A DNA stretch of 64,000 nucleotides from Hyphococcus luteus (GTDB taxonomy: Bacteria > Pseudomonadota > Alphaproteobacteria > Caulobacterales > Parvularculaceae), in NCBI RefSeq assembly GCF_002943565.1, contig NZ_PJCH01000015.1, forward strand, positions 186,001-250,000, in the 5' to 3' direction. Each line of letters begins with the position of its first letter. The first letter of the stretch is position 1. Under the pieces are notes generated by a model. It did not search any database. It had not been told where the DNA came from and was given only the letters and a program-made list of their open reading frames with translations. A program made the position numbers and the translations under genes. Positions 1 to 64,000 of the stretch are shown one piece after another.

Positions 1-356
1 GCATAAGCGGCGTGCGCAATTTCGTGCGCGATAAAGAGCCGACCACCATCGAGCACATGCTCGATCATTTCGACTATGTGGCGAAAATGGTCGGCGTCGA
101 ACATCTGGGCGTCGGCTCCGATATGGATCCGGACGGCTATGACGATATTCCCGAACCCGGCTACAGCGCGCTCAAGAACAGCTACAAGGGCGCATACAAG
201 TTTCGCGGCAAGATCGACACGGACGGTTTCGATCATCCCAAAAAAATCTACGATCTTACAGAAGGGCTGATCCGCCGGGGCTATTCCGACGCCGACATCG
301 AACTCATTCTCGGCGGCAACTTCAAACGCGCTCTTGGCGACATCTGGAAATCGTAA
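1..356 (+). CDS. M19 membrane dipeptidase family protein, C-terminal part
   Basis: This is the 3' end of a gene that begins before the window; the frame is open from base 3. The residues match the C-terminal part of renal-dipeptidase-like (peptidase M19) zinc hydrolases: a stretch VGVEHLGVGSDMDPDG, where the aspartate of GSD is typical of the family, and an ending ILGGNFKRAL resembling the conserved GGNFLRV. These enzymes cleave dipeptides, often with a D-residue. The N-terminal metal ligands lie outside, so activity cannot be judged. The next gene starts 34 bases downstream on the same strand and may be cotranscribed. Confidence 0.85.
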   Translation, partial: ISGVRNFVRDKEPTTIEHMLDHFDYVAKMVGVEHLGVGSDMDPDGYDDIPEPGYSALKNSYKGAYKFRGKIDTDGFDHPKKIYDLTEGLIRRGYSDADIELILGGNFKRALGDIWKS

Positions 357-390
357 ACCCGCATAATCTGAACCCTTCGGGAGAAAACAC

Positions 391-1953
391 ATGAGCTTAC
401 GCCGCCTTCTTGTCTCCGCCGCCGCCAGCCTCGCTTTCGCAGGCGCCGCCGCAGCAGCGGACATCACGCCGGAACAGATCGACGCCTACACCAAAGAAGC
501 CATTGACGCCTTCAAAAACACCGGCCTCGCGATCACGGTGGTAACGAGCGACTCCGTCATCTTTCAGGAAACTTACGGCGTGCGCGACGTGCGCAAGCCC
601 GAAGAGAAAGTCAACGAAGACACGCTCTTTCCCTTCGCCTCCATCGGCAAGGCGTTCACCACCGCAGCGCTCGCCATGGCCGTCGATGAAGGAAAACTCG
701 ACTGGGATGATCCGGTCCGCAAATACATTCCCGAATTCGAGATGTCCGATCCTTACATCACGGCGGAGTTTTCCGTTCGCGATCTTGTCACGCACCGGTC
801 CGGCCTGCCGCTCGGCGCCGGCGATTTGCTCGTCTTCCCCGACGCCAATCCGGATGTTTCGGATATTCTCGCCGCCCTCAAGAACATCCCCCCGGCGACA
901 AGCTTCCGGTCGGAATTCGCCTATGACAACCTCTTGTATGTCATCGCCGGCGAAGTTCTCTCCCGCATAGAAGGCAAGCCCTGGCATGAAGTCATCGAGA
1001 CGCGCATCTTCAAACCGCTGAAGATGAAGTCCTGCAAAGCGCTTCCCTCCGAAAGCGCAGCGGCGAAGAACACCATCACCCAGCATTTAAGAGAACCGGG
1101 GAGCTGGGAAGGCGAGCCCATCGACCCGCGTTACATCATGGGCGACAGCACCGCGCCGGCGGGCGGCATCAGCTGCTCCATCAAGGACCTCGCGAAATGG
1201 GCGCAGTTCTGGCTCAACGATGCAACGACGCCCTCAGGCAAGAAACTCATCTCCGAAGCGCAGGTGAAAGAACTATGGACCGGCGTGACGCCCACCGGCG
1301 TCAGCCCCATGCTGGCCGAACTCGGAGACACGCATTTTTCCATTTACGGCCTCGGCTGGAGCCTGCGCGATTTCCACGGCAAGCTGCTTGTCAGCCATAG
1401 CGGCGGACTGTTGGGCGCCGTTTCCTATTTCGGCATTCTTCCCGAAGAAGACATTGCGGTCTTCCTGACCAGCAACGATTTCGCCATCGCCACAAGTTTT
1501 CTGGCGCTTCAGATTCTCGACGACGCTGCCGGCGCGGATTCGGACTGGCTCGGCAGCGGCATCGAATTTTACAACGCCTATCAGGCGTCCGCCGCAAAGG
1601 ACCAGGGAAAGGGCGAAGATGCGCCGGAGGATGTCGCGATCGATCCCGTGCGCCCTCTCGCCGATTATGTGGGGACTTATGTCGATCCCTGGTACGGCCC
1701 CGTCTCCATCGAAATCCGCGACGGCGCCCTCTTCATCGACATGAGCCGCTCGGAAGCGCTCGACGCGCCGCTCATTCCCGTAGAGCCCGATAAATTCGTC
1801 GCCCGCTGGCCCGACCGCAAGCTGAACGCCGATGCTTATGTCATGTTCTCCGCGGAGGACGGCGAGGTCACGGGCATGACCATGAAGGCCGTCTCCGAAA
1901 CGACGGATTTCTCCTTCGACTTTCACGACCTGAATTTCACGCGCGAAGACTAA
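391..1953 (+). CDS. Serine hydrolase of the beta-lactamase / class C family, secreted
   Basis: A 520-residue protein with an N-terminal signal peptide (about residues 1-23, ending in an Ala-rich stretch). The penicillin-binding fold shows the nucleophile motif SIGK at 84-87 and a Tyr-x-Asn motif (YDN) at 178-180. Such proteins include esterases, D-aminopeptidases and low-activity beta-lactamases; the substrate cannot be told. The C-terminal 120 residues look like an extra lipocalin-like beta domain often found in this family. The start is well supported by GGGAGAAAACAC just before the ATG. It follows a dipeptidase closely, so the pair may act in peptide or peptidoglycan turnover (inference). 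Confidence 0.88.
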   Translation: MSLRRLLVSAAASLAFAGAAAAADITPEQIDAYTKEAIDAFKNTGLAITVVTSDSVIFQETYGVRDVRKPEEKVNEDTLFPFASIGKAFTTAALAMAVDEGKLDWDDPVRKYIPEFEMSDPYITAEFSVRDLVTHRSGLPLGAGDLLVFPDANPDVSDILAALKNIPPATSFRSEFAYDNLLYVIAGEVLSRIEGKPWHEVIETRIFKPLKMKSCKALPSESAAAKNTITQHLREPGSWEGEPIDPRYIMGDSTAPAGGISCSIKDLAKWAQFWLNDATTPSGKKLISEAQVKELWTGVTPTGVSPMLAELGDTHFSIYGLGWSLRDFHGKLLVSHSGGLLGAVSYFGILPEEDIAVFLTSNDFAIATSFLALQILDDAAGADSDWLGSGIEFYNAYQASAAKDQGKGEDAPEDVAIDPVRPLADYVGTYVDPWYGPVSIEIRDGALFIDMSRSEALDAPLIPVEPDKFVARWPDRKLNADAYVMFSAEDGEVTGMTMKAVSETTDFSFDFHDLNFTRED

Positions 1954-1979
1954 ATCTCCCCCGCCCCTTTCGGGGGCAG

Positions 1980-2011
1980 GCCCGCCGGGTTCCGGCCCGG
2001 CGGGCTTTTTC
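1980..2011 (+). terminator. Rho-independent terminator after the serine hydrolase gene
   Basis: A perfect 10-bp stem (1980-1989 with 1996-2005, GCCCGCCGGG and its complement) with a 6-base loop is followed directly by TTTTTCTT. It lies 27 bases after the stop codon and separates the hydrolase gene from the molybdate operon. Confidence 0.9.
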
Positions 2012-2031
2012 TTGCCCCGCCCGCGCCCGGA

Positions 2032-2056
2032 CGTTATATAGCCCATCTATATAGCG
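2032..2056. promoter_or_regulatory. ModE box (molybdate-responsive operator)
   Basis: CGTTATATAG - 5 bases - CTATATAGCG forms an inverted repeat with one mismatch. This is the known ModE operator pattern (TATATA half sites within CGnTATATA). It ends 12 bases before the first possible modE start, so ModE bound here would block transcription of modE-modA-modB-modC when molybdate is plentiful. The sequence match is direct; the regulatory effect is inferred from the family. Confidence 0.87.
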
Positions 2057-2068
2057 TCCGGACCGGCG

Positions 2069-2881
2069 ATGGAATCCCTTGAATTAGAAGCACTTATGAC
2101 GGTCCAACGAGGCCGGGGCGGCCGCGGCGCCCGCATGGGCGCGGACCGGCTGCGCCTGCTGGCGGCCGTGCGCGATCACGGCTCGATCTCCGCCGCCGCC
2201 CGCGCCGTAGGACTTTCCTACAAGGCGGCCTGGGACGGCGTGAACGCCATGAACAACCTCTTCGGCGCGCCCCTCGTCGCGGGCCAGACCGGCGGCAAAA
2301 ACGGCGGCGGCGCGTCGCTCACCCAGGCCGGCGAAGACGTGCTGTCGGCTTTTTCGAGCGTCGAGGCGGAGCTCGCGCGCTTCGCCGCCCGTCTCGAAAA
2401 GCGCCTCAGCGAATCCTCCACACAAATCTCGCCCGCCTCTTTCCGGAGCCTGATGATGAAGACAAGCGCGCGCAACATGTTCCGCTGCACGGTGGAAAAG
2501 ATCGTTGACGGCGCGGTGAATTCCGAAGTGTTGCTCGACCTGACGGACGGCCAGCGTCTCGCCGCCATCGTCACGAGGCAGAGCGTCGCCGATCTCGGTC
2601 TTGAAGAAGGCGCGGAATGTTTCGCGCTCATCAAATCGTCTTTTGTCATTCTCGCGCCGGAAGACGGGCTTTCCAAAACCTCCGCCAGAAACCGTCTGTG
2701 CGGAACCGTCATCGCCCATGACGACGGCGCCGTGAACAGCGAGATCACGCTCGATCTCGGCGGCGGCAAAACGCTCGCAGCCATCATCACCAAAGACAGC
2801 GCCGATGCGCTCGGCCTCAAGCCCGGCGAGCGCGCCTGCGCCCTGATCAAGGCGAGCCAAGTGATCCTCGCGGTCGAGTAA
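2069..2881 (+). CDS. modE: Molybdate-dependent transcriptional regulator ModE
   Basis: A 270-residue protein with an N-terminal winged helix-turn-helix of the ModE/LysR type (about residues 20-95, including SISAAARAVGLSYKAAW) and two tandem TOBE/Mop molybdate-binding domains (about 128-195 and 205-270, each beginning SARN). This is the full ModE architecture. It would repress the mod genes when molybdate is bound. The ATG at 2069 sits almost in the ModE box and has no clear ribosome site; the ATG at 2096, preceded by AGAAG, is an alternative start. First gene of a four-gene operon; modA follows after 6 bases. Confidence 0.93.
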   Translation: MESLELEALMTVQRGRGGRGARMGADRLRLLAAVRDHGSISAAARAVGLSYKAAWDGVNAMNNLFGAPLVAGQTGGKNGGGASLTQAGEDVLSAFSSVEAELARFAARLEKRLSESSTQISPASFRSLMMKTSARNMFRCTVEKIVDGAVNSEVLLDLTDGQRLAAIVTRQSVADLGLEEGAECFALIKSSFVILAPEDGLSKTSARNRLCGTVIAHDDGAVNSEITLDLGGGKTLAAIITKDSADALGLKPGERACALIKASQVILAVE

Positions 2882-2887
2882 GCAGCT

Positions 2888-3658
2888 ATGGACGTCTTCT
2901 CTTTCATAAAACACGCGGCGGCGGCAGCGCTTGCGCTTGCTTCATGTGTCGGCGGAGCCCATGCCGGCGAAGCGAAAATCGCCGTCGCCGCCAATTTCAC
3001 GCAAGCGGCGAAAGAGATCGGCGAAGCCTTTGAAAAAGAAACCGGCCATGAAGCGGTCTTCAGTTTCGGCGCCACGGGTCAGCTCTATGCGCAGATTTCC
3101 CAAGGCGCGCCTTTCGACGTCCTCCTCGCCGCCGATCAGGCGCGCCCTGAAAAAGCCGTCGCGGAAGGTTTCGCTGTAGCGGGCAGCCGTTTCACTTACG
3201 CCGTCGGCAAGATCGTTCTCTACAGCACGGACAAATTCCTCGTGACGGGCGATAAAACGCTTCGCTCCGGCGGTTTCCATAATATCGCCATCGCCAATCC
3301 GGTCACGGCGCCCTATGGCGCGACGGCGGTCGATGTAATGAAAGCGCTCGGCGTTTATGAGGCGCTCCGAACTAAATTGGTGCGGGGCGGCAATATCGCG
3401 CAAACCTATCAGTTCGTCGCCACCGGCGCCGCCGAACTCGGTTTCGTCGCTCTCTCGCAAATCGCCACGCATGGTAAAGGCTCGCGCTGGACCGTGCCGG
3501 AAGACCTTTATTCCCCCATCGCGCAGGACGCGGTTCTTCTCCGCCACGGCGAAGGCAACGAAGCGGCTGAAGCTTTCATCACCTTCCTGAAAGGCGCGAA
3601 AGCACACGCAATCATAGAACGCTACGGTTATGGCGCGCCGACCGAAAAACACGAGTGA
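2888..3658 (+). CDS. modA: Molybdate ABC transporter substrate-binding protein ModA
   Basis: A 256-residue periplasmic protein with a signal peptide (about 1-26, ending in GGAHA). The mature part begins KIAVAANFTQAAKEIGEAFE and contains FSFGATGQLYAQISQGAPFDV, the oxyanion-binding region typical of ModA, with serine/threonine residues that hold molybdate or tungstate. It delivers the anion to ModBC. It lies directly after modE and 3 bases before modB, so the operon is tight. Confidence 0.95.
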   Translation: MDVFSFIKHAAAAALALASCVGGAHAGEAKIAVAANFTQAAKEIGEAFEKETGHEAVFSFGATGQLYAQISQGAPFDVLLAADQARPEKAVAEGFAVAGSRFTYAVGKIVLYSTDKFLVTGDKTLRSGGFHNIAIANPVTAPYGATAVDVMKALGVYEALRTKLVRGGNIAQTYQFVATGAAELGFVALSQIATHGKGSRWTVPEDLYSPIAQDAVLLRHGEGNEAAEAFITFLKGAKAHAIIERYGYGAPTEKHE

Positions 3659-3661
3659 CCC

Positions 3662-4345
3662 ATGAGTGAATTCGCAGAATTATGGCCGCCCGTCCGCCTG
3701 ACCCTGCTGCTCGCCAGCGTCACGACTGTATTTCTGATGATCGTCGGCACGCCGCTCGCCTGGTGGCTGGCGCGATCGCGCAACGGATGGAAAGAAGCGG
3801 TGGCGGCCGTTGTCGCTCTGCCGCTTGTCCTGCCGCCCACGGTGCTCGGCTTTTATCTTCTGATCGCCCTGGGGCCGAACGGGCCCGGCGGCGCCGTCGC
3901 CGGTCTTTTCGGCGGGCGTTCCCTCGCCTTTACGTTCGAAGGCCTCGTCATCGGCTCGGTGATCTATTCCCTGCCCTTCGTGGTGCAGCCCTTGCGTAAT
4001 GCGTTCGAAAGTTTCGGCGAACGCCCGCTCGAGGCGGCGGCCACCTTGCGCGCCTCGCCCTGGGACGCGTTCTGGTCCGTGGCGGTTCCTTTGGCACGGC
4101 CCGGCTTCATCACCGGCGCCGTGCTCGGCTTTGCGCATACGGTGGGCGAGTTCGGCGTTGTCCTGATGATCGGCGGCAATATTCCGGGCGAGACCAAAGT
4201 CATCTCCGTTGCGATCTACGATTATGTGGAGACGCTGCAATGGGGCCACGCGCACGCCCTCACCATCGGGATGCTCATCTTTTCCTTCGCCGTCATTTTC
4301 ACAACCATGCTCGTCAACAGGCGCTTCGCGCGGGTGACGCCATGA
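3662..4345 (+). CDS. modB: Molybdate ABC transporter permease ModB
   Basis: A 227-residue inner-membrane permease with about five hydrophobic segments. The EAA-type coupling motif appears as [20 protein letters not shown] around residues 122-141, and [20 protein letters not shown] near residue 160 is a hallmark of ModB/CysT proteins. It forms the channel for molybdate. Its stop codon overlaps the modC start (ATGA), which implies translational coupling. Confidence 0.95.
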
Positions 4346-5436
4346 CGATCAATGCGGCGTTCAAGGGAAATCTGGGCGATTTCACACTCGACGCGGCGTT
4401 CGAGATTCTGGCGAAAGGCGTTGCGGGTCTGTTCGGCCCCTCGGGCGGCGGCAAGACGACGATCCTGCGCTGCATCGCAGGCCTTGAACGCTTCTCCGGC
4501 AACTTATCCGTCAACGGCGAAGTCTGGCAGGACGATGCGGCCAAGCTTTTCAGAAAACCCCATCAGCGCGCGGTCGGCTATGTGTTTCAGGAGGCGAGCC
4601 TTTTCCCGCATCTTTCCGTACGCCGCAATCTCCTGTTCGGCGCCGAGCGCGGGAACAAAACCGGCGCCGGCGAAACGTTCAAGCTCGACGATCTTGTCGA
4701 TCTATTAGGACTCTCCGCCCTTATGGACCGCGCCCCGGCGGCGCTTTCCGGCGGCGAGCGCCAGCGCGTCGCCATGGGGCGCGCCCTGATGTCGAGCCCA
4801 CGCCTTCTCCTTCTCGACGAACCGTTGTCAGCGCTCGACCGCCAGACGAAAGAAGAGCTTTTTCCTTATCTCGAAGACTTGCATGAGGCGCTCTCTATTC
4901 CGAGCCTTTATGTGAGTCACGACATGAGCGAGCTCGAACGTCTTGCCGATACGCTTGTGCTCATCGACAAAGGGCGCGTCATCGCCAGCGGGCCCTTGCA
5001 TGACTTACAGGCCGATCCCGCCCTGCCCCTGATGAGCGCGCCGGAGGCCGCTGTCGCGCTGACGGGCCGCACGAACGAAATCGACAAGACATACGGCCTT
5101 GTCACGCTCGCCGTTAACGGCGGAACGCTGATCGTTCCTTCTCGGCAAGCAAGGCTTGGCGAAGAACGCCGCCTCAGCATCAAGGCCTCGGATGTGAGTT
5201 TCACGCGCGCGGCGCCCCAGGAGACATCGATCCTCAACTGCCTGCCCGTCAAAATCCTGTCGGCCAATGTTCAGGAAAGAGATCCAACCCATGTGAACAT
5301 TGTCGCCGCGCTGGGAGAAAACGGCGAAGGCGCGCGCATCGTCGGGCGGATTACACGCAAATCGCAGGAAAAGCTCGGGCTAACGGAAGGCGCCAACGCC
5401 TATGCTCAGATCAAGAGCATCGCGCTGGCGCCCTAA
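4342..5436 (+). CDS. modC: Molybdate ABC transporter ATP-binding protein ModC
   Basis: A 364-residue ATPase. The start at 4342 overlaps the modB stop as ATGA and gives the expected N-terminus; an open frame extends further upstream but only inside modB. Walker [10 protein letters not shown] lies at 32-40, the Q-loop VFQEAS near 81, the signature LSGGERQR at 135-142, and Walker B LLLLDEP near 155-161. A C-terminal TOBE domain (about 295-360) is the regulatory molybdate-binding part of ModC. Last gene of the operon; it converges on the PQQ dehydrogenase gene only 6 bases away. Confidence 0.95.
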
Positions 5437-5442
5437 ACCGCC

Positions 5443-7677
5443 TCAATAGTTAGACAGCAAAGCGGCGCTCGGCTGATCCAGCGGCAAGCCTTCTTTCTGA
5501 AGCTCAAGCTCAACCGCGCGAATACGGCGTTGCTCCCCGATGAGATAGGCGTGAATGGCGTCCGCGTCTTCTTCCATGAGAAGGTCGCCCCAGGACGGCA
5601 TGCCGTTCTGAACCAGCAGGCCTTCCAGCAGAATATCGTTGAAGATTTCGTGGGTGTAAGGCTGCATCCGCCGGAGGTCCGGCGAGATCGACCGGTGCTG
5701 GTTGGAATGACAAATGGCGCAATTGTCGAAAAACAGTGCGCGGCCATGGGCGATCGTCTCCGGCGAAGCGTCGGCGAACAGATCTTCCGGCGCCGCCGGC
5801 GCGGGCTCCAGCGGCGGCAGCTTGTCGGGCTTCGGCGTCTCGCCGCCGCCGAGCTTGAAAACGAGAATGCGCCCGTCATTGCGGCGTTCATATGCGGCGC
5901 CGTAACGCGGCACGTAAGGCCAGCCGCCGCCGCCCCAGCCGGCCATGACGGCGACATATTGAACGCCGTCGACTTCGTAAGTCATTGGCGCGGCGATGAT
6001 CGACGCGCCTGTGTCGATGGATTTCAAAAGATCGCCGCTTTCCGCGTCATAAACATTGAAAAAGCCGCGCACGTCCCCGGCGAAGACGAGCCCCGACGCC
6101 GTCGTCAACACGCCGGAACGGTCCTGCCAGCCGGCGTAAGGCGCGGCCCAGACGGTTTCGCCCGTTAACGGATCGATCGCGCGAAGCTCCGATTTGTCGA
6201 GGCCTTCTTCTACGCGGCTCCATTCGGGAAGCGCTTTCACCGCCTCCTGCACGAAAGACGGCAGGCCCGGCAGCACGGCCGGCAGGTCGGGCGTGAAAAT
6301 GAGCGAGGCGTCGCTGTTGATGCCCTTTTCTTTGTAGGGCTTTTGCCCGGGGGTCATCATCATCAGATTGCCCATTTCGAGCACAGCGCCGTAATAAAGT
6401 CCCGTCTGCGGATTATAAGAGAATGGATGCCAGTTGCTGGCGCCCGGCGTGCCCGGATAAATGATTTTCGGGCCCGTCGAATAGTCGGCGTTTTCAGGCG
6501 TCATGACAGGCCGGCCCGTCTCCGCATTAATGCCGGAAGTCCAGTTCTGGAAAACCAGCGCATTAGCGCGCAGGAGCTTCCCGTTGCGCCGGTCGATGAC
6601 GTAGAGAAAGCCATTTTTCGGCGCATGCAGAAGCACCGGCGTTTCCTCGCCGTCGATCTCAAGCGTCGTCAGCGTCATCGGCCCCGTCGCCGTGAAATCC
6701 CAGCTATCGCCCGGCGTTTCCTGATAATGCCATTTCACCCGCCCCGTTTCCGGGTCGAGCGCGACAATGGAGGAAAGATAAAGATTGTCGCCGCCGGAGG
6801 GCGAGCGCTTTGCACGATGATAAGGCCCGCCATTGCCGACGCCGATATAAACCGCATCGAATTCCGGATCGTAATGAATGGCGTCCCAGACTGTCCCGCC
6901 GCCACCCACATCCCAGCGGCTTTCGGGATCCCAGGTCGTCACCGCCTCTTCAAGTTCCGGATTTTCCTGCGGGCCTGCCTCCGGATCATGCGGCACGGTG
7001 TAAAAGCGCCAGCGCGCTGCGCCGGTTTCAACGTCATAAGCGGTCACAAAGCCGCGCACGTCATATTCCGCGCCGCTATTGCCAATGAGAACGACATCGC
7101 CCGCCACTTCCGGCGCGCCTGTGCTCGACAGCCCCCGGCCCGAGCCGTCATGGGTGTCCGCCTGCCAGAGAATCTCTCCGGATTTGAAATCGAGCGCATA
7201 AAGGACGCCGTCGAGAGTCGCCACGAAGACCCGGCCGTCATCAACAGCAACGCCGCGATTGACCATATCGCAGCAGGCGACCCGGTTCGCCTGCATGTCG
7301 ATCTCGGGGTCGAAGCGCCAGATTTCTTCGCCCGTCGCCGCGTCAAGCGCCACGGCGCGGCCCGCCGTGCTGCTCGTCACCAGAACGCCGTCGATCTCGA
7401 CCGGCGTCGCCTCCTGCCCCCTGTTTGTGTAAAGCGGATAGTCCCAGGCAAGACCCAGCGATGAAACGTTCTCGGGCGTAATATCTTCAAGCCGGGAGAA
7501 ATACGTGCCGCCGACATCGCCGCCCGCAAGCGGCCAGTCCCTTCCGGCGCCGACTTGCATCATGTCGCTGGTCGCCGTTTTTCTTTCCGGCGTAAGCGCT
7601 TGCGTTTCGGACTCGGACCCGCCGCAAGCCGGAAGCAGCATGAACACGGCGAAAAGGGGAAAGCATGTTTTTTTCAT
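5443..7677 (-). CDS. PQQ-dependent quinohemoprotein alcohol dehydrogenase, lipoprotein
   Basis: A 744-residue protein from the ATG at 7677; an alternative ATG lies at 7689. The signal sequence ends in a lipobox (LLPAC), so it is likely lipid-anchored and faces the periplasm. The eight-bladed propeller shows the adjacent cysteine pair of PQQ alcohol dehydrogenases (ANRVACCDMVNRG), repeated W-motifs (GEEIWRFD, GEILWQAD), GDNLYLSS and KNGFLYVIDR. A C-terminal cytochrome c domain carries CAICH. It oxidises alcohols and passes electrons through heme c to the respiratory chain. The start overlaps the stop of the upstream gene (TGATG). As last gene of the marR-aldehyde dehydrogenase operon it probably feeds aldehyde to that enzyme (inference). 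Confidence 0.92.
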   Translation of the reverse strand: MKKTCFPLFAVFMLLPACGGSESETQALTPERKTATSDMMQVGAGRDWPLAGGDVGGTYFSRLEDITPENVSSLGLAWDYPLYTNRGQEATPVEIDGVLVTSSTAGRAVALDAATGEEIWRFDPEIDMQANRVACCDMVNRGVAVDDGRVFVATLDGVLYALDFKSGEILWQADTHDGSGRGLSSTGAPEVAGDVVLIGNSGAEYDVRGFVTAYDVETGAARWRFYTVPHDPEAGPQENPELEEAVTTWDPESRWDVGGGGTVWDAIHYDPEFDAVYIGVGNGGPYHRAKRSPSGGDNLYLSSIVALDPETGRVKWHYQETPGDSWDFTATGPMTLTTLEIDGEETPVLLHAPKNGFLYVIDRRNGKLLRANALVFQNWTSGINAETGRPVMTPENADYSTGPKIIYPGTPGASNWHPFSYNPQTGLYYGAVLEMGNLMMMTPGQKPYKEKGINSDASLIFTPDLPAVLPGLPSFVQEAVKALPEWSRVEEGLDKSELRAIDPLTGETVWAAPYAGWQDRSGVLTTASGLVFAGDVRGFFNVYDAESGDLLKSIDTGASIIAAPMTYEVDGVQYVAVMAGWGGGGWPYVPRYGAAYERRNDGRILVFKLGGGETPKPDKLPPLEPAPAAPEDLFADASPETIAHGRALFFDNCAICHSNQHRSISPDLRRMQPYTHEIFNDILLEGLLVQNGMPSWGDLLMEEDADAIHAYLIGEQRRIRAVELELQKEGLPLDQPSAALLSNY

Positions 7678-8681
7678 CACCGATCCCACGGGCTGGGCAT
7701 TTTGTACGGAACGGTGATGAAATTCGCTTCGATCTGACGGATGGCGCCGTCTTCGATCTTGAAAAGTTCGAGGAGATAGAAGCTGTGCGGGCGGCGGAAA
7801 GGCGAGACGACTTTTGTTCCGTCTGTCAGTTCATAATCGCCAAGGCGTCCTGCATGATCGATAAACCCGCTGGCGAGAACCAGCCCCAGCTCTTCATCCA
7901 CTAGCGGAAAGCGTCGCGCCCGGAGTTCATCGTCGTACAAATATTGACCGCGCTTAAACTGCGCTTCGCACCCTAGCGCCGCGATTGGGTAATTCACTTC
8001 TTTGGCAAACTCAGGATTATTTGTGGTCTGAACGCCATTCTCGACGCGATTGCAGTCGGGATGAAACTTCGTGAAGATCTCGCCATCATTGAGTTGCAGC
8101 GTATCGAAGTAGCCGTCAGCAATGCTGATCATGCGCTCGCGTTTTACCCGGTGTTCCGACGGCACGGTCTCGTTAAGGACCGGCTTGTCCCAAAACCGCT
8201 TGTTCGCGAAGATACCGAGGCCGCTGAACGAAATGCGCACGACAAGAGTCTCGACTTCGGAAACGCGCCCGTCTCTGTCGATCTTCAGGCGAAGCGAAAA
8301 CGCCGATGTCTCGTTCGTCTCTTCGACAGCGCCGAAATAACCCACCTGGCCTGTTTTCACGTCAGCGAATCGCAACTGATAATCGCCAAGTCCTGTAATC
8401 GTGCCCCACAGGCCGTCACCGACATCCATCGCAACATTGTCCTCGGTGTTGCGCACAACGTCGGCCCAGGGAACCGCACTCGGATCACGCCGGCGCAGCG
8501 CGTCAAGATAGACATCGAGCGTCTTATAAAGCTCTTCGCGCGTATAGGCGGCGGGCGCAGCGTTGCGGATCGTCATGGCATTTCCTCTCTCCTTGATCTC
8601 ATTGTCGCTTTTCGCTGACGCGCTGCAGACATTCGCAGCCAGCAGCACAGCAAAGAGCATGCGAGAAAGCGCATGTCGCAT
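7677..8681 (-). CDS. Exported protein of unknown function, probably two NTF2-like folds
   Basis: A 334-residue protein. The ATG at 8681 is chosen because AAAGGAG precedes it and it starts a clear signal peptide (residues 1-24, ending SASA). The rest resembles two tandem SnoaL/NTF2-like halves: YKTLDVYLDALRRRD early on, and MISIADGYFDTLQLNDGEI in the second half. No catalytic residues can be named. It lies between the aldehyde dehydrogenase and the PQQ dehydrogenase in one operon, so a role in handling an aromatic substrate or product in the periplasm is plausible but unproven. Base composition is somewhat less GC-rich than the neighbours. Confidence 0.72.
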   Translation of the reverse strand: MRHALSRMLFAVLLAANVCSASAKSDNEIKERGNAMTIRNAAPAAYTREELYKTLDVYLDALRRRDPSAVPWADVVRNTEDNVAMDVGDGLWGTITGLGDYQLRFADVKTGQVGYFGAVEETNETSAFSLRLKIDRDGRVSEVETLVVRISFSGLGIFANKRFWDKPVLNETVPSEHRVKRERMISIADGYFDTLQLNDGEIFTKFHPDCNRVENGVQTTNNPEFAKEVNYPIAALGCEAQFKRGQYLYDDELRARRFPLVDEELGLVLASGFIDHAGRLGDYELTDGTKVVSPFRRPHSFYLLELFKIEDGAIRQIEANFITVPYKMPSPWDR

Positions 8682-8714
8682 GAAATATCTCCTTTGTGGC
8701 AGCGCCGCTCGCAC

Positions 8715-10199
8715 TTAGTTGAATTTGGACGGGCGCCCGTCGAGAAGAATGGTTTTCGTTTCGAGATAGGCGGCGAGGCCTTCCGCGCCGCCTTCCCGGC
8801 CGATGCCCGATTGCTTGAAGCCGCCGAAAGGCAGGTTGAAATCCGCCTTCATGCCGTTCTGCGCCACCCCGCCGGCGCGCACGCGCCGGGCGATTCTATA
8901 GGCGGCTTCATGATCGTGCGTCAGCACGGAACCGTTGAGACCGTAATTCGACTCATTGGCGATGCGCACGGCGTCCTCTTCGTCCTCGCACGGAATAAGA
9001 CTCAAGACCGGGCCGAAAATCTCCTCCTGGGCGATGACGGAAGAATTATCCACATTGGCGAACAGCGTCGGTTCGATGAAATAGCCGCGGTTCATATGGC
9101 TCGGGCGCTGGCCGCCGGTGACGAGGTCCGCCGTCTCCTTCCCCTTTTCGATATAGCCTTCGACGCGGTCGCGCTGGCGGCCCATGGCGAGGGGGCCGAG
9201 CTGGGTTTCCGGATCGGTGCTGGGACCGATCTTGATTTTCTTCATCTCGCCGGCGATGGCGTCGGCCAGTTCGTCATGGCGCTTGCGCGGCACGATGGCC
9301 CGGCTCAGCATGGCGCAGACCTGGCCGCTGAACACCGTGATCGTCGAGGACAAAAGCTTGGCCGCCTCTTCGGTCGAATAATCGTCGCGCACAATGGCGG
9401 CGGACTTGCCGCCGAGCTCCAGCGTGCAGCGCGCGATGCGCTCGCCGCAGACGCTCGCGATGCGCTTGCCGGCGACCGTCGAGCCGGTGAAGCTCACCTT
9501 GTCGACGCCGTGATTGCAGACGAGATGGTCGGACGCGGCCCGGTCGCCGCAAACGAGATTGACGACGCCCGGCGGCAGGCCGATCTCCTCCGCCACTTCG
9601 GCGATGATGTAAGCGTCGAGCGGAGTTTCCGGCGACGGTTTCATGATCACCGTGCAGCCGGCGGAAAGCGCGGCCGCAACCTTGCTCAGCATGATGGTGT
9701 AAGGCGCGTTCCAGGGCGCGATGGCAGCGACGACGCCCACAGGCTCGCGCACGATCACCGCCGTATCCGCTTCGGACGACGGCGCATGCGTTTCAAACGC
9801 ATAGCTTTCAGTCACCGACGCCATATGCGCCGCCGACGCCGTCCCGCCGCCGATAATGAAGGGCGCGATGGTCGACAAGGCGCCGACCTGCGCGGTCCAG
9901 GCCCTGGCAAGCTCCGGTTCGCGTTTTTTAAGCGCCTCGGCGAGCCGGTGAAGATATTTCGCTCTTTCCGCCGGCGGGGTCGCCGGCCAGGGCCCTTCGT
10001 CGAAGGCCTTGCGCGCGGCTTCGACTGCGCGGTCCATATCGGCCTCGACCGCTTCAGCGACGCGGCCGACCGGCTGCTCCGTATTCGGATCGATCAGCGT
10101 AATCGTCTTGTCGGTCGACGGGGAGGCCCAGGCGCCGCCGATGAAAATCTTGTCCGGATTGCGGATCGTCACGCCGTCGGGCAATAACATGTCAGACAT
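8715..10199 (-). CDS. NAD(P)-dependent aldehyde dehydrogenase (first copy)
   Basis: A 494-residue aldehyde dehydrogenase superfamily member of normal length. Visible are the cofactor region VAAIAPWNAPYTIMLSKVAAAL, the general-base glutamate in CTLELGGKSA, the nucleophilic cysteine in SGQVCAMLSR, and the C-terminal PFGGFKQSGIGREGG. It oxidises an aldehyde to the acid in the cytoplasm. GGGAGC precedes the start. The gene follows marR by about 60 bases, and the exported protein and PQQ alcohol dehydrogenase lie downstream, so an aromatic alcohol-aldehyde-acid route is likely. The exact aldehyde, for example vanillin or coniferyl aldehyde, is not readable from sequence. Confidence 0.92.
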   Translation of the reverse strand: MSDMLLPDGVTIRNPDKIFIGGAWASPSTDKTITLIDPNTEQPVGRVAEAVEADMDRAVEAARKAFDEGPWPATPPAERAKYLHRLAEALKKREPELARAWTAQVGALSTIAPFIIGGGTASAAHMASVTESYAFETHAPSSEADTAVIVREPVGVVAAIAPWNAPYTIMLSKVAAALSAGCTVIMKPSPETPLDAYIIAEVAEEIGLPPGVVNLVCGDRAASDHLVCNHGVDKVSFTGSTVAGKRIASVCGERIARCTLELGGKSAAIVRDDYSTEEAAKLLSSTITVFSGQVCAMLSRAIVPRKRHDELADAIAGEMKKIKIGPSTDPETQLGPLAMGRQRDRVEGYIEKGKETADLVTGGQRPSHMNRGYFIEPTLFANVDNSSVIAQEEIFGPVLSLIPCEDEEDAVRIANESNYGLNGSVLTHDHEAAYRIARRVRAGGVAQNGMKADFNLPFGGFKQSGIGREGGAEGLAAYLETKTILLDGRPSKFN

Positions 10200-10260
10200 T
10201 TAAAAGCTCCCATTCATCAAATACGTCCAGGCGCCGCCGGGCGCCGCGGAAAAGGGCGCA

Positions 10261-10815
10261 TCATCCCTTTTTCTTCGCTTCGGCGTCCGCGAGCTCCGCC
10301 CAGTTGTCGAGCTGATCGTTCAAAAGGTTTACAAGACGCTGCAGCTCCCTCCGGTCTTTCTTGTTCAAAAGCGCAAAAAGACGCTCCGCCACCGATCTGA
10401 ACTCAGGAAGCATGGCGTTGTATTGACGCCAGCCCTTGGCGCTGATCCGGAACGGTCGGCGGCGGCGATTGCCGGCGTCATCCACAAGTTCGAGCCAGCC
10501 TCTTTCGTGAAGATTGGAGAGCGCCCGGCTGACATTCATCGCCGGCATGGACATGAGCTGGGAGATTTCCTGACCGGTCAGCGTTCCTTCGCCGCTAAGG
10601 CAAACAAGCACTTTCATTTCATGACGGGTGAGGTCGTTCGGCTCGCTCACCTCGCCTTCCATCGGGATCGTAATCAGGCTTGAGCATTTCAAAATAGAGA
10701 TCAAAAGCTGGATGTCGGATCCAAGGCTTGAAAGCGGTTTTACTTTTTCCGTCATGTCCGTCTGTTTCATCCCTCGCGCCCGCGCGGCTCGCCCGGCATT
10801 GCTGCGCCGCAACAT
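10261..10815 (-). CDS. MarR family transcriptional regulator (first copy)
   Basis: A protein of up to 184 residues; the ATG at 10770 (169 residues, preceded by GAGGG) is an equally possible start. It has a winged helix-turn-helix: LTGQEISQLMSMPAMNVSRALSNLHERGWLEL followed by the wing NRRRRPFRISAKG. MarR proteins are mostly repressors released by phenolic ligands. It heads an operon with aldehyde dehydrogenase, an exported protein and PQQ dehydrogenase. A perfect palindrome TACCAATTGGTA lies upstream at 10934, and related palindromes precede a dioxygenase gene and a TonB receptor gene, so this protein may control all three units (inference). Confidence 0.9.
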   Translation of the reverse strand: MLRRSNAGRAARARGMKQTDMTEKVKPLSSLGSDIQLLISILKCSSLITIPMEGEVSEPNDLTRHEMKVLVCLSGEGTLTGQEISQLMSMPAMNVSRALSNLHERGWLELVDDAGNRRRRPFRISAKGWRQYNAMLPEFRSVAERLFALLNKKDRRELQRLVNLLNDQLDNWAELADAEAKKKG

Positions 10816-10933
10816 TTCGCGCGCGCCCGTCTAGAAAAATGCACGCCGCAAACGAAAGCGCCAGTTCTCATTCAGGCGCCTTCCGTCCTGCGGCGCTAAA
10901 GTTTCATTGATCATCGCCTTTTTCAAGAAATAA

Positions 10934-10945
10934 TACCAATTGGTA
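10934..10945. promoter_or_regulatory. Palindromic operator TACCAATTGGTA upstream of marR operon
   Basis: A perfect 12-base palindrome about 120 bases before the first marR start, preceded by an AT-rich stretch suited to a promoter. It shares TACC-N4-GGTA with sites at 13341, 22036 and 22083. Proposed MarR binding site; the repeated pattern is seen, the assignment is inferred. Confidence 0.65.
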
Positions 10946-11078
10946 CGCTCTGTGCACAATCGCTTCACCCTGCGCAAACAATTCGGGCCCCTGAAACGAA
11001 GCAGGGCGGGCCCCGCGTCTTTTCAAACGCAACGCCCGCCCCGATGGCGAAGTCAGTTAAGTCTCGCGTTTGCGCGCT

Positions 11079-12491
11079 TTATTCCAGCGGCACCGAGTTC
11101 ACGACATGCGGCTGGGTGTATTCGTAAAGCCCTTCGAGACCGAGCTCGCCGCCCATGCCGGACTGTTTCGAACCGCGGAAAGGAATATTGGCGTCGATGG
11201 CGAGGTGCTGGTTGACCCAGACCGTGCCGGAATCGATACGCATGGCCACATCCATCGCGCGCTTGAGATCCTTGCCCCACACCGTGCCGGCGAGGCCGTA
11301 TTCGGAATCATTGGCCCGTGCGATGACGTCATCGATGTCGTTATATTTCAGCACCGGCAACACAGGGCCGAACTGCTCTTCCTGCACGACTTTCGCATCT
11401 TCCGGAAGGTCGCGCACGACCGTCGGCGCGATGAAATAGCCTGGCCGGTCCAGCGCTTCCCCGCCGGCGATGACCTTGCCCTTTTCGCGGGCGTCGGCGA
11501 GGAACTCTTTCACCTTCTCATATTGCATCTTGTTCTGGACGGGCCCGACCTGCGCGCCCTGCTTCATGCCTTCATCGACCACGGTGTCCTTGGCGAGCTT
11601 GGCGAGTTCGTCGCAGAACTCGTCATACATGGCTTCGGGCACGTAAGCGCGCTTGATCGCCACGCAGATTTGCCCGGCGTTTTTCATGGCGCCTTCATAG
11701 ACTTTCTGTGCAACCATTTTCGGATCGACGTCGTCCATTACGATGGCCGCGTCATTGCCGCCGAGCTCCAGCGTTACGCGCTTCACGCTTTCGGCCGCAG
11801 ACTGCATGACTTTCTTGCCCGTGGCGGTCGAGCCGGTGAAGGCGACCTTGGCGATATCCGGATGGCTGGTCATCAACGGTCCGAGTTCGTTCTCGTCGCA
11901 GACGATGTTCAAGACGCCCGCCGGCAGGATTTCGTTGGCGAGTTCGCCGAAGAGAAGCGTCGTCAGCGGCGTCGTCGGCGCGGGCTTGGCGACCATGGTG
12001 TTGCCGGTGACGAGACACGGGCCCAGCTTGTTCATGAGCAGGATCAGCGGGAAGTTCCAGGGCGTGATCGAGGCGACGACGCCGAGCGGCGTTCTGTGCT
12101 CGATGACCTTGTTGCCGTCCTCGTCGCGCAGGGTGCGCTGCTCAAGCCGCATGCCGGCGAAAGCGCGCAGGGTGAAGATTGCGCCCATGACTTCATACAT
12201 CGCCTGGTCGAGCGGCTTGCCCTGCTCCGCGGTCAAGAGACGCGCAAATTCATCCGCACGCGCCTCAAGCGCTTCGGAGAGCTTGCCCACCATCTCAGCG
12301 CGTTCGTCGACCGGCCTTTTCGACCAGTCCTTGAATGCGTCCTTCGCGGCTTTCACCGCCTGTTCGAGAAGATCCACGTCGGCCTTCGGGCATTTGGCGA
12401 AGGCGTCGCCCGTCGCCGGATTGACCACATCGAACTCAGATGCGCCGGGCACAAGCTTGCCGTTGATAAGCAGTTTATAGTCGTGCGTCAT
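11079..12491 (-). CDS. Aldehyde dehydrogenase family protein (second copy)
   Basis: A 470-residue enzyme. The ATG at 12491 is chosen because GGGAGGTTCC precedes it and it gives the usual N-terminus (HDYKLLINGKLVPG); the open frame reaches 12545. Motifs: TPWNFPLILLMNKLGPCL, the glutamate in LELGGNDAAIV, the catalytic cysteine in NAGQICVAIKR, and the C-terminal FRGSKQSGMGGELG. It belongs to the aldehyde dehydrogenase branch with broad aldehyde substrates and differs clearly from the copy at 8715. A palindrome TAACGGCCGTTA lies 62 bases upstream, the same as before the VAO-type oxidoreductase gene, so the two are likely co-regulated. Confidence 0.92.
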   Translation of the reverse strand: MTHDYKLLINGKLVPGASEFDVVNPATGDAFAKCPKADVDLLEQAVKAAKDAFKDWSKRPVDERAEMVGKLSEALEARADEFARLLTAEQGKPLDQAMYEVMGAIFTLRAFAGMRLEQRTLRDEDGNKVIEHRTPLGVVASITPWNFPLILLMNKLGPCLVTGNTMVAKPAPTTPLTTLLFGELANEILPAGVLNIVCDENELGPLMTSHPDIAKVAFTGSTATGKKVMQSAAESVKRVTLELGGNDAAIVMDDVDPKMVAQKVYEGAMKNAGQICVAIKRAYVPEAMYDEFCDELAKLAKDTVVDEGMKQGAQVGPVQNKMQYEKVKEFLADAREKGKVIAGGEALDRPGYFIAPTVVRDLPEDAKVVQEEQFGPVLPVLKYNDIDDVIARANDSEYGLAGTVWGKDLKRAMDVAMRIDSGTVWVNQHLAIDANIPFRGSKQSGMGGELGLEGLYEYTQPHVVNSVPLE

Positions 12492-12552
12492 GGAACCTCC
12501 CACGGTGTTCATCGCCGGCGCCCTTGTGCGGGCGCGCGCAGGCATGTGATAT

Positions 12553-12564
12553 TAACGGCCGTTA
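12553..12564. promoter_or_regulatory. Palindromic operator TAACGGCCGTTA upstream of aldehyde dehydrogenase
   Basis: A perfect 12-base palindrome within TTAACGGCCGTTATAA, between the divergent aldehyde dehydrogenase (start 12491) and marR (start 12723) genes. A near-identical site is at 17091. Position and symmetry fit a repressor site for the adjacent second MarR protein; the assignment is inference. Confidence 0.65.
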
Positions 12565-12722
12565 TAAAGCCTAGCAATAGGACGCCTAAGAGGAAAGACG
12601 GCCTGCGCCGCCCGCCTTATAGGCGACTTTGCCAGTCCGGTCCTTCATGACTGAAAGTAGAAAACATGAAGACGAAAATTTGCGCCACTTTCCCGGCAGA
12701 AAACTGATCAAAAAAGCGCCCT

Positions 12723-13250
12723 ATGAGCAAAACAACGACTGCGAAACCGCCTACCCGCGCCAGAGACGCCCATCCGCCCGAGCCGCTCGATGTCCTGCAC
12801 CGGCTCCTCAAATTGGTCAACCGGCTGAACGCGCCTTTCTCGGAGCATCTGGAGAAGCGCTTTCGCGTCACCATGAACGAGTTTCGCGTGATCATGCTGA
12901 TCGGCAGGCTGGGGACAGCGGCCTCCCATGAGATCGCCGATATGTCGGGCGTGACGACCATGAGCGTCAGCCGCGCCGTCACCTCGCTTGAGCGCAAGGG
13001 CTGGATCGCCTGCCGCGTCGACGATGAAAACCGCCGGCGCAAGATTCTCCGCCTCACCCGGGAGGGCGAAAAGCTCTATAAACAGATGCTGCCAACCGCC
13101 GACCGGGTGGCGACATATCTGTTCACCTCGCTGCGCCCTGAGGAAATACTGGCCTTCGACCATTATGTCGCAACGCTGACCGAAAGCCTTGAGGCGCGCG
13201 ACGAAGAGGGGCGCTCGATCTTTCTTGAAGAAACGCGGCCGGACGCCTGA
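12723..13250 (+). CDS. MarR family transcriptional regulator (second copy)
   Basis: A 175-residue protein with a winged helix-turn-helix: ASHEIADMSGVTTMSVSRAVTSLERKGWI followed by the wing DDENRRRKILRLTREGE. It is divergent from the second aldehyde dehydrogenase gene, and the palindrome TAACGGCCGTTA lies in the shared intergenic region. It is related to, but clearly distinct from, the MarR at 10261. The likely role is repression of the dehydrogenase gene and of the divergent pair around 17.1 kb, relieved by an aromatic ligand. No strong ribosome site precedes the ATG, so the start is moderately sure. Confidence 0.88.
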   Translation: MSKTTTAKPPTRARDAHPPEPLDVLHRLLKLVNRLNAPFSEHLEKRFRVTMNEFRVIMLIGRLGTAASHEIADMSGVTTMSVSRAVTSLERKGWIACRVDDENRRRKILRLTREGEKLYKQMLPTADRVATYLFTSLRPEEILAFDHYVATLTESLEARDEEGRSIFLEETRPDA

Positions 13251-13339
13251 CTGCGATCCTTCCCTGTCTCATTATGCTGCATTGCACGGCGATTTGCGCT
13301 TTTTCTTTTTAGGGACATCAATTTTCTTGCTTCCAAATA

Positions 13340-13353
13340 CTACCTTTTGGTAG
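13340..13353. promoter_or_regulatory. Palindromic operator CTACC-TTTT-GGTAG upstream of dioxygenase
   Basis: Inverted repeat of 5-bp arms containing TACC-N4-GGTA, 40 bases before the dioxygenase start, overlapping the expected promoter. Same class as the sites at 10934, 22036 and 22083. Confidence 0.62.
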
Positions 13354-13393
13354 AAAATGGAAATCCGATAACTATAAAGGGCAGGAAGCGCAC

Positions 13394-14869
13394 ATGACGG
13401 GGTTCCCCAACACGCCTGATTTCACCGAGCTCAATACGCCGGTCCGCATTGAGCTTGAGGTTCAAAACCTGCCTGTAGAGGGCGAGATCCCGCCGGAGAT
13501 CAACGGCGCCTTTTTCCGCGCCGTTCCCGACCCGGCCCATGTTCCCATGGTTGAAAACGACACCGGTCTTTCCGCCGACGGCATGGTCTCTCGTTTTCTG
13601 ATCGAAGACGGCCATGTGGATTACGCCATCAAATATGTGAAGACGGCGCGCTACCTCGCCGAACAAAAAGCGCGCAAGGCGCTGTTCGGGCGTTACCGCA
13701 ATCCTTTCACCGACAATCCGAGCGTCGAGGGCGTCGACCGCACCGTTTCGAACACCACGCCGGTCTGGCACGCCGGGCGCCTGTTCATGACCAAGGAGGA
13801 TGGGCGCGCTTACGAGGTTAATCCGCATACGCTCGAAACCATCGGGTCATGGGATTATCACGGCGCGCTGAAGTCCCAGACCATGACCGCCCATGTGCGC
13901 GTCGACCCCGACACCGGCGAAATGTTCTTCTTCGGCTATGAGGCCGGCGGCCTGTGCAGCAAGGAACTTGCCTATTGCATCGCCGACAAGGACGGCAATC
14001 TCGTTTCCGAACAATGGTACGAGCTGCCCTATTGCGGCATGATGCACGATTTCGCCGTCACGGAGAAATACGCCATCTTCCCGCTGTTTCCGACAACGGC
14101 CGATCTCGAGCGCATCAAGGCGGGCGGGCCGCACTGGGCGCACGATCAGGACCTTGAATGCTGGATCGGGATCATGCCGCGCTATGGCGACGTTAAATCC
14201 ATGCGCGGCTTCAAGGGACCGAAAGGCGTTTCGGTGTTTCACATCCTCAACGCCTTCGACGATGGCGGCGACCGCGTTTTCCTCGACCTCCATGCGACGG
14301 AAACCAACATGTTCCCCTTTATGCGCGAGGCGGCGGGGATCCATCGCGACAATTCGGAAATTCCCGGCGCGACCCAGCGCTGGACCTTCGATCTTTCAAA
14401 GGACGGCGAAGACTTCGAGATCGCCGATATCGGCCCGCCGGGCGATTTGCCGCGCATTCCCGACGCGCTGCATGGCCGTCCCTACACCCATGGCTGGTAT
14501 CTCAGCATGAACCCGGAAGGCGGCCCGCCGCTGACCGGCGGCCCCGTGGGCACGGCCTTTAACGCGCTTTTGCGCATCGAACCGGAAACGGGCCGCCTCG
14601 ACATGATGTCCCTGCCTTTCGAAAGCGCGATCAACGAGCCGGTGCATATTCCCGCCGACGACCCCGAACATGAAGGCTGGCTCGTCTGCGTCACCGACCG
14701 CAAGGTGGGCGACAATGACTATAAATCCGAGCTGTGGGTGATCGACGGCGGCAATATTTCCGCCGGACCTGTGGCCAAGGTTCCGATGCCCTGCCGCATG
14801 CGCCCGCAAGTGCATGGCTGGTGGGTTCCCATGGACGCGCTTGAAAAAGCGCATGCGGCCAAAGACTAA
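13394..14869 (+). CDS. Carotenoid-oxygenase family dioxygenase, lignostilbene / isoeugenol type
   Basis: A 491-residue non-heme iron dioxygenase. The four iron-binding histidines can be placed at H167 (TAHV), H218 (MMHDF), H283 (VFHIL) and H474 (QVHGW). Tyr101 (in YRNPF) and Lys134 (in TKEDG) sit exactly where characterised lignostilbene dioxygenases, as I recall them, bind the 4-hydroxyl group of the substrate. This points to cleavage of a phenolic C=C bond, giving vanillin-like aldehydes from stilbenes or isoeugenol, rather than carotenoid cleavage. No signal peptide; cytoplasmic. A palindromic operator precedes it. Isoeugenol monooxygenase and stilbene dioxygenase cannot be told apart by reading. 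Confidence 0.9.
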   Translation: MTGFPNTPDFTELNTPVRIELEVQNLPVEGEIPPEINGAFFRAVPDPAHVPMVENDTGLSADGMVSRFLIEDGHVDYAIKYVKTARYLAEQKARKALFGRYRNPFTDNPSVEGVDRTVSNTTPVWHAGRLFMTKEDGRAYEVNPHTLETIGSWDYHGALKSQTMTAHVRVDPDTGEMFFFGYEAGGLCSKELAYCIADKDGNLVSEQWYELPYCGMMHDFAVTEKYAIFPLFPTTADLERIKAGGPHWAHDQDLECWIGIMPRYGDVKSMRGFKGPKGVSVFHILNAFDDGGDRVFLDLHATETNMFPFMREAAGIHRDNSEIPGATQRWTFDLSKDGEDFEIADIGPPGDLPRIPDALHGRPYTHGWYLSMNPEGGPPLTGGPVGTAFNALLRIEPETGRLDMMSLPFESAINEPVHIPADDPEHEGWLVCVTDRKVGDNDYKSELWVIDGGNISAGPVAKVPMPCRMRPQVHGWWVPMDALEKAHAAKD

Positions 14870-14904
14870 AAACCGGTCCCGCGGCTTTGTTCCGGCGGCG
14901 GGGC

Positions 14905-15438
14905 TTACTCCGCCGCCTCTTCATTGTTGCGGGTCAGATACTGAACGATGAGATCGAGGTCCTCATCGCTAACTTCGACGCGCGTCAGCGGCGGCATGGT
15001 GTTGAGGCCATTGCGCACTACCGTCTTGATATAATCTCCGGTCAAGTCCGTGCGATTGGCCAGCAGCGCCTGTTCGGGCCCCATGCGCCGCGCAAGCGTA
15101 ATCGTGCCGGGCCCCAGCTCGATATGGCAATACTGACAGCGCGCCAGATAGACCGCTTCGGGGTCGCCGCTTCGGGCGCGTGTGAAAACGCCCCTCGCCT
15201 GTTCCGCAGCGGCGGCTTGCGACGAGACTTTCGTCAGCTCGGAATTGTCGCCAGCTTTGGCTTCTTCGGCGGGCGCCTCTTCCGGCGCCGGCCTGGCGGG
15301 CGCGGCGGCTTCCTGAACCTGTGTATCTTCTCCGGCCTCGGGTGCGGGCGCAGCTTCTTCCTTCCCGCCGCACCCCGCAAGCGCAAGCGCCGCAGCCGCA
15401 GCGAAACCGAAACGGGCGGCGAACAAAATCTTGCTCAT
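14905..15438 (-). CDS. Cytochrome c lipoprotein, electron acceptor of the adjacent flavoprotein
   Basis: A 177-residue protein with a lipobox (LAGC at residues 20-23), a low-complexity Ala/Glu/Pro linker to about residue 70, and one cytochrome c domain with CQYCH near residue 103 and a probable methionine ligand in NTMPPLTRVEVSDEDL. This is the layout of the small cytochrome subunits of 4-cresol dehydrogenase (PchC) and eugenol hydroxylase (EhyA). Its start overlaps the flavoprotein stop (TAATG) with GGGAGGGAAT before it, so the two subunits are translationally coupled. It would carry electrons from the flavin to the respiratory chain in the periplasm. Confidence 0.9.
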   Translation of the reverse strand: MSKILFAARFGFAAAAALALAGCGGKEEAAPAPEAGEDTQVQEAAAPARPAPEEAPAEEAKAGDNSELTKVSSQAAAAEQARGVFTRARSGDPEAVYLARCQYCHIELGPGTITLARRMGPEQALLANRTDLTGDYIKTVVRNGLNTMPPLTRVEVSDEDLDLIVQYLTRNNEEAAE

Positions 15439-17006
15439 TATTCCCTCCCCTCGCGCAGACGCGCCGGCCAGACGCCGCTCTTGCCGGGCGCGATCACGCC
15501 ATTCGGATCGAGCGCGTCTTTCACCGTTTCATTAAGCCGCTTCAGCGCGTGATTGTTGTAATCGTAGGTGTCGGCGACCGGCTGCATGAAGTCGATATGG
15601 GTGCGGTATTCGCCATAGCCCTCTTCGCGAGCGTCCTTGATCATCTGGGTAAAGAGGTTGCGTGCGCGGCTCACCATATCCGCGTCGTCGCGGTTATAAA
15701 GGATCATGTTGACATTTGCGATGTGGCGATGACCCACCGTGAAGCTTGAATAGTAATCGAGCCCCGCCTCCTCGAAGCGCCGCTTGCGCCGGAGGAAGGC
15801 GTCATAGGCGAGCTCGCCCGACGGCGGCAGGATCGGCGAAAAGCCGATATGGCCGCCGCGTCCGCCCATCCAGTTGACGACGTTCAGGGGCAAAACCATG
15901 GGCACGCCCACGGCGATGCTGAATGGCTCGCGCGGCTGGCCCTTCTGCCAGTGGCGCCATTCGAGTTTTTTGCCGAGACGCGGCTCGAACGCCTCGTTGA
16001 CGATTTTCTGCTTGGCTTCGACCACGCCGCCATCGCCGAAGAGCGATAGGTGGAAGGTCCACCAGCCTACATTATAGGTTTCCTGGATCTTCTCGGCGAT
16101 CTCGTCGGGGATCGGCCCCTCGCCCTCATACCAGTCGGCGCGCGTCGTGAAGGCCGAGGCGTCGTGGAGATAATTGCCGAAGACCACATTATGCTCGATG
16201 ATCCCGCGCAGGCGCAAATCCGCGAGAATGTCCATCGCCCATTTGATGTCTTCCATCTCCGGCAGGTTGACCTGCGCGTGGGCGGTCATTTCCGGCTCGG
16301 GCATCATCCACATATTGGCCTTGGTGACGACGCCCAAATTCGACTGGACGAACATCTGGTCCCAGCTCGGACCGAAACTGTAAGGGTAATGCGCCCAGGA
16401 TTTGTTTCCTTCCATGGCGCCCATGCCGGTGCGCACGATCTCGCCCGTGGGCGTCACCACTTCGAGCCCGCAAAGCTTCGTCGTGTTGTCGCCGTAAGGC
16501 GTATAGCCGATGCCGCGCTCCAGCGCGTTGCCGATCACCGAACCCCAGCCATTGGCCGGCACCGACATCCACAAGGGGATGTCGTTATTGGTGAGATGTT
16601 CATGGAACTGATAAAAACCGACGCCGGGTTCGAGCGTGGCGTAGGCATAACGTTCGTCGACATCGAGGATCTGGTTCATCCGGGTCATGTCGAGAACCGC
16701 GCTGCCGGCGAGAACCGGCGACGCGCCGCCATAGCCGAGATTTTTTCCGCGCGCCACGGGCCAGACCGGAAGCTTGTGTTCATTGGCGAGACGCACGATC
16801 GCCTGCACTTCCTCGACGCTCGTCGGCGCCAGCGCGGCGGACGCCGCATGATCGAGGCCGTCGCCAAGCGCGTAAGGATCGATATAAGTGTTGCGGTCGA
16901 GCTCCGTGTCGAAAACCTTATCTTCGCCCAACTCGCGCTTCAGCGCATTGATGGCGCTGTCAAAACTCGCCGCATCAAGTCCCGGCGGAAAGATTCGGTC
17001 GGCCAT
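15438..17006 (-). CDS. VAO-family flavoprotein (eugenol hydroxylase / 4-cresol dehydrogenase / vanillyl-alcohol oxidase type)
   Basis: A 522-residue FAD enzyme. The PP-loop WPVARGKNLGYGG lies around 82-94. ALERGIGYTPYGD, GEYRTHIDF (Tyr and Arg of the phenolate pocket) and APGKSGVWP closely follow fungal vanillyl-alcohol oxidase. His386, in GGHIGFSP, aligns with the histidine that binds FAD covalently in that enzyme; 4-cresol dehydrogenase has a tyrosine there. The expected reaction is hydroxylation or oxidation of a 4-alkyl or 4-allylphenol such as eugenol. The coupled cytochrome c gene argues for a dehydrogenase using cytochrome rather than oxygen. No signal peptide is evident, so how it reaches the cytochrome is open. 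Confidence 0.9.
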   Translation of the reverse strand: MADRIFPPGLDAASFDSAINALKRELGEDKVFDTELDRNTYIDPYALGDGLDHAASAALAPTSVEEVQAIVRLANEHKLPVWPVARGKNLGYGGASPVLAGSAVLDMTRMNQILDVDERYAYATLEPGVGFYQFHEHLTNNDIPLWMSVPANGWGSVIGNALERGIGYTPYGDNTTKLCGLEVVTPTGEIVRTGMGAMEGNKSWAHYPYSFGPSWDQMFVQSNLGVVTKANMWMMPEPEMTAHAQVNLPEMEDIKWAMDILADLRLRGIIEHNVVFGNYLHDASAFTTRADWYEGEGPIPDEIAEKIQETYNVGWWTFHLSLFGDGGVVEAKQKIVNEAFEPRLGKKLEWRHWQKGQPREPFSIAVGVPMVLPLNVVNWMGGRGGHIGFSPILPPSGELAYDAFLRRKRRFEEAGLDYYSSFTVGHRHIANVNMILYNRDDADMVSRARNLFTQMIKDAREEGYGEYRTHIDFMQPVADTYDYNNHALKRLNETVKDALDPNGVIAPGKSGVWPARLREGRE

Positions 17007-17090
17007 ATCCTGCTCCCGTTTTCGCGCGCGCGGCGATGGCGCCGCTCTTGCCGGCGCGTTTTACGCGTTTCGTCCCTGTTGCGCTCATCA

Positions 17091-17102
17091 TAACGGTCGT
17101 TA
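17091..17102. promoter_or_regulatory. Palindromic operator TAACGGTCGTTA in divergent promoter region
   Basis: Within ATAACGGTCGTTATAAT, 85 bases before the flavoprotein gene and 74 bases before the divergent gene at 17176. It matches the palindrome at 12553 at 11 of 12 positions. Probable operator shared by both divergent units (inference). Confidence 0.65.
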
Positions 17103-17175
17103 TAATTCGTGCAACCCGCGTTTGACGACGAGACCGAAAACAAATCATCTGCGGATCCGTCGGGAGGATTGAACC

Positions 17176-17559
17176 ATGCTGACCATGAAACGCAGAGACA
17201 TGTTGCTCGGCGCCGCCGCCGCCAGCGTCGTCCTGTCGGGCGGCGTCGCCGTCGCCGCAAACCGCGCCGGCTCTGACAAGCCCGTCATCACCGTTTACTC
17301 CGCTGACTTCCCCCGGGCGCAGGACCTGGCGCGTAAAAACGCAGGCCGCGCAAACCGGATCGAACCGCTGAAAGGCGACCTTATTGCTTTTTACAAAGCG
17401 CGCCTCGCCTCTCATCGCGGCGCCATAGAGGGTTATACGAGCTGGAGCGATTATCTGCTCCTGCGCGGGCTCGCCGAAGAACAGGGGCTGCGCCTTCGCG
17501 CCGAAACGCAATTGCCCGGCGCGTCCGGCAAATCCCTCTTTCATTGGGTTATGGCTTAA
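17176..17559 (+). CDS. Small Tat-exported protein of unknown function
   Basis: A 127-residue protein. It starts with a Tat-like signal (KRRDMLLGAAAASVVLSGG), followed by about 95 residues without a family I recognise; YTSWSDYLLLRGLAEEQGL is a notable segment. GGGAGGA stands 8 bases before the ATG; the ATG at 17185 is an alternative start. It is divergent from the flavoprotein gene across an operator and overlaps the DUF3237 gene by TAATG, so it likely belongs to the same catabolic programme. It may be a small periplasmic helper or subunit of the flavocytochrome, but nothing in the sequence proves that. Confidence 0.65.
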   Translation: MLTMKRRDMLLGAAAASVVLSGGVAVAANRAGSDKPVITVYSADFPRAQDLARKNAGRANRIEPLKGDLIAFYKARLASHRGAIEGYTSWSDYLLLRGLAEEQGLRLRAETQLPGASGKSLFHWVMA

Positions 17560-18083
17560 TGGCGGACCTTCCAAACATTCCCCTTGAAGGCAGTTCCGGA
17601 CCGGAATCGCCGAAACTCGAATTCGTCTTCGAGATCGAGATCAATTTCGCGCGTTACGACTCCATCCCCGACATGCCCAGCGGCGCCGGGCGCGGCTTCG
17701 TCTATATTGACAGCGGCGTCGTCAAAGGCCCGAAGCTGAACGGGATCGTTCTCCCCGGAAGCGGCGGCGACTGGGCGCAGTTCCGCCCTGACGACGTGCT
17801 GGCGAGCGATGCGCGCTACATGATCGAGGCCGAGGACGGAACGAAAATCCTGATGCACAATCGCGGCTTTCTCTGGGGCCGCGAGCCCGACACGTTGAAG
17901 CGCATGCAGGATTGGATGTTCCGCGATGGGCCGGAAGTGTCCTTCGAGGAATTTTACTTGCGGTCGTCGCCCATGTTCGAAACCGAAAAAGGCCCCCATG
18001 AATGGCTCATGCGCCATGTCTTTGTGGGCATCGGCCGGCGGCGCAAGGACGGCAACACCATCCGCTATTACGCGCTGCTGTGA
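17559..18083 (+). CDS. DUF3237 domain protein
   Basis: A 174-residue protein from the ATG at 17559, which overlaps the previous stop (TAATG); a start at 17544 is also open. The beta-barrel-like sequence has LEFVFEIEINF, GFVYIDSGVVKGPKLNG, ILPGSGGDW-like and SDARYMIEAEDG segments that mark DUF3237. The family has no settled function but is common in aromatic and steroid catabolic clusters of sphingomonads and actinobacteria. Middle gene of a three-gene operon with the small Tat protein and an NmrA-type reductase. Confidence 0.83.
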   Translation: MADLPNIPLEGSSGPESPKLEFVFEIEINFARYDSIPDMPSGAGRGFVYIDSGVVKGPKLNGIVLPGSGGDWAQFRPDDVLASDARYMIEAEDGTKILMHNRGFLWGREPDTLKRMQDWMFRDGPEVSFEEFYLRSSPMFETEKGPHEWLMRHVFVGIGRRRKDGNTIRYYALL

Positions 18084-18119
18084 CGGCGCGCGCGCCGCAA
18101 AAAGATGAGGAAAACATTC

Positions 18120-19052
18120 ATGGGCAAAATCGTCATCACCGGCGCTTCAGGCCAATATGGCCGCATGGCGACGGACAAGCTAATCGCCAAGGGGCATGCC
18201 GCTGACCTCATCCTGATCACGCGCACCCCGTCGAAACTCGCCGAGCGCGAAGCGGAAGGCTGCGATGTACGCTATGGCGATTTCGACAAGCCGGAGACGC
18301 TCGCCGACGCGGTCAAAGGCGCGGAGAAAATGCTGCTGATTTCCGGAACGCGCGTCGGCGCGCGCATCCCGCAACACAAAGCCGCGATTGGCGCGGCGGC
18401 CGCGAACGGCGTCAAACACATTATCTATACGAGCTTCGTCAATGTGGACGAGGCCAACCCCGCCATTGTCGCCATCGACCATCGCGAGACGGAAAACCTC
18501 GTCAAGGCGAGCGGGCTTGCCTGGACCTTCCTGCGCGACGCGCATTATGCGGACGCGATGATTTTGAACGCCGGACCCGGTTTCATTGCATCCGGCACAT
18601 GGCTGACGAGCACCAAGGGCGGGCGCGAAGCCATGGTCTGGCGCGAGGACTGCGTCGACTGCGCCGTCGCCGTGCTGACGCAGGACGGTCACGAGAACAA
18701 GGCCTATCCCATCACCGGCCCGAACAGCGAGACTTTCGAAGAAGTCGCGGCCATGCTGAGCGAGGCCTGCGGCAAGGAGATCAAACTCGTCGAAACCGAC
18801 GATGACGGCATGTATGCGCATTTCGACGCGCTCGGCATTCCGCGCGAGCCGGTGGATGACCAATCAGTGGCGGGCATTCCCTGGAACTCCGACGACATGG
18901 TGAGTTTCGAGCGCGCCATCCGCGAAGGCTATCTCGATATCTGCACCGATGATGTTGAGAAGCTGACCGGCCGCAAGGCGCGGTCTGTGCGCGAACTGAT
19001 CGAGGCGAACGCCGAATTCCTGAAGCAGGTCGCGAAGGACAGCGCCGCCTAA
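18120..19052 (+). CDS. NmrA-type NAD(P)-binding oxidoreductase
   Basis: A 310-residue atypical short-chain dehydrogenase. The ATG at 18120 is preferred because GAGGAAAAC precedes it and the Rossmann motif then follows at once (VITGASGQYG, GASGQYG at 8-14). The aspartate-rich DVRYGDFDKP and the absence of a clear YxxxK triad fit the NmrA/QOR2 group, which reduces quinones or senses NAD(P). In this catabolic operon it may reduce a quinone methide or related intermediate (inference). It converges on the MFS carrier gene, overlapping its stop by 4 bases. Confidence 0.87.
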   Translation: MGKIVITGASGQYGRMATDKLIAKGHAADLILITRTPSKLAEREAEGCDVRYGDFDKPETLADAVKGAEKMLLISGTRVGARIPQHKAAIGAAAANGVKHIIYTSFVNVDEANPAIVAIDHRETENLVKASGLAWTFLRDAHYADAMILNAGPGFIASGTWLTSTKGGREAMVWREDCVDCAVAVLTQDGHENKAYPITGPNSETFEEVAAMLSEACGKEIKLVETDDDGMYAHFDALGIPREPVDDQSVAGIPWNSDDMVSFERAIREGYLDICTDDVEKLTGRKARSVRELIEANAEFLKQVAKDSAA

Positions 19053-20242
19053 GCGGGCTCGATCTCTTCGGCTTTTTTAACCCGCGCGCTCGCCATCACA
19101 ATGGCGATGCAGATTAATACCGGCGCGCCGCAGACAAGAAGAAAGGGCTGAGGCGCAAAATCGCGCGCCACAAGCGCGCCGCCCGCTAAGGGCCCCGCAA
19201 TGGCGCCGATACGCGCCACGGCGACAGCGAGCCCGATGGCCGATGAGAAAACGCTCTGCGGGTAAAAGGATGCGCTCGACGCCATGATGGCGAGGTGTGC
19301 GCCGGAAACCCCGCCGCCGATAACGAGCAGCAAGACGCTCCATAAAAACGCGCTTCCCGCCGCCGCGCCGGTTGCAAAAAAGGCGGCGATGACGAGGGCG
19401 TAGGCGATGGTGAACGCGTAAACGCGCCGCCCGCGATCAATGAACCAGGAGATGACGAGACCGCCTGCAAGTCCTCCGCCCTGAAAAAACGCCGTAAGTT
19501 GTGAGGCGGCGTCCGCCGAAAGACCGTCGGTAGTCAACAGATGCGGCAGCCAGCTTACGATCATATAAAGGATGAAAGCGTTGACCGTATAGAGCCCGAC
19601 AAAGACCGCCGTTGCGGGAAGATAGCGCGGGCTTAAAGGGGCCAGGATGGAGCCGCGCGCCGCTGGCGCTGCTTCATTTTCGCTGGCGGGCGCCTGAGTC
19701 TTAGGGAGCGCCGCGAATAGCGCCGCCGCCAAAACCAGAATGAAGGCGCCGGCGGCGTGAAAAATCGCCAGCCAGCCGCCGAGCTTAACAAGCGCCGGCG
19801 TAATCAGCCCCGCCAGAATGGCGCCGATGGAAATGCCGGCTGAAATCACCGCAAGGCTCGTCGCCTTTCGTTCCGGCGGCGCCAGTTCCGCGGTGTAGGC
19901 GGTGATGTTCGGCAAGCACGCGCCGAGCGCCAGCCCGGTGAAAAACCGCCAGATGACGAATTCCGTGATTGAAGCAGAAAAGCCGGTTCCGATTGTCGCG
20001 GCCCCGATCAGCGCCAGCGATGAAACAATCAGCAGCCGCCGGCCGAAGCGGTCGCCAAGGGGGCCAATCAGCAATGCGCCAACGCCGAGCCCGAGCAGGA
20101 CGGCGGAAAGCGCGGTGCTGAACGCCGACGGTTCGACGCCCATCGCCTCGACAAGATAAGGCAGAGCGAGCGGCATTGCCGCGAGATCGTAGCCGTCGAT
20201 CATCATCACCATGAAGAACAGCGGCAAAATCAGTCGCGCCAT
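19049..20242 (-). CDS. MFS transporter, aromatic acid:H+ symporter type
   Basis: A 397-residue inner-membrane protein with about 12 hydrophobic segments. The first helix carries the MIDGYDLAAMP motif of aromatic-acid/H+ symporters (compare PcaK, VanK), and the loop between helices 2 and 3 carries GPLGDRFGRRLLI. It probably imports a hydroxylated benzoate or phenylpropanoid acid across the inner membrane. AAAGGGAGG precedes the ATG. The NTF2-like gene lies 44 bases upstream on the same strand and is probably cotranscribed. Confidence 0.9.
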   Translation of the reverse strand: MARLILPLFFMVMMIDGYDLAAMPLALPYLVEAMGVEPSAFSTALSAVLLGLGVGALLIGPLGDRFGRRLLIVSSLALIGAATIGTGFSASITEFVIWRFFTGLALGACLPNITAYTAELAPPERKATSLAVISAGISIGAILAGLITPALVKLGGWLAIFHAAGAFILVLAAALFAALPKTQAPASENEAAPAARGSILAPLSPRYLPATAVFVGLYTVNAFILYMIVSWLPHLLTTDGLSADAASQLTAFFQGGGLAGGLVISWFIDRGRRVYAFTIAYALVIAAFFATGAAAGSAFLWSVLLLVIGGGVSGAHLAIMASSASFYPQSVFSSAIGLAVAVARIGAIAGPLAGGALVARDFAPQPFLLVCGAPVLICIAIVMASARVKKAEEIEPA

Positions 20243-20286
20243 GGCGTTCGCCCCTCCCTTTTACAAACAGCGCCTAAAGGGAGCCG

Positions 20287-20916
20287 TCATTGCGCGTCCC
20301 CGAAACCGGGTTCGGATAATGATAAGGCGGGATGAAAACTTCCGGCCAGGCTTCGTACTCTATGGTCGGGGGCACCCTTGAAGGAACGCAGGAGCTTGAC
20401 GCCGCCCTTGTCCCAACCTTTATCATATTCGGAATAGAAGGTGATGAAGCCGTGCAGGCGTGCGATGCGCCAGACGCCGTCGACCTTCACATATTCGTTT
20501 TCATAGGTCGCCTCGCCCCAGCGCGCTTCGACCCCGAGCGTCGCGATCTGGATGAACGTGCGCCAGCGCCCTTTCGCCGTTCCCGCTTCGGCGTCGATGG
20601 TGATCACCGGCTGAAGCTGCATGTGGTTGAAGAGCACCCCGCGCTGATATTTCGGGAAATTGTTCATATAGTCGCGCACGCGGGCCTGGCCCTTATAAAC
20701 ACCGCGCCCGGCGATCTCGAGCGAACCGTCTTCCGCGAAAAGATCGGCGGCGTCGTTCCATTGCCCCTTGTCGACGTAATAACCGTAAGCGCGCTGGAGA
20801 TTACAGATCGCGATGTAATCTTCCGAAACGGTCGCGCGTTTTTCCAGCGCGCTCATTTTCTCTTTCAGGCTTTCGACTTCGCGTTGCAGCGCAGCAATCA
20901 TCTCTTCATTGGTCAC
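20287..20916 (-). CDS. NTF2/SnoaL-like protein with N-terminal coiled coil (GTG start)
   Basis: A 209-residue protein if it starts at the GTG at 20916, which GGGAGGCGGCT precedes; the frame is open to 21003 without a better site. Residues 1-35 form a coiled coil (MIAALQREVESLKEKMSALE). Then comes a SnoaL-like domain: AICNLQRAYGYYVDKGQWNDAADLFAEDGSLEI and a C-terminal WRIARLHGFITFYSEYDKGW. Such domains bind or isomerise small aromatic or steroid molecules. It is a paralogue of the divergent frameshifted gene at 21133, with the same domain order. Confidence 0.85.
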   Translation of the reverse strand: MTNEEMIAALQREVESLKEKMSALEKRATVSEDYIAICNLQRAYGYYVDKGQWNDAADLFAEDGSLEIAGRGVYKGQARVRDYMNNFPKYQRGVLFNHMQLQPVITIDAEAGTAKGRWRTFIQIATLGVEARWGEATYENEYVKVDGVWRIARLHGFITFYSEYDKGWDKGGVKLLRSFKGAPDHRVRSLAGSFHPALSLSEPGFGDAQ

Positions 20917-21132
20917 AGCCGCCTCCCGTAAAAAATCTTCACCAGAATCGCGGTTGAAATGATTGGTGGAAACAGGAGCACCGGGCAAGCGGCGCGCATC
21001 CACGCCGACGGCGAATTCCCGCCGACTTCAGAGTTGAAGGACTATTGCATCCGGGAGAGCATCATTCTGCTTCATGGCTCGTCTCGCCGTTCATGCTAGA
21101 AAACGACTGCGGGAAGAAGAGGGAAAGCGAAC

Positions 21133-21863
21133 ATGACCGAGACGGACGAGCTGGCGACGCTGAGGCGGGAGGTTTCGGAACTGCGAAACGAAGTGGGCCT
21201 TCTCAAGGACAAGAACGAAATTCGCGAGCTGCAATATAAATACGGCTACTATCTCGACAAATGCCTTTATGACGAAGTCGTGGACCTTTTCGCCGAAAAC
21301 GGCCAGGCCACGTTCCTCAACGGCGTTTTCCGCGGCAAGGAAAGCATTCGGCGGCTGATGTGCGGCTGGTTCCGCGAGCTTTTCACGCAAGGCCATAACG
21401 GGCCTATGTACGGGTTCTTTCTGGATCACATGCTGCTGCAGGACATCATTACAGTGGCGCCCGACCGGCAAACCGCAAAAGGGCGCTTCCGCTGCCTGAT
21501 GCTCGCCGGAACTCATGAGAGCCGCCCGGAAATTCCGGGCATGCCGCGCGCCTGCTGGGAAGCCGGCATCTACGAGCATGCTTATGTCCGCGAAAACGGC
21601 GTCTGGAAAATCGGCGTCTATGATTATTCCCTGCTCTGGCAGGCCGATTATGAAAAAGGCTGGTCTGTCGGCGGCGCTTTATTGCCGCCGCTTGAAAAAC
21701 CTACCCGGAAGACCCGAACGGTCCCGATGAATTGCTGAAAGAAACGCCCCGCGTCTGGCCGGAAACGCGGGTCGTGCCGTTTCATTATCCGCACCCCGTC
21801 ACAGGCGAAGACTGGCGCGGCGACCCGGTCGGCAAACGCCCGGAAAGCATGAAAGAGCGCTGA
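21133..21863 (+). pseudogene. NTF2/SnoaL-like gene with a one-base frameshift
   Basis: The frame from the ATG at 21133 encodes a coiled coil (ATLRREVSELRNEVGLLKDKNEIREL) and a SnoaL-like domain, but ends at 21738 in an unrelated tail after LPPLEKP. In the next frame, coding sequence resumes at once (YPEDPNGPDELLKETPR, WPETRVVPFHYPHPVTGEDW) and runs to a TGA at 21861. Adding one A to the A5 run at 21695-21699 would join them as LEKTYPEDPNGP, giving about 243 residues. So there is a one-base loss in a homopolymer, by mutation or sequencing error. Paralogue of the gene at 20287; role in the catabolic cluster unknown. Confidence 0.82.
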
Positions 21864-22035
21864 GCCATCCTTCGCGTTCAAACTGTATCGCCTGCGATGA
21901 GTCATGCCCCCGCCTCAGGTCTTTTGACGTAATCTTTCGACCGTGACCACAATTGCGCCTTACCGCAGCGCAGCGATTATTTTTGCGTTGCAGAAATCAT
22001 GCGTTGCATAATCCTCACGCCCTCCCTGCTTTTTT

Positions 22036-22094
22036 CCCATTTGGTAATTTCCTGCTGTGCAGGGACCGTCAAATCAGATAAATACCATTTGGTA
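22036..22094. promoter_or_regulatory. Two operator copies upstream of the TonB receptor gene
   Basis: TCCCATTTGGTA at 22036-22047 and TACCATTTGGTA at 22083-22094 lie 47 bases apart, in an AT-rich stretch 88-146 bases before the receptor start. They match the TACC-N4-GGTA sites at 10934 and 13341; the first has one base changed. The 318-base gap after the preceding gene holds no other feature I can support. Confidence 0.62.
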
Positions 22095-22181
22095 AAAAAA
22101 TAGGGCTGCCCGGCGCGCCGCAAGCTGCCGGTAAATTCGCAAAAACAAACAAGCGAATAAATCTGTCCAGGGAGGGACAAT

Positions 22182-24494
22182 ATGACAGGACTTTTCAACG
22201 CCAGGGCGCTTTGGCTTTCAGCATCGGCGTGCGCGCTTTTGGCTACAGGCGCCGCCGCGCAGGATGCGCCGGCGGTGAACGACGAAATTGTCGTCACAGC
22301 GCAATTCCGCGAACAAAACCTTCAGGATACGCCGCTCGCCATCACGGCGGTCGATGCGCAAACCATGCGCGCGCGCGGCCAGTCGCAGGTTTATCAAATC
22401 GCCAACCAGGCGCCGAGCGTCACCTTGAAGCCGCAGAACTCCAATTTCGGCCCGTCTCTCTCTGCCAATATTCGCGGCATCGGGCAGGTCGACTTCAACC
22501 CCGCGCTCGAACCGGGCGTCGGCATTTATGTGGACGAGGTTTATTTCCCGACTCTGATGGGGTCGATTTTCGATCTGCTCGATCTTGAGCGCGTCGAAGT
22601 CTTGCGCGGCCCCCAGGGCACGCTGACGGGCCGGAACTCTATCGGCGGCGCCATCAAGCTTATCTCGAAAAAGCCGAGCGAAGATTTCAACGCCTTCGTT
22701 GAAACGGGATATGGCTCGCGCGACCGCGTGGATTTCCGCGGCGCGATCTCTGGGCCTATCGCCGAAGGCCTTTACGGGCGTATTTCCGGCGTCATCCGCC
22801 GGCAGGACGGTTATGTGGACCGCATCGATTACGGCTGCGCCAATCCCGGCGGCGGCATTCCGGCCAATCCCGCCGCGCCTTCCGATTGCGTTCTGTCGAA
22901 GCAGGGCGATGTCGGCTATGAGGCGGTGCGCGGCACGCTTCGCTTTGCGCCCAATGACCGCCTTGACGTCACGCTCAGCGGGGACTGGACGCTCGACAAA
23001 CGCAACGCCGCCGGCGAAGTCGTCCTCGTCACCGCGCCGACAGGAAACCCGGCGTTCACGGACTATTCCCCGACGATTCCTTATGACGACCGCTTTATCT
23101 GCGGATCCTACTGCAACTATGCGACCTACAGCCAGCCTGCCGTCCCACCTTTCGCCGAAGCGTTTTCGGTCCAGAACAAAACCCGTTTTGAGGGTTATGG
23201 CGGCTCGCTGAATGTCGATTTCGACCTGACCGATAATCTCAACGTCACCTCCATCACCGCTTACCGCGAATACGACACCTATTTCGCGGACGACAGCGAC
23301 TTGTCTCCGGCCAACGCAGCGTCGGGAGAAAGCATGCTGATTCACGACTTCTTCAGTCAGGAAGTGCGCCTCAACGGCGAGTTGGGGGAAGATGTCGTCT
23401 TCACGCTTGGCGGCTATTATTCCGACCAGACGACCGTCTATCCGACAAAACAGGACCTGCGCTATGTGCCGCCGGTCGGCCTGCAGTTCATGAGTTCCGG
23501 CGACACGATCAACGCAGACAGCAAGGCCGTCTTCGCGACCATCATCTGGAGCCCGCTCGATAATCTCAATCTCACCGGCGGCGTCCGTTATACGGACGAG
23601 CACAAGGACTACACCTATTACCGGGCTAATTTCGACGGCACACCGCATCCGCTGCTCGGCGCGCTCGACGGCGTGACCGGCGATTTCGACGGCGATAAAG
23701 TCGATTATCGGGTCAGCATCGATTATCGCTGGAACGATAATTTCATGACTTACGCAACCATCGCCACGGGCTTTAAAGGCGGCGGCGTCAACCCGCGGCC
23801 GTTTTTCGCGACCCAGGTACAGTCTTTCGGACAGGAACAGGCGCGATCCATCGAAGCCGGCTTCAAGAGCGACTTCCTCGACAACCGCGCCCGGCTCAAC
23901 GTGACGGGTTTTTATAATGACGTCGAAGGCATCCAGCTGACATTGTTGTCATGCGACGATGTCAGCCCTTTCCCGGGCGCGCCCTGCGCCCTGCCTTCCA
24001 ATGCGGGCGATGCGGAAATCAAGGGGATCGAAGCGGAAGCGTTCCTGGAGCCTGTTGACGGCTTCACCATTGACGGGTCTTTCAGCTATATCGATTTCGA
24101 TTATACGCGCATCAATCCGATAACCGGCCTGTCGGATACGTTCGTGCCGCCGCTGCTGCCAGAAATCAAATGGAGCGTCGGCGTTCAATATGCGGCCGAT
24201 CTCGGCGAGCACGGCACGCTGACGCCGCGCTTCGACGCATCCTTCCAGGACGACATTTACACCAACGCCGCCAACTCGCCGCTCAACGTGATCGAAAATT
24301 ACATCCTGGCGAATGCGCGGCTTGAATGGCGCAATAAGGGCGGCGACTTGTCCGCCGCGCTTGAAGTGTCGAACCTCTTCGACAAATATTATTTCTTGAC
24401 GCGCTTCAACCTCATTGCGGTCGGCGCCGGGACGAACACAGGCCAGCCCGGCCGTCCGCGGGAATTCTTCTTCAAGATCCGCAAGGAATTCTAG
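22182..24494 (+). CDS. TonB-dependent outer-membrane receptor
   Basis: A 770-residue receptor. A signal peptide (about 1-26) is followed by a TonB box region (NDEIVVTAQ), the plug domain (about 40-160, with IRGIGQVDFNP, RVEVLRGPQGTLTGRNSIGG) and a beta-barrel ending in aromatic F. GGAGGGACAAT precedes the ATG. The type is common for uptake of aromatic or hydrophobic compounds in sphingomonads. Its operators match those of the marR operon and the dioxygenase gene, so it likely imports the substrate of this catabolic region. Confidence 0.93.
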   Translation: MTGLFNARALWLSASACALLATGAAAQDAPAVNDEIVVTAQFREQNLQDTPLAITAVDAQTMRARGQSQVYQIANQAPSVTLKPQNSNFGPSLSANIRGIGQVDFNPALEPGVGIYVDEVYFPTLMGSIFDLLDLERVEVLRGPQGTLTGRNSIGGAIKLISKKPSEDFNAFVETGYGSRDRVDFRGAISGPIAEGLYGRISGVIRRQDGYVDRIDYGCANPGGGIPANPAAPSDCVLSKQGDVGYEAVRGTLRFAPNDRLDVTLSGDWTLDKRNAAGEVVLVTAPTGNPAFTDYSPTIPYDDRFICGSYCNYATYSQPAVPPFAEAFSVQNKTRFEGYGGSLNVDFDLTDNLNVTSITAYREYDTYFADDSDLSPANAASGESMLIHDFFSQEVRLNGELGEDVVFTLGGYYSDQTTVYPTKQDLRYVPPVGLQFMSSGDTINADSKAVFATIIWSPLDNLNLTGGVRYTDEHKDYTYYRANFDGTPHPLLGALDGVTGDFDGDKVDYRVSIDYRWNDNFMTYATIATGFKGGGVNPRPFFATQVQSFGQEQARSIEAGFKSDFLDNRARLNVTGFYNDVEGIQLTLLSCDDVSPFPGAPCALPSNAGDAEIKGIEAEAFLEPVDGFTIDGSFSYIDFDYTRINPITGLSDTFVPPLLPEIKWSVGVQYAADLGEHGTLTPRFDASFQDDIYTNAANSPLNVIENYILANARLEWRNKGGDLSAALEVSNLFDKYYFLTRFNLIAVGAGTNTGQPGRPREFFFKIRKEF

Positions 24495-24528
24495 AACGCA
24501 GCAGGGGAAGTCGGATATGATGACTCAA

Positions 24529-24559
24529 AAGGCCCCTGTTATTGAACGGGGGTCTTTTA
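24529..24559 (+). terminator. Terminator after the TonB receptor
   Basis: An imperfect stem (GGCCCCTGTT, loop ATT, GAACGGGGGTC) is followed by TTTTA and preceded by AAAA, so it may work in both directions. It lies 35 bases after the receptor stop and before the convergent halogenase-like gene. Confidence 0.65.
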
Positions 24560-24680
24560 CATGAAAGCATCGCTCATCACCGCGGCGCCATGAGCCAGCG
24601 CTCGCCAGCCTTGTTTAGTTCCGTATGGTCTATCCCTTGTCCGACGATGCGCGGCGCAAACACATCCATGCAATAGGCCG

Positions 24681-26171
24681 CTAGGCCTCTGCAGGCGGAT
24701 AATATTGCTCCAGAAACGTCTGGTGATCCGGCATTTTCGCGACGGCGTCCGCAATGTTGTTCTTCAGACTATCGAGCGCCCCTTGCATCTGCTCCCGCGT
24801 CATCAGGCGGCCCAAATGATGGCGCCCTTGCGGTTCAAGACGCTGCCCCAGCATGACCTGCAGCCACGAGTCCACGCGAAACAGATCTTCCGGGCCCTGA
24901 TATGCGTAGGCGTCGTCGCGAAACAGCGCGATCCGCTGCGCCAGCGTGTCGGGGATCTCCATGTCGCGGCAACGCCGCCAGAAGGGGCTGTCGTCGCGTT
25001 CGGTCAGCTTGTAGTGCAGAATGATGAAATCGCGAACCCGCTCCAGTTCGACGTCCGCCTGTTCATTGTAACGCCGCACAAGCGCATTATGACAACCGCT
25101 GAACGGAAAAAGCTGGATCAGCCGCGTGAGCCCGATCTGGATAAGGTGGATGCTGGTCGATTCAAGCGGCTCGACAAAGCCGGAGCTGAGCCCCAGAGCG
25201 ACGCAATTCTTGATCCAGGCCTTGCGGCGCTTTCCCGTGCGATAGCGGATCAGGCGCGGTTCGGTGATCGGCTCGCCGTCAATGGCGCCAAGCAGATAAG
25301 CGCGCGCCTCGTCATCCGACAGATACCGGCTGCAGAAAACGGCGCCGTTGCCGACCCGGTGTCGCAGGGGAATGCGCCAGCGCCAGCCGGCTTCATGGGC
25401 GCTTGCGCGGGTATAAGGCGGCGCCGGTCCGACAGACGCAGTTTGCAGGGCGATCGCGCTGTCGGTCGGCAGCCAATGGCTCCAATCCTCATAACCAGCC
25501 TTCAATGTCTGCTCAATCAGGAGGCCGCGAAAGCCCGTACAGTCGATGAAGAGATCGCCCTCCACCCGTTCGCCGGACTCCATGACGAGGGCGCTGATAA
25601 AGCCGTCATCCGGGCGCTGCTCGACCTCCTGGATCTTGCCTTCGATACGCTTTGCGCCCTTGGTTTCGCTAAACTCGCGCAGGAACCGGCCGTATAAACC
25701 CGCATCAAGGTGATAAGCGTAATTGATCTTGGCCTCAGGGGAGGTGAAAAACTTTCCAGCTTTCGCCGCTTCATGCTCGAAACAATAGTCTCCGATCTCT
25801 CCGGCAAGTCCTTCCGCCCTCGCCTGCAGCCAGACATTATGGAACCCGCCCATCCAGGTCGGTTTGCCGATCTGGCCGAAGGAATGGAGGTAGCGATCGC
25901 CGAGTCGCGCCCAGTTTTCAAACATGATGGCGAGTTTGAAGCTGGCCTGCGTCGCGCGCATGAAAGCGCGCTCGTCAATCCCCAGGAGATGATGAAAGGT
26001 CCGGATGGTGGGAATGGTGGCTTCGCCAACCCCGACCGTGCCGATATCCTCCGACTCGACGAGGGTGACGTCGATGAGCGGCCCGAGCTGGCTTGTCAGG
26101 GCGGCCGCGGCGCACCAGCCGGCGGTGCCGCCGCCGGCGATGACAACCTTCTTCACGCGCTGATCGTGCAT
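24681..26171 (-). CDS. Tryptophan-halogenase-family flavoprotein
   Basis: A 496-residue protein with the FAD motif GGGTAGW at 13-19, the active-site lysine K79 in ASFKL (same number as in PrnA), and the family motif WxWxIP as WRWRIP at 263-268. SSGFVEPLEST later in the chain holds the glutamate that pairs with the lysine in known halogenases. So the catalytic set is present. In marine and freshwater bacteria this subfamily sits beside TonB receptors, SapC and cupin/JmjC proteins, as here, and its substrate is unknown; free tryptophan is not implied. Third gene of the minus-strand run sapC-JmjC-halogenase. Confidence 0.9.
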   Translation of the reverse strand: MHDQRVKKVVIAGGGTAGWCAAAALTSQLGPLIDVTLVESEDIGTVGVGEATIPTIRTFHHLLGIDERAFMRATQASFKLAIMFENWARLGDRYLHSFGQIGKPTWMGGFHNVWLQARAEGLAGEIGDYCFEHEAAKAGKFFTSPEAKINYAYHLDAGLYGRFLREFSETKGAKRIEGKIQEVEQRPDDGFISALVMESGERVEGDLFIDCTGFRGLLIEQTLKAGYEDWSHWLPTDSAIALQTASVGPAPPYTRASAHEAGWRWRIPLRHRVGNGAVFCSRYLSDDEARAYLLGAIDGEPITEPRLIRYRTGKRRKAWIKNCVALGLSSGFVEPLESTSIHLIQIGLTRLIQLFPFSGCHNALVRRYNEQADVELERVRDFIILHYKLTERDDSPFWRRCRDMEIPDTLAQRIALFRDDAYAYQGPEDLFRVDSWLQVMLGQRLEPQGRHHLGRLMTREQMQGALDSLKNNIADAVAKMPDHQTFLEQYYPPAEA

Positions 26172-26191
26172 TCCGGGTCTCTTTCCTTCTT

Positions 26192-27223
26192 TCAGCGGTT
26201 CAGCCTGTTCAGAAGATAGGCGCGCAGGCGCCGGGCCTTCATCTCATCCATGGGTCCGAGCGCGCCGCGCGCATGCTCGGGCAGATGCGCGCCCGCCTCG
26301 CCCGCGGGGCCGAACACATAATAGTCGAACAGGGCCCGCCAGGCGCATTTTTCCGCCTCCGGACGATCGCGCAGGCTGAGCAGTCCGTGCAGCAGCGTGT
26401 TCTGCGGCGTGTCCATGAAGGCGGGCGAGGTGTTCCACCAGTAATTGATCATCACGTTGAACGCATCGAGCGCTTCCACATGGTGCCACCACATGGCGGG
26501 ATAAAAGAGCGCGTCGCCCGGCTCCATCTCCGCAACCTCGGCGGCGGCGAGCGCCTCTTTAAAGCGCGGATACCGGTCGAAATCCGGCGCGTTGACGTCC
26601 ACCATGCTGACGACCTGCCCGCCCGGCGTCGGCTCCAGAGGACCGGGATAGATATTGGCGATCTGATCGGGAGGAAACAGCGTGAAGCGGCGCCGGCCGG
26701 CCATGCAGCAGGCGATGTTGTTGGACATGTCGTAATGGGCGGACGCGACGGTGCGGGTCCCGATCCAGATATTCACAATAGGCGGATTGCGCTCGAACAT
26801 GGGATCGTTGAGCACAAGATCGTTTTCTTGTCTCAGGCCCGGCAGATAGACGTCGACATCGGTCGACCCGATGTAAAATGAAGGCGCCTCATCGTCGCCA
26901 ATGTGCGCCAGCATGCGGTCAAGAAACGCATCCATCGGCGTGCGCCCGGCTTCGAAATTCAGACCCGTCAGATCTTCATTGTAGAAAAACCGCCCCTTGA
27001 CCTCGGGCGGCGCGACATAGCCGACGACCGGCTTGCCGCTGTCAAAAGATTTGAGATAGCCCGCCGTTTCTTCGGGCGACTGGCGGCCGAGGCGCGCAAG
27101 CGGCCAATCCTGCGCAACGCCTTTCAGAACAGCCGGCTCTTGCGCCTCCAGCAATTCCGCAAAAGGAATCCCGTCGGGCGCGAGCCCCGAGATTTCCTGC
27201 GTTTTGCGTGTCATGCCGCTCAT
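26192..27223 (-). CDS. JmjC / cupin-like domain protein, probable Fe(II)-2-oxoglutarate oxygenase
   Basis: A 343-residue protein of the cupin_8/JmjC type. The iron site is visible as H163-x-D165 (SAHYD) and H247/H248 (MWWHHVEAL); FFYNEDLTG, GRRRFTLFPPDQ and a Trp-rich segment before the last ligand fit the family. Known relatives hydroxylate proteins or small molecules. It lies 20 bases upstream of the halogenase-like gene and downstream of sapC, as in the recurring TonB receptor-associated cluster. The partner substrate is unknown. Confidence 0.87.
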   Translation of the reverse strand: MSGMTRKTQEISGLAPDGIPFAELLEAQEPAVLKGVAQDWPLARLGRQSPEETAGYLKSFDSGKPVVGYVAPPEVKGRFFYNEDLTGLNFEAGRTPMDAFLDRMLAHIGDDEAPSFYIGSTDVDVYLPGLRQENDLVLNDPMFERNPPIVNIWIGTRTVASAHYDMSNNIACCMAGRRRFTLFPPDQIANIYPGPLEPTPGGQVVSMVDVNAPDFDRYPRFKEALAAAEVAEMEPGDALFYPAMWWHHVEALDAFNVMINYWWNTSPAFMDTPQNTLLHGLLSLRDRPEAEKCAWRALFDYYVFGPAGEAGAHLPEHARGALGPMDEMKARRLRAYLLNRLNR

Positions 27224-27254
27224 ATGCTTCCGCTGTTTCTTACGCCATAATCTC

Positions 27255-28028
27255 TTACAGGGAGCTTTGCCCCGCGCGTTTCCGGTTTTTCATCTCGATC
27301 AGCCGGCTCACATTGCCGAGCGAGGCAACGGTTAAAAAGGCGGCGTATAAAAATCCGGATTGCGCGAGGCTCTCCAGCTTGTCGCCCGAAAGCTGTCCAA
27401 GACGTTGCTGACTGATCGTATAGCGGTCCGGAATCTTGACCAGTTCCGTATCGCTCAGCTTGATTTCAACGGTGATGAGTTCGAGCAAATCGCATTCCTC
27501 AAAGGCGGCGAACATGCGCTTGCTGAAGTCGGCGCCTTGATGAATGATCCTGAGCGCCCGGATAACGCGTTCGAGATAAGGCGCGTTGCCGCCTTGCGGC
27601 AGAAAGACCGGCTCGCCTTCTTCCGTATCGCTGACGCGCGGATGATCGAGATCGACGCGTATCATCGGCTCGCCGCCCTGCTCCGCCGTTTCCCCGCGCT
27701 GCAACCCGATAAGAAACGGCCCGCGCGCGTGCGTGGCCGGCACATAGCGGGCGTTCCAGCCAGCCTCATCCAAAAAAAGGTTTTCGTCCTCGTCGAGCCC
27801 CAACAACGCGAGCGATTGGTATTCGCCATTTGCATCTTTGCGAAAGAAGATGGGATATTCGCGCTGGACTTCGACATATTCGCTCGGAAACACCAACGCC
27901 TGATTGATATTGTCGCCGAACGCGGCGGAATGCCGGGCGATGACCCTCAAGTCCGCGTGATCGACGTTATTCAGCAATGCCGTATTCGTCATAGCAATCA
28001 TCATGGAATAAAGGCGCGCCTTTCTCAA
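27255..28028 (-). CDS. SapC family protein
   Basis: A 257-residue protein if it starts at 28028; ATG codons at 28004 and 27992 are also possible and none has a strong ribosome site. The sequence TEYPIFFRKD-like EYPIFFRKDANGEYQSLAL and ENLFLDEAGWNARYVPA are typical of SapC, named for a Campylobacter S-layer locus but widespread next to TonB receptors and halogenase-like genes. It is thought to take part in peptide or glycan handling; the function is not known. A terminator-like hairpin separates it from the receptor gene. Confidence 0.85.
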   Translation of the reverse strand: MRKARLYSMMIAMTNTALLNNVDHADLRVIARHSAAFGDNINQALVFPSEYVEVQREYPIFFRKDANGEYQSLALLGLDEDENLFLDEAGWNARYVPATHARGPFLIGLQRGETAEQGGEPMIRVDLDHPRVSDTEEGEPVFLPQGGNAPYLERVIRALRIIHQGADFSKRMFAAFEECDLLELITVEIKLSDTELVKIPDRYTISQQRLGQLSGDKLESLAQSGFLYAAFLTVASLGNVSRLIEMKNRKRAGQSSL

Positions 28029-28036
28029 GGCGACTC

Positions 28037-28067
28037 AAAAAGGCCGCTGCCGGAAGACAGCGGCCTT
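28037..28067 (-). terminator. Terminator or attenuator between TonB receptor and sapC
   Basis: A 10-bp perfect stem (28040-28049 with 28058-28067, AAGGCCGCTG and its complement) is followed on the minus strand by TTTTT. It lies 31 bases after the receptor stop and directly before sapC. With no room for a separate promoter beyond it, partial read-through is likely. Confidence 0.82.
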
Positions 28068-28097
28068 TTCTTTGACTCGTTACACTCTTTTTTGACG

Positions 28098-31000
28098 TTA
28101 GAACCGATAGCGCGCCCCGAAGAGGAAACGCGGGCTCAAGTCCTGAACGAACACATAGGCCGTTTCGGACCGGGCATGTTGACGGATATCCTCGCCCAGA
28201 AGGTTAATGCCTTCGAATGTGAGCTGCAGATTTTCCGTCAAATCATAGGAAACGCTTGCATCGACTTGCTTAAACGCTTCGGTGATCAGCGGGTTGCGGT
28301 TGCCGCCGTTGGTGTTCAGCTGCGCTGCAAAATCGTCCCGCCAGTTGAAGGCGACGCGAGCCGAGATGCCGTAATTTTCATAGATCAGGGTCGCGTTCGC
28401 AGTGTTGCTGAGGCCGACAAGGGCGAATTCATCCGCGTCCGGCACCCGGGTCACATCCGCTTCTACGTCGCCGTCGACAAAGGTGTAGTTCGCCTGAACG
28501 CCGAGGCCCGGAATGCCGATGTCCTCGCCGAAGAAGTGCTGGAAGGCGAATTCGATGCCGCGAATCTTGCCTTCCCTGTTGTTGATCGGCACGTCCACCT
28601 CGAAATTAAGGATGGGATCGTCCGAATTGCCGAGAACGTCGTAGTCGGCGAGCGTCTGGTCGACAAAGGCCTGATCGAGGTCGGCCCCGGTCTGGTTGGC
28701 CGCGAGCATGGTACGGGCCGCGTCAACGCCGAACTGATCAACCAGCGCCGTTGCCGTGAACAAACTGACGTCGTTCTGCACGAGCCCCAACTCTCCGATA
28801 AGGTCCAGCGCATCGCCCGAGCGCGTGCCTGCATTGCCGGATGTCGGATCGCGCAGATCGAACAGGGTTCGGCTGGTGACGCCATTCCCGATAAAGTTGC
28901 GCACCCGCTTGTCGAAGAAGCCGACCGAAACATAACTCGCATCGTCGAAATACCATTCGAACGAAAGATCGAGGTTCTTCGAGCGCAAGGGCAACAGCCC
29001 GGTGTTGTTGGCCGACCCGCTCGCCTGGCCGCCCAGGAACGACGGACGATCCAGCGGCCGTGCATCGGGACTGGCCCCCGGAGACAGATTGCCGAAAGTG
29101 GGCCGTGCGATGGTTTCACTGTAGGATGCGCGGGCGATGACGTTCGGCATAGCCTCGATCTTGAAGTCCACGTTGGGCAAGAGATCGTTGTAACCGCCCG
29201 TGCCGGTGACCGTCCCCTGATCGACGCTGTTGATCGTCCGGATGTCGTTATCCGCCTCCCAACGGATCACGGTGGGAATAAGCTGCGTCGTCGTTGCTGA
29301 AACATTCGTGTCTTCATAGCGGACGCCGAACACCAACTCCGCCGGCCGGCTTGCGAACTCGCCTTCCCAAGAAACCTGCCCCCAGACCGCAAAAATCCGC
29401 TCACTGACGGTGTCGAAGCTGTTGCTGGTGGTGGGGATATTGCCGAGATCGAGATAGTACGGCGACAGCGCGTCATACAAATCGAGTGCGTTGCCGCGCG
29501 GCACGACCTGGGCGGCGCCGCCTGTCGAGAAGTCGTTAAACTGACAGGCCAGACAGAAGGATTCGACCACCCCCGGCGCAAGTTGGGCGACATCGCCTGG
29601 ATTGACGATGCCCCAGTCGCCCAGCGTCTGGGTGGTGCCGGCCTGCAACCGACTGAAGTCGCCATCCTGCCACTCGCCGCCAAAATCGAGGCGGGCGCCG
29701 TCGCCGAATTCGCGACCCACACTGAACTGAACTTCATTGATCTGGTTTGTCACCTGCGACAGGTTGGTGCGCGCAACCTGCGATCCTAAGTCAGCGACAT
29801 CCAGCATCCCGTTGCAGTTGGTCCCCGGGAAACCGTCGGCGGTGACGCCTTGACGCGTACAGTCGTTAAAAACGACATTTTGGACCGGGAGAGGACCGGT
29901 CAGATCGAGCGAATGCGCGTCGGTCGTCGGCGCGGCGATCGACACCAGAGTCGAGGTCGTCTCGTTTCTCGAATTCGGTCCGCTCCAGGCGCGGGAGGTG
30001 TGCGCATCCACCTCAGCGTGCCATCCATCGCCATTATCCCATTCGGCGTTGAAGCCGAACGAGGTCAGCGTTTCCTTGCTCGACCGGAATTGCTGCTCAT
30101 GCCCCTGGTCTTTGACATTCGGACTGCCAATGCCGCCGATATCCTCGAACAGGTATTCTGTCGTCGGCACCAGGTCGTCGGAGAACGTCACTTCGTCGAA
30201 CGGCCGGTTGAACCAGTTGGTCTGCTCCGAGCGCTGCTCCTGCTGCAGGTTTTGAGCGTAAAAGGCGTCCGCGGTGAAGGTCAGCGTCTCCGTCGGGCTG
30301 AACTGCACGGTGGCGTAGCCGTTGAGGCGCTCGCGTTCAGCCGAGGCGAACGTGTAGCGGCTGTCATTCGGGAAAGTGACGAGCGTGTCGGGATCGGAAG
30401 GCGCGTTGTTGACGACGGAGGTCGGCCGCAGAAGACCCGTGTTGTTCAGGAAATCTTCAATCGTCGTAACGTTCCAGGTGTTGCTGACCGCGCCGGGTGA
30501 CCCGCTGTCGCGCCGTTGCCAGGCCCCGAAGAGGCTGACCCCGAATCGTTCGCTGTCATCCGTCCAACTCGCAAGCCCCGTCACCTCCGGCGTGACGTCG
30601 TCGCCGAACACGGCGCTGGTGTCATGGAGCGCCTTTGCGCCGATCGTAAGCCGGGTGCCGGGATTGTCGAGCGGGCGGGCGGTCATGACATTCACCGTCG
30701 CGCCGATGCCGCCGCTGGGATTGTCCGCACGGCCGGTCTTGTAAACCTCAAGACGCGTGACGCCTTCCGAAGCCAGGTTCTGGAAGTCGAAAGACCGTCC
30801 TCCGCCGCCGGCGAAGTCCGCCCCGTCGCCGCCGCCGATCGTCGTGATGTTGGCGGCGGGCATGTGACGGCCGTTGAGCGTGACCAGGTTGAACTGGGCC
30901 CCGAAACCGCGCGCCGTCAGCAGCGAGCCCTCGCCATTGACGCGATCGATGGAGACGCCCGTGATCCGCTGCAGCGATTCAGCGAGGTTGGTGTCCGGAA

Positions 31001-31229
31001 ATTTGCCGATATCTTCGGCGGAAATCGCATCGACGACGCCGTGCGCATCACGCTTGACGTCCATGGCGCGGCCCAGCGAGCCGCGGATGCCGGTGACGAT
31101 GATGGTGTCTTCTTCATCATCCTGCGCATAGGCCGGTTGAACGGCCGATATCATGCCCGCCGACGCCGTCGCGAGCAGCGCCGTTCGCGAGCAGCTTTGC
31201 AGCAATCGTCTTGCTTTCGTAATTTTCAT
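28098..31229 (-). CDS. Large TonB-dependent receptor
   Basis: A 1043-residue receptor. The ATG at 31229 is chosen because GGGAGGCATTG precedes it. A signal peptide (about 1-36) leads to a TonB box (DTIIVTGIRG), a plug with SAEDIGKFPDTNLAESLQ and RGFGAQFNLVTLNG, and a barrel ending in RYRF. The size and plug motifs are typical of Caulobacter/Xanthomonas-type receptors for oligosaccharides or peptides. The downstream sapC, JmjC and halogenase-like genes and a LacI-type palindrome upstream suggest glycan uptake (inference). Confidence 0.92.
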   Translation of the reverse strand: MKITKARRLLQSCSRTALLATASAGMISAVQPAYAQDDEEDTIIVTGIRGSLGRAMDVKRDAHGVVDAISAEDIGKFPDTNLAESLQRITGVSIDRVNGEGSLLTARGFGAQFNLVTLNGRHMPAANITTIGGGDGADFAGGGGRSFDFQNLASEGVTRLEVYKTGRADNPSGGIGATVNVMTARPLDNPGTRLTIGAKALHDTSAVFGDDVTPEVTGLASWTDDSERFGVSLFGAWQRRDSGSPGAVSNTWNVTTIEDFLNNTGLLRPTSVVNNAPSDPDTLVTFPNDSRYTFASAERERLNGYATVQFSPTETLTFTADAFYAQNLQQEQRSEQTNWFNRPFDEVTFSDDLVPTTEYLFEDIGGIGSPNVKDQGHEQQFRSSKETLTSFGFNAEWDNGDGWHAEVDAHTSRAWSGPNSRNETTSTLVSIAAPTTDAHSLDLTGPLPVQNVVFNDCTRQGVTADGFPGTNCNGMLDVADLGSQVARTNLSQVTNQINEVQFSVGREFGDGARLDFGGEWQDGDFSRLQAGTTQTLGDWGIVNPGDVAQLAPGVVESFCLACQFNDFSTGGAAQVVPRGNALDLYDALSPYYLDLGNIPTTSNSFDTVSERIFAVWGQVSWEGEFASRPAELVFGVRYEDTNVSATTTQLIPTVIRWEADNDIRTINSVDQGTVTGTGGYNDLLPNVDFKIEAMPNVIARASYSETIARPTFGNLSPGASPDARPLDRPSFLGGQASGSANNTGLLPLRSKNLDLSFEWYFDDASYVSVGFFDKRVRNFIGNGVTSRTLFDLRDPTSGNAGTRSGDALDLIGELGLVQNDVSLFTATALVDQFGVDAARTMLAANQTGADLDQAFVDQTLADYDVLGNSDDPILNFEVDVPINNREGKIRGIEFAFQHFFGEDIGIPGLGVQANYTFVDGDVEADVTRVPDADEFALVGLSNTANATLIYENYGISARVAFNWRDDFAAQLNTNGGNRNPLITEAFKQVDASVSYDLTENLQLTFEGINLLGEDIRQHARSETAYVFVQDLSPRFLFGARYRF

Positions 31230-31930
31230 CAATGCCTCCCAATGATGTTTGTTTGAACTCGCAAGCGCGAGCCAACGCTGTTGTTTGATCTTGCGTTGTA
31301 TTTTCAGGGCATTTGGACAAACCGCTCATGACCATGACGGGCCGACAGGACGGTGTTGCTTGAACAGCCGTCTCTGGCGCGCCTCTCACGTTGCACGCTA
31401 CGCTTGAAATGGTCGCTTGCGGCCACTGTCACCTCCCTGACGAAGCCGGTCCGACGCGCCTGTTCTTATGAAGCGGCGATTTCCCGCCGGTAGAATCTTA
31501 TTCGCGCCAAGCCCACGACACCACAAAATGTTTGCGCTATCAATATAGACTGGTTAGCGCTAACAATCTTGTTGCGCCCTATGGCATATATGCCACAGTC
31601 GTTTCGATAGCCCTGCAAGCAGCTTTTGCACAGGCGCGCCAAGGCCGGCGAAACGCATCCGCCGCGGAATATGAAATGGCGGGACTGGACGAAGAAACTT
31701 CGAATCTGGGCCTGAACGCGCACGACGGTGCGCTGCGCCGGCTGGCCAATCCAGCTTATCTTGGCCGCCCCGCCGGAGGCAATTGCGAAGCAATTCGCCG
31801 CGAGCCAAATGATGGCGGAGCTAAATGGCGAAACTTTGCGCCTTCCACTCAAGGCCGCGACTGCGGCCCGGGCGGTCAGCCCGCCCCCCCGCGGAGGTCA
31901 TCGCAAAGCGATCGGCCGTGAGCGAGAAAA
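31230..31930. other. 700-base gap between TonB receptor and tRNA-Tyr
   Basis: No convincing gene: frames at 31532-31921 and 31466-31852 lack ribosome sites and known motifs. The region holds the receptor promoter, a LacI-type palindrome (31553) and two related hairpin repeats (31771 and 31889), listed separately. Confidence 0.6.
31553..31564. promoter_or_regulatory. LacI-family-type operator GTTAGCGCTAAC
   Basis: A perfect 12-base palindrome with the central CG of LacI-family operators, within TGGTTAGCGCTAACAA, 324 bases upstream of the large TonB receptor gene. Such sites control sugar uptake genes in Caulobacter and Xanthomonas. No lacI gene is in the window, so the regulator would act from elsewhere. 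Confidence 0.6.
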
Positions 31931-31939
31931 TGGTGGAGG
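31771..31939. repeat. Two diverged copies of a ~48-base hairpin repeat
   Basis: Copies at 31771-31818 and 31889-31939 share GGAGG-(hairpin)-GGCCG-GAGC and end in ATGGYGGAG. The hairpins differ (ATTGC-GAA-GCAAT, ATCGC-AAA-GCGAT) but keep pairing, so the structure seems conserved. The second copy runs into the 3' end of tRNA-Tyr. Confidence 0.6.
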
Positions 31940-32016
31940 GGGTTGGATTCGAACCAACGTACGCTAACGCGGGCAGATTTACAGTCTGCTGGATTTAACC
32001 ACTCTCCCACCCCTCC
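31931..32016 (-). tRNA. tRNA-Tyr (anticodon GUA)
   Basis: An 86-base class II tRNA. The acceptor stem GGAGGGG pairs with CCCCTCC; the anticodon arm is CAGACTGTAAATCTG with GTA, a long variable arm follows, the T arm has GGTTCGAATCC, and CCA is encoded. It precedes rlmB on the opposite strand, a common alphaproteobacterial arrangement. Confidence 0.97.
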
Positions 32017-32212
32017 ACGGAGCCGCCGGCGGAAAGCCTGAAAAGGCTCGCCTCCAGCGAGAAAGACAACGGCAAACCGGGGCCCGCCCGGCCTCGCCGC
32101 TATCGGGAGAACGGGGTCTATAGCCGCGCGCTTGAAGCTTCGCAACCGCTCCCGGCGCGTCCTCCGCCAATTTCCTGTTTCTCTTGCAATAAGAACCGGC
32201 TAGGCCGTCCTC

Positions 32213-33034
32213 ATGAAGGAAAAAGCCGGCTCAAAATCGAAAAAACCGCGCCCCGCAAAAGGAAGGGCCCGAGGCGGGCGTTCGGCATCCGGAAAATCGC
32301 GCCCGCCGGCGGACGGCCTCTGGCTTTACGGCCGCCATGCAGTCGCCGCAGCGCTGGCGAACCCTGAACGTAAGGTAAAGCGCGTCGTCGCCACCAAGAA
32401 CGCCGCCGGCTGGCTGGCCGATCATGGCGCAAGCGAGACGGTTCTCGCCCGGCTTGAGGATTTAAAGCCGGACGCTATCGACAAGCTTCTCCATGAAGGG
32501 GCGGTGCATCAGGGCCTGGCCGCACTCGTAGAGGAGCTTCCCCGGGCGCGGCTCAAGGATGTTTGCGCGCCCGCCGACATTACCGCCCCCGTGCTTATCC
32601 TCGATCAGATCACCGATCCGCAGAATATCGGCGCGCTTTTCCGCGCCGCCGCCGCTTTCGGCGCGCGCGCCGTCATCGTGCAGGAGCGACGGACCCCGCC
32701 GCTTTCCGGCGCCTTGGCGAAAGCCGCCGCCGGCGCCGTGGAAACCATGCCCTGCGTCCAGGCAGTGAACATCGCCCGCGCGCTCGAGGCCCTGCAGAAT
32801 CTCGGCTATCACTGCGCCGGTCTCGCCGGGGAAGCCGAAGCAGAAATCACCGAGTTTTCCGACGCGCCTCTCGCCCTCGTCATGGGCGCGGAAGGCGCCG
32901 GTCTGCGCCAGCTTGTCGCCGCCACCTGTAATAAGCTCTACCGCATCCCCATCTCTTCCGGCGTCGAAAGCCTTAATGTCTCGAACGCCGCCGCAGTCTC
33001 TCTTTATGAAGTCATGCGCCGGAAAAAGCCGTAA
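32213..33034 (+). CDS. rlmB: 23S rRNA (guanosine-2251-2'-O)-methyltransferase RlmB / TrmH family
   Basis: A 273-residue SPOUT methyltransferase. A basic N-terminal tail (about 1-40) is followed by the substrate-binding part (LWLYGRHAVAAAL) and the knotted catalytic domain with DQITDPQNIGALFRAAAAFG (motif 1), LVMGAEGAGLRQL (motif 2) and RIPISSGVESLNVSNAAAVSLYE (motif 3). It methylates a ribose in the peptidyl-transferase region of 23S rRNA. RlmB is favoured over TrmH by these motifs, though family members are similar. Confidence 0.9.
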   Translation: MKEKAGSKSKKPRPAKGRARGGRSASGKSRPPADGLWLYGRHAVAAALANPERKVKRVVATKNAAGWLADHGASETVLARLEDLKPDAIDKLLHEGAVHQGLAALVEELPRARLKDVCAPADITAPVLILDQITDPQNIGALFRAAAAFGARAVIVQERRTPPLSGALAKAAAGAVETMPCVQAVNIARALEALQNLGYHCAGLAGEAEAEITEFSDAPLALVMGAEGAGLRQLVAATCNKLYRIPISSGVESLNVSNAAAVSLYEVMRRKKP

Positions 33035-33067
33035 GAAGGCGAGGCAAGAATATAAAGGAAAAAGACG

Positions 33068-34192
33068 ATGTTCGGACGCTCGCTTAAACTGTTCCGCATT
33101 CTCGGTTTTGACGTGCGCGTCGACATCAGCTGGACGTTTTTCGCGCTCCTCATCGCCATGTCGCTGGCGCTCGGGTTCTTTCCCGCCGTCTATAAGGGCT
33201 GGCCCGCCGCGACCTATTGGTGGATGGCGATCGGCGGCGTCATCGGCGTCTTTTTCTCCATCGTCATTCATGAATTGTCGCATTCGCTGGTCTCGCGCGC
33301 CTTCGGCACGGGCATGACCGGGATCACGCTGTTCCTTTTCGGCGGCGTTGCGGAAATGCAGGGCGAGCCCGAAAGCGCCAAGGCCGAATTCTTCACCGCC
33401 ATTGCGGGGCCCGCGATCAGCATCGTTCTCGGCGTGCTCTTCCTGTGGCTCGGCGGGGTCGGCGGCGAGGACCGCACGCCCCTGCTCGCGCTTTTCGATT
33501 ATCTCGGCCGGCTGAATTTCGTTCTCGCGATTTTCAACATGATCCCCGCCTTTCCCATGGATGGCGGGCGCGTTTTGCGCTCGGTCCTCTGGGCCGTCAA
33601 AGGCGACATCCGCTGGGCGACCAAATGGGCGTCAGGTCTTGGCGGGCTTTTCGGTTTCATGCTGATGATGCTCGGGCTCTTCGCCGCGCTCAGCGGCGGC
33701 CTCGTCCAGGGCCTGTGGTGGTTCCTGATCGGCATGTTCATCCGCAGCGCGGCGCAGGGCTCTTACCAGCAGATGGAGGTGCGCCGGCTCATGGGCGGGG
33801 TCACCGTGCGCGATCTTATGCACAAGGACGCCCATGTGGTTCCGCCTTCGCTCACCATCGGCGAGCTTGTGGACAAATATGTCTACGAATTTCAGCAAAC
33901 GGCGTTTCCCGTCAGCGAACATGGACGTTTCGTCGGCGTCGTCGATACGGCGCATCTGAAATCCCTGCCGCGCGAAGACTGGTCCCGCAAAACCGTCCGC
34001 GAGGTGATGACGCCGCCCGAAGACGCCGCCCTCGCCGACCCGGCGCAGGACGCCATCGCGGCGCTCCAGTCCCTGCAGCAAGGCGGCGCCGACACGCTGA
34101 TCGTCACGGAGGGGAACCGCGTTCTCGGCACGCTGTCGCGGTCCGACGTGATGAAGCTGCTCGGTCTTAAAATGGACCTTGAATCGGCGTGA
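33068..34192 (+). CDS. Site-2-protease-like M50 metalloprotease with CBS domains
   Basis: A 374-residue membrane protein. The zinc motif HELSH is at residues 68-72 and the second motif NMIPAFPMDGGRVLRS near 160-175 supplies the aspartate, as in intramembrane M50 proteases of the CBS type. Six or so hydrophobic segments are followed by a CBS-domain pair (about 245-374) that probably senses a nucleotide. It would cut a membrane-bound regulator; the substrate is not known. AAAGGAAAAAG precedes the ATG. It lies 33 bases after rlmB. Confidence 0.92.
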   Translation: MFGRSLKLFRILGFDVRVDISWTFFALLIAMSLALGFFPAVYKGWPAATYWWMAIGGVIGVFFSIVIHELSHSLVSRAFGTGMTGITLFLFGGVAEMQGEPESAKAEFFTAIAGPAISIVLGVLFLWLGGVGGEDRTPLLALFDYLGRLNFVLAIFNMIPAFPMDGGRVLRSVLWAVKGDIRWATKWASGLGGLFGFMLMMLGLFAALSGGLVQGLWWFLIGMFIRSAAQGSYQQMEVRRLMGGVTVRDLMHKDAHVVPPSLTIGELVDKYVYEFQQTAFPVSEHGRFVGVVDTAHLKSLPREDWSRKTVREVMTPPEDAALADPAQDAIAALQSLQQGGADTLIVTEGNRVLGTLSRSDVMKLLGLKMDLESA

Positions 34193-34262
34193 ACGCCTGC
34201 GGCGGTTTGTTTGCACATCGCCCCCGCCGCGCTAGGATCGGCGCCCGGAAAAGGAGAGCTCC

Positions 34263-34892
34263 ATGGGACAACCGATTTTCTTTTACTGCCCGCGCACACG
34301 CGCCGATACCGTCATGTGGCTGAATGAAGAGCTCGGCGGGGTCTGCGACATCAAGCTTGTGAACATCAAAGAAGGCGAACATAAAAGCCCCGACTTCCTG
34401 ACTATTAATCCCATGGGCAAAGTGCCCGCGCTCGTTCATGACGGCGTCAATGTAACGGAAAGCGCGGCGATCTGCGCCTACCTCGCTGACGCTTTTGCGG
34501 ACAAGGGATTTGCACCAGCGCTGAACGATCCCAAGCGCGGTCTCTATTACCGCTGGATGTTTTACTGCCCCTCCTGCATCGAACCGATGATGCTGGACAA
34601 GCTTGGCGGCGTGAAACGCGAGAACCCGATGGCGGCCGGTTACGGCTCGGAAGAAGACGTTCTGAAATCCATCAACGTCGCGCTCTCCGCCGGTCCTTAC
34701 ATTCTCGGCGAGAAATTGAGCGCGGCCGATATTGTGATGGGGTCGCTGCTAAACTTCGCGATCATGTTCGGCGCTATCGAGAAGAAAGGAAAAATCGCCG
34801 ACTATGTGGACCGCATGACCTCGCGCCCGGCCTTCGCGAAGACGCAGGAAACGAGCGCCAAATACGCCGCTGAACTCGGGTTTGAATCATGA
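34263..34892 (+). CDS. Glutathione S-transferase family protein
   Basis: A 209-residue protein with a thioredoxin-like N-terminal domain (IFFYCPRTRADTVMWLNEEL; NPMGKVPALV with the cis-proline; TESAAICAYLAD with the glutathione-binding Glu-Ser) and an all-helical C-terminal domain (GEKLSAADIVMGSLL). AAAAGGAGAG precedes the ATG. It overlaps the next gene (ATGA), forming an operon with a GFA-family and a HAD-family protein; the likely role is glutathione conjugation in detoxification. Confidence 0.92.
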   Translation: MGQPIFFYCPRTRADTVMWLNEELGGVCDIKLVNIKEGEHKSPDFLTINPMGKVPALVHDGVNVTESAAICAYLADAFADKGFAPALNDPKRGLYYRWMFYCPSCIEPMMLDKLGGVKRENPMAAGYGSEEDVLKSINVALSAGPYILGEKLSAADIVMGSLLNFAIMFGAIEKKGKIADYVDRMTSRPAFAKTQETSAKYAAELGFES

Positions 34893-35269
34893 GCGCACCC
34901 CATTCCGGCGGCTGTCAGTGCGGCGCGGCGCGCTTTGAAGCGACAAGCGATCCGAAATTCATCTCCAACTGCCATTGCAAGGCCTGCCGCAAGGCGACGG
35001 GCGCGGCCTTTTCCACCTGGGTCGGCTTTAATAACGAAAATGTCCGCTGGGTGACGGATGAACCGAGCTTTTACGAAAGCTCCGAAGGCGTCCGGCGCGG
35101 CTATTGCGCCAAATGCGGCACGCCTCTTACCTATGCCGGCGACAAATGGGCGGGCGAAACCCATTTCCTTATCGGCGTCATGGACAAGCCGGAAGAGTAT
35201 GCGCCGGAAGGCGACGCCTTTCCCGACGAAGCGCTGTCCTGGACGCAACGGATCAAGAGCGCGACATAG
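34889..35269 (+). CDS. GFA family protein (glutathione-dependent formaldehyde-activating type)
   Basis: A 126-residue zinc protein with the cysteine pattern of the family: GGCQCGAARF near the start, CHCKACRKATGAAFSTW in the middle and YCAKCGTPLTY later. These bind structural and catalytic zinc. The family name comes from glutathione-formaldehyde adduct formation, but members differ and the substrate is uncertain. The start overlaps the GST stop (ATGA) and its own stop overlaps the next start (TAGTG). Confidence 0.92.
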   Translation: MSAPHSGGCQCGAARFEATSDPKFISNCHCKACRKATGAAFSTWVGFNNENVRWVTDEPSFYESSEGVRRGYCAKCGTPLTYAGDKWAGETHFLIGVMDKPEEYAPEGDAFPDEALSWTQRIKSAT

Positions 35270-35913
35270 TGACATTTGAAGCCGTCATTTTCGATTTCGG
35301 CGGCGTCTTCACGACCTCGCCGGTGCAGAACTTCGCCGTCTTCGAACGCGAACACGGCCTGCCCGAGCGTTTCATCGGTTCGGTCATCAAGACGAACATG
35401 CATGACAACGCCTGGGCGCGTTTTGAGCGCTCGGAAATCACGCATGAAGACTTCGACGCCGCTTTCGCCGAGGAATCCAAAGCCGCCGGGTTTGAAATCC
35501 GCGGGAAAACGCTTGTCCATCTATTAAGGCTGCATTTCAATCACGAGATGATCGATGCTCTCGAGCGCATCAAATCCGCCGGCTACAAGACGGGCTGCAT
35601 CACCAACAACCTGCCGAAAATCGATTCCAAAGGCATGCTGGCGCCAGAAGAAAGCCGCGAGACAGTCGAACGCATCCACGCCCATTTCGATCATATTATC
35701 GAGTCGTCGAAAGCGGGCGTCAGAAAGCCGGAACCGCGCATCTATGAAATGATGTGCGAGGCGCTTTGCGTAGCACCTGAGACTTGTATCTTTCTCGACG
35801 ATCTTGGCGTCAACTTAAAACCCGCCCGCGCCATGGGCATGATCACGATCAAGGTTCCGTTCGACGATGTCACTCCGTCGATTGACGAGCTGTTCGACAG
35901 GCTGGCGCTTTAA
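35269..35913 (+). CDS. HAD family hydrolase (GTG start)
   Basis: A 214-residue protein. The GTG at 35269, which overlaps the previous stop (TAGTG), gives the proper N-terminus TFEAVIFDFGGVFT with the nucleophilic Asp. TNNLPK (motif 2), SSKAGVRKPEP with the lysine (motif 3) and CIFLDDLGVNLKPARAMGM (motif 4) complete the site. It resembles the phosphatase-like N-terminal domain of epoxide hydrolase and ACAD10. Substrate unknown. Third gene of the GST-GFA-HAD operon. Confidence 0.9.
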   Translation: MTFEAVIFDFGGVFTTSPVQNFAVFEREHGLPERFIGSVIKTNMHDNAWARFERSEITHEDFDAAFAEESKAAGFEIRGKTLVHLLRLHFNHEMIDALERIKSAGYKTGCITNNLPKIDSKGMLAPEESRETVERIHAHFDHIIESSKAGVRKPEPRIYEMMCEALCVAPETCIFLDDLGVNLKPARAMGMITIKVPFDDVTPSIDELFDRLAL

Positions 35914-35925
35914 ACCTGTACGCTT

Positions 35926-37584
35926 TTATCCAGCCGCGCTGTAAACCTCTTCGCCGCCGACAATCGTCTTCAGAACGCGGATGTCCTTGATGGCGGCCGG
36001 CTCCACGGCGCGCGGATCGTCAGAGAGGACGACGAAATCCGCCGCCATGCCGAGCGCGATTTTGCCGAGCTCGTCTTCCTGCAATCCAGCATAAGCGTTC
36101 GTCGCCGTATAGGCAGTGAGCGCTTCCTCAACGCTGATCTTTTCCTGCGGCTGCCAGCCATCCGGATTGGCGCCGTCTATAGTGCGCCGCGTCACCGCCG
36201 CGTAAACGCCTTCGATAGGCGACAGCGGCGCCACCGGCCAGTCGGAGCCGAAAGTCAGGAGCCCGCCTTCGTCCAGGATCGAGCGGAAGGCGTAAGTCGT
36301 CTTAATCCGCTCCGGCCCGATGCGCTTTTCCGCCCAGCGCCCGTCGTCAATGGCGTGATAAGGCTGCATGGAGGCGATGACGCCGTCGCGCGCCGCGCGG
36401 GAGATCGCCTCATGCGTCGGATGCTGGAAATGCTCGATGCGATAACGCCGCCCGACAATTTCGTCGCCCGCCGCCGTTTCGAAATCGCTGAGCAGCGTGT
36501 CGATGGCTTTGTCGCCGATGGCGTGAACCGCGATGTGAAGTCCCGCCGCATCGGCGTCGGCGATCAATTGCGCCAGCTCATCGGGATCGGTCACGGGAAA
36601 ACCGCTGGTCTCCGGCGCATCGGTGAAAGGCTCGTAAAACCATGCCGTGGTCGAGCCGAGAGAACCGTCCACAAAACCTTTCAGCCCGCCCCAGCGCAAC
36701 ATTTCATCGCCCTTGCCTTCATCGGCGACACGCTCGCGGGCGTCTTCCCAATAAGCGAGCGGCGCGAATGAATAGATGCGCAGCTTGAGAAGGCCTTTTT
36801 TCTTCGCCTCACGAAATACGCGCAAACTGCCATTCGGTCCGCCCGTGCCGCCCACATCATGCACCTGCGTTAAACCAAGGCTCAGCGCGTGATCCTGCGC
36901 CAGTTGAAAAACGTCGAGCAATTCTTCTTCGCTTGGCTCGGGGATGACGTCGTAGATGAGCGACATGGCGTTGTCCTTGAAGACGCCCGCCGGTTCGCCG
37001 TTTTCATCGCGCACGATTTCGCCGCCTTCGGGGGCTTGCGTTTCCGCCGTCACGCCGGCGAGCGCCATCGCCGCGGAATTCGCCAGCGCCATATGGCCGT
37101 CAAGACGCACCACAAAGACCGGCGTCGAGCCTGTTCCTTCATCAATCCATTCCACACGCGGCAGTTCTCCGCCCCAGCGCTCATGATCCCAGTTGCCATT
37201 CAGGACCCAGCGCCCTTCGGGCAGCGTCGCGGCGTAATCGATGATGCGCTTTGAAAACTCTTCCGGCGTCGCCGCATCGCGCAGATCGACGCTCGCAAGG
37301 CCGAAGCCGCCATCAAGAAAATGCACATGGTTGTCGATGAAGCCGGGCGCCATGAAACGCCCATCGAGGTCGACGGTCTCTTCAGCTTCGCCGGTGAAAT
37401 TGTCGGCCGCGCCCGCAAAAATTATGCGCCCGTCCTTCACCGCAACAGCATCGGCGTCCGGCGCGTCCTGCGCCCCGGTCCAGACGACGCCGTTCACATA
37501 AAGGACATCGGCGTTTTCCCCGCCGTCTTTCGAACAGCCCCAGACAAGACCTAAAATAGCGGCGAGAAGAAACAGATTTTTCAT
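35926..37584 (-). CDS. Amidohydrolase family 3 (YtcJ-like) lipoprotein
   Basis: A 552-residue protein. The ATG at 37584 is chosen because GGGAGC precedes it and a lipoprotein signal follows (LGLVWGC); the open frame continues upstream only as antisense of the acyl-CoA dehydrogenase gene. Metal-site motifs: NHVHFLDGG, the lysine region, HAIGDKAID, RIEHFQHPT and FGSDWPVAPLSP. YtcJ-like enzymes hydrolyse amide or related bonds; the substrate is unknown. Being lipid-anchored, it would work outside the cytoplasm. It is convergent with the HAD gene. Confidence 0.92.
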   Translation of the reverse strand: MKNLFLLAAILGLVWGCSKDGGENADVLYVNGVVWTGAQDAPDADAVAVKDGRIIFAGAADNFTGEAEETVDLDGRFMAPGFIDNHVHFLDGGFGLASVDLRDAATPEEFSKRIIDYAATLPEGRWVLNGNWDHERWGGELPRVEWIDEGTGSTPVFVVRLDGHMALANSAAMALAGVTAETQAPEGGEIVRDENGEPAGVFKDNAMSLIYDVIPEPSEEELLDVFQLAQDHALSLGLTQVHDVGGTGGPNGSLRVFREAKKKGLLKLRIYSFAPLAYWEDARERVADEGKGDEMLRWGGLKGFVDGSLGSTTAWFYEPFTDAPETSGFPVTDPDELAQLIADADAAGLHIAVHAIGDKAIDTLLSDFETAAGDEIVGRRYRIEHFQHPTHEAISRAARDGVIASMQPYHAIDDGRWAEKRIGPERIKTTYAFRSILDEGGLLTFGSDWPVAPLSPIEGVYAAVTRRTIDGANPDGWQPQEKISVEEALTAYTATNAYAGLQEDELGKIALGMAADFVVLSDDPRAVEPAAIKDIRVLKTIVGGEEVYSAAG

Positions 37585-37710
37585 GGCGAAGCTCCCGTTT
37601 TCGCGCCGCCCCCCGCGGCGGCGCCCCCTCGCGCAATAGAGCGCATCTTCTGCATAACACAGTTTAGCGCAGAAGCGAGTTGCGATAGGTTCTAGGCTAA
37701 GGAGACGCGC

Positions 37711-39360
37711 ATGCCCCACTACCGCCCCCGATCCGAGCTTGAAACCCATGACGTCGCCAACCAGCCCCCGCCCTTCGAGGATGTGAACCTTTTCGAAGCG
37801 GACCGCGCGCTGAAGGAGAACGTCGAAAAGCGCGGCGCGGGAAGCCATGCGGAGCGGCTCTCCGCTTACGGCGCGGCGCTCGGGTCGGCGGAGATGGTCG
37901 AAAATGCGCGGCTCGCCAATCAGAACCCGCCGAAGCTCGTCAGCTTCGACCGATACGGCCACCGCCTCGACGAGGTGGAGTTTCATCCCGCCTATCATGC
38001 GCTCATGGATCTTGGCCTTTCCGCCGGCTATTCCTCCATCGCCTGGACCGCGAAAAAAGGCGGCCATGTCGCCCACGCCGCCATGGCTTACTTACAGGCG
38101 GGCGGCGAACCCGGCGTCGGCTGCCCCATGACCATGACCTACGCCGCGGTTCCCGCGCTCCAGCGCCAGCCCGAAGTCGCTGCGGAATGGATCCCGCGCA
38201 TCACCGCCGGCGCTTACGATCCGCGTTTTATTCCGGCTGCGGACAAAAAAGCCGCGACCATGGGCATGGCGATGACGGAGAAACAGGGCGGCTCCGACAT
38301 TCGCGCCAACACCACCGTCGCCGAGCATGTGGTCGACGACGAATATGAACTGACCGGCCACAAATGGTTCTGTTCGGCGCCCATGTGCGACGCGTTTTTA
38401 ACGCTGGCGCGCACCGAAGCCGGGATCACCTGTTTCCTCGTCCCGCGCTGGCGTCCCGACGGAACCCGAAACGCGTTTCACATCATGCGCCTCAAGGACA
38501 AGCTCGGCGACCGCGCCAACGCCTCTTCGGAAATCGAATACGCGCGCGCCTGGGCGCAGCGCGTCGGCGAGGAAGGCCGCGGCGTCAGGACAATCATCGA
38601 GATGGTGCAGCATACAAGGCTCGACTGCATCGCCGGCTCGGCGGGCGGCATGCGCGCGAGCGTAGCGCAAGCGCTTTGGCATGCGGCGCACCGCTCGGCG
38701 TTCCAGAAAAAGCTGATCGATCAGCCGGCGATGGCCATGGTGCTCGCCGATCTGGCGCTCGAAACCGAGGCCGCGGCGGCGCTCGCCATGCGCATCGCCT
38801 ACAGTTTCGATCGCATGAACGACGAACGCGAAGCCGCTTTCATGCGCCTGGCGACGCCGATCGCCAAATACTGGGTGTGCAAGCGCCAGCCCGGCGTCGT
38901 TTACGAAGCGCTCGAATGTCACGGCGGCGCGGGCTTCGTGGAGGAAGGGCCGATGCCGCGACTTTTCCGCCAGTCGCCCTTGAACGCCATCTGGGAAGGC
39001 TCCGGCAATGTCATCGCTCTCGATATTCTGCGCGCCCTCGCCCGCGAACCCGACAGCCTGGAATCCGTGCGCGCAGAGATTACGGCCGCCGCCGGCGCCA
39101 ACGCGCATCTCGACCGGCATCTCGCGGCGCTCGACGGCTGGACGAAGCCGGGCGCCTTGAATGAAGGAACCGCGCGGGCCTTCGCCGAAGACATGGCGCT
39201 CGCCCTATCCGCCGCCGCGCTGAAACAGACAGCGCCGGATTATGTTTTCGACGGCTTCTGCAATGCGCGGCTTGACCCGGAAAATCGCTCTTACGCCTAT
39301 GGCGCTGTGACGGCGAAGATCGACGCGACGGCGATCATCGAGCGGGCCCGCCCGGTTTGA
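37711..39360 (+). CDS. aidB: Acyl-CoA dehydrogenase family protein, AidB-like
   Basis: A 549-residue flavoprotein, the size of AidB (about 540) rather than of catabolic acyl-CoA dehydrogenases (about 380). Visible: GMAMTEKQGGSDIRANTT (flavin and substrate region), LTGHKWFCSAPMCDAFLTLAR, and the C-terminal CHGGAGFVEEGPMPRLFRQSPLNAIWEGSGNV. E. coli AidB binds DNA and FAD and protects against alkylation. AAGGAGAC precedes the ATG. The adaptive-response role is family knowledge, not seen here. Confidence 0.9.
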   Translation: MPHYRPRSELETHDVANQPPPFEDVNLFEADRALKENVEKRGAGSHAERLSAYGAALGSAEMVENARLANQNPPKLVSFDRYGHRLDEVEFHPAYHALMDLGLSAGYSSIAWTAKKGGHVAHAAMAYLQAGGEPGVGCPMTMTYAAVPALQRQPEVAAEWIPRITAGAYDPRFIPAADKKAATMGMAMTEKQGGSDIRANTTVAEHVVDDEYELTGHKWFCSAPMCDAFLTLARTEAGITCFLVPRWRPDGTRNAFHIMRLKDKLGDRANASSEIEYARAWAQRVGEEGRGVRTIIEMVQHTRLDCIAGSAGGMRASVAQALWHAAHRSAFQKKLIDQPAMAMVLADLALETEAAAALAMRIAYSFDRMNDEREAAFMRLATPIAKYWVCKRQPGVVYEALECHGGAGFVEEGPMPRLFRQSPLNAIWEGSGNVIALDILRALAREPDSLESVRAEITAAAGANAHLDRHLAALDGWTKPGALNEGTARAFAEDMALALSAAALKQTAPDYVFDGFCNARLDPENRSYAYGAVTAKIDATAIIERARPV

Positions 39361-39481
39361 CGCCGCCAGCCCGGCGCGCAAAGGTCGTTAAGGCCAATCC
39401 GACATATTCCCTTAAATCTCTCTCAAGAGGCGTTTTCTAACTTCCTCGTAAGGATTTCAGACACACGAGGTTTGAAGCGCC

Positions 39482-39868
39482 ATGGCGCAACGCATCGAGA
39501 TTTCCTCCTACGCGGCGATTCCGGCGATCCTGGCGATCGCCGGCGCCGCCTTCGTCATGAAACCTGAAGAACTGCGGCGCAATCCGCTGCTGGAAGTGCA
39601 AGGGCTGATCGGCATGACGCCGAAATATGAAGTGATGTATGCGCGCTGCGCTGACGGGGCAGATGAAGCGAAAATAGATGTCGCGAATTTCGCCAAGGGG
39701 TTCGCCGGCGGCTTCAGCCATCAGTTCCCGGCGCGCAGCGACGAAGACGCCGCGCATTTCGTGATCGAGGCGCGCCCGCAATGCGACGTGGCGAGCCTTT
39801 ACCGTCTCGACCAGCGGGTGACCGGCGCGCGCGCGCATCGCTATCGCCGCACGCGGATCGACATCTAA
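39482..39868 (+). CDS. Small membrane-anchored protein of unknown function
   Basis: A 128-residue protein with one N-terminal hydrophobic segment (about residues 9-26) and a soluble part after it. I recognise no family. The codon use looks like that of real genes in the area and no better frame covers the region. It converges with the Sel1-like gene, 7 bases apart. Confidence 0.6.
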   Translation: MAQRIEISSYAAIPAILAIAGAAFVMKPEELRRNPLLEVQGLIGMTPKYEVMYARCADGADEAKIDVANFAKGFAGGFSHQFPARSDEDAAHFVIEARPQCDVASLYRLDQRVTGARAHRYRRTRIDI

Positions 39869-39875
39869 CCCGGCT

Positions 39876-40367
39876 TTATTCGCCCGCCGACGCGCCGCCC
39901 CAATCTTTGCAGCCGCCGCCATCGCGCAAGCCGCAGGCCTTGTGATAAAAACGCGCGGCGGCGGCGCGATCCTCAGCGACGCCCTTTCCGGCCTCATACA
40001 TCCGGCCGAGGCGCCGGCATCCTTCTTTGACCCCCGCCTTGCATGAGAGGCGAAAATAACGCGCGGCTTTTCGGTCGTCGCGCCGGACGCCTTCCCCCTT
40101 TACCTGCTGGCCCCAGAGGTCTTCGCGCGTTTCATGGGCGCGGCCAAGTTCGAAACAGGCCTCGCCTTCGCCTTTCGCGCAGCCAAGGCGCAATTCGTCC
40201 AGTTCTTTGTAGCGCTCTTCGATTGAATAGACTTCGGACGCGGATGCTTCCTCCGCCGCCGGCGCTTCCACGCCAGCGCCGGGACCGGAAGCCACAGTCA
40301 CGACCGCCGCGCCGACGCCGAGGCAGGAAACCCCGCCGACAATAACACCCAAAGGATGGGCAGCCAT
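39876..40367 (-). CDS. Sel1-like repeat protein, cysteine-rich
   Basis: A 163-residue protein from the ATG at 40367; a start at 40394 is also open. A hydrophobic segment (about 6-28) is followed by an Ala/Glu linker and two or three Sel1-type TPR units (GEACFELGRAHETRE, DRKAARYFRLSCKAGVKEGC, DRAAAARFYHKACGLRDGGGC). Cysteines recur at the same place in each repeat, as in Sel1-like proteins of the HcpA type that form disulfides outside the cytoplasm. Function likely protein-protein contact; partner unknown. Confidence 0.75.
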   Translation of the reverse strand: MAAHPLGVIVGGVSCLGVGAAVVTVASGPGAGVEAPAAEEASASEVYSIEERYKELDELRLGCAKGEGEACFELGRAHETREDLWGQQVKGEGVRRDDRKAARYFRLSCKAGVKEGCRRLGRMYEAGKGVAEDRAAAARFYHKACGLRDGGGCKDWGGASAGE

Positions 40368-40394
40368 GTAAAGCCCCGCACTGAAATCCAGCAA

Positions 40395-40716
40395 GCAACG
40401 CGGAAATCATTCGCAAGGATTTGCATCCGAAATCTTAAACGGATCGGCGGCTTCCAACCGATTCATGATTATTTTTGTGCAAACGCGAACGCACGATGAA
40501 ACCGCATAAAAAAAGCGGCCCAACCATGGTAAGCGCGCGTTTATCGTAAACGGCGGCGCAAGACTTCAAGTGTTTGAAAAATAGCCGGCGCGGCGGCGCC
40601 TCAAACAATCGGTGTCGCGATAACGCAGTCACTCCCGACCGCAGGCGCAAACGCTTTTCCCCTTAAGGATTGAGTTCAATCCGGCTTTTGAAAAATTGCG
40701 AAGGGTTATTTGAAAA
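40395..40716. other. Gap before tRNA-Pro with no supported gene
   Basis: An AT-richer 320-base stretch. A 71-codon minus-strand frame at 40435-40650 has no ribosome site or recognisable motif, so I do not call it. It may hold promoter or 3' sequences only. Confidence 0.5.
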
Positions 40717-40793
<77 letters not shown>

Positions 40794-40877
40794 ACCTTTC
40801 GCGGGAACGGGCGAAGCGCCCGGCGCGAGCGGGTCTTATAGGAGGCGAACCCGTCAGGGGCAATGAAGAAATGGGCT

Positions 40878-41399
40878 TTATTCGGCGGCCGCTTCGCCTT
40901 GTTCGGGCTCGATCGCCTCGAGCGCCAGCGCCGCCTGATCGAGCGCGTCCTGAACATTTTCGAGCCGCGCGAGAAGCGCTTTCAGGGCCCGGCGCATATC
41001 GGGAGAGAGCGGCGCGGCCTTAAAGGCCTCCGCCGCACCGAGCTCCAGGGTCTCGGTCTGGTCGGGCGCCTCGGCGTCGTCTTCGAGAACGGGCCGGACG
41101 TCCACGCTTTCGCCGGCCGCTGCGCGCCGGCCAAGCTCGGAGACATATTTGACGCCTTCGTCCTTGAAGATCTTCTGGACGCCCTTGGTCGTGTAGCGTT
41201 GTTCGTAAAGCAGGACGCGAATGCCGCGCAGGAGATCGATGTCGAGCGGGCGGTAATAGCGCCGTCCGCCGGCCCGCCGCATGGGCCGCACCTGGCCGAA
41301 CACCTCTTCCCAGTGCCGCAACACATGCTGAGGCACGTCCAGTTCATGGGCGGCTTCGGAGATGGTGCGAAAGGCGTCGGCGGATTTCGCCACTGACAT
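40878..41399 (-). CDS. MerR family transcriptional regulator
   Basis: A 173-residue protein with an N-terminal MerR winged helix: [22 protein letters not shown], the wing [23 protein letters not shown], then [14 protein letters not shown]. The C-terminal part (about 95-173) has acidic and helical segments and no metal-binding cysteines. It always follows ihfA in alphaproteobacteria, as here, but its targets are not established. On the minus strand with fabH and ihfA. Confidence 0.92.
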
Positions 41400-41446
41400 A
41401 AATTCAGCTCGGGTTCGGGCCCAAATTCTGCTTCTTGGCGCGGGCG

Positions 41447-41764
41447 TTATTCGGCGGCGTTCGCCTGCCGGTGTGTGTCGTTGATCTGGTCCTTGAGGAC
41501 GTGAGAGGCGCGGAAGGTGATGACGCGCCGCGGCTCGATCGGCACTTCCTCGCCGGTTTTCGGATTTCTGCCCATGCGCAGCTTTTTGTCCCGCACGGAA
41601 AACGTGCCGAAAGACGAAATCTTGACCGTCTCGCCTTTTTCCAGGGTCTGCGCCACTTCATCGAGAATGCGCTCGACAAATGCTGAAGATTCATTGCGCG
41701 AAATGCCTAGAGACCGATAAACGGCATCGGTCAGGTCCGCTCTGGTGATGGTTTTTCCCGTCAT
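41447..41764 (-). CDS. ihfA: Integration host factor subunit alpha
   Basis: A 105-residue DNA-bending protein: [20 protein letters not shown] at the N-terminus, [20 protein letters not shown], and the DNA-contacting arm [23 protein letters not shown] with the intercalating proline. Alpha rather than beta or HU by the sequence and the fabH-ihfA-merR order. It helps fold DNA at promoters and origins. Confidence 0.95.
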
Positions 41765-41879
41765 GCTGGTCCCTGCCCGCTTCTCCCACGAGGCTCCAAG
41801 GTTAACGGGTGGAGGCCCATAAGGTCAATAAGTCTTTGATAAATATTGCCTGTTTTTCAGGCCCTTAGGCCGCCGCGTC

Positions 41880-42851
41880 CTAAACCCGCATCAAGGCCGC
41901 GCCCCAGGTGAGCCCGCCCCCCATAGCTTCGAACAGGACAAGATCGCCTTTTTTGATGCGCCCGTCAGCGACGCCGGCGCAATAGGCGAGCGGGATCGAA
42001 GCGGCGGAGGTGTTGCCCTGGCCCGAGATGGTCGAGACGACCTGATCGGGCCGGAGGTCGAGCTTTTTCACGACGCCCTGGATGATTCGCTCATTGGCCT
42101 GATGGGGCACGAACCAGTCGATGTCTGTGACAGGCGTGTCCGCCTCGGCGCAGACCTTCACCATAGCGTCGGAAATGCGCGTGACCGCCTCGCGGAAGAC
42201 CTTGTTGCCCTGCATCCTGACATGGCCTGTGGTCTTCGTGGCCGAGACCCCGCCATCGACATAAAGCAGGTCGACCATGCGCCCGTCGCAGCGAAGATAG
42301 CTCGCCATGAGGCCGCGATCGCCGGCTTCCTCCGCAGGCTGAGCTTCCATGACGAAGGCCCCGGCGCCGTCGCCGAAAAGAACGCAGGTCGCCCGGTCCT
42401 CCCAATCGAGAATACGCGAAAAGGTCTCCGCGCCGATGACGAGCGCGCGCTTGTGCTGGCCGCTCGTCAGGAACTTCTCCGCCGTCGAGAGCGCGTAGAC
42501 GAAGCCTGTGCAGACCGCCTGGATGTCGAAGGCCGCGCCCTCGCCGGCGTCCAGCTTCGCCTGCACGATGGCGGCCGTGGATGGAAAGGTGAGGTCCGGC
42601 GTCGTCGTGGCGACGATAATGAGATCGATGTCTTTCGCCGTCAGCCCGGCGTCTTTAAGCGCGGCCTCCGCCGCGCCGACCGCAAGGTCCGATGTCAGCT
42701 CGCCTTCCGCGGCGATGTGGCGCGCGCGAATCCCCGTGCGCTCGCGAATCCATTCGTCGCTCGTATCAACGCGCTTTGAGAGTTCGTCGTTGGTGAGGAC
42801 TTTTTCAGGCAAATAAGCGCCGCATCCGCGCAGCACTGCTTTCAAACTCAT
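41880..42851 (-). CDS. fabH: 3-oxoacyl-ACP synthase III (FabH)
   Basis: A 323-residue condensing enzyme that starts fatty-acid synthesis from acetyl-CoA and malonyl-ACP. The catalytic triad is visible: Cys114 in [11 protein letters not shown], His in [11 protein letters not shown] and Asn in [10 protein letters not shown]. The start overlaps the plsX stop (ATGA), so plsX and fabH are coupled, the usual alphaproteobacterial arrangement. Confidence 0.96.
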
Positions 42852-43927
42852 ACCGCCGCCGCTTTTATCGTATCATCATCCGCCGCTGTTTCGGCGATGC
42901 GCTGACGCCGGTCCATAACGGTTTTCACAGTTGAGGCAACCTCGTCGCCGAAGGGCCGCTTGGCAAGGCTCGCCGCCATTTTGACAGCGCTCTCAACGCC
43001 GCGCGCGTCGGCGCCGCCATGACTTTTGACAACGATGCCGTTGACGCCAAGAAAGACGCCGCCATTATTCGAGGAAGGATCGATCCGCGCCTTGAGCTTT
43101 CTCAGGCCCGGCGCCATCAAAAGCGCGCCGAGCTTGGCGTTCCAGGTGCCGGTCAGCGTCTCCTTCATCCACTGGCCGAGCAGGCGCGCCGCGCCCTCCG
43201 CGGTTTTCAAGGCCACGTTTCCTGTAAACCCGTCGGTGACGACGACGTCCACCGTGCCCTTGGATATGTCATTGCCTTCGACGAAGCCCTTGAAGGCCAT
43301 GTCGGGATCGGCCTCGCGCAGAACGCGCGCGGCAGTGCGGATGAGATCGTGGCCTTTCAAGTCTTCAGCGCCGACATTGAGAAGGCCGACGGTCGGCTTC
43401 GGCGCTTTCGTCAGCGCCCGGAAGAACGCCTCGCCCATAATGGCGAACTGAACGAGCTGGTCGCCGGTCGCCTCCACATTGGCGCCCACATCGAGAACGA
43501 CCGTGCGCCCGCGCGGCGTCGGCCAGAGCGCCGTGATGGCCGGACGTTCGACGCCCTCGATCATGCCGAGCTGCTTGCGCGCCACCGCCATCAGGGCGCC
43601 GGTGTTACCGCAGGAAACGACCGCCTGCGCCTCGCCGCCGTCAAGCGCCGAGACCGCCGCCCACATGGAGGTGTCATGTCCGCGACGCAGGACATGCATC
43701 GGCTTGTCGGTCATGGAGACGACATTTTCAGCGTGCCGGATTTCCGCATCTGCGATGTGGCTGTGCGCGGCGATCAACGGCTCAAGCTCGGCTTTGTCGC
43801 CGAAGAAAATAAAACGCGTTTTAAGGCCGCCCTTCACCGCGTGGGCGACGCCGTCAACGACCGCCTGAGGACCGGCGTCGCCGCCCATCGCGTCAATCGC
43901 GAGCGTTACGTCACGCTCTTCGGTCAT
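42848..43927 (-). CDS. plsX: Phosphate acyltransferase PlsX
   Basis: A 359-residue enzyme making acyl-phosphate from acyl-ACP for phospholipid synthesis. The ATG at 43927 gives the family N-terminus [14 protein letters not shown]; the frame is open to 44002 without a better start. Further motifs: [39 protein letters not shown] and [16 protein letters not shown]. It lies between yceD and fabH. Confidence 0.95.
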
Positions 43928-44068
43928 CGCCAATCCAACCTGCCATTTTCTGGTGCGGCGCAGGATATGGGCGCCCGCCGCTTGTGGCAACGCGCGCCCC
44001 ATGCGCCGGAAAGCCTCTCCGGGAGGGGCCGGAAGCGTCCTTATAGCCCCTTCGCCGCCGCCGTAAAC

Positions 44069-44596
44069 CTATTGATTATCATCGTCTTTTCCCAAAATGC
44101 TTTTGAGCCCGGCGAAAGGCGAAAGCTTTTCCGGCGGCGCATAGGCCTCGGCGAGGCTTTCCACCCCCTCTTTCCGGGGGAACGGGTCCATGGCGAGAGA
44201 CAATTGCTGCACCAGCAGCTCGCCGAGATCGAGCCGCGAGCCTTCATGCACTTCCGGCGCCTCCAGGTCTTCTTCCTCGCTCATTTCTTCGGGCGGCTCG
44301 CGCAGAAAATCGATCTCGAAGTCTTCCGACACGCGCTCCTGCATCGGTTCGAGCGAGGCGACGCATTCGCGGGTCAGTTCCGCATCGATCTTTCCTTCAA
44401 CGCGGATCGCGGATTTCGTTGCGGAAATGCACATCTCACCGTCGAGTTTTTCGACCGATGGCGCATCGAGCCGCGCAGCAATCCTGGCGCGTTCTTCCTC
44501 ATTAGCGGAAAGGCGGAATGTTTTGCCGTGTTTTCCGACTTCGCCGAGTTCGATTTCGTGAGTGAATTCGGGCGTGTTGGGTTTGCTTTCGGTCAT
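44069..44596 (-). CDS. YceD family (DUF177) protein
   Basis: A 175-residue acidic protein. ECVASLEPMQERVSEDFEIDFL and LDLGELLVQQLSLAMDPFPRKEG, including the ALxxDPFPRKEG-type end, mark DUF177/YceD, linked to 23S rRNA or ribosome assembly. In many bacteria it precedes rpmF; here plsX follows instead. Its start overlaps the stop of the cytochrome chaperone gene (ATGA). Confidence 0.88.
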   Translation of the reverse strand: MTESKPNTPEFTHEIELGEVGKHGKTFRLSANEEERARIAARLDAPSVEKLDGEMCISATKSAIRVEGKIDAELTRECVASLEPMQERVSEDFEIDFLREPPEEMSEEEDLEAPEVHEGSRLDLGELLVQQLSLAMDPFPRKEGVESLAEAYAPPEKLSPFAGLKSILGKDDDNQ

Positions 44597-45129
44597 GATG
44601 CGCGCTCTATGTCAGGAAACATCACAATGCCGTTCGCCATGCGCGCCGCCGGCTGGTCCGCCAGATAGCGGTCGGCTTTTCGCACATAGGCGGCGAGCGC
44701 CCCCGCCTCTTCGCACTCTTCGACGCCGTATATGTTGCGGGCGAGCGCCTCGGCGAGATCGTTTTCCGGGGCGTCGTCCTTGAGCGCGGCTTCATAGGCG
44801 CCGATGCGGCCGTAAAAGTTCTCGGCGAGCACCCTCACCTTTTTGCCGACCTGAAGATCGCCGACCCCAAGCTCGCGCAGGCTGTCGTCCATATTCTGAA
44901 ACATGGCGTCCATCAGACTCTGGCTCGCCTTTTTCGCCGCGTCGTCGCCCTTCAGACGGCGCATGATCAGATAAACGTGCAGGGCGACCTGTTCGAAACG
45001 GCCCTCGACGGTGTCCGGCGTGGCGAAATCCCGGTACAGCGCCGGCGCCCGCGCCTGCTCCACCGCCGCGGCGTAAAGCGCGCGGCCGGCCTCAAGCGCC
45101 GGATCTTTCCTGAACAAGTCTTTGAACAT
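44593..45129 (-). CDS. Ubiquinol-cytochrome c chaperone (CBP3-like) family protein
   Basis: A 178-residue protein: ALYAAAVEQARAPALYRDFATPDTVEGRFEQVALHVYLIMRRLKG, then SLMDAMFQNMDDSLRELGVGDLQVGKKVR, as in the CBP3/UQCC1 family needed for assembly of the cytochrome bc1 complex. Divergent from bamE, a conserved alphaproteobacterial neighbourhood. Confidence 0.92.
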   Translation of the reverse strand: MFKDLFRKDPALEAGRALYAAAVEQARAPALYRDFATPDTVEGRFEQVALHVYLIMRRLKGDDAAKKASQSLMDAMFQNMDDSLRELGVGDLQVGKKVRVLAENFYGRIGAYEAALKDDAPENDLAEALARNIYGVEECEEAGALAAYVRKADRYLADQPAARMANGIVMFPDIERAS

Positions 45130-45333
45130 AAGGCTTTCCCGAGGGGCGAAGGTCCGAATTCAGGGCCTATATCTTGGATTTGCGGCAATTTGAAATCACT
45201 GGTAGATCACTGCCCTAGAGGGGGCGAGGTATTCCCGACAGGGCCCGGGATCAAGCCCCGGCCCGTCAGCCGCCCGTCCCGCAGCTGTCCCAAAGCGGGC
45301 AAGGCGTCATAAGGCAGAGTTAAAGAGACCCCG

Positions 45334-45792
45334 ATGATCCGACTAGTGCTCCTTGCGTTCACCCTTCTTTCGCTTCAGGCCTGCGTCTCCGTGCGTTCCT
45401 CGCATGGGTACGTGCTCGAAGCGGACCAGTCGTCGCTGACGGCCGAACCGGGATTCGACACCAAGGACTCCATCCTCGCCAAATATGGCGAGCCGTCGAT
45501 GATCGGCACATTCGACCGGGACGCCTGGTATTATCTTCACTCCACGAACCAGACCCGCGCTTTCTTCAAGCCCAAGACGACCTCGCGCACCGTGGTCGCC
45601 ATCCATTTCGACGATGAGGGTCAGGTGGAGGCCTACGACACCTACGACCTCAAAGACGGCGAAGACATCCGCCTCGTCCAGCGCGAGACGCCGACCCGCG
45701 GCAAGCAGCTCAATTTCTGGGAGCAGCTTCTGGGCAATGTGGGGGCGCTGCCCGCCTCGCTTGGCGAAGAAGGCCCGGTTCCGGGACAGTAA
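45334..45792 (+). CDS. bamE: Outer-membrane assembly lipoprotein BamE (SmpA)
   Basis: A 152-residue lipoprotein with lipobox LQAC (residues 14-17). The SmpA/OmlA domain is visible in AKYGEPSMIGTFDRDAWYYL and VVAIHFDDEGQVEAYDTYDL. It is part of the BAM complex that inserts beta-barrel proteins. The C-terminal ~35 residues form the tail FWEQLLGNVGALP common in alphaproteobacteria. Confidence 0.93.
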   Translation: MIRLVLLAFTLLSLQACVSVRSSHGYVLEADQSSLTAEPGFDTKDSILAKYGEPSMIGTFDRDAWYYLHSTNQTRAFFKPKTTSRTVVAIHFDDEGQVEAYDTYDLKDGEDIRLVQRETPTRGKQLNFWEQLLGNVGALPASLGEEGPVPGQ

Positions 45793-45896
45793 ACTCTGAG
45801 GCCTTACAGCTTCCAGCCCAAACGTCTTGTCACATGTCAGACAACCGTCAGATAATGACGGTAGCGTTGCTGACAGGGCGATAAGGAGTTGAGCTG

Positions 45897-46238
45897 ATGA
45901 GACTTCCTCACATTCTGAAAATTCTCGGGCTGGGCGCCGTTCTGATGCTGGCCAGCGGCTGCTGGTATCATACGCATTACGCTCACGGGCCGGCGCCGGT
46001 GAGATCGAACGTCGTTTACATCCGCAAGGCGCCGCCGCCGCCGCGTCATTATTCCAGACCGCCGAGGCCAACGGCCAGCGCAATCTGGATCTCGGGCTAC
46101 TGGAACTGGACCGGCGTCGAATTCGCCTGGGTCAGCGGCCATTGGGAGCGTCATCCGCCGCGGAACAAACGCTGGCGCGACGGGCGCTGGGTGCACACGG
46201 CGCGCGGCTGGTACTGGGTTCCCGGCGGCTGGTATTAA
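45897..46238 (+). CDS. YXWGXW-repeat lipoprotein
   Basis: A 113-residue protein: signal with lipobox (ASGC at 19-22), a Pro-rich linker (KAPPPPRHYSRPPRP), then short Trp/Tyr repeats (WISGYWNWTG, WVSGHWERHPP, WRDGRWVHT, YWVPGGWY). This is the YXWGXW repeat family, of unknown role in the envelope. AAGGAGTT precedes the ATG. Confidence 0.85.
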   Translation: MRLPHILKILGLGAVLMLASGCWYHTHYAHGPAPVRSNVVYIRKAPPPPRHYSRPPRPTASAIWISGYWNWTGVEFAWVSGHWERHPPRNKRWRDGRWVHTARGWYWVPGGWY

Positions 46239-46253
46239 GCCGCCGCGAAAGCG

Positions 46254-47243
46254 CTAGCGCTCCTTTTTGAAATGATCGTAGCCGGCTTCCGGCACAGGGA
46301 TCGGCGCGCCGGCCTCATCGAGAAACAGCACCCCCTCGCCGCGCGTCAGCGAACCGATGCGTGAGACTTCCGTGCGCGAGGCTTTCGCCGCGACGGTCAC
46401 TGACCGGCGCAGCGCCGGCGGCGCTGCGAAAAGTATTTCATAGTCGTCGCCAAAGCTGGCGAGCTTGGCGAGCGCCTTCCAACGGTTGTCCTGCGCCGCG
46501 ACCCACGCCGCTGCGCCCGGCGAGCGCGGCGCCGCCACCGCGTCGATTTCCGCGCGCAAGCCGGAGGCGCGCGCCAGATGGCCTGCGTCGGCGATAAGCC
46601 CGTCGGAAACGTCGATCGCCGCCGTCGCGAGCCCGGCCAGCGCGCCGCCAAGCACAAGACGCGGCTCCGGCAGGCGATAACGGCCGGTGAGCGACGCCTT
46701 GTCCACGGTCGTGAACTTGAACTCCTTGCGGATCGCCGCAAGACCGAGCCCCGCATCGCCGATTGTTCCGGACACGTACAAATCATCGCCTAGCGATGCG
46801 CCAGAGCGCGAAACCACGCCCTGCTTCGGCGGCGTTCCGAAAAAAGTCGCCGACAAGGTCAGCGGTCCGGCTTTCGCGCGATGCGCCGTCGTGTCGCCGC
46901 CATAAAGCGAAATACGGTATTTTTGCTGATCTTCGGCAAGACCGCGGGCGAAGAGTTCGATATCCTCGCGCTTTACATTCTGCGGCCAGACGCAGCCGAG
47001 AAAATAACCGACCGGCTTCGCGCCCTTCGCCGCCAGGTCCGACAAATTGACGCGAATGAGCTTTCTCGCCACCAGATCGAGCGGATCTTTCGGCAGGAAA
47101 TGCACGCCCGCCACCATGAGATCCTTGGTGACGACGAAATTCTGCGATTCAATCAGCGCCGCGTCGTCAGAAAGATTAAACGCCCCGGGCGCCGACGCCG
47201 TCAGAGGCGCAAAAACCTCACGGATAATGTCAAATTCGTTCAT
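46254..47243 (-). CDS. thiL: Thiamine-phosphate kinase ThiL
   Basis: A 329-residue enzyme that phosphorylates thiamine monophosphate to the diphosphate. Motifs: FNLSDDAALI (metal and phosphate site), GVHFLPKDPLDLVARKLIRVNLSDLAAKGAKP, LYGGDTTAH and AIDVSDGLIADAGHLARAS. It follows nusB by 27 bases, the usual order. Confidence 0.94.
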   Translation of the reverse strand: MNEFDIIREVFAPLTASAPGAFNLSDDAALIESQNFVVTKDLMVAGVHFLPKDPLDLVARKLIRVNLSDLAAKGAKPVGYFLGCVWPQNVKREDIELFARGLAEDQQKYRISLYGGDTTAHRAKAGPLTLSATFFGTPPKQGVVSRSGASLGDDLYVSGTIGDAGLGLAAIRKEFKFTTVDKASLTGRYRLPEPRLVLGGALAGLATAAIDVSDGLIADAGHLARASGLRAEIDAVAAPRSPGAAAWVAAQDNRWKALAKLASFGDDYEILFAAPPALRRSVTVAAKASRTEVSRIGSLTRGEGVLFLDEAGAPIPVPEAGYDHFKKER

Positions 47244-47270
47244 GCGCCCTTCGCGAGGACCCTTGCCCGT

Positions 47271-47768
47271 TTAAACCGTCAATTCGTCGCTGCGCGCTTC
47301 CTTCGCCGCCGCATCGAGAACCGCGTTGATAAAGCCTGGCTCGTCGCCGTCGAAAAAGGCGCGCGCCACATCCACATATTCGTTGATTACAACCTTATAG
47401 GGAACATCCGGCCGGCGGATCATCTCATAAAGCCCGGCGCGCAAGATCGCGCGCACGGTCGCATCGAGACGCGACAGGCGCCAGCCTTCGGTAAGCTGGC
47501 GTTGAAGGTAAGGATCGAGCTTCGATTGCGTCTCCACGGCGCCGCGCAGAATATCGGCGAAAAACGCCGCATCCGCCGCATGAAGTTTTTCACCTTCGAT
47601 CTCCTGACCGAGGCGGAAGTCCTTGAATTCGCGGATTGTCGCCTCGACACCCTGGCCGCCCTTTTCCATCTGGTAAAGCGCCTGCACGGCGGCGAGCCGT
47701 GCGGCGGAGCGCGGCGGCGCGCCTTCGCGGTGTTTGTCCTTGTTCGCGGTCATGACCATCGCGCCCAT
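47271..47768 (-). CDS. nusB: Transcription antitermination factor NusB
   Basis: A 165-residue protein: SAARLAAVQALYQME near the N-terminus, ATVRAILRAGLYEMIRRPDVPYKVVINEYVDVARAF in the helical core. It works with NusE in rRNA antitermination. The start at 47768 gives a few extra residues; the ATG at 47756 or 47750 may be the true one. Confidence 0.93.
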   Translation of the reverse strand: MGAMVMTANKDKHREGAPPRSAARLAAVQALYQMEKGGQGVEATIREFKDFRLGQEIEGEKLHAADAAFFADILRGAVETQSKLDPYLQRQLTEGWRLSRLDATVRAILRAGLYEMIRRPDVPYKVVINEYVDVARAFFDGDEPGFINAVLDAAAKEARSDELTV

Positions 47769-47780
47769 CCGGGCTCTCGC

Positions 47781-48248
47781 CTATCCTTCTTCGCGCTCGC
47801 CTTCTTCCATGCCGCCAAGAAATTCGCCGAAGTCCTTCGCCTCACGGAAGTTTTTGTAGACGGACGCATAGCGCACATAAGCGACGTCATCGAGCTTGGC
47901 GAGCCCTTCCATCACCATCTCGCCAATCAATTTCGACTCAATCTCGCTTTCGCCTGTGGCTTCGAGCCGCCGGACGATCCCTGAGACCATCTGCTCCACC
48001 CGCTCCGGGTCGAAATCGCGTTTTCTAAGGGCGACCATGATCGAGCGCATCAGCTTGTCGCGGTCGAAGGGCGCGCGCTTGCCGGTGTTCTTGATGACGA
48101 CGAGTTCGCGCAGCTGCACCCGCTCAAAGGTCGTGAAGCGCCCGCCGCAGGCCGAACATTCCCGGCGCCGGCGCACCGAGGCGCCGTCCTCTGCGGGACG
48201 GGAATCCTTCACCTGGGTGTCGTCGCTGCCGCAAAACGGACATCGCAT
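47781..48248 (-). CDS. nrdR: Transcriptional repressor NrdR
   Basis: A 155-residue regulator of ribonucleotide reductase genes. The zinc ribbon ([16 protein letters not shown] ... [19 protein letters not shown]) and the ATP-cone ([22 protein letters not shown]) are both complete. It lies between glyA and nusB; the riboflavin genes often found here are absent. Confidence 0.96.
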
Positions 48249-48289
48249 AGGCTGGCCTCCGGCATTTCAGCCCAGCGTTTCTACGCGAG

Positions 48290-49609
48290 TCAGCCGTAAA
48301 TGGGAAACCGGGCCGTCAGCGCCTCGACGCGGGCCCGGACGGCTTTTTCCACAGCCGGATCGGCCTCGCCCTTGGCGGCGAGCGCATCCAGCACTTCCGC
48401 CATCATCGCCCCGACTTCCCGGAACTCAGCCACGCCGAAGCCGCGGGTGGTGCCGGCCGGAGTGCCGATGCGGATGCCCGACGTGACGGTGAATTTCTCC
48501 GGATCGTTGGGAACGCCGTTCTTGTTGCAGGTGATGCCGGCGTTCTCGAGGCTGTGTTCGGCGGCGTTGCCTTTAACCCCTTTGGTGCTGAGATCGATCA
48601 GCGCCAGATGACTGTCCGTGCCGCCGGAGACCACCGCATAGCCCGCATCGACCAGCGTCGCGGCCAGCGCCTGGGCGTTGTCGACGACGGCTTGCGCATA
48701 AGTCTTGAATTCCGGGCGCAGCGCTTCGCCAAAGGCGACCGCCTTGGCGGCGACGATATGCATCAGGGGACCGCCCTGAATGCCCGGGAACAGCGCAGAC
48801 CGGATCTTCTTGGCGAGATCGGGATCATTAGTCAGCACCATGCCGCCGCGCGGGCCGCGCAACGTCTTGTGCGTCGTCGTAGTGACGACATGGGCGTGCT
48901 CAAGCGGGTTCGGATAGACGCCGCCAGCGACGAGACCGGCGAAATGCGCCATGTCGACCATGAAGATCGCCCCGACGCTGTCGGCGATTTCCCGGAAGCG
49001 CTTAAAGTCGATGATCCGCGAATAGGCGCTGCCGCCCGCCACAATCACCTTGGGTTTGTGCTCTTTGGCGAGGCTTTCGACCTGATCGAAGTCGATTCGG
49101 TGGTCGTCGTCGCGCACGCCGTAAGGGACGGCGTTGAACCATTTGCCGGACTGGTTCGCCGCGCCGCCATGGGTGAGGTGGCCCCCGGCGGCGAGATCCA
49201 TGCCGAGAAACGTGTCGCCCGGCTTCATGCAGGCCATGAAAACGCACTGATTGGCCTGGCTGCCGGAATGGGGCTGAACGATCGCCTCGGCGCAATTGAA
49301 GAGCTCTTTCGCCCTGGCGATGGCGATCTCTTCGACCTCGTCGACTTGGTCGCAACCGCCGTAATAGCGCCGCCCCGGATAGCCTTCCGCATATTTGTTG
49401 GTGAGAACCGATCCCGCCGCCTCAAGCACCGCCTTGGAGACGATGTTTTCCGAGGCGATCAGCTCGATCTGGTGCTGCTGACGGGCGAGTTCGCCTTTAA
49501 CCCATCCAAAGACCTCCTCATCCTGGCTGGCGAGGGAATCGGTAAAGAACCCCTCCGGCAGCTTGTAGGAAGATTCTGTCGTTTCAGTGACGAGTTTACT
49601 TGCGCTCAT
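48290..49609 (-). CDS. glyA: Serine hydroxymethyltransferase GlyA
   Basis: A 439-residue PLP enzyme converting serine and tetrahydrofolate to glycine and methylene-THF. Visible: [35 protein letters not shown], and the PLP lysine in [24 protein letters not shown] precedes the ATG. It heads the glyA-nrdR-nusB-thiL run. Confidence 0.97.
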
Positions 49610-50006
49610 TCGGCCGGCTCCTAACAGCGTGCGGGCCCCGACGACGAGGCCCTCTAAAACTGCGGCGACATATAAGGGGGGCTGGCCCCAGCGGCAATGC
49701 CGGCCCGGAAAATCCGCATAATCAAGCCATTACCGGTCGCCGCAATGATTAGAAAGAATGATAACATGATTAGATGCAATGTTAGTCTTTCCTCATTTGG
49801 GGATAGGCTTGATTTCGCTCATAGAGGACTATTTTCACAGTCATTATGCTCGTTAACTTGCCATAGATGACAAGAGCAGCTACCGCCTAGGTGGGCTGTT
49901 GCCCAAGCGTGACAGTTGTTGCGTATTTTAAGATCCGCGGACCTCCGGGAAGGCAAGGGACAGCGAGAACGCTGTCGTCGGATAGTTCGCACTGGAGAAG
50001 ACTAGA
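49610..50006. promoter_or_regulatory. Divergent glyA/mucR regulatory region, AT-rich
   Basis: A 397-base region with no gene. From about 49740 to 49870 it is strikingly AT-rich for this genome. ATGATTAGA occurs twice, at 49745 and 49766, 21 bases apart, with AATGATAAC between. Two helical turns apart suggests a protein-binding region, perhaps for MucR itself, which binds AT-rich DNA. Confidence 0.5.
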
Positions 50007-50471
50007 ATGGCCACCAAAAAGACGGATTCCGTTGACCAGATCAGCGCAATCCACCTGGCGAGTGATATCGTCGCCGCCTATGTCGGAAACAACTCTGTTA
50101 AAGCCGACGAACTCCCGAACCTCCTTCATGATGTGTACAGCGCCGTAAACGGCCTCGCCGAGGAAGGCGCTGCATTTGTCGCCAACCGCGAGCCGGCCGT
50201 GCCGATCAACAAATCGGTGACGCCGGATTTCATCATCTGTCTGGAGGATGGTAAAAAGCTGAAAATGCTGAAGCGCTATCTGCGCACGCATTACAATCTG
50301 TCCCCGGAAGAATATCGTCGAAAATGGGGACTGCCGGCGGATTACCCGATGACAGCGCCAAATTACGCCAAGTCGCGTTCACGGCTCGCGAAAGACATCG
50401 GGCTCGGCACGACGGCGACGTCCAAGAAGCGCAAAACGGCGAAACGCAAAACAAGCCGCAAAAAAGCTTAA
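50007..50471 (+). CDS. mucR: MucR/Ros family transcriptional regulator
   Basis: A 154-residue regulator of the Ros/MucR family: SAIHLASDIVAAYVGNNSV, ICLEDGKKLKMLKRYLRTHY, EEYRRKWGLPADYPMTAPNYA, then a lysine-rich tail. The zinc-finger positions read Cys78, Asp81, Tyr91 and His95, so two of the Ros Cys2His2 ligands are replaced. In Caulobacter, MucR works with SciP and CtrA in the G1 phase. GGAGAAG precedes the ATG. Confidence 0.94.
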   Translation: MATKKTDSVDQISAIHLASDIVAAYVGNNSVKADELPNLLHDVYSAVNGLAEEGAAFVANREPAVPINKSVTPDFIICLEDGKKLKMLKRYLRTHYNLSPEEYRRKWGLPADYPMTAPNYAKSRSRLAKDIGLGTTATSKKRKTAKRKTSRKKA

Positions 50472-51057
50472 CGACGTCAATCTTTTCGCGCGTGACGGCA
50501 CGCGGCGGCGCAGGAAACGCCGCCGTGCGCGAGTGCGTGCGCCCGATAGCCACCATTTAAGGACTGGCGCGGCCCGACCGGACCGCATCGTCCGTAAAGA
50601 GTCCAATTTCAGCAAAAATTTTTGTGAATTTTATCGGGCGGCCCCTGCCCCGTTATTAACCCGCGCAGTCTTGAAGCGGGACGCATGCTGTCCCCTTCTG
50701 GAACGAGGCCCGCCGGCGCGCAACGCCCCGAAGGCCGATGCGGGTCCGCGCCGGCGCAGCGCGCCCTTGGGCAAGCGCGGTCGCATGTCTTGATATTGGT
50801 GGACAATTGCGGATTTCGGGGCCGGAAACGATCCTTTCGACACGCTCTTTGATGGCCGTTTTCCCCGCCGGGCAGGCGCGCGCGCCAAGCGTCGCATATA
50901 GATACAATTGTTGCTTATTCAGAAAGCGGAAACCGTATTTTTTCACGAATAATCAACCGCTTATAGAAGCTTTTACCCTGCTGTTTAGGCGTTTTTTAAA
51001 GACGCGCCCCTAGTCTGCGTCAACAACATAGTTGCGTTTTTAGGGGTTATAGAGCTC
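50472..51057. other. 586-base gap between mucR and sciP
   Basis: No frame here has a ribosome site or recognised motif. A GC-rich hairpin (about 50494-50525) follows mucR without a clear T-run. The part from about 50890 to 51057 is AT-rich and should hold the sciP promoter. A GAGTC (GANTC methylation) site is at 50599. I could not find a clean TTAA-N7-TTAA CtrA box. Confidence 0.45.
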
Positions 51058-51348
51058 ATGTCTGTCGTTGCTGACAACGCCGCGTCACCGGGAAAGTCCG
51101 ATGCCTATGTCATCGGACCGGACGGCACGCCGCTCACCTTGCAGGACTTGCCGCCGCCAACCACCAAGCGTTGGGTGATCCGCCGCAAGGCCGAAGTCGT
51201 CGCCGCCGTGCGCGGCGGTCTGTTGACGCTTGAAGAAGCGTGCAACCGCTACACGCTGACGGTCGAAGAATTTCTCTCCTGGCAGAAAGCGATCGATCAT
51301 CACGGTCTGCCGGGCCTGCGCGCGACGCGCGTTCAGCAATACCGTTAA
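51058..51348 (+). CDS. sciP: CtrA inhibitor SciP (DUF1153)
   Basis: A 96-residue protein nearly identical in layout to SciP: YVIGPDGTPLTLQDLPPP, TKRWVIRRKAEVVAAVRGGLL, EACNRYTLTVEEFLSWQ, AIDHHGLPGLRATRVQQYR, a helix-turn-helix. In Caulobacter it binds CtrA and DNA and blocks CtrA-activated genes. Its presence supports the alphaproteobacterial assignment. A terminator follows. Confidence 0.95.
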   Translation: MSVVADNAASPGKSDAYVIGPDGTPLTLQDLPPPTTKRWVIRRKAEVVAAVRGGLLTLEEACNRYTLTVEEFLSWQKAIDHHGLPGLRATRVQQYR

Positions 51349-51375
51349 TCCTCCCGCCACTTTCGGTTTTCGAAG

Positions 51376-51406
51376 CCCGCCGGCGCCCTCTTCCGGCGGG
51401 TTTTTC
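51376..51406 (+). terminator. Terminator after sciP
   Basis: 8-bp stem CCCGCCGG (51376-51383) pairing with CCGGCGGG (51393-51400), 9-base loop, followed by TTTTTC. Confidence 0.9.
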
Positions 51407-51546
51407 TTTGCGCTTAAGGGGCTTTCAGCCTGAGATTTCAACAGGCGCCGCGCCCCCTTGGAACAGCCCCCTCCCTCGCGCTATGGTTCATGGCTCAGTA
51501 ACCATTCCGGGCCTTTTCGCCCCAGTAACCCGCCGGTAGCGCGCCC

Positions 51547-52644
51547 ATGATGAAATTCATCGCCTCAGACGTTGAAACGGCGAAGGCGAAGGCGCGCCGG
51601 GCTCTGGGGGGCAAGACGGTGGTCATTTCCGTGCGTGACCTGCCGAGCGGCGATGTTGAGGTGACGGCGTCGGACAAGCCCGCGCCGGCGGCGCCGGAAC
51701 CGGCCCCGAAAGCGCAGTTCGCGGGCGCGGCGCGCGACGCGGTCGACGAAGGCCCGTTCAAGATGGGCGCGGGCGCGCGGCTCAACGAAAACATCGAGTC
51801 GAAGTTCTCCGCCGACGCGCTCGCAAAGCTGTCCAGCAGGCTCACCGGCGGCAAAGGCCAGCGCGCCCTCGACATGAGCGACGCCACCGTGCGCGCCATG
51901 GCGGAGATCCTGGCGCCGCACGGCATCGGCGAAGCCCTCCTCGCGGCGCTGATCGACGGCGCGCGCAAATCGCAGATCGACGAGGACCTCTACCGGCTCG
52001 AAACCGCGTTCGCGGAAGCCTTCACCTATGCGCCGCTGTCTTTCTCGCCGACGACGCCGATCATGCTGATGGGCCCGACCGGGGCGGGCAAGACCTCGAC
52101 CGCGGCGAAGCTCGCCGCAGCCGTGCAGGGCGGCGGCGCGAAGGCCAGCATCATCACCGCCGATGTGGGCCGCGCCGGCGCCATCGACCAGATCCGCGCC
52201 TATGGAGAAGCGCTGGGCGCCGATTATTTCATCGCCGAATCGCCGCTCGACGTGGCGCAGATCATCAAGTCGAACCGCCTCGGCGGCGCGGTGGTTTTCG
52301 ACACGCCCGGCGTCAGCCCGTACGATTCCGGCGACATCGCGGCGCTGCGCTCTTACCGCGAAGCGGCGGACGCAGAGCCCGTGCTCGTCCTTCCGGCCGG
52401 CGGCGACGCCGACGAATATGTGGACTGGGCGACCGCGTTCCGCGAGATCGGCGTCAAACGCTGCATCCTGACGAAATTCGACGCCACCAAACGCGTCGGC
52501 GCGGGACTGCGCGCGGCCTTCGAGACCGGGCTTGCGCTGGCGCATTTTTCCGAAACCCCGTTCATTTCCGAAGGGCTTTTGACGGCGAGCCCCGATTTTC
52601 TCGCGCGGCGCCTGATCGCGAGCCGGCCGGGACAGATCGGGTAA
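51547..52644 (+). CDS. FlhF-like SRP-family GTPase, apart from flagellar genes
   Basis: A 365-residue protein (or 364 from the second ATG at 51550). The N-terminal part (KFIASDVETAKAKARRALGG) resembles FlhF, then an Ala/Pro linker and the NG domain: G1 GPTGAGKTSTAAKLA, TADVGRAGAIDQIRAYGEAL, a G3 loop reading DTPGV instead of the usual DTAG, and G4 TKFDATKRVGAG. FlhF places polar flagella. No other flagellar gene is in the window. Confidence 0.83.
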   Translation: MMKFIASDVETAKAKARRALGGKTVVISVRDLPSGDVEVTASDKPAPAAPEPAPKAQFAGAARDAVDEGPFKMGAGARLNENIESKFSADALAKLSSRLTGGKGQRALDMSDATVRAMAEILAPHGIGEALLAALIDGARKSQIDEDLYRLETAFAEAFTYAPLSFSPTTPIMLMGPTGAGKTSTAAKLAAAVQGGGAKASIITADVGRAGAIDQIRAYGEALGADYFIAESPLDVAQIIKSNRLGGAVVFDTPGVSPYDSGDIAALRSYREAADAEPVLVLPAGGDADEYVDWATAFREIGVKRCILTKFDATKRVGAGLRAAFETGLALAHFSETPFISEGLLTASPDFLARRLIASRPGQIG

Positions 52645-52819
52645 AGACCGCGTCGCGTCTTCGTCTCTCCCATCCCCCGTGAAACAATTTGCGCAAAACC
52701 GATTTTCCTTTTCTTTTAAACGGCGTCTTCCCTGGCTTAGAGCCGAATTTGGCGCCATTTGCGGTAATTGTTCCACGCGGTGCTTTTTCATTTTTTCCGC
52801 CATCTATCCTTCTTCGAAT

Positions 52820-52902
52820 CCCCGCGCTTTAAGCGTGGGGTCTATTTCCATACGCGTATCACCGCCGAAGAGGCGGAATGGACGCCACGGTTAAACCGTG
52901 GC
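52820..52902. repeat. Three stem-loops in a row
   Basis: Hairpins at 52820-52840 (CCCCGCGCTT/AAGCGTGGGG, one G-T pair), 52862-52876 (CCGCC-GAAGA-GGCGG) and 52884-52902 (GCCACGG-TTAAA-CCGTGGC) lie between convergent genes. The first resembles IS200/IS605-type ends and REP elements. No transposase is present. Confidence 0.6.
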
Positions 52903-53084
52903 GAGTCGCAAGAAGAGAGTTCGGCCTTTCTTTCGTGAGTTCTGCGAAAATGCTTCCAGTCCTCACCCGCCTCGGCACGCATCATACCCCCGCCGGAAAA
53001 CCCGTGGATAGTTATCCCCGTCTTTTATTTCCGTGCTATCATGAACGGCGCCCGCCTGCCCGATCCGCAAAGAGCCGGGGCGCA

Positions 53085-53113
53085 AAGAAAAAGCGGGCCT
53101 TTAAAAGGCCCGC
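53085..53113 (-). terminator. Terminator for the LysM/M23 gene
   Basis: On the minus strand, GCGGGCC pairs with GGCCCGC around a short AT loop (53093-53113) and is followed by TTTTTCTTT. It lies about 83 bases after the stop of the LysM gene. The rest of the 52645-53195 gap holds only the stem-loops listed separately. Confidence 0.83.
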
Positions 53114-53195
53114 CAATTATGACTCAACTGTTTTTCTTCTTGATACGAATGAAATAGCTACGCAACCCATGCATCCGCACATGGGCAAGCGCGTA

Positions 53196-54410
53196 TTACG
53201 GTTTGCCGAGCAAGGCAACCGGATCGACGGCGTCGCTTTGCCGGCGGATTTCGAAATGCAGCTGCGGCGTCGTCACCGCGCCGGTCTGGCCGACTTTCGC
53301 GATCACCTGGCCTTTCCTGACCTGATCGCCCTTTTTGACCAGCATGGCGTCGTTATGGGCGTAGGCGGTGACGTAGCCGTCCTGATGTTTGACGAGCAGG
53401 AGATTGCCGAAGCCTTCAAGCTCCGAACCGCGATAGACCACCTGTCCGGCGGCGGCGGCGCGCACAGGCGCGCCCACCGGCGCGGCGATGTTCACGCCGT
53501 CATTGCGCCGGCCGAGATTGCCGGCGCCGAATTCGGAAATGACGGCGCCGTGCAGCGGCCAGTCGAACATCGATTTGGCGGAAGCCGGCTCCGGCTTCGT
53601 ATAGGAAACCGTGCGCGCGATTTCGGCGACGTCTTCGGATTGCGGCGTTTCAGCAGCTTTCTTCTGCGCCGGCGCTTTTTGAGCCGTCAGCAGCGGTTTC
53701 GCACCCGTCGGCGCCTGCGGGATCAAAAGCCGCTGGCCGATGTCGAGCGTATAAGGCGCGGCGATATTGTTGGCGGACGCGATATTCGCCGCCGGCACGC
53801 CCGAGCGGCGCGAAATCGAATACAGCGTATCGCCGGCGCGCACGGTGTAAAGCTCGTCCTTGGCCACGACCACGCGATGAGAAGCGCGATTGTGCGACGG
53901 CGCATCCGTTCTGAGCGCGACGGCGCCGTCCGGCAGTTTCAACGCCTGCCCGACTTTCAGCGTGTAGGGTTTTTTAAGATCGTTTTCGTCGATCACCGCC
54001 GCAGGGCTCACATTGAACTTGCGCGCGATGGCGTAGACCGTGTCGCCGCGCTGAACCTCGATATAGCCCTTGGCTCTATGAAGATGCGCTGGCGGCGTTG
54101 AAGAGACGGATGCTTTTTGCGCGCGGGCGCGCTCTTCATCGTCGAGATAGACCGCGGACAAGGGCGCCAGCTTCACCGGCTCGACCTCGGCGGAAGAGCG
54201 CGCTTTGAATTCAGGCTGGCGGTAAACCGGCGCCTGCGCAGTTTGCGCGCGGCGCGCCTGTTGCTCGCGGCGAATGTCGTCCGGCGAGTGATAGACGCGG
54301 GTCTGGCGCGAAGGATCGGAGCCGTAAACGACCGGCGCATGATTGTGAGAGCCGCAGGCCGTAACCGCCAGCACCGAAACCGTCGCCATCGCCCAACGCA
54401 TGCGTCTCAT
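53196..54410 (-). CDS. nlpD: LysM/M23 peptidoglycan lipoprotein (NlpD-like)
   Basis: A 404-residue protein. AGGAGGGGCG precedes the ATG; lipobox VTAC ends at about residue 19. Two LysM domains (IEVQRGDTVYAIARKFNV ... and YTVRAGDTLYSISRRSGV ...) are followed by an M23 domain (NDGVNIAAPVGAPVRAAAAGQVVY, NLLLVKHQDGYVTAYAHN, PQLHFEIRRQ). The first zinc histidine (usually GxxxHxGxD) is replaced: R-NDGVNIA lacks it, as in NlpD activators that are not themselves hydrolases. So it likely activates an amidase at division. Adjacent to surE, as usual. Confidence 0.92.
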   Translation of the reverse strand: MRRMRWAMATVSVLAVTACGSHNHAPVVYGSDPSRQTRVYHSPDDIRREQQARRAQTAQAPVYRQPEFKARSSAEVEPVKLAPLSAVYLDDEERARAQKASVSSTPPAHLHRAKGYIEVQRGDTVYAIARKFNVSPAAVIDENDLKKPYTLKVGQALKLPDGAVALRTDAPSHNRASHRVVVAKDELYTVRAGDTLYSISRRSGVPAANIASANNIAAPYTLDIGQRLLIPQAPTGAKPLLTAQKAPAQKKAAETPQSEDVAEIARTVSYTKPEPASAKSMFDWPLHGAVISEFGAGNLGRRNDGVNIAAPVGAPVRAAAAGQVVYRGSELEGFGNLLLVKHQDGYVTAYAHNDAMLVKKGDQVRKGQVIAKVGQTGAVTTPQLHFEIRRQSDAVDPVALLGKP

Positions 54411-54552
54411 CGCCCCTCCTAACGCAAGAAAAACCGCAGAAAACCCGCGTAATCTTATCCGCCGATTCGAGAGGACGTTTGCTTTCTTTGGTTAACGAAT
54501 CGTTAAGAAACGCCGCGCGGCTTAAGACTTCCGTCAGGATTTTTCCCCGCGC

Positions 54553-55320
54553 CTAAACGGAGTTTTCGGCGAGCGTCTTTTCGAGCGCCTTGCGCGCCGT
54601 GAAATCGGTGAGCGAAAGATGCAGGGGCGTGATGGAAATCCGCCCGTCATAAATCGCCCTGAGATCGGTTCCCTTAGCCGGATCGGACAGCGCGCCCGTA
54701 TAGCCGTACCAGTAATAGGTCCCGCCCCGGAGGTCCTTGCGCTCTTCGGCGAAGAGCTGGACCGCGTCGCGATGGCCCTGCTCGGTCGCCTCGATTCCGG
54801 CGACATCGTCGGGCGCCCGGTCGGGGAAATTGACGTTCATGACCACATTGTCCGGCCAGCCGGCCTCGAGCAGCAGTTTCACGACTTTCGCGCCATGCGC
54901 CTCCGGCGTCTCCCAGCGCGCCTCGTCGCGCGCAAGCCGCGACAGGGAAAGCGCAATCGACTTGACGCCCATGGCCATGCCCTGAAAGGCGCCGGCGATG
55001 GTGCCTGAGACGGTGACGTCCTCGGCGAGGTTCTGGCCGTTATTGACGCCGGAAAGAATGAGGTCGGGCTTTTCGCCGCCGAGCACTTTCTGAATGCCCA
55101 TCAACACGGCATCGCTCGGCGTGCCCGTCACCGCGAAACGGCGCTCGTCATATTGGCGGATGCGGACAGGATGCGCGAGGGTGAGCGCGCGCGCCGCCCC
55201 GGACTGCTCCTCCTGCGGGGCGCAGACCCAGACGTCGTCACTGATCTCGCGGGCGATTTTGACGAGGCTCTCAAGTCCCCGCGCATAAACGCCGTCGTCA
55301 TTGGTGCAAAGTATCCGCAT
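54553..55320 (-). CDS. surE: 5'/3'-nucleotidase SurE
   Basis: A 255-residue phosphatase: MRILCTNDDGVYARG with the metal-binding Asp-Asp, PSDAVLMGIQKVLG, and SGVNNGQNLAEDVTVSGTIAGAFQG. It dephosphorylates nucleotides and short polyphosphates. Between the PAP2 gene (6 bases upstream) and nlpD. Confidence 0.95.
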   Translation of the reverse strand: MRILCTNDDGVYARGLESLVKIAREISDDVWVCAPQEEQSGAARALTLAHPVRIRQYDERRFAVTGTPSDAVLMGIQKVLGGEKPDLILSGVNNGQNLAEDVTVSGTIAGAFQGMAMGVKSIALSLSRLARDEARWETPEAHGAKVVKLLLEAGWPDNVVMNVNFPDRAPDDVAGIEATEQGHRDAVQLFAEERKDLRGGTYYWYGYTGALSDPAKGTDLRAIYDGRISITPLHLSLTDFTARKALEKTLAENSV

Positions 55321-55326
55321 CTCTAC

Positions 55327-56031
55327 CTACTCTTTCACGCTGTCTGCGGTTTCCTGCTTATCGCGCAGAAACTTCCAGGCGAAAAGCCACCACAGCGCCG
55401 CCCAGGCCGCGCCGAGCGCCCAGCCAGCGATCACGTCCGTCGGCCAGTGGACGCCGAGATAAACCCGGCTGGCGCCGACCATCATGGTCACGAGCACGGC
55501 GTAAAGCATGATGAGGGCGCGCTCGCGCTTTCTTTTGTGAAACCGCGCGAGCAGCGCGCCCAGCGTCAGATAGATGACGGCGGAGAGCATGGCGTGGCCG
55601 CTCGGGAAGCTCAGCGAATGAACCTCCGCCAGCTGCGGCACCAGTTCCGGGCGCGGACGGCCGAAACCGATCTTGAGGGTTTCGCTCAGGATCATGCCGC
55701 TCGCCGAGGCGCCGGCGACGGTGACGGCGTTTTTCCATTTGCCCTGAATGAGAAGATAGATGACGACGCTGAGGACGAGCAGCGTCAGGACGACAAAGCC
55801 GCCAAGGCTCGTAATGTCGCTCATGGCGAGTTCGAGCCAGCCCGGGCCGATAAGCTGAGAAGGATCGTCGGGCGCGCGCAGCGCCAGCAGGATCGTTTCA
55901 TCGAAAACGTGGGTTTCGCCTTCCACCGTTTCCTCGGCGACGCCGGCGAAGGCCAGAAGCCCAAGCGCGGCGACGGCAAGGGCGATCGCCGCGCCGATCT
56001 CCGCCCGGGCCCGGTCGAGCATTGCGCGCAC
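55327..56031 (-). CDS. PAP2 family membrane phosphatase
   Basis: A 234-residue membrane protein with about five hydrophobic segments. The three phosphatase motifs are complete: KIGFGRPRP, SFPSGHAML and SRVYLGVHWPTDV. It probably dephosphorylates a lipid such as undecaprenyl diphosphate or phosphatidate. Start either at 56031 or at the ATG at 56022. Confidence 0.92.
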   Translation of the reverse strand: MRAMLDRARAEIGAAIALAVAALGLLAFAGVAEETVEGETHVFDETILLALRAPDDPSQLIGPGWLELAMSDITSLGGFVVLTLLVLSVVIYLLIQGKWKNAVTVAGASASGMILSETLKIGFGRPRPELVPQLAEVHSLSFPSGHAMLSAVIYLTLGALLARFHKRKRERALIMLYAVLVTMMVGASRVYLGVHWPTDVIAGWALGAAWAALWWLFAWKFLRDKQETADSVKE

Positions 56032-56137
56032 GAGAGGATGGTCTTTCAGAACCTTTACTTCCGGAAGCTTTATTTGAGCGCTCCTAAAAAACCGCAGACT
56101 TTTCTTTTTGGCGCCAGCCGCCCGTCACGCTTTCATT

Positions 56138-56258
56138 CCCTCTCCCCTTTGGGGAGAGGGTTAGGGTGAGGGGGAGCAAAGTTTGCAGTAAAATCAGCAT
56201 CCTTCCCCCTCACCCGCAATCGCTGACGCAATTGCGACCTCTCCCCAAAGGGGAGAGG
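56138..56258. repeat. REP-like palindromic element A
   Basis: Palindromes at 56138-56160 (CCCTCTCCCC-TTT-GGGGAGAGGG) and 56238-56258 (CCTCTCCCC-AAA-GGGGAGAGG) flank inverted GGGTGAGGGGGA copies (56164-56175 and 56204-56215). It sits between PAP2 and serS. Common dispersed element type in alphaproteobacteria. Confidence 0.75.
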
Positions 56259-56276
56259 TGACAAACGGCGCGAGCG

Positions 56277-57842
56277 TCACTTCAGCGCCTCGATCTTTTC
56301 CGCCCCGCCCATATAGGGTTTCAATGCGTCCGGCACCGTGACGGAGCCGTCCGCCTCCTGATAATTTTCCAAGATCGCGACAAGGGTCCTCCCCACCGCG
56401 AGGCCGGAGCCGTTCAGCGTGTGGACGGGCGCGATTTTTTTCTTTTCGCCCGCGACTCGGTAGCGGGCGTTCATGCGCCGCGCCTGGAAGTCGCCGCAGT
56501 TCGAACAGGACGAAATCTCGCGATATTCCCCCTGCCCCGGCAGCCAGACTTCGAGGTCGTAGGTCTTCTGCGCCGAGAACCCCATGTCGCCGGTGGAGAG
56601 CACCATGGTGCGGAAAGGCAGTTCGAGCCGCTTCAAGACTTCCTCGGCGCAGGAGACCATGCGTTCGTGTTCGTCTTTTGATTTGTCCGGCGTCGTGACG
56701 GAAACAAGTTCGACTTTCGAAAACTGGTGCAGGCGGATCATGCCGCGCGTGTCGCGCCCGGCCGAGCCCGCCTCGGAGCGGAAACACGGCGTCCAGGCGG
56801 TGAAGCGCAAGGGCAGTTCTTCCTCGGAAAGAATGTCGCCGGCGACGATATTGGTCAACGAGACTTCCGCCGTGGGGATGAGCCAAAAATCTGCTAGTTT
56901 TTCTTCTTTTAGTGCAGTTCTTATTATCTCAAAAAGTGATCTGAATCGGCTGGTGTCGTGCCCTAAAATTTCTTGTTGTCGCCTTATATGAGAAAGAGTT
57001 TCCGCCAGTTCAGATGTCAGAGCATCACGAGCTTGCAAACCTCGCTCTAGTTTTATCCGATTTTTTAAATATATAACCTTATCTTCTAAGGATTCTACGA
57101 ACTGTGTTCGCTCCTGAACCGCATCCCTCGCCTCTTGAACTGCTTCTTCGATACTCTCATGAAGTCCCGCAGTGTTGCGAATACCAAACAAGTCATCAAT
57201 GAATTTCGGCAATTGCCCCGTGCCGTAAAGCGCATCGTCGCGCACCAATAAGGGCGGCGCGCATTCCGTATAGCCGAACTCGCCGGTATGAAGATCGAGC
57301 ATAAAGGACGCGATGGCGCGTTCGAGCCGCGCAAGCTGGCCCTTCAGCAGAACGAAACGCGCGCCCGACATTTTCGCCGCGGTCTCGAAATCCATCTGGC
57401 CGAGCGCCTCGCCGATGTCGTAATGCTCCTTGGCGTCATTGAGGCGCTTGGGCTCGCCCCATTTCCGCACCTCGACATTCGCCGTCTCGTCCGCGCCTTC
57501 GGGAACGTCTTCGGCGGGCAGGTTCGGCAGGCCGGAGAGAATCTCGCGGATCGCATCCTGCTTTTTCTTCTGCTCGGCTTCCGCCACCGGCATCTGCTGT
57601 TTGATGCTTTCCACTTCCTCGCGCAGGCGGTTGAATTCGGCTTCGTCGCCTTTCGCCTTGGCCTGGCCGATCAGCTTGGAAGAGGCGTTGCGCTTTTCCT
57701 GCAGCTCGTTGAGGGTGACGGTGCATTTGCGCGCCTCTTCGTCGAGGGCGAGGATTTCGCCGGAACGGGGCTCAAGCCCCCGGCGGGCGAGGCCGGCGTC
57801 GAACGCGTCCGGATTGTCGCGGATATAACGGATGTCGAACAT
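56277..57842 (-). CDS. serS: Seryl-tRNA synthetase with an internal ~100-residue insertion
   Basis: A 521-residue enzyme; usual length is about 425-430. The N-terminal coiled coil (about 28-105) that grips tRNA, motif 2 ([17 protein letters not shown]) and motif 3 ([19 protein letters not shown]) are all present. Between DDLF (to residue 219) and FWLIPTAEV (from 319), where bacterial relatives have a short loop, there are about 99 extra residues rich in charged heptads ([34 protein letters not shown]). The DNA of this part is visibly AT-rich. The frame is kept, so the enzyme should work. Confidence 0.95.
56889..57185 (-). other. AT-rich in-frame insertion within serS
   Basis: Codes for residues 220-318 of the synthetase. 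Composition drops to what I judge by eye as about 40% GC, against well over 60% around it, starting near 56880 and fading by about 57210. It predicts long helices. No intein motifs, no transposase and no terminal repeats are visible. Acquisition by transfer is inferred. Confidence 0.8.
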
Positions 57843-57893
57843 GGGGCCGGGGTTTAGCCTGCCCGTCGCAACGGGTCTAGAGCGAGGCGTTCT

Positions 57894-58050
57894 CCTCCCC
57901 CGTTTACGGGGGAGGTGTCAGACCGGATAAAATCCGGGATGACGGAGGGGGCTGAAATATCGCCCCCATCCCCGGCTTCGCCGGTACTTCCCCCGTGCGC
58001 GAAGGCGCACAAATTAAAATTTCGCGCCATTCGGCGCGGGGCGGGGGAAG
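57894..58050. repeat. REP-like palindromic element B
   Basis: Successive hairpins between serS and tatC: CCTCCCCCG-TTTA-CGGGGGAGG (57894-57915), CCGGATAAAATCCGG, CCGGCTTCGCCGG and GTGCGCGAAGGCGCAC. Same class as elements A, C and D. Confidence 0.65.
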
Positions 58051-58061
58051 AGAAGAAGATG

Positions 58062-58889
58062 TCAGGCCGAGCCTTCCTCCGGCTCTTCCTGCGCCTCTTT
58101 CGCCTTCTTCTCCGCAAGGCGCACGGAAAGGACCGAAATCTCGTAAAGTCCGATGACGCAGGCGCCGAGGATGAGCTGGCTGATCGGGTCCGGCGGGGTC
58201 AGGAAGGCCGCGATGATGAAGATCACGACAATGGCGACGCGCCGATTGCGCACCAGGAACTGCGAGGTGATGAGCCCGGTGCGCGCCAGCAGGGTCAAAA
58301 AGACCGGAAGCTGGAAGGCGAAGCCGAACGCCATGATCAGCGTCGTCATCAAGGAGAGATAGTCCCCCACCCGGGTCAGGAGCTCGATGGCGACGCCGCC
58401 GGTCTCCGCCGGGTTCTGCTCCATCCCCACCGCAAAGCGCATGACGAAGGGCATCAGCACGAAATAGACGAGCGCCGCCCCCGCCGTGAACAAAACCGGC
58501 ATGGCGAGGAGAAAAGGAAACGCCGCCGCCCGCTCGCGCCGGTAAAGCCCGGGGGCGACGAATTTATAAATCTCGTAAGCGACCACCGGAAAGGCGAGCG
58601 CAATGCCGCCGAGCGCCGCCAGCTTCACCCGCGTGAAGAAGAATTCGAGCGGCGCGAAATAGAGTTTCGGCTCGACCCCGGCGGCGGTCACCGCGCGCTC
58701 GAACGGGACGACGAGAAAATCGTAAAGCGGGATGGAAAAAGCGAAGCAGACCGCAAAGCAGCCCGCGAAGGCGACGGCCGACACGATGAGGCGCGAGCGC
58801 AACTCGACCAGATGGTCGAGCAAGGGCGCCGACGAAGCCTTCAGCTCATCCTCTTCGGAGAGCTCTTCTTCCTTCCCCGTCTCGCTCAT
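58062..58889 (-). CDS. tatC: Sec-independent translocase subunit TatC
   Basis: A 275-residue six-helix membrane protein: PLLDHLVELRSRLIVS at the start (the twin-arginine contact region), FFTRVKLAALGGIALAFPVVAYEIYKFVAPGLYRRER, and FLTPPDPISQLILG. It recognises Tat signals, such as that of the protein at 17176. It overlaps the tatB stop (ATGA). Confidence 0.96.
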   Translation of the reverse strand: MSETGKEEELSEEDELKASSAPLLDHLVELRSRLIVSAVAFAGCFAVCFAFSIPLYDFLVVPFERAVTAAGVEPKLYFAPLEFFFTRVKLAALGGIALAFPVVAYEIYKFVAPGLYRRERAAAFPFLLAMPVLFTAGAALVYFVLMPFVMRFAVGMEQNPAETGGVAIELLTRVGDYLSLMTTLIMAFGFAFQLPVFLTLLARTGLITSQFLVRNRRVAIVVIFIIAAFLTPPDPISQLILGACVIGLYEISVLSVRLAEKKAKEAQEEPEEGSA

Positions 58890-59356
58890 GATTTCGTAGT
58901 TTCGCTCTCGCCCTTGACGGCGTCGGGGGCGGATTGGTCTTCAGCCGGTTCGGCTCTTTCCGATTGGTTTGGCGCCGGTTCATCCTCGCCGGATTGAGCC
59001 GGCGCGGGGCCGGTTTCCGGTTTCGGCGTTTCGCGCACAGCCTTGTCGATCTCGCGCGCCTCGTCGCGGATCTCCTTGTCAATCGGGGCGACGCTCTCCT
59101 CGACGGCGCGTTTGGCTTCGGCGACCGGATTGTTCTTTTTCAGATCGTCGATTTCCTTCCTGAGATCCTCCATCTCCGCCTCGCGCGCCATCTGGTCGAA
59201 GGCGGCGGTGAACTCGCCCGCCAGACTGCGCGCTTTCGCAACGAGCCGGCCGGCGGAGCGCATCAGCCGCGGCAGGTCCTTCGGACCGACCACGATCAGC
59301 GCCACCACGGCGACGAGCACCAGCTCGAAAAACCCGAATTGCGGCAGGAGGTTCAT
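58886..59356 (-). CDS. tatB: Sec-independent translocase subunit TatB
   Basis: A 156-residue protein: one membrane helix (FGFFELVLVAVVALIVVGPKDLPRLMRSAGR) followed by an amphipathic helix (KARSLAGEFTAAFDQM) and an acidic, proline-rich C-terminal tail. It hands Tat substrates to TatC. A REP-like element separates it from tatA. Confidence 0.94.
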   Translation of the reverse strand: MNLLPQFGFFELVLVAVVALIVVGPKDLPRLMRSAGRLVAKARSLAGEFTAAFDQMAREAEMEDLRKEIDDLKKNNPVAEAKRAVEESVAPIDKEIRDEAREIDKAVRETPKPETGPAPAQSGEDEPAPNQSERAEPAEDQSAPDAVKGESETTKS

Positions 59357-59419
59357 GCAGCGGTTCCAGAAACGGCTCGCGGCCGGAATAGAGACATCGT
59401 TTTCGCCCTCTCACCGCTC

Positions 59420-59480
59420 ATTCCCGCGAAGGCGGGAATCCATGTCTCGATCTATGCTGGATCCCCGCCTGCGCGGGGAT
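59420..59480. repeat. REP-like palindromic element C between tatB and tatA
   Basis: Two hairpins: ATTCCCGC-GAAG-GCGGGAAT (59420-59439) and ATCCCCGC-CTGC-GCGGGGAT (59461-59480), 21 bases apart. Confidence 0.75.
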
Positions 59481-59510
59481 GAGCGGGACAAGAGCCTTGC
59501 GCCAAGGGGG

Positions 59511-59723
59511 CTACGCCTTGTCCTTTTCCTTGGCCGGCGTCACGTCCACCGCATTGTCGCTCTGGTCATCGAGGGACTTGTCGTCTTCCTGAAGGCCTTT
59601 GCGGAAAGACTTAATGCCCTTGGCGAAGTCGCCCATGATCGCCGAAATCTTGCCGCCGCCGCCAAACAGCAGCAGCGCCAGCAGAAGGATGATGACGATC
59701 TGCCAGGGTCCGATTGCACCCAT
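59511..59723 (-). CDS. tatA: Sec-independent translocase subunit TatA
   Basis: A 70-residue protein: helix [23 protein letters not shown], then [19 protein letters not shown]. Typical TatA, which forms the protein-conducting pore. The usual FG hinge is present as FGGGG. It precedes tatB but is split from it by a repeat of about 150 bases of non-coding DNA. Confidence 0.95.
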
Positions 59724-59804
59724 TATCCTGCGCCTCTCAACTTGAATTGCGGCCTATAGGTAATGCGTGAGGGGGGAGGACGCAAACCCAAAGCGGCGCG
59801 CATT

Positions 59805-60794
59805 TTATGCGTCTGCGGCTTTGTCTTCCGGGCCTTCCCCGCCCTCGACGGCCTCTTCTGCGCCATCCGCCTCGCCGTCTTCGAGGAAATCCTGCGCAAA
59901 TTCGCCGGATTCCTCCTCTTCGTCCGTCTCCTCGTCGTCGCCGTCGGCGGGCGTCGGCACGGAAAATCCGGGCGGCAGGCGGGCGTCGAGGAGCCCTGCG
60001 GCCTTCAAATCGGCGAGCCCCGGCAGATCCTGGACGCTCTCCAGCCCGAAATGCTCGAGGAAATCCTCCGTGGTCCCGTATAGCGTCGGCCGGCCCGGGA
60101 CGTCCCGGCGCTTGCCGCGCATTTTCACCCAGCCGATTTCGAGGAGCTGGTCGAGAGAGCCCTTGGCGACCTGGACGCCGCGCACGTCCTCGATATCGGC
60201 GCGGGTGCAGGGCTGGTGATAGGCGATGATCGCCAGCGTCTCGAGCGCCGCCCGGGAGAGCTTGCGCTGCGTGACCTTTTCCTTCTGGAGCACATGGGCG
60301 ACGCCGGGCGCGGTGACGAAACGCCATTTCCTGTCGATCTTCTTCAGCGTGATCCCGCGGTTTTCGTAGTCCTCGGCGACGGCGGCGACGAGCTCGGCGA
60401 CACGCGCGCCGACGGGCAGCCGGTCGGCGATCGACTTTTCGTCGAGGGGCTCGGCGGCGGCGAACAACAGCGCCTCCACCATGCGCTTGTGCTCGGCGAG
60501 ATCCTCCTCGCTCCATTCGACTACCGGTTCAGACTCGGGCTCAGACTCCGATTCCGGGGCGACAGCTTCGCCTTCAGCCTCTACGGAGTCTTCGGCGTCA
60601 GCCTCAGCCTCGACTTCCGTCTCTTCGGCCTGTTGCGCCTCGGCTTCGTCGTCTTCGTGTTTTTCTGCGTCGTCGGTCACGGTTTCGCTTTCGCCTTCCT
60701 CATGCATCAGCTCTTCCGACAATTCCTCGGCGAGCGCTTCCTGCGTCTCGCGCGCATCCATGCTTTTAAAATTGCGGCCTGCATCGTCGGTCAT
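59805..60794 (-). CDS. scpB: Segregation and condensation protein ScpB with acidic extensions
   Basis: A 329-residue protein. The winged-helix ScpB core (about 90-260: VEALLFAAAEPLDEKSIADRLP, RAALETLAIIAYHQPCTRADIEDVRGV, GRPTLYGTTEDFLEHFGLES) is normal. About 90 Glu/Asp-rich residues precede it and about 45 follow. It joins ScpA and SMC in chromosome folding. Its start overlaps the scpA stop (ATGA). Confidence 0.93.
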   Translation of the reverse strand: MTDDAGRNFKSMDARETQEALAEELSEELMHEEGESETVTDDAEKHEDDEAEAQQAEETEVEAEADAEDSVEAEGEAVAPESESEPESEPVVEWSEEDLAEHKRMVEALLFAAAEPLDEKSIADRLPVGARVAELVAAVAEDYENRGITLKKIDRKWRFVTAPGVAHVLQKEKVTQRKLSRAALETLAIIAYHQPCTRADIEDVRGVQVAKGSLDQLLEIGWVKMRGKRRDVPGRPTLYGTTEDFLEHFGLESVQDLPGLADLKAAGLLDARLPPGFSVPTPADGDDEETDEEEESGEFAQDFLEDGEADGAEEAVEGGEGPEDKAADA

Positions 60795-61693
60795 TGCGAC
60801 CCGTCTCCTTCATCCGTCGCGACAGGGCCGCCTTCTTCGGCGTCTTCGGGACGGGCCTTGATGTAAATCGGTTCAAAATGGCTGACCTGACGCAAATGAA
60901 TGCGCCCGGCCTTAGCAAATTCCAGCGCCGCGTTAAACGAGCTCGCCAGAACGGAAACGCCTGGCGCCTGCGCCTCATAGGTTTTCGTCAGCGTACTGAG
61001 CTCGGTCCATTCGGGGATCGAGCCAAGAATGCGCTCAAGGCGCGCCCGCGCCGCCTCGATGGAAAACACCGCCGGCGGTTCGATATGGTAGTCGCGGTCC
61101 ACCGCGGCGATGCGCTGGGTCGCGTAGGCCTTTAAAAGATCGAGGAGGTCCGCCTGCCAGTCGGGCTTGTGCGTGACCCGCACGCCTTCCGGCGCGCCGC
61201 GCGGGAAGAAGTCGATCCCCTCCTGCGGCAGGGCCTGCAGATCGTCCACCGCCTTGCGCATGGCCTCGAGCCGTTGCAACTGGAAGGCCAGCCGCGCGGC
61301 CATTTCATCCGCAGTCGGCTCGTCGCCATCGTCCTCAACGGCGGGCAGCAGCATCTTGGATTTCAAAAACGCCAGCCATGACGCCATGACGAGATAGTCG
61401 GCGGCGAGCTCAAGATTGCGCTCCTTCGCGGCCTCGACGAATTGCAGATACTGGTCGACGAGCGCGACCATGGAAATCTTGCGGATGTCGACTTTCTGAT
61501 GGCGCGCCAGATCGAGCAGCACGTCGAGCGGGCCTTCATAGCCCTCGATATTCACCACCAGCGCGTCGATGGCCTCGTCGGTCGTCGTCACGCGCACGGG
61601 CTCATCGAACGCGTCAGCGTTCTCAGCGCCGTTTTCAGGCTCTGCCTCGTTCACCGGGGCCGCCATTTGGGGAATATGTTCGCCATCCGCCAT
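60791..61693 (-). CDS. scpA: Segregation and condensation protein ScpA
   Basis: A 300-residue kleisin: EGYEGPLDVLLDLARHQKVDIRKISMVALVDQYL at the N-terminal domain, YLVMASWLAFLKSKMLLP, and the C-terminal winged helix (TFNAALEFAKAGRIHLRQVSHFEPIYI-like). It bridges the SMC heads. Between nagZ and scpB. Confidence 0.94.
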   Translation of the reverse strand: MADGEHIPQMAAPVNEAEPENGAENADAFDEPVRVTTTDEAIDALVVNIEGYEGPLDVLLDLARHQKVDIRKISMVALVDQYLQFVEAAKERNLELAADYLVMASWLAFLKSKMLLPAVEDDGDEPTADEMAARLAFQLQRLEAMRKAVDDLQALPQEGIDFFPRGAPEGVRVTHKPDWQADLLDLLKAYATQRIAAVDRDYHIEPPAVFSIEAARARLERILGSIPEWTELSTLTKTYEAQAPGVSVLASSFNAALEFAKAGRIHLRQVSHFEPIYIKARPEDAEEGGPVATDEGDGSQ

Positions 61694-61754
61694 CAGATCA
61701 CCTTAGGGCCGATTCTGGCCGCATCCTATCGGCTTTCCCGCCCTCTGTTGAAAA

Positions 61755-62774
61755 CTAAGCCAGAGCCGGCTTGATCAGCCCGTTGAGGCGCTCGTAGAGC
61801 TCGCTGGTATCGCCCCTTTCGGGCGCGCGCAAGTCGGCCATGGCGGCTTTCGCGCGGTCCGCCGCGGCGCCCTCAAGATTGCGCAGCGCGCCCGCGCTTT
61901 CCGTCTTTTCGGCCATCGTAAAATTGCAGGCGAGCGCAATGTCGCAGCCGGCGTCATAGGCGCCCGCGACGCGATCCGGAATGGCGCCGCCCAGCGCCTT
62001 CATCTTGAGATCGTCCGTGAACAAAAGACCGTCGAAGCCGATCTCGCCGCGAATGACGTCCTGCACGATCACCGGCGACAGGGTCGCCGGGTGCGCCGCA
62101 TCATAGGCCTCGTAAACGATATGCGCGGTCATGCCCATTTTTTCGTCGCGCAAGGATTTGAAGGGTTCGAAATCGCAGGATTGCAAGTCCCGCTTTTTCG
62201 CCGAGACGCGCGGCAGGGCGTGATGGGAATCGCACAGCGACCGGCCGTGCCCCGGCAGGTGCTTGATCACGGGCAGCGCCCCGCCCTCTTTCAGCCCTTC
62301 GATGGTCGCATGGCCAAGATTGGCGATGATGTCCGGCCATTTCGCATAGGCCCTGTCGCCGATCACTTGCGGGTCGGCGTCGATCTGCGGCACGTCGAGC
62401 ATGGGAACGCAGTTCACGGTGACGCCAAGGTCGGAGACGAGACGGCCCAGGAGATAGCCATTGAGCTTCGCGGCCTCATGCGCCTTTTTCGGATCGAGCT
62501 TCCAGAGTTCGCCGAAAACCGTCGGCGCGGGATGGGCCGGAAAGACCGGCGGCTTCATCCGCGCGACGCGCCCGCCCTCCTGATCGATCAGGATCGGCGC
62601 ATCTTCGCGCCCGACGCAGTCGCGCAACTCGTCGCAATGGGCGCGGACCTCGTCGGCGCTTTCGCAATGGCGCGCGAAGAGGATGAACCCCCAAGGGTCG
62701 ACATCCTTAAAGAAAGCCCGCTCCTCGTCAGAGAGGCGCGGGCCTTCGCAATCGAAAACAACAGCTGTGGGCAT
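61755..62774 (-). CDS. nagZ: Beta-N-acetylhexosaminidase NagZ
   Basis: A 339-residue glycoside hydrolase family 3 enzyme in peptidoglycan recycling: ILIDQEGGRVARMKPP, KHLPGHGRSLCDSHHALPRV with the flexible-loop Asp-His pair, and LLFTDDLKMKALGG with the nucleophile aspartate. Cytoplasmic. 61 bases upstream of scpA. Confidence 0.95.
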   Translation of the reverse strand: MPTAVVFDCEGPRLSDEERAFFKDVDPWGFILFARHCESADEVRAHCDELRDCVGREDAPILIDQEGGRVARMKPPVFPAHPAPTVFGELWKLDPKKAHEAAKLNGYLLGRLVSDLGVTVNCVPMLDVPQIDADPQVIGDRAYAKWPDIIANLGHATIEGLKEGGALPVIKHLPGHGRSLCDSHHALPRVSAKKRDLQSCDFEPFKSLRDEKMGMTAHIVYEAYDAAHPATLSPVIVQDVIRGEIGFDGLLFTDDLKMKALGGAIPDRVAGAYDAGCDIALACNFTMAEKTESAGALRNLEGAAADRAKAAMADLRAPERGDTSELYERLNGLIKPALA

Positions 62775-62797
62775 GACACTATATTACCTGCCGCTCA

Positions 62798-62856
62798 CCC
62801 CGGCGCAGGCCGGGGGCTCCCGCCATGTGGCACTAGATCCCGGCTTTCGCCGGGAT
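62798..62856. repeat. REP-like palindromic element D
   Basis: Two hairpins: CCCCGGC-GCAG-GCCGGGG (62798-62815) and ATCCCGGC-TTTC-GCCGGGAT (62837-62856), the same two-hairpin layout as element C, between the SPOR gene and nagZ. Confidence 0.75.
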
Positions 62857-62868
62857 GAGCGGATATTT

Positions 62869-63723
62869 TTAAAGCCCCTTCACGAGACAGTCCTGTCCGC
62901 GGTCCTTCAGCCCGGCGCAATAAGTCTTGGCGTCGTCTGAGGACGAGAACGGTCCGACGCGCAGACGATAATAAACGCCGCGGTCGCCGAGATCGGCCCG
63001 CTCCACATCCGGGCCTTTTCCGGAAAGATAATCGCCGAGTTTCGTCTCCATGCGGCCCCATTGCGACATGGCTTCATCATTGGAACGGAAGGCGCCGACC
63101 TGCACCACATGCGTGCCCGAAGCGGCGTCTACCGCACCCGCCGACCCCGAGCTTGAGGACGACGCGCTTGTCGAAGCCGGCGCCGGTTTCACGCTCACAG
63201 TCGCAGGCCCCGTATCGACAGGCTCTTGCGCCGCCGGTTCGTTGTCGAGCACTTCGGCGTCCTGCGCTTCGAGATCGGCGAGACGGTCTTCGACCTCGTC
63301 ATTCATGCCGGCGGCGGCCTCTTCCGCCTCGGCCGAAAGCGCGCCGATCGCATCTTCCGGGGAGCGGTCGACGGGCTCTTCGGGCCCTTCGGCGAGCGTC
63401 GTCACCGGCTCGCCTTCTTCGCCGTCGAGCGCGTCATAGACTTCGCGGTCCTCGGCGACGGGCGTTCCGTCCTCGGCGGTCTCGATCTTGATGGGATCGG
63501 GATCGGCGGCGACATAGGGCGTTTCAACGGCGCCGCCGTCGCGGCCGACCTTCATGCCCTGCTTGTAGGCGATCCACACGACCGACACGAACGCGCCGAT
63601 CATGACGATGCCCATGATCAGGACAGCGAAACCCGACAGTCCGCGATCGTCTTCTTCATCGTCGAACTCGTCATATTCCTGATAGTCTTCTTCGTAAGCT
63701 TCGTCTTGTGCTGCGTTCGCCAT
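62869..63723 (-). CDS. SPOR domain protein
   Basis: A 284-residue protein: acidic N-terminus (YEEDYQEYDEFDDEEDD), one membrane helix (about 30-50), a long Glu/Asp/Pro linker and a C-terminal SPOR domain (VVQVGAFRSNDEAMSQW ... YYRLRVGPFSSSDDAKTYC) that binds denuded peptidoglycan at the septum. Usual position upstream of nagZ. Confidence 0.93.
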   Translation of the reverse strand: MANAAQDEAYEEDYQEYDEFDDEEDDRGLSGFAVLIMGIVMIGAFVSVVWIAYKQGMKVGRDGGAVETPYVAADPDPIKIETAEDGTPVAEDREVYDALDGEEGEPVTTLAEGPEEPVDRSPEDAIGALSAEAEEAAAGMNDEVEDRLADLEAQDAEVLDNEPAAQEPVDTGPATVSVKPAPASTSASSSSSGSAGAVDAASGTHVVQVGAFRSNDEAMSQWGRMETKLGDYLSGKGPDVERADLGDRGVYYRLRVGPFSSSDDAKTYCAGLKDRGQDCLVKGL

Positions 63724-63938
63724 GTCTAAAACCGCTCCTTCGAAAGCGCTTCAAAAAGTCCGCGCCCGATCTTCTCCCCAAGGCCGCTGCGTGGGGGACC
63801 GCTGATTAGGGGCCGCCTCACCCCCGCATCAACCCCATGCTTCAGAGGCCTTTCAAATATCCTTTCAGCCAAACGCCCTAAAGGCGCCGAATCGCCGTTC
63901 CGCGTCATTCTAGCATTGGAAGACGCGAACTCAGAGCG

Positions 63939-64000
63939 TTAGCCGTCAAATTCGACGCCAAAAAGGCGCCGGTATTCCCGGACGGCGTAGCGGTCGGTCA
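63939..64000 (-). CDS. C-terminal end of a dGTPase-like protein
   Basis: Only 19 codons are in the window, ending DRYAVREYRRLFGVEFDG and TAA. The motif DRYA-x3-(Y/H)RRLFG matches the end of deoxyguanosinetriphosphate triphosphohydrolase-like proteins, which lie upstream of argS-SPOR-nagZ in many alphaproteobacteria. Too short to be certain. The 215 bases between it and the SPOR gene have no supported gene. Confidence 0.5.
   Translation of the reverse strand, partial: TDRYAVREYRRLFGVEFDG

Follow-up and report, generated by a model that had tools for sequence, protein, structure and literature searches.

The loop of alphaproteobacterial seryl-tRNA synthetase (SerRS) that lies between DLF and (W/Y)LIPTAEV is an exchange slot. 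Domains that are mostly unrelated to one another are recurrently exchanged at this single site of serS, and we infer that their benefit lies in escape from an antagonist: they would shield SerRS from something that binds it. We put the probability of this reading, slot and shield together, at roughly 40%.

The first-pass annotation of the serS gene studied here had described a foreign, recently gained, helical insert that is not an intein, and this part of its reading stands. What has to be given up is the notion of a single odd gene, since the loop turns out to be a slot for many mostly unrelated domains across Alphaproteobacteria. Domains so varied in sequence and predicted fold speak against a single conserved partner or a single change in tRNA reading, both of which had been considered as functions, and agree better with the third suggestion, a resistance-like change of the surface.

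The serS gene and its insert

The window, by which we mean the whole 64-kb stretch of DNA analysed, carries serS on the minus strand (56277..57842) as an intact ORF of 521 codons (521 aa), as annotated at first. A second serS was looked for, as had been advised, and one copy was found in the genome. The protein is a member of the bacterial SerRS family TIGR00414 (502.6 bits joined, against a cut-off of 301.65) and scores 89.4 bits with PF02403 and 144.8 bits with PF00587. The closest named relatives of the window are Marinicaulis/Hyphococcus, of the family Parvularculaceae.

Insertless relatives have a loop of six residues (KTTGDH type) where the window SerRS has, between DDLF and WLIPTAEV, an insert of 100 codons (56886..57185, minus strand; residues 220-319), the ends of which were fixed by comparison with these relatives. 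The first-pass annotation had the position right but counted 99 residues (56889-57185), leaving out the final Phe before the Trp. Directly after Trp320 comes LIPTAEV (56862..56882, minus strand), unchanged in the alignment; it contains the TxE motif, which we take to be the serine-binding motif. The catalytic residues that flank the insert are likewise unchanged in an alignment with P0001 and phage SerRS.

The composition of the insert is foreign, as had been noted. Its GC content is 0.42 (GC3 0.29), and sliding GC runs at 0.40-0.44 in the insert versus about 0.60-0.66 around it. This makes it the most AT-rich patch within any long ORF (>=200 codons) of the window, 3.7 SD under the window mean. 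GC at codon positions 1/2/3 is 0.60/0.36/0.29 and all other frames are closed across the segment, which indicates that the insert is translated in the serS frame, as first proposed, and that its source was an AT-rich coding sequence. Two other AT-rich patches in the window, at 49651-49950 (GC minimum 0.39) and 50851-51090 (0.41), both lie outside ORFs of >=200 codons.

It appears that the insert was gained recently, again in line with the annotation: the nearest relative (L010), 91% identical to the window gene outside the loop, has just six residues there. Presence of the same insert in all relatives, with normal composition, had been named as the mark of an ancient domain; the window insert was found in none of the relatives listed. 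The five serS codons that adjoin the insert (IDDLF, residues 215-219; 57186..57200, minus strand) are AT-rich and have diverged from those of L010, while both sides are near-identical, and in insert-bearing genes as a group these codons drop in GC3. Judging from these sequence features, they are probably the edge of an imported tract.

Just past the 3' end of serS, the window contains a perfect 21-nt inverted repeat (56139-56159 and 56238-56258, 78 nt apart), which is REP-like.

An AlphaFold2 model of the window SerRS, built on 33 rows, predicts two helices in the insert, in agreement with the long charged helices first annotated. One spans residues 225-265 (57048..57170; block pLDDT 60 at the start, then 77-91) and the other residues 269-312 (56907..57038; block pLDDT 90 falling to 72), both encoded on the minus strand. 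They may form an antiparallel hairpin, as read off the secondary structure rather than the coordinates. The SerRS models have a pTM of 0.57-0.58, and residues 197-219, before the insert, have pLDDT <50, so the models do not allow the insert to be placed relative to the tRNA or the active site. A structure comparison with the whole model returned SerRS chains (one a SerRS fusion) among the best 50 rows and was uninformative on the insert. The P0038 insert is predicted by AlphaFold to fold differently, into a mixed beta-alpha domain with a helix that is preceded by three strands and followed by two (block pLDDT 58-86).

The AlphaFold2 model shows the N-terminal tRNA-binding helical arm (residues 27-104; 57531..57764, minus strand) as helices 27-64 and 67-104, and the two insert helices together have about the same length. 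The possibility that the insert duplicates this arm was rejected, as BLASTP gave no alignment with residues 27-105 at E up to 100; the similarity is one of helix lengths.

A recurrent insertion site in alphaproteobacterial serS

Among 183 extracted SerRS loops, 117 have 5-11 residues and 59 have at least 39, with 7 of intermediate size. Twelve of the 190 loci could not be extracted at first; five were later recovered and the remainder are other SerRS types or fragments. Because the loci are ordered by how closely they resemble the window gene, the locus list cannot serve as a frequency, and the SerRS tree is enriched in insert-bearing loci. In the loop-extraction, profile-match and GC3 lists, some genes occur twice with different locus ids.

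In the window's own genus, the loop was extracted from 24 genomes; 8 of them have inserts, which belong to eight different clusters. A set of 60 relatives gave inserts in 14 of 49 extracted serS genes (the 24 just mentioned and 25 more). Six genomes of this set (G039, G048, G051, G054, G055 and G059) show 0-15 nt between the two matched pieces, hence no insert; the gene is only partial in G001 and G035, and the other three genomes had no serS match. Of the 289 genomes matched in an even draw across the class Alphaproteobacteria, at least 17 have inserts of 29-116 aa. The listing by place in this draw covered matches down to 1e-166; genomes whose best E was weaker than about 1e-135 were re-examined and yielded no further inserts, and the match in G315 is not a SerRS. 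Finally, a sample of 150 Pseudomonadota included 47 Alphaproteobacteria, of which 8 have a split serS; each of these proved to carry an insert when read out (47-100 aa). A split serS was found in none of the 101 remaining Pseudomonadota that gave a match, the match of G500 being only partial.

A metagenome-assembled genome labelled Luteimonas (Gammaproteobacteria; L060) has a 48-aa insert in the same serS loop. This reflects either spread past Alphaproteobacteria or a misbinned contig.

Clustering of 68 non-redundant inserts (25-116 aa) gave 50 clusters, 45 of them singletons; three more inserts were found late and are outside this count. The biggest cluster has 10 members, whose hosts belong to several genera and at least two orders, and another has 6. 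Insert family A2 is taken to include L027, which did not cluster with its other five members; L052 joined in the clustering and may be spurious.

The inserts are largely confined to one place in the enzyme. An alignment of 281 trimmed SerRS cores has four other positions with inserts of >=8 aa, in one row each, while this loop accounts for 70 rows with >=24 aa. The comparison with other synthetases covered two, thrS and aspS. No internal insert of such size was found in thrS (59 of 60 relatives matched, two of which, G010 and G016, have the gene broken up between contigs) or in aspS (58 of 60 matched). Compared with the matched part of the model, the matched place is longer by no more than about 16 codons in thrS (G010 and G016 aside) and about 19 codons in aspS.

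A SerRS with 35-41% identity to the usual one, and thus very different, is present in several genomes of Alphaproteobacteria (L164-L170 and L235-L239). This divergent enzyme is probably the result of gene replacement.

Exchange and origin of the inserts

Comparison of closely related genes indicates that the cassettes are swapped by recombination. The SerRS of Hyphococcus aureus (P0002), with a 47-aa insert, differs from the insertless P0011 at four positions outside the loop, and the cores of P0015, P0038, P0118 and P0121 have 96-98% identity with insertless neighbours. Inserts of different clusters are also found on close cores, as in P0118/P0121 (96%), L036/L037 (95%) and L046/L054 (95%). 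In the pair L227/L228, the flanks are 95% identical with a dS of 0.48, and the inserts, which belong to one family, are 33% identical with a dS of 2.14. Since the dS of the insert so greatly exceeds that of the flank, the insert must have an older history than the surrounding gene, which means that it was replaced by recombination. Presence of an insert is nevertheless partly inherited, as suggested by the number of state changes on the SerRS tree, which is lower (44) than after shuffling (63 +/- 2.6; the lowest of 200 shuffles gave 54).

GC3 averages 0.53 in inserts versus 0.80 in flanks and is lower in 64 of 65 cases, a statistic that ignores relatedness. The five codons 5' of the inserts change in GC3 by -0.22, versus -0.04 in insertless genes (Mann-Whitney p 2e-6; 56 and 107 genes, relatedness ignored). 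Little GC3 is lost in the codons 3' of the inserts (p 0.27 for five codons and 0.028 for twelve, again ignoring relatedness). Profiles of three insert families, each run against 119 genomes, gave 2, 4 and 8 confident matches, all 14 of them within serS; seven weak matches of one family profile (E 0.004-0.007) lie outside serS and were taken as chance. Because the 5' edge codons lose GC3 and the confident profile matches are found only in serS, the donors of the cassettes were most likely other serS genes that already carried one. This is also the simplest reading.

A search with the window insert in the context of the full-length protein gave 411 candidates, none of which matched the insert region at E<=1e-3. 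When six inserts of one family were used as a profile against 5.8 billion proteins, in a search that scores only candidates of similar length with shared short words, 16 candidates were obtained and none at E<=0.01. The window insert had no match in phages, plasmids, IMG/VR or PDB sequences. Searches of Pfam, PHROGs, NCBIfam and PADLOC with 48 inserts returned nothing above chance: the best E among them was 5.7e-4 (phrog_11209), which is chance level for 48 queries, and the window insert reached 0.0026 (JetB, PADLOC) and 0.007 (phrog_10922), with no known defence domain or phage family.

Two further origins were considered and rejected. Out-of-frame capture of another gene is not indicated, the alternative frames being open no oftener than after synonymous shuffling. 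Transposon insertion would leave a target-site duplication and a common element, neither of which was found in the 68 inserts and their 50 clusters; indeed, target-site duplications or direct repeats at the insert junctions do not exceed those of permuted pairs.

Selection on retained inserts

Five species of genus g17 have in common an 82-aa insert whose composition (0.61-0.70) resembles that of the host (0.61-0.71). The low-GC rule thus has exceptions among old inserts such as this one. In the closest four species (L222-L225), dN/dS of the insert is 0.03-0.16 (NG86) and its dS is of the same order as that of the flank. The insert dN/dS is 0.055 in the pair L195/L196 and 0.18 in L038/L172. 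In the fifth g17 species and in more distant pairs, the insert diverges faster than the flank. The low dN/dS values indicate that kept inserts are under purifying selection and so are working protein rather than junk.

SerRS genes of phages

SerRS matches were found in 25 of 50,697 phage records. Seven of these are giant Brevundimonas phages, which thus bring their own SerRS; the others include phages of other hosts. The four Brevundimonas phage enzymes read out (L204-L207, from phages Gurke, Papperlapapp, Domovoi and Marchewka) have the six-residue loop and no insert, and TGE replaces TAE in three of the four. Among the Brevundimonas-labelled serS genes of the similarity-ranked locus list, 7 of 7 have an insert. 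The link to phages is a lead only. An IMG/VR scan with an insertless SerRS gave no match. Citromicrobium phage RXM is stated in its paper to encode a SerRS; no Citromicrobium phage is among the 25 matched records, so it is not counted here.

Phage SerRS was considered as a donor of the inserts and rejected, the six enzymes read out (L204-L207, L218 and L219) having loops of 6-11 residues. In L204-L207, the SerRS gene lies near a gene for a GcrA-like cell-cycle regulator. In phage Marchewka, one of the four phages inspected, serS is followed directly downstream by a gene for an HNH endonuclease (PF01844, E 2e-4; L207:5173-5526).

Proposed escape from an antagonist and rival explanations

According to the reading that we prefer, lineages time and again acquire domains of 25-116 residues at the loop, exchange them and lose them, all by recombination, the cassette of the window being a predicted pair of long helices of AT-rich origin. 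The cassette would form a surface appendage beside the catalytic core and leave aminoacylation working, while blocking or altering the docking of an antagonist that binds SerRS, possibly a phage protein or the toxin of a competitor. A bulky domain would then be an advantage almost regardless of its fold, and selection would favour variants and later replace them as the antagonist changes. Escape is suggested by the different folds predicted at one place, the fast turnover, the absence of such inserts from thrS and aspS and from serS of the other Pseudomonadota sampled, and the constraint on cassettes where they are kept. Several points argue the other way. The inserts may be tolerated rather than selected; cassettes kept for long with matching composition, as in g17, fit a stable function equally well as an arms race; and phage SerRS is rare and found in phages of other hosts as well. 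In an extended version, SerRS would be a battlefield on which a circulating pool of shield domains is kept diverse by a largely clade-specific antagonist, possibly linked to the giant phages with their unshielded SerRS. We offer this version tentatively, as somewhat unlikely.

An alternative model assumes no benefit to the organism. Cassettes would spread by homologous recombination of serS through its conserved flanks, and the loop would simply tolerate them. Neutral tolerance of this kind covers most of the pattern, and mostly unrelated sequences with different predicted folds are what a permissive loop would accumulate. It does not cover the purifying selection in kept cassettes, nor the restriction to one gene and clade, since a permissive loop alone leaves the absence of inserts from thrS, from aspS and from serS of the 101 other Pseudomonadota unexplained. 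We hold it to be unlikely, while taking it seriously.

The cassettes might instead be lineage-specific regulatory or moonlighting domains, each binding a cellular partner of its own. The stable, conserved cassettes of g17 and g231 would agree with such a role, for which there is a precedent in human insertion II, reported to contribute to DNA binding (PMC4057782). The turnover within cores that are 95-99% identical, together with the 45 singletons, is too fast and too diverse for mostly dedicated partners, and we consider this explanation quite improbable.

A little more doubtful still is a conflict at the level of DNA, in which the site is cut by a nuclease, for instance a phage-encoded homing endonuclease associated with phage serS, and the captured or recombined sequence destroys the nuclease's target. 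The exact conservation of the site would be expected in this case, and the HNH gene right after serS in phage Marchewka could encode such a nuclease. However, synonymous changes would be a cheaper means of resistance, and the inserts are coding sequence in the serS frame with codon periodicity. In addition, the confident matches of insert families are only in serS, the junctions have no direct repeats, and one in four phages inspected possesses the HNH gene.

An ancient domain that was lost many times and has diverged past recognition could account for the old families. A few families do span genera or orders (the clusters of 10 and 6 members, and one family found in 8 of 119 genomes), and the state changes on the tree are under the shuffled level. 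As a general explanation it is already contradicted by the foreign GC3 of 64 of 65 inserts, by near-identical cores with and without an insert, by an insert dS far over the flank dS in L227/L228 and by the differing predicted folds; we regard it as very improbable. Hardly credible is an intein, a transposon footprint or an assembly artefact, which a foreign-looking in-frame segment in an essential gene might call to mind: the insert starts with Gly and ends with Phe, followed by Trp, and shows neither intein junction residues nor a match to a Hint or nuclease domain, bearing out the first-pass annotation, there is no target-site duplication, and the intact frame and codon periodicity, with inserts recurring at this site across many independent genomes, make an artefact unlikely.

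Implications and relation to known systems

Exchange of unrelated domains in an essential single-copy synthetase, on the scale of near-identical genes, is a pattern that normally marks conflict. Escape being our preferred reading, the pattern speaks for a so far undiscovered SerRS antagonist in Alphaproteobacteria, and the search for it becomes testable by comparing near-identical strains of which some have a cassette and others lack one. The serS loop is also a natural domain-insertion site for use in protein engineering, and the exchange at serS calls for caution with serS-based trees.

Accessory domains in tRNA synthetases are known, and inserts in these enzymes are usually treated as old, conserved and lineage-defining. 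An interchangeable slot in an essential synthetase was not found described; for SerRS, no description of an exchange slot was found in open-licence PMC full text, a scope outside which most subscription papers fall.

Target domains of HsdS and the tips of polymorphic toxins are modular hypervariable loci that are exchanged via conserved flanks. The serS slot shares with them the conserved gene ends, the exchangeable and unrelated middle and the high turnover. However, those are genes of defence or attack, whereas serS encodes an essential enzyme of translation. Whole-gene resistant synthetases, such as the mupirocin-resistant IleRS2 and the albomycin-resistant SerRS2, are similar in that a change of synthetase is acquired horizontally, plausibly for escape. 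Unlike these, where the whole gene is involved, the serS slot swaps a loop domain in a single native gene. Rickettsia palindromic elements are in-frame insertions in genes and, like the cassettes, are in-frame additions to alphaproteobacterial housekeeping genes. They form repeat families in many genes, in contrast to the one gene, one site and 50 clusters of the serS slot.

Insertion II of human SerRS (G254-N261, catalytic domain) is reported to be close to the active site and of negligible importance for aminoacylation (PMC10817482, PMC4057782). This metazoan insertion likewise lies in the catalytic domain, and the residue numbers in the two papers would place it in the same region, shortly before the TxE motif. 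It has 8 residues and is conserved in its lineage, whereas the bacterial slot holds 25-116 residues that are mostly unrelated and are exchanged.
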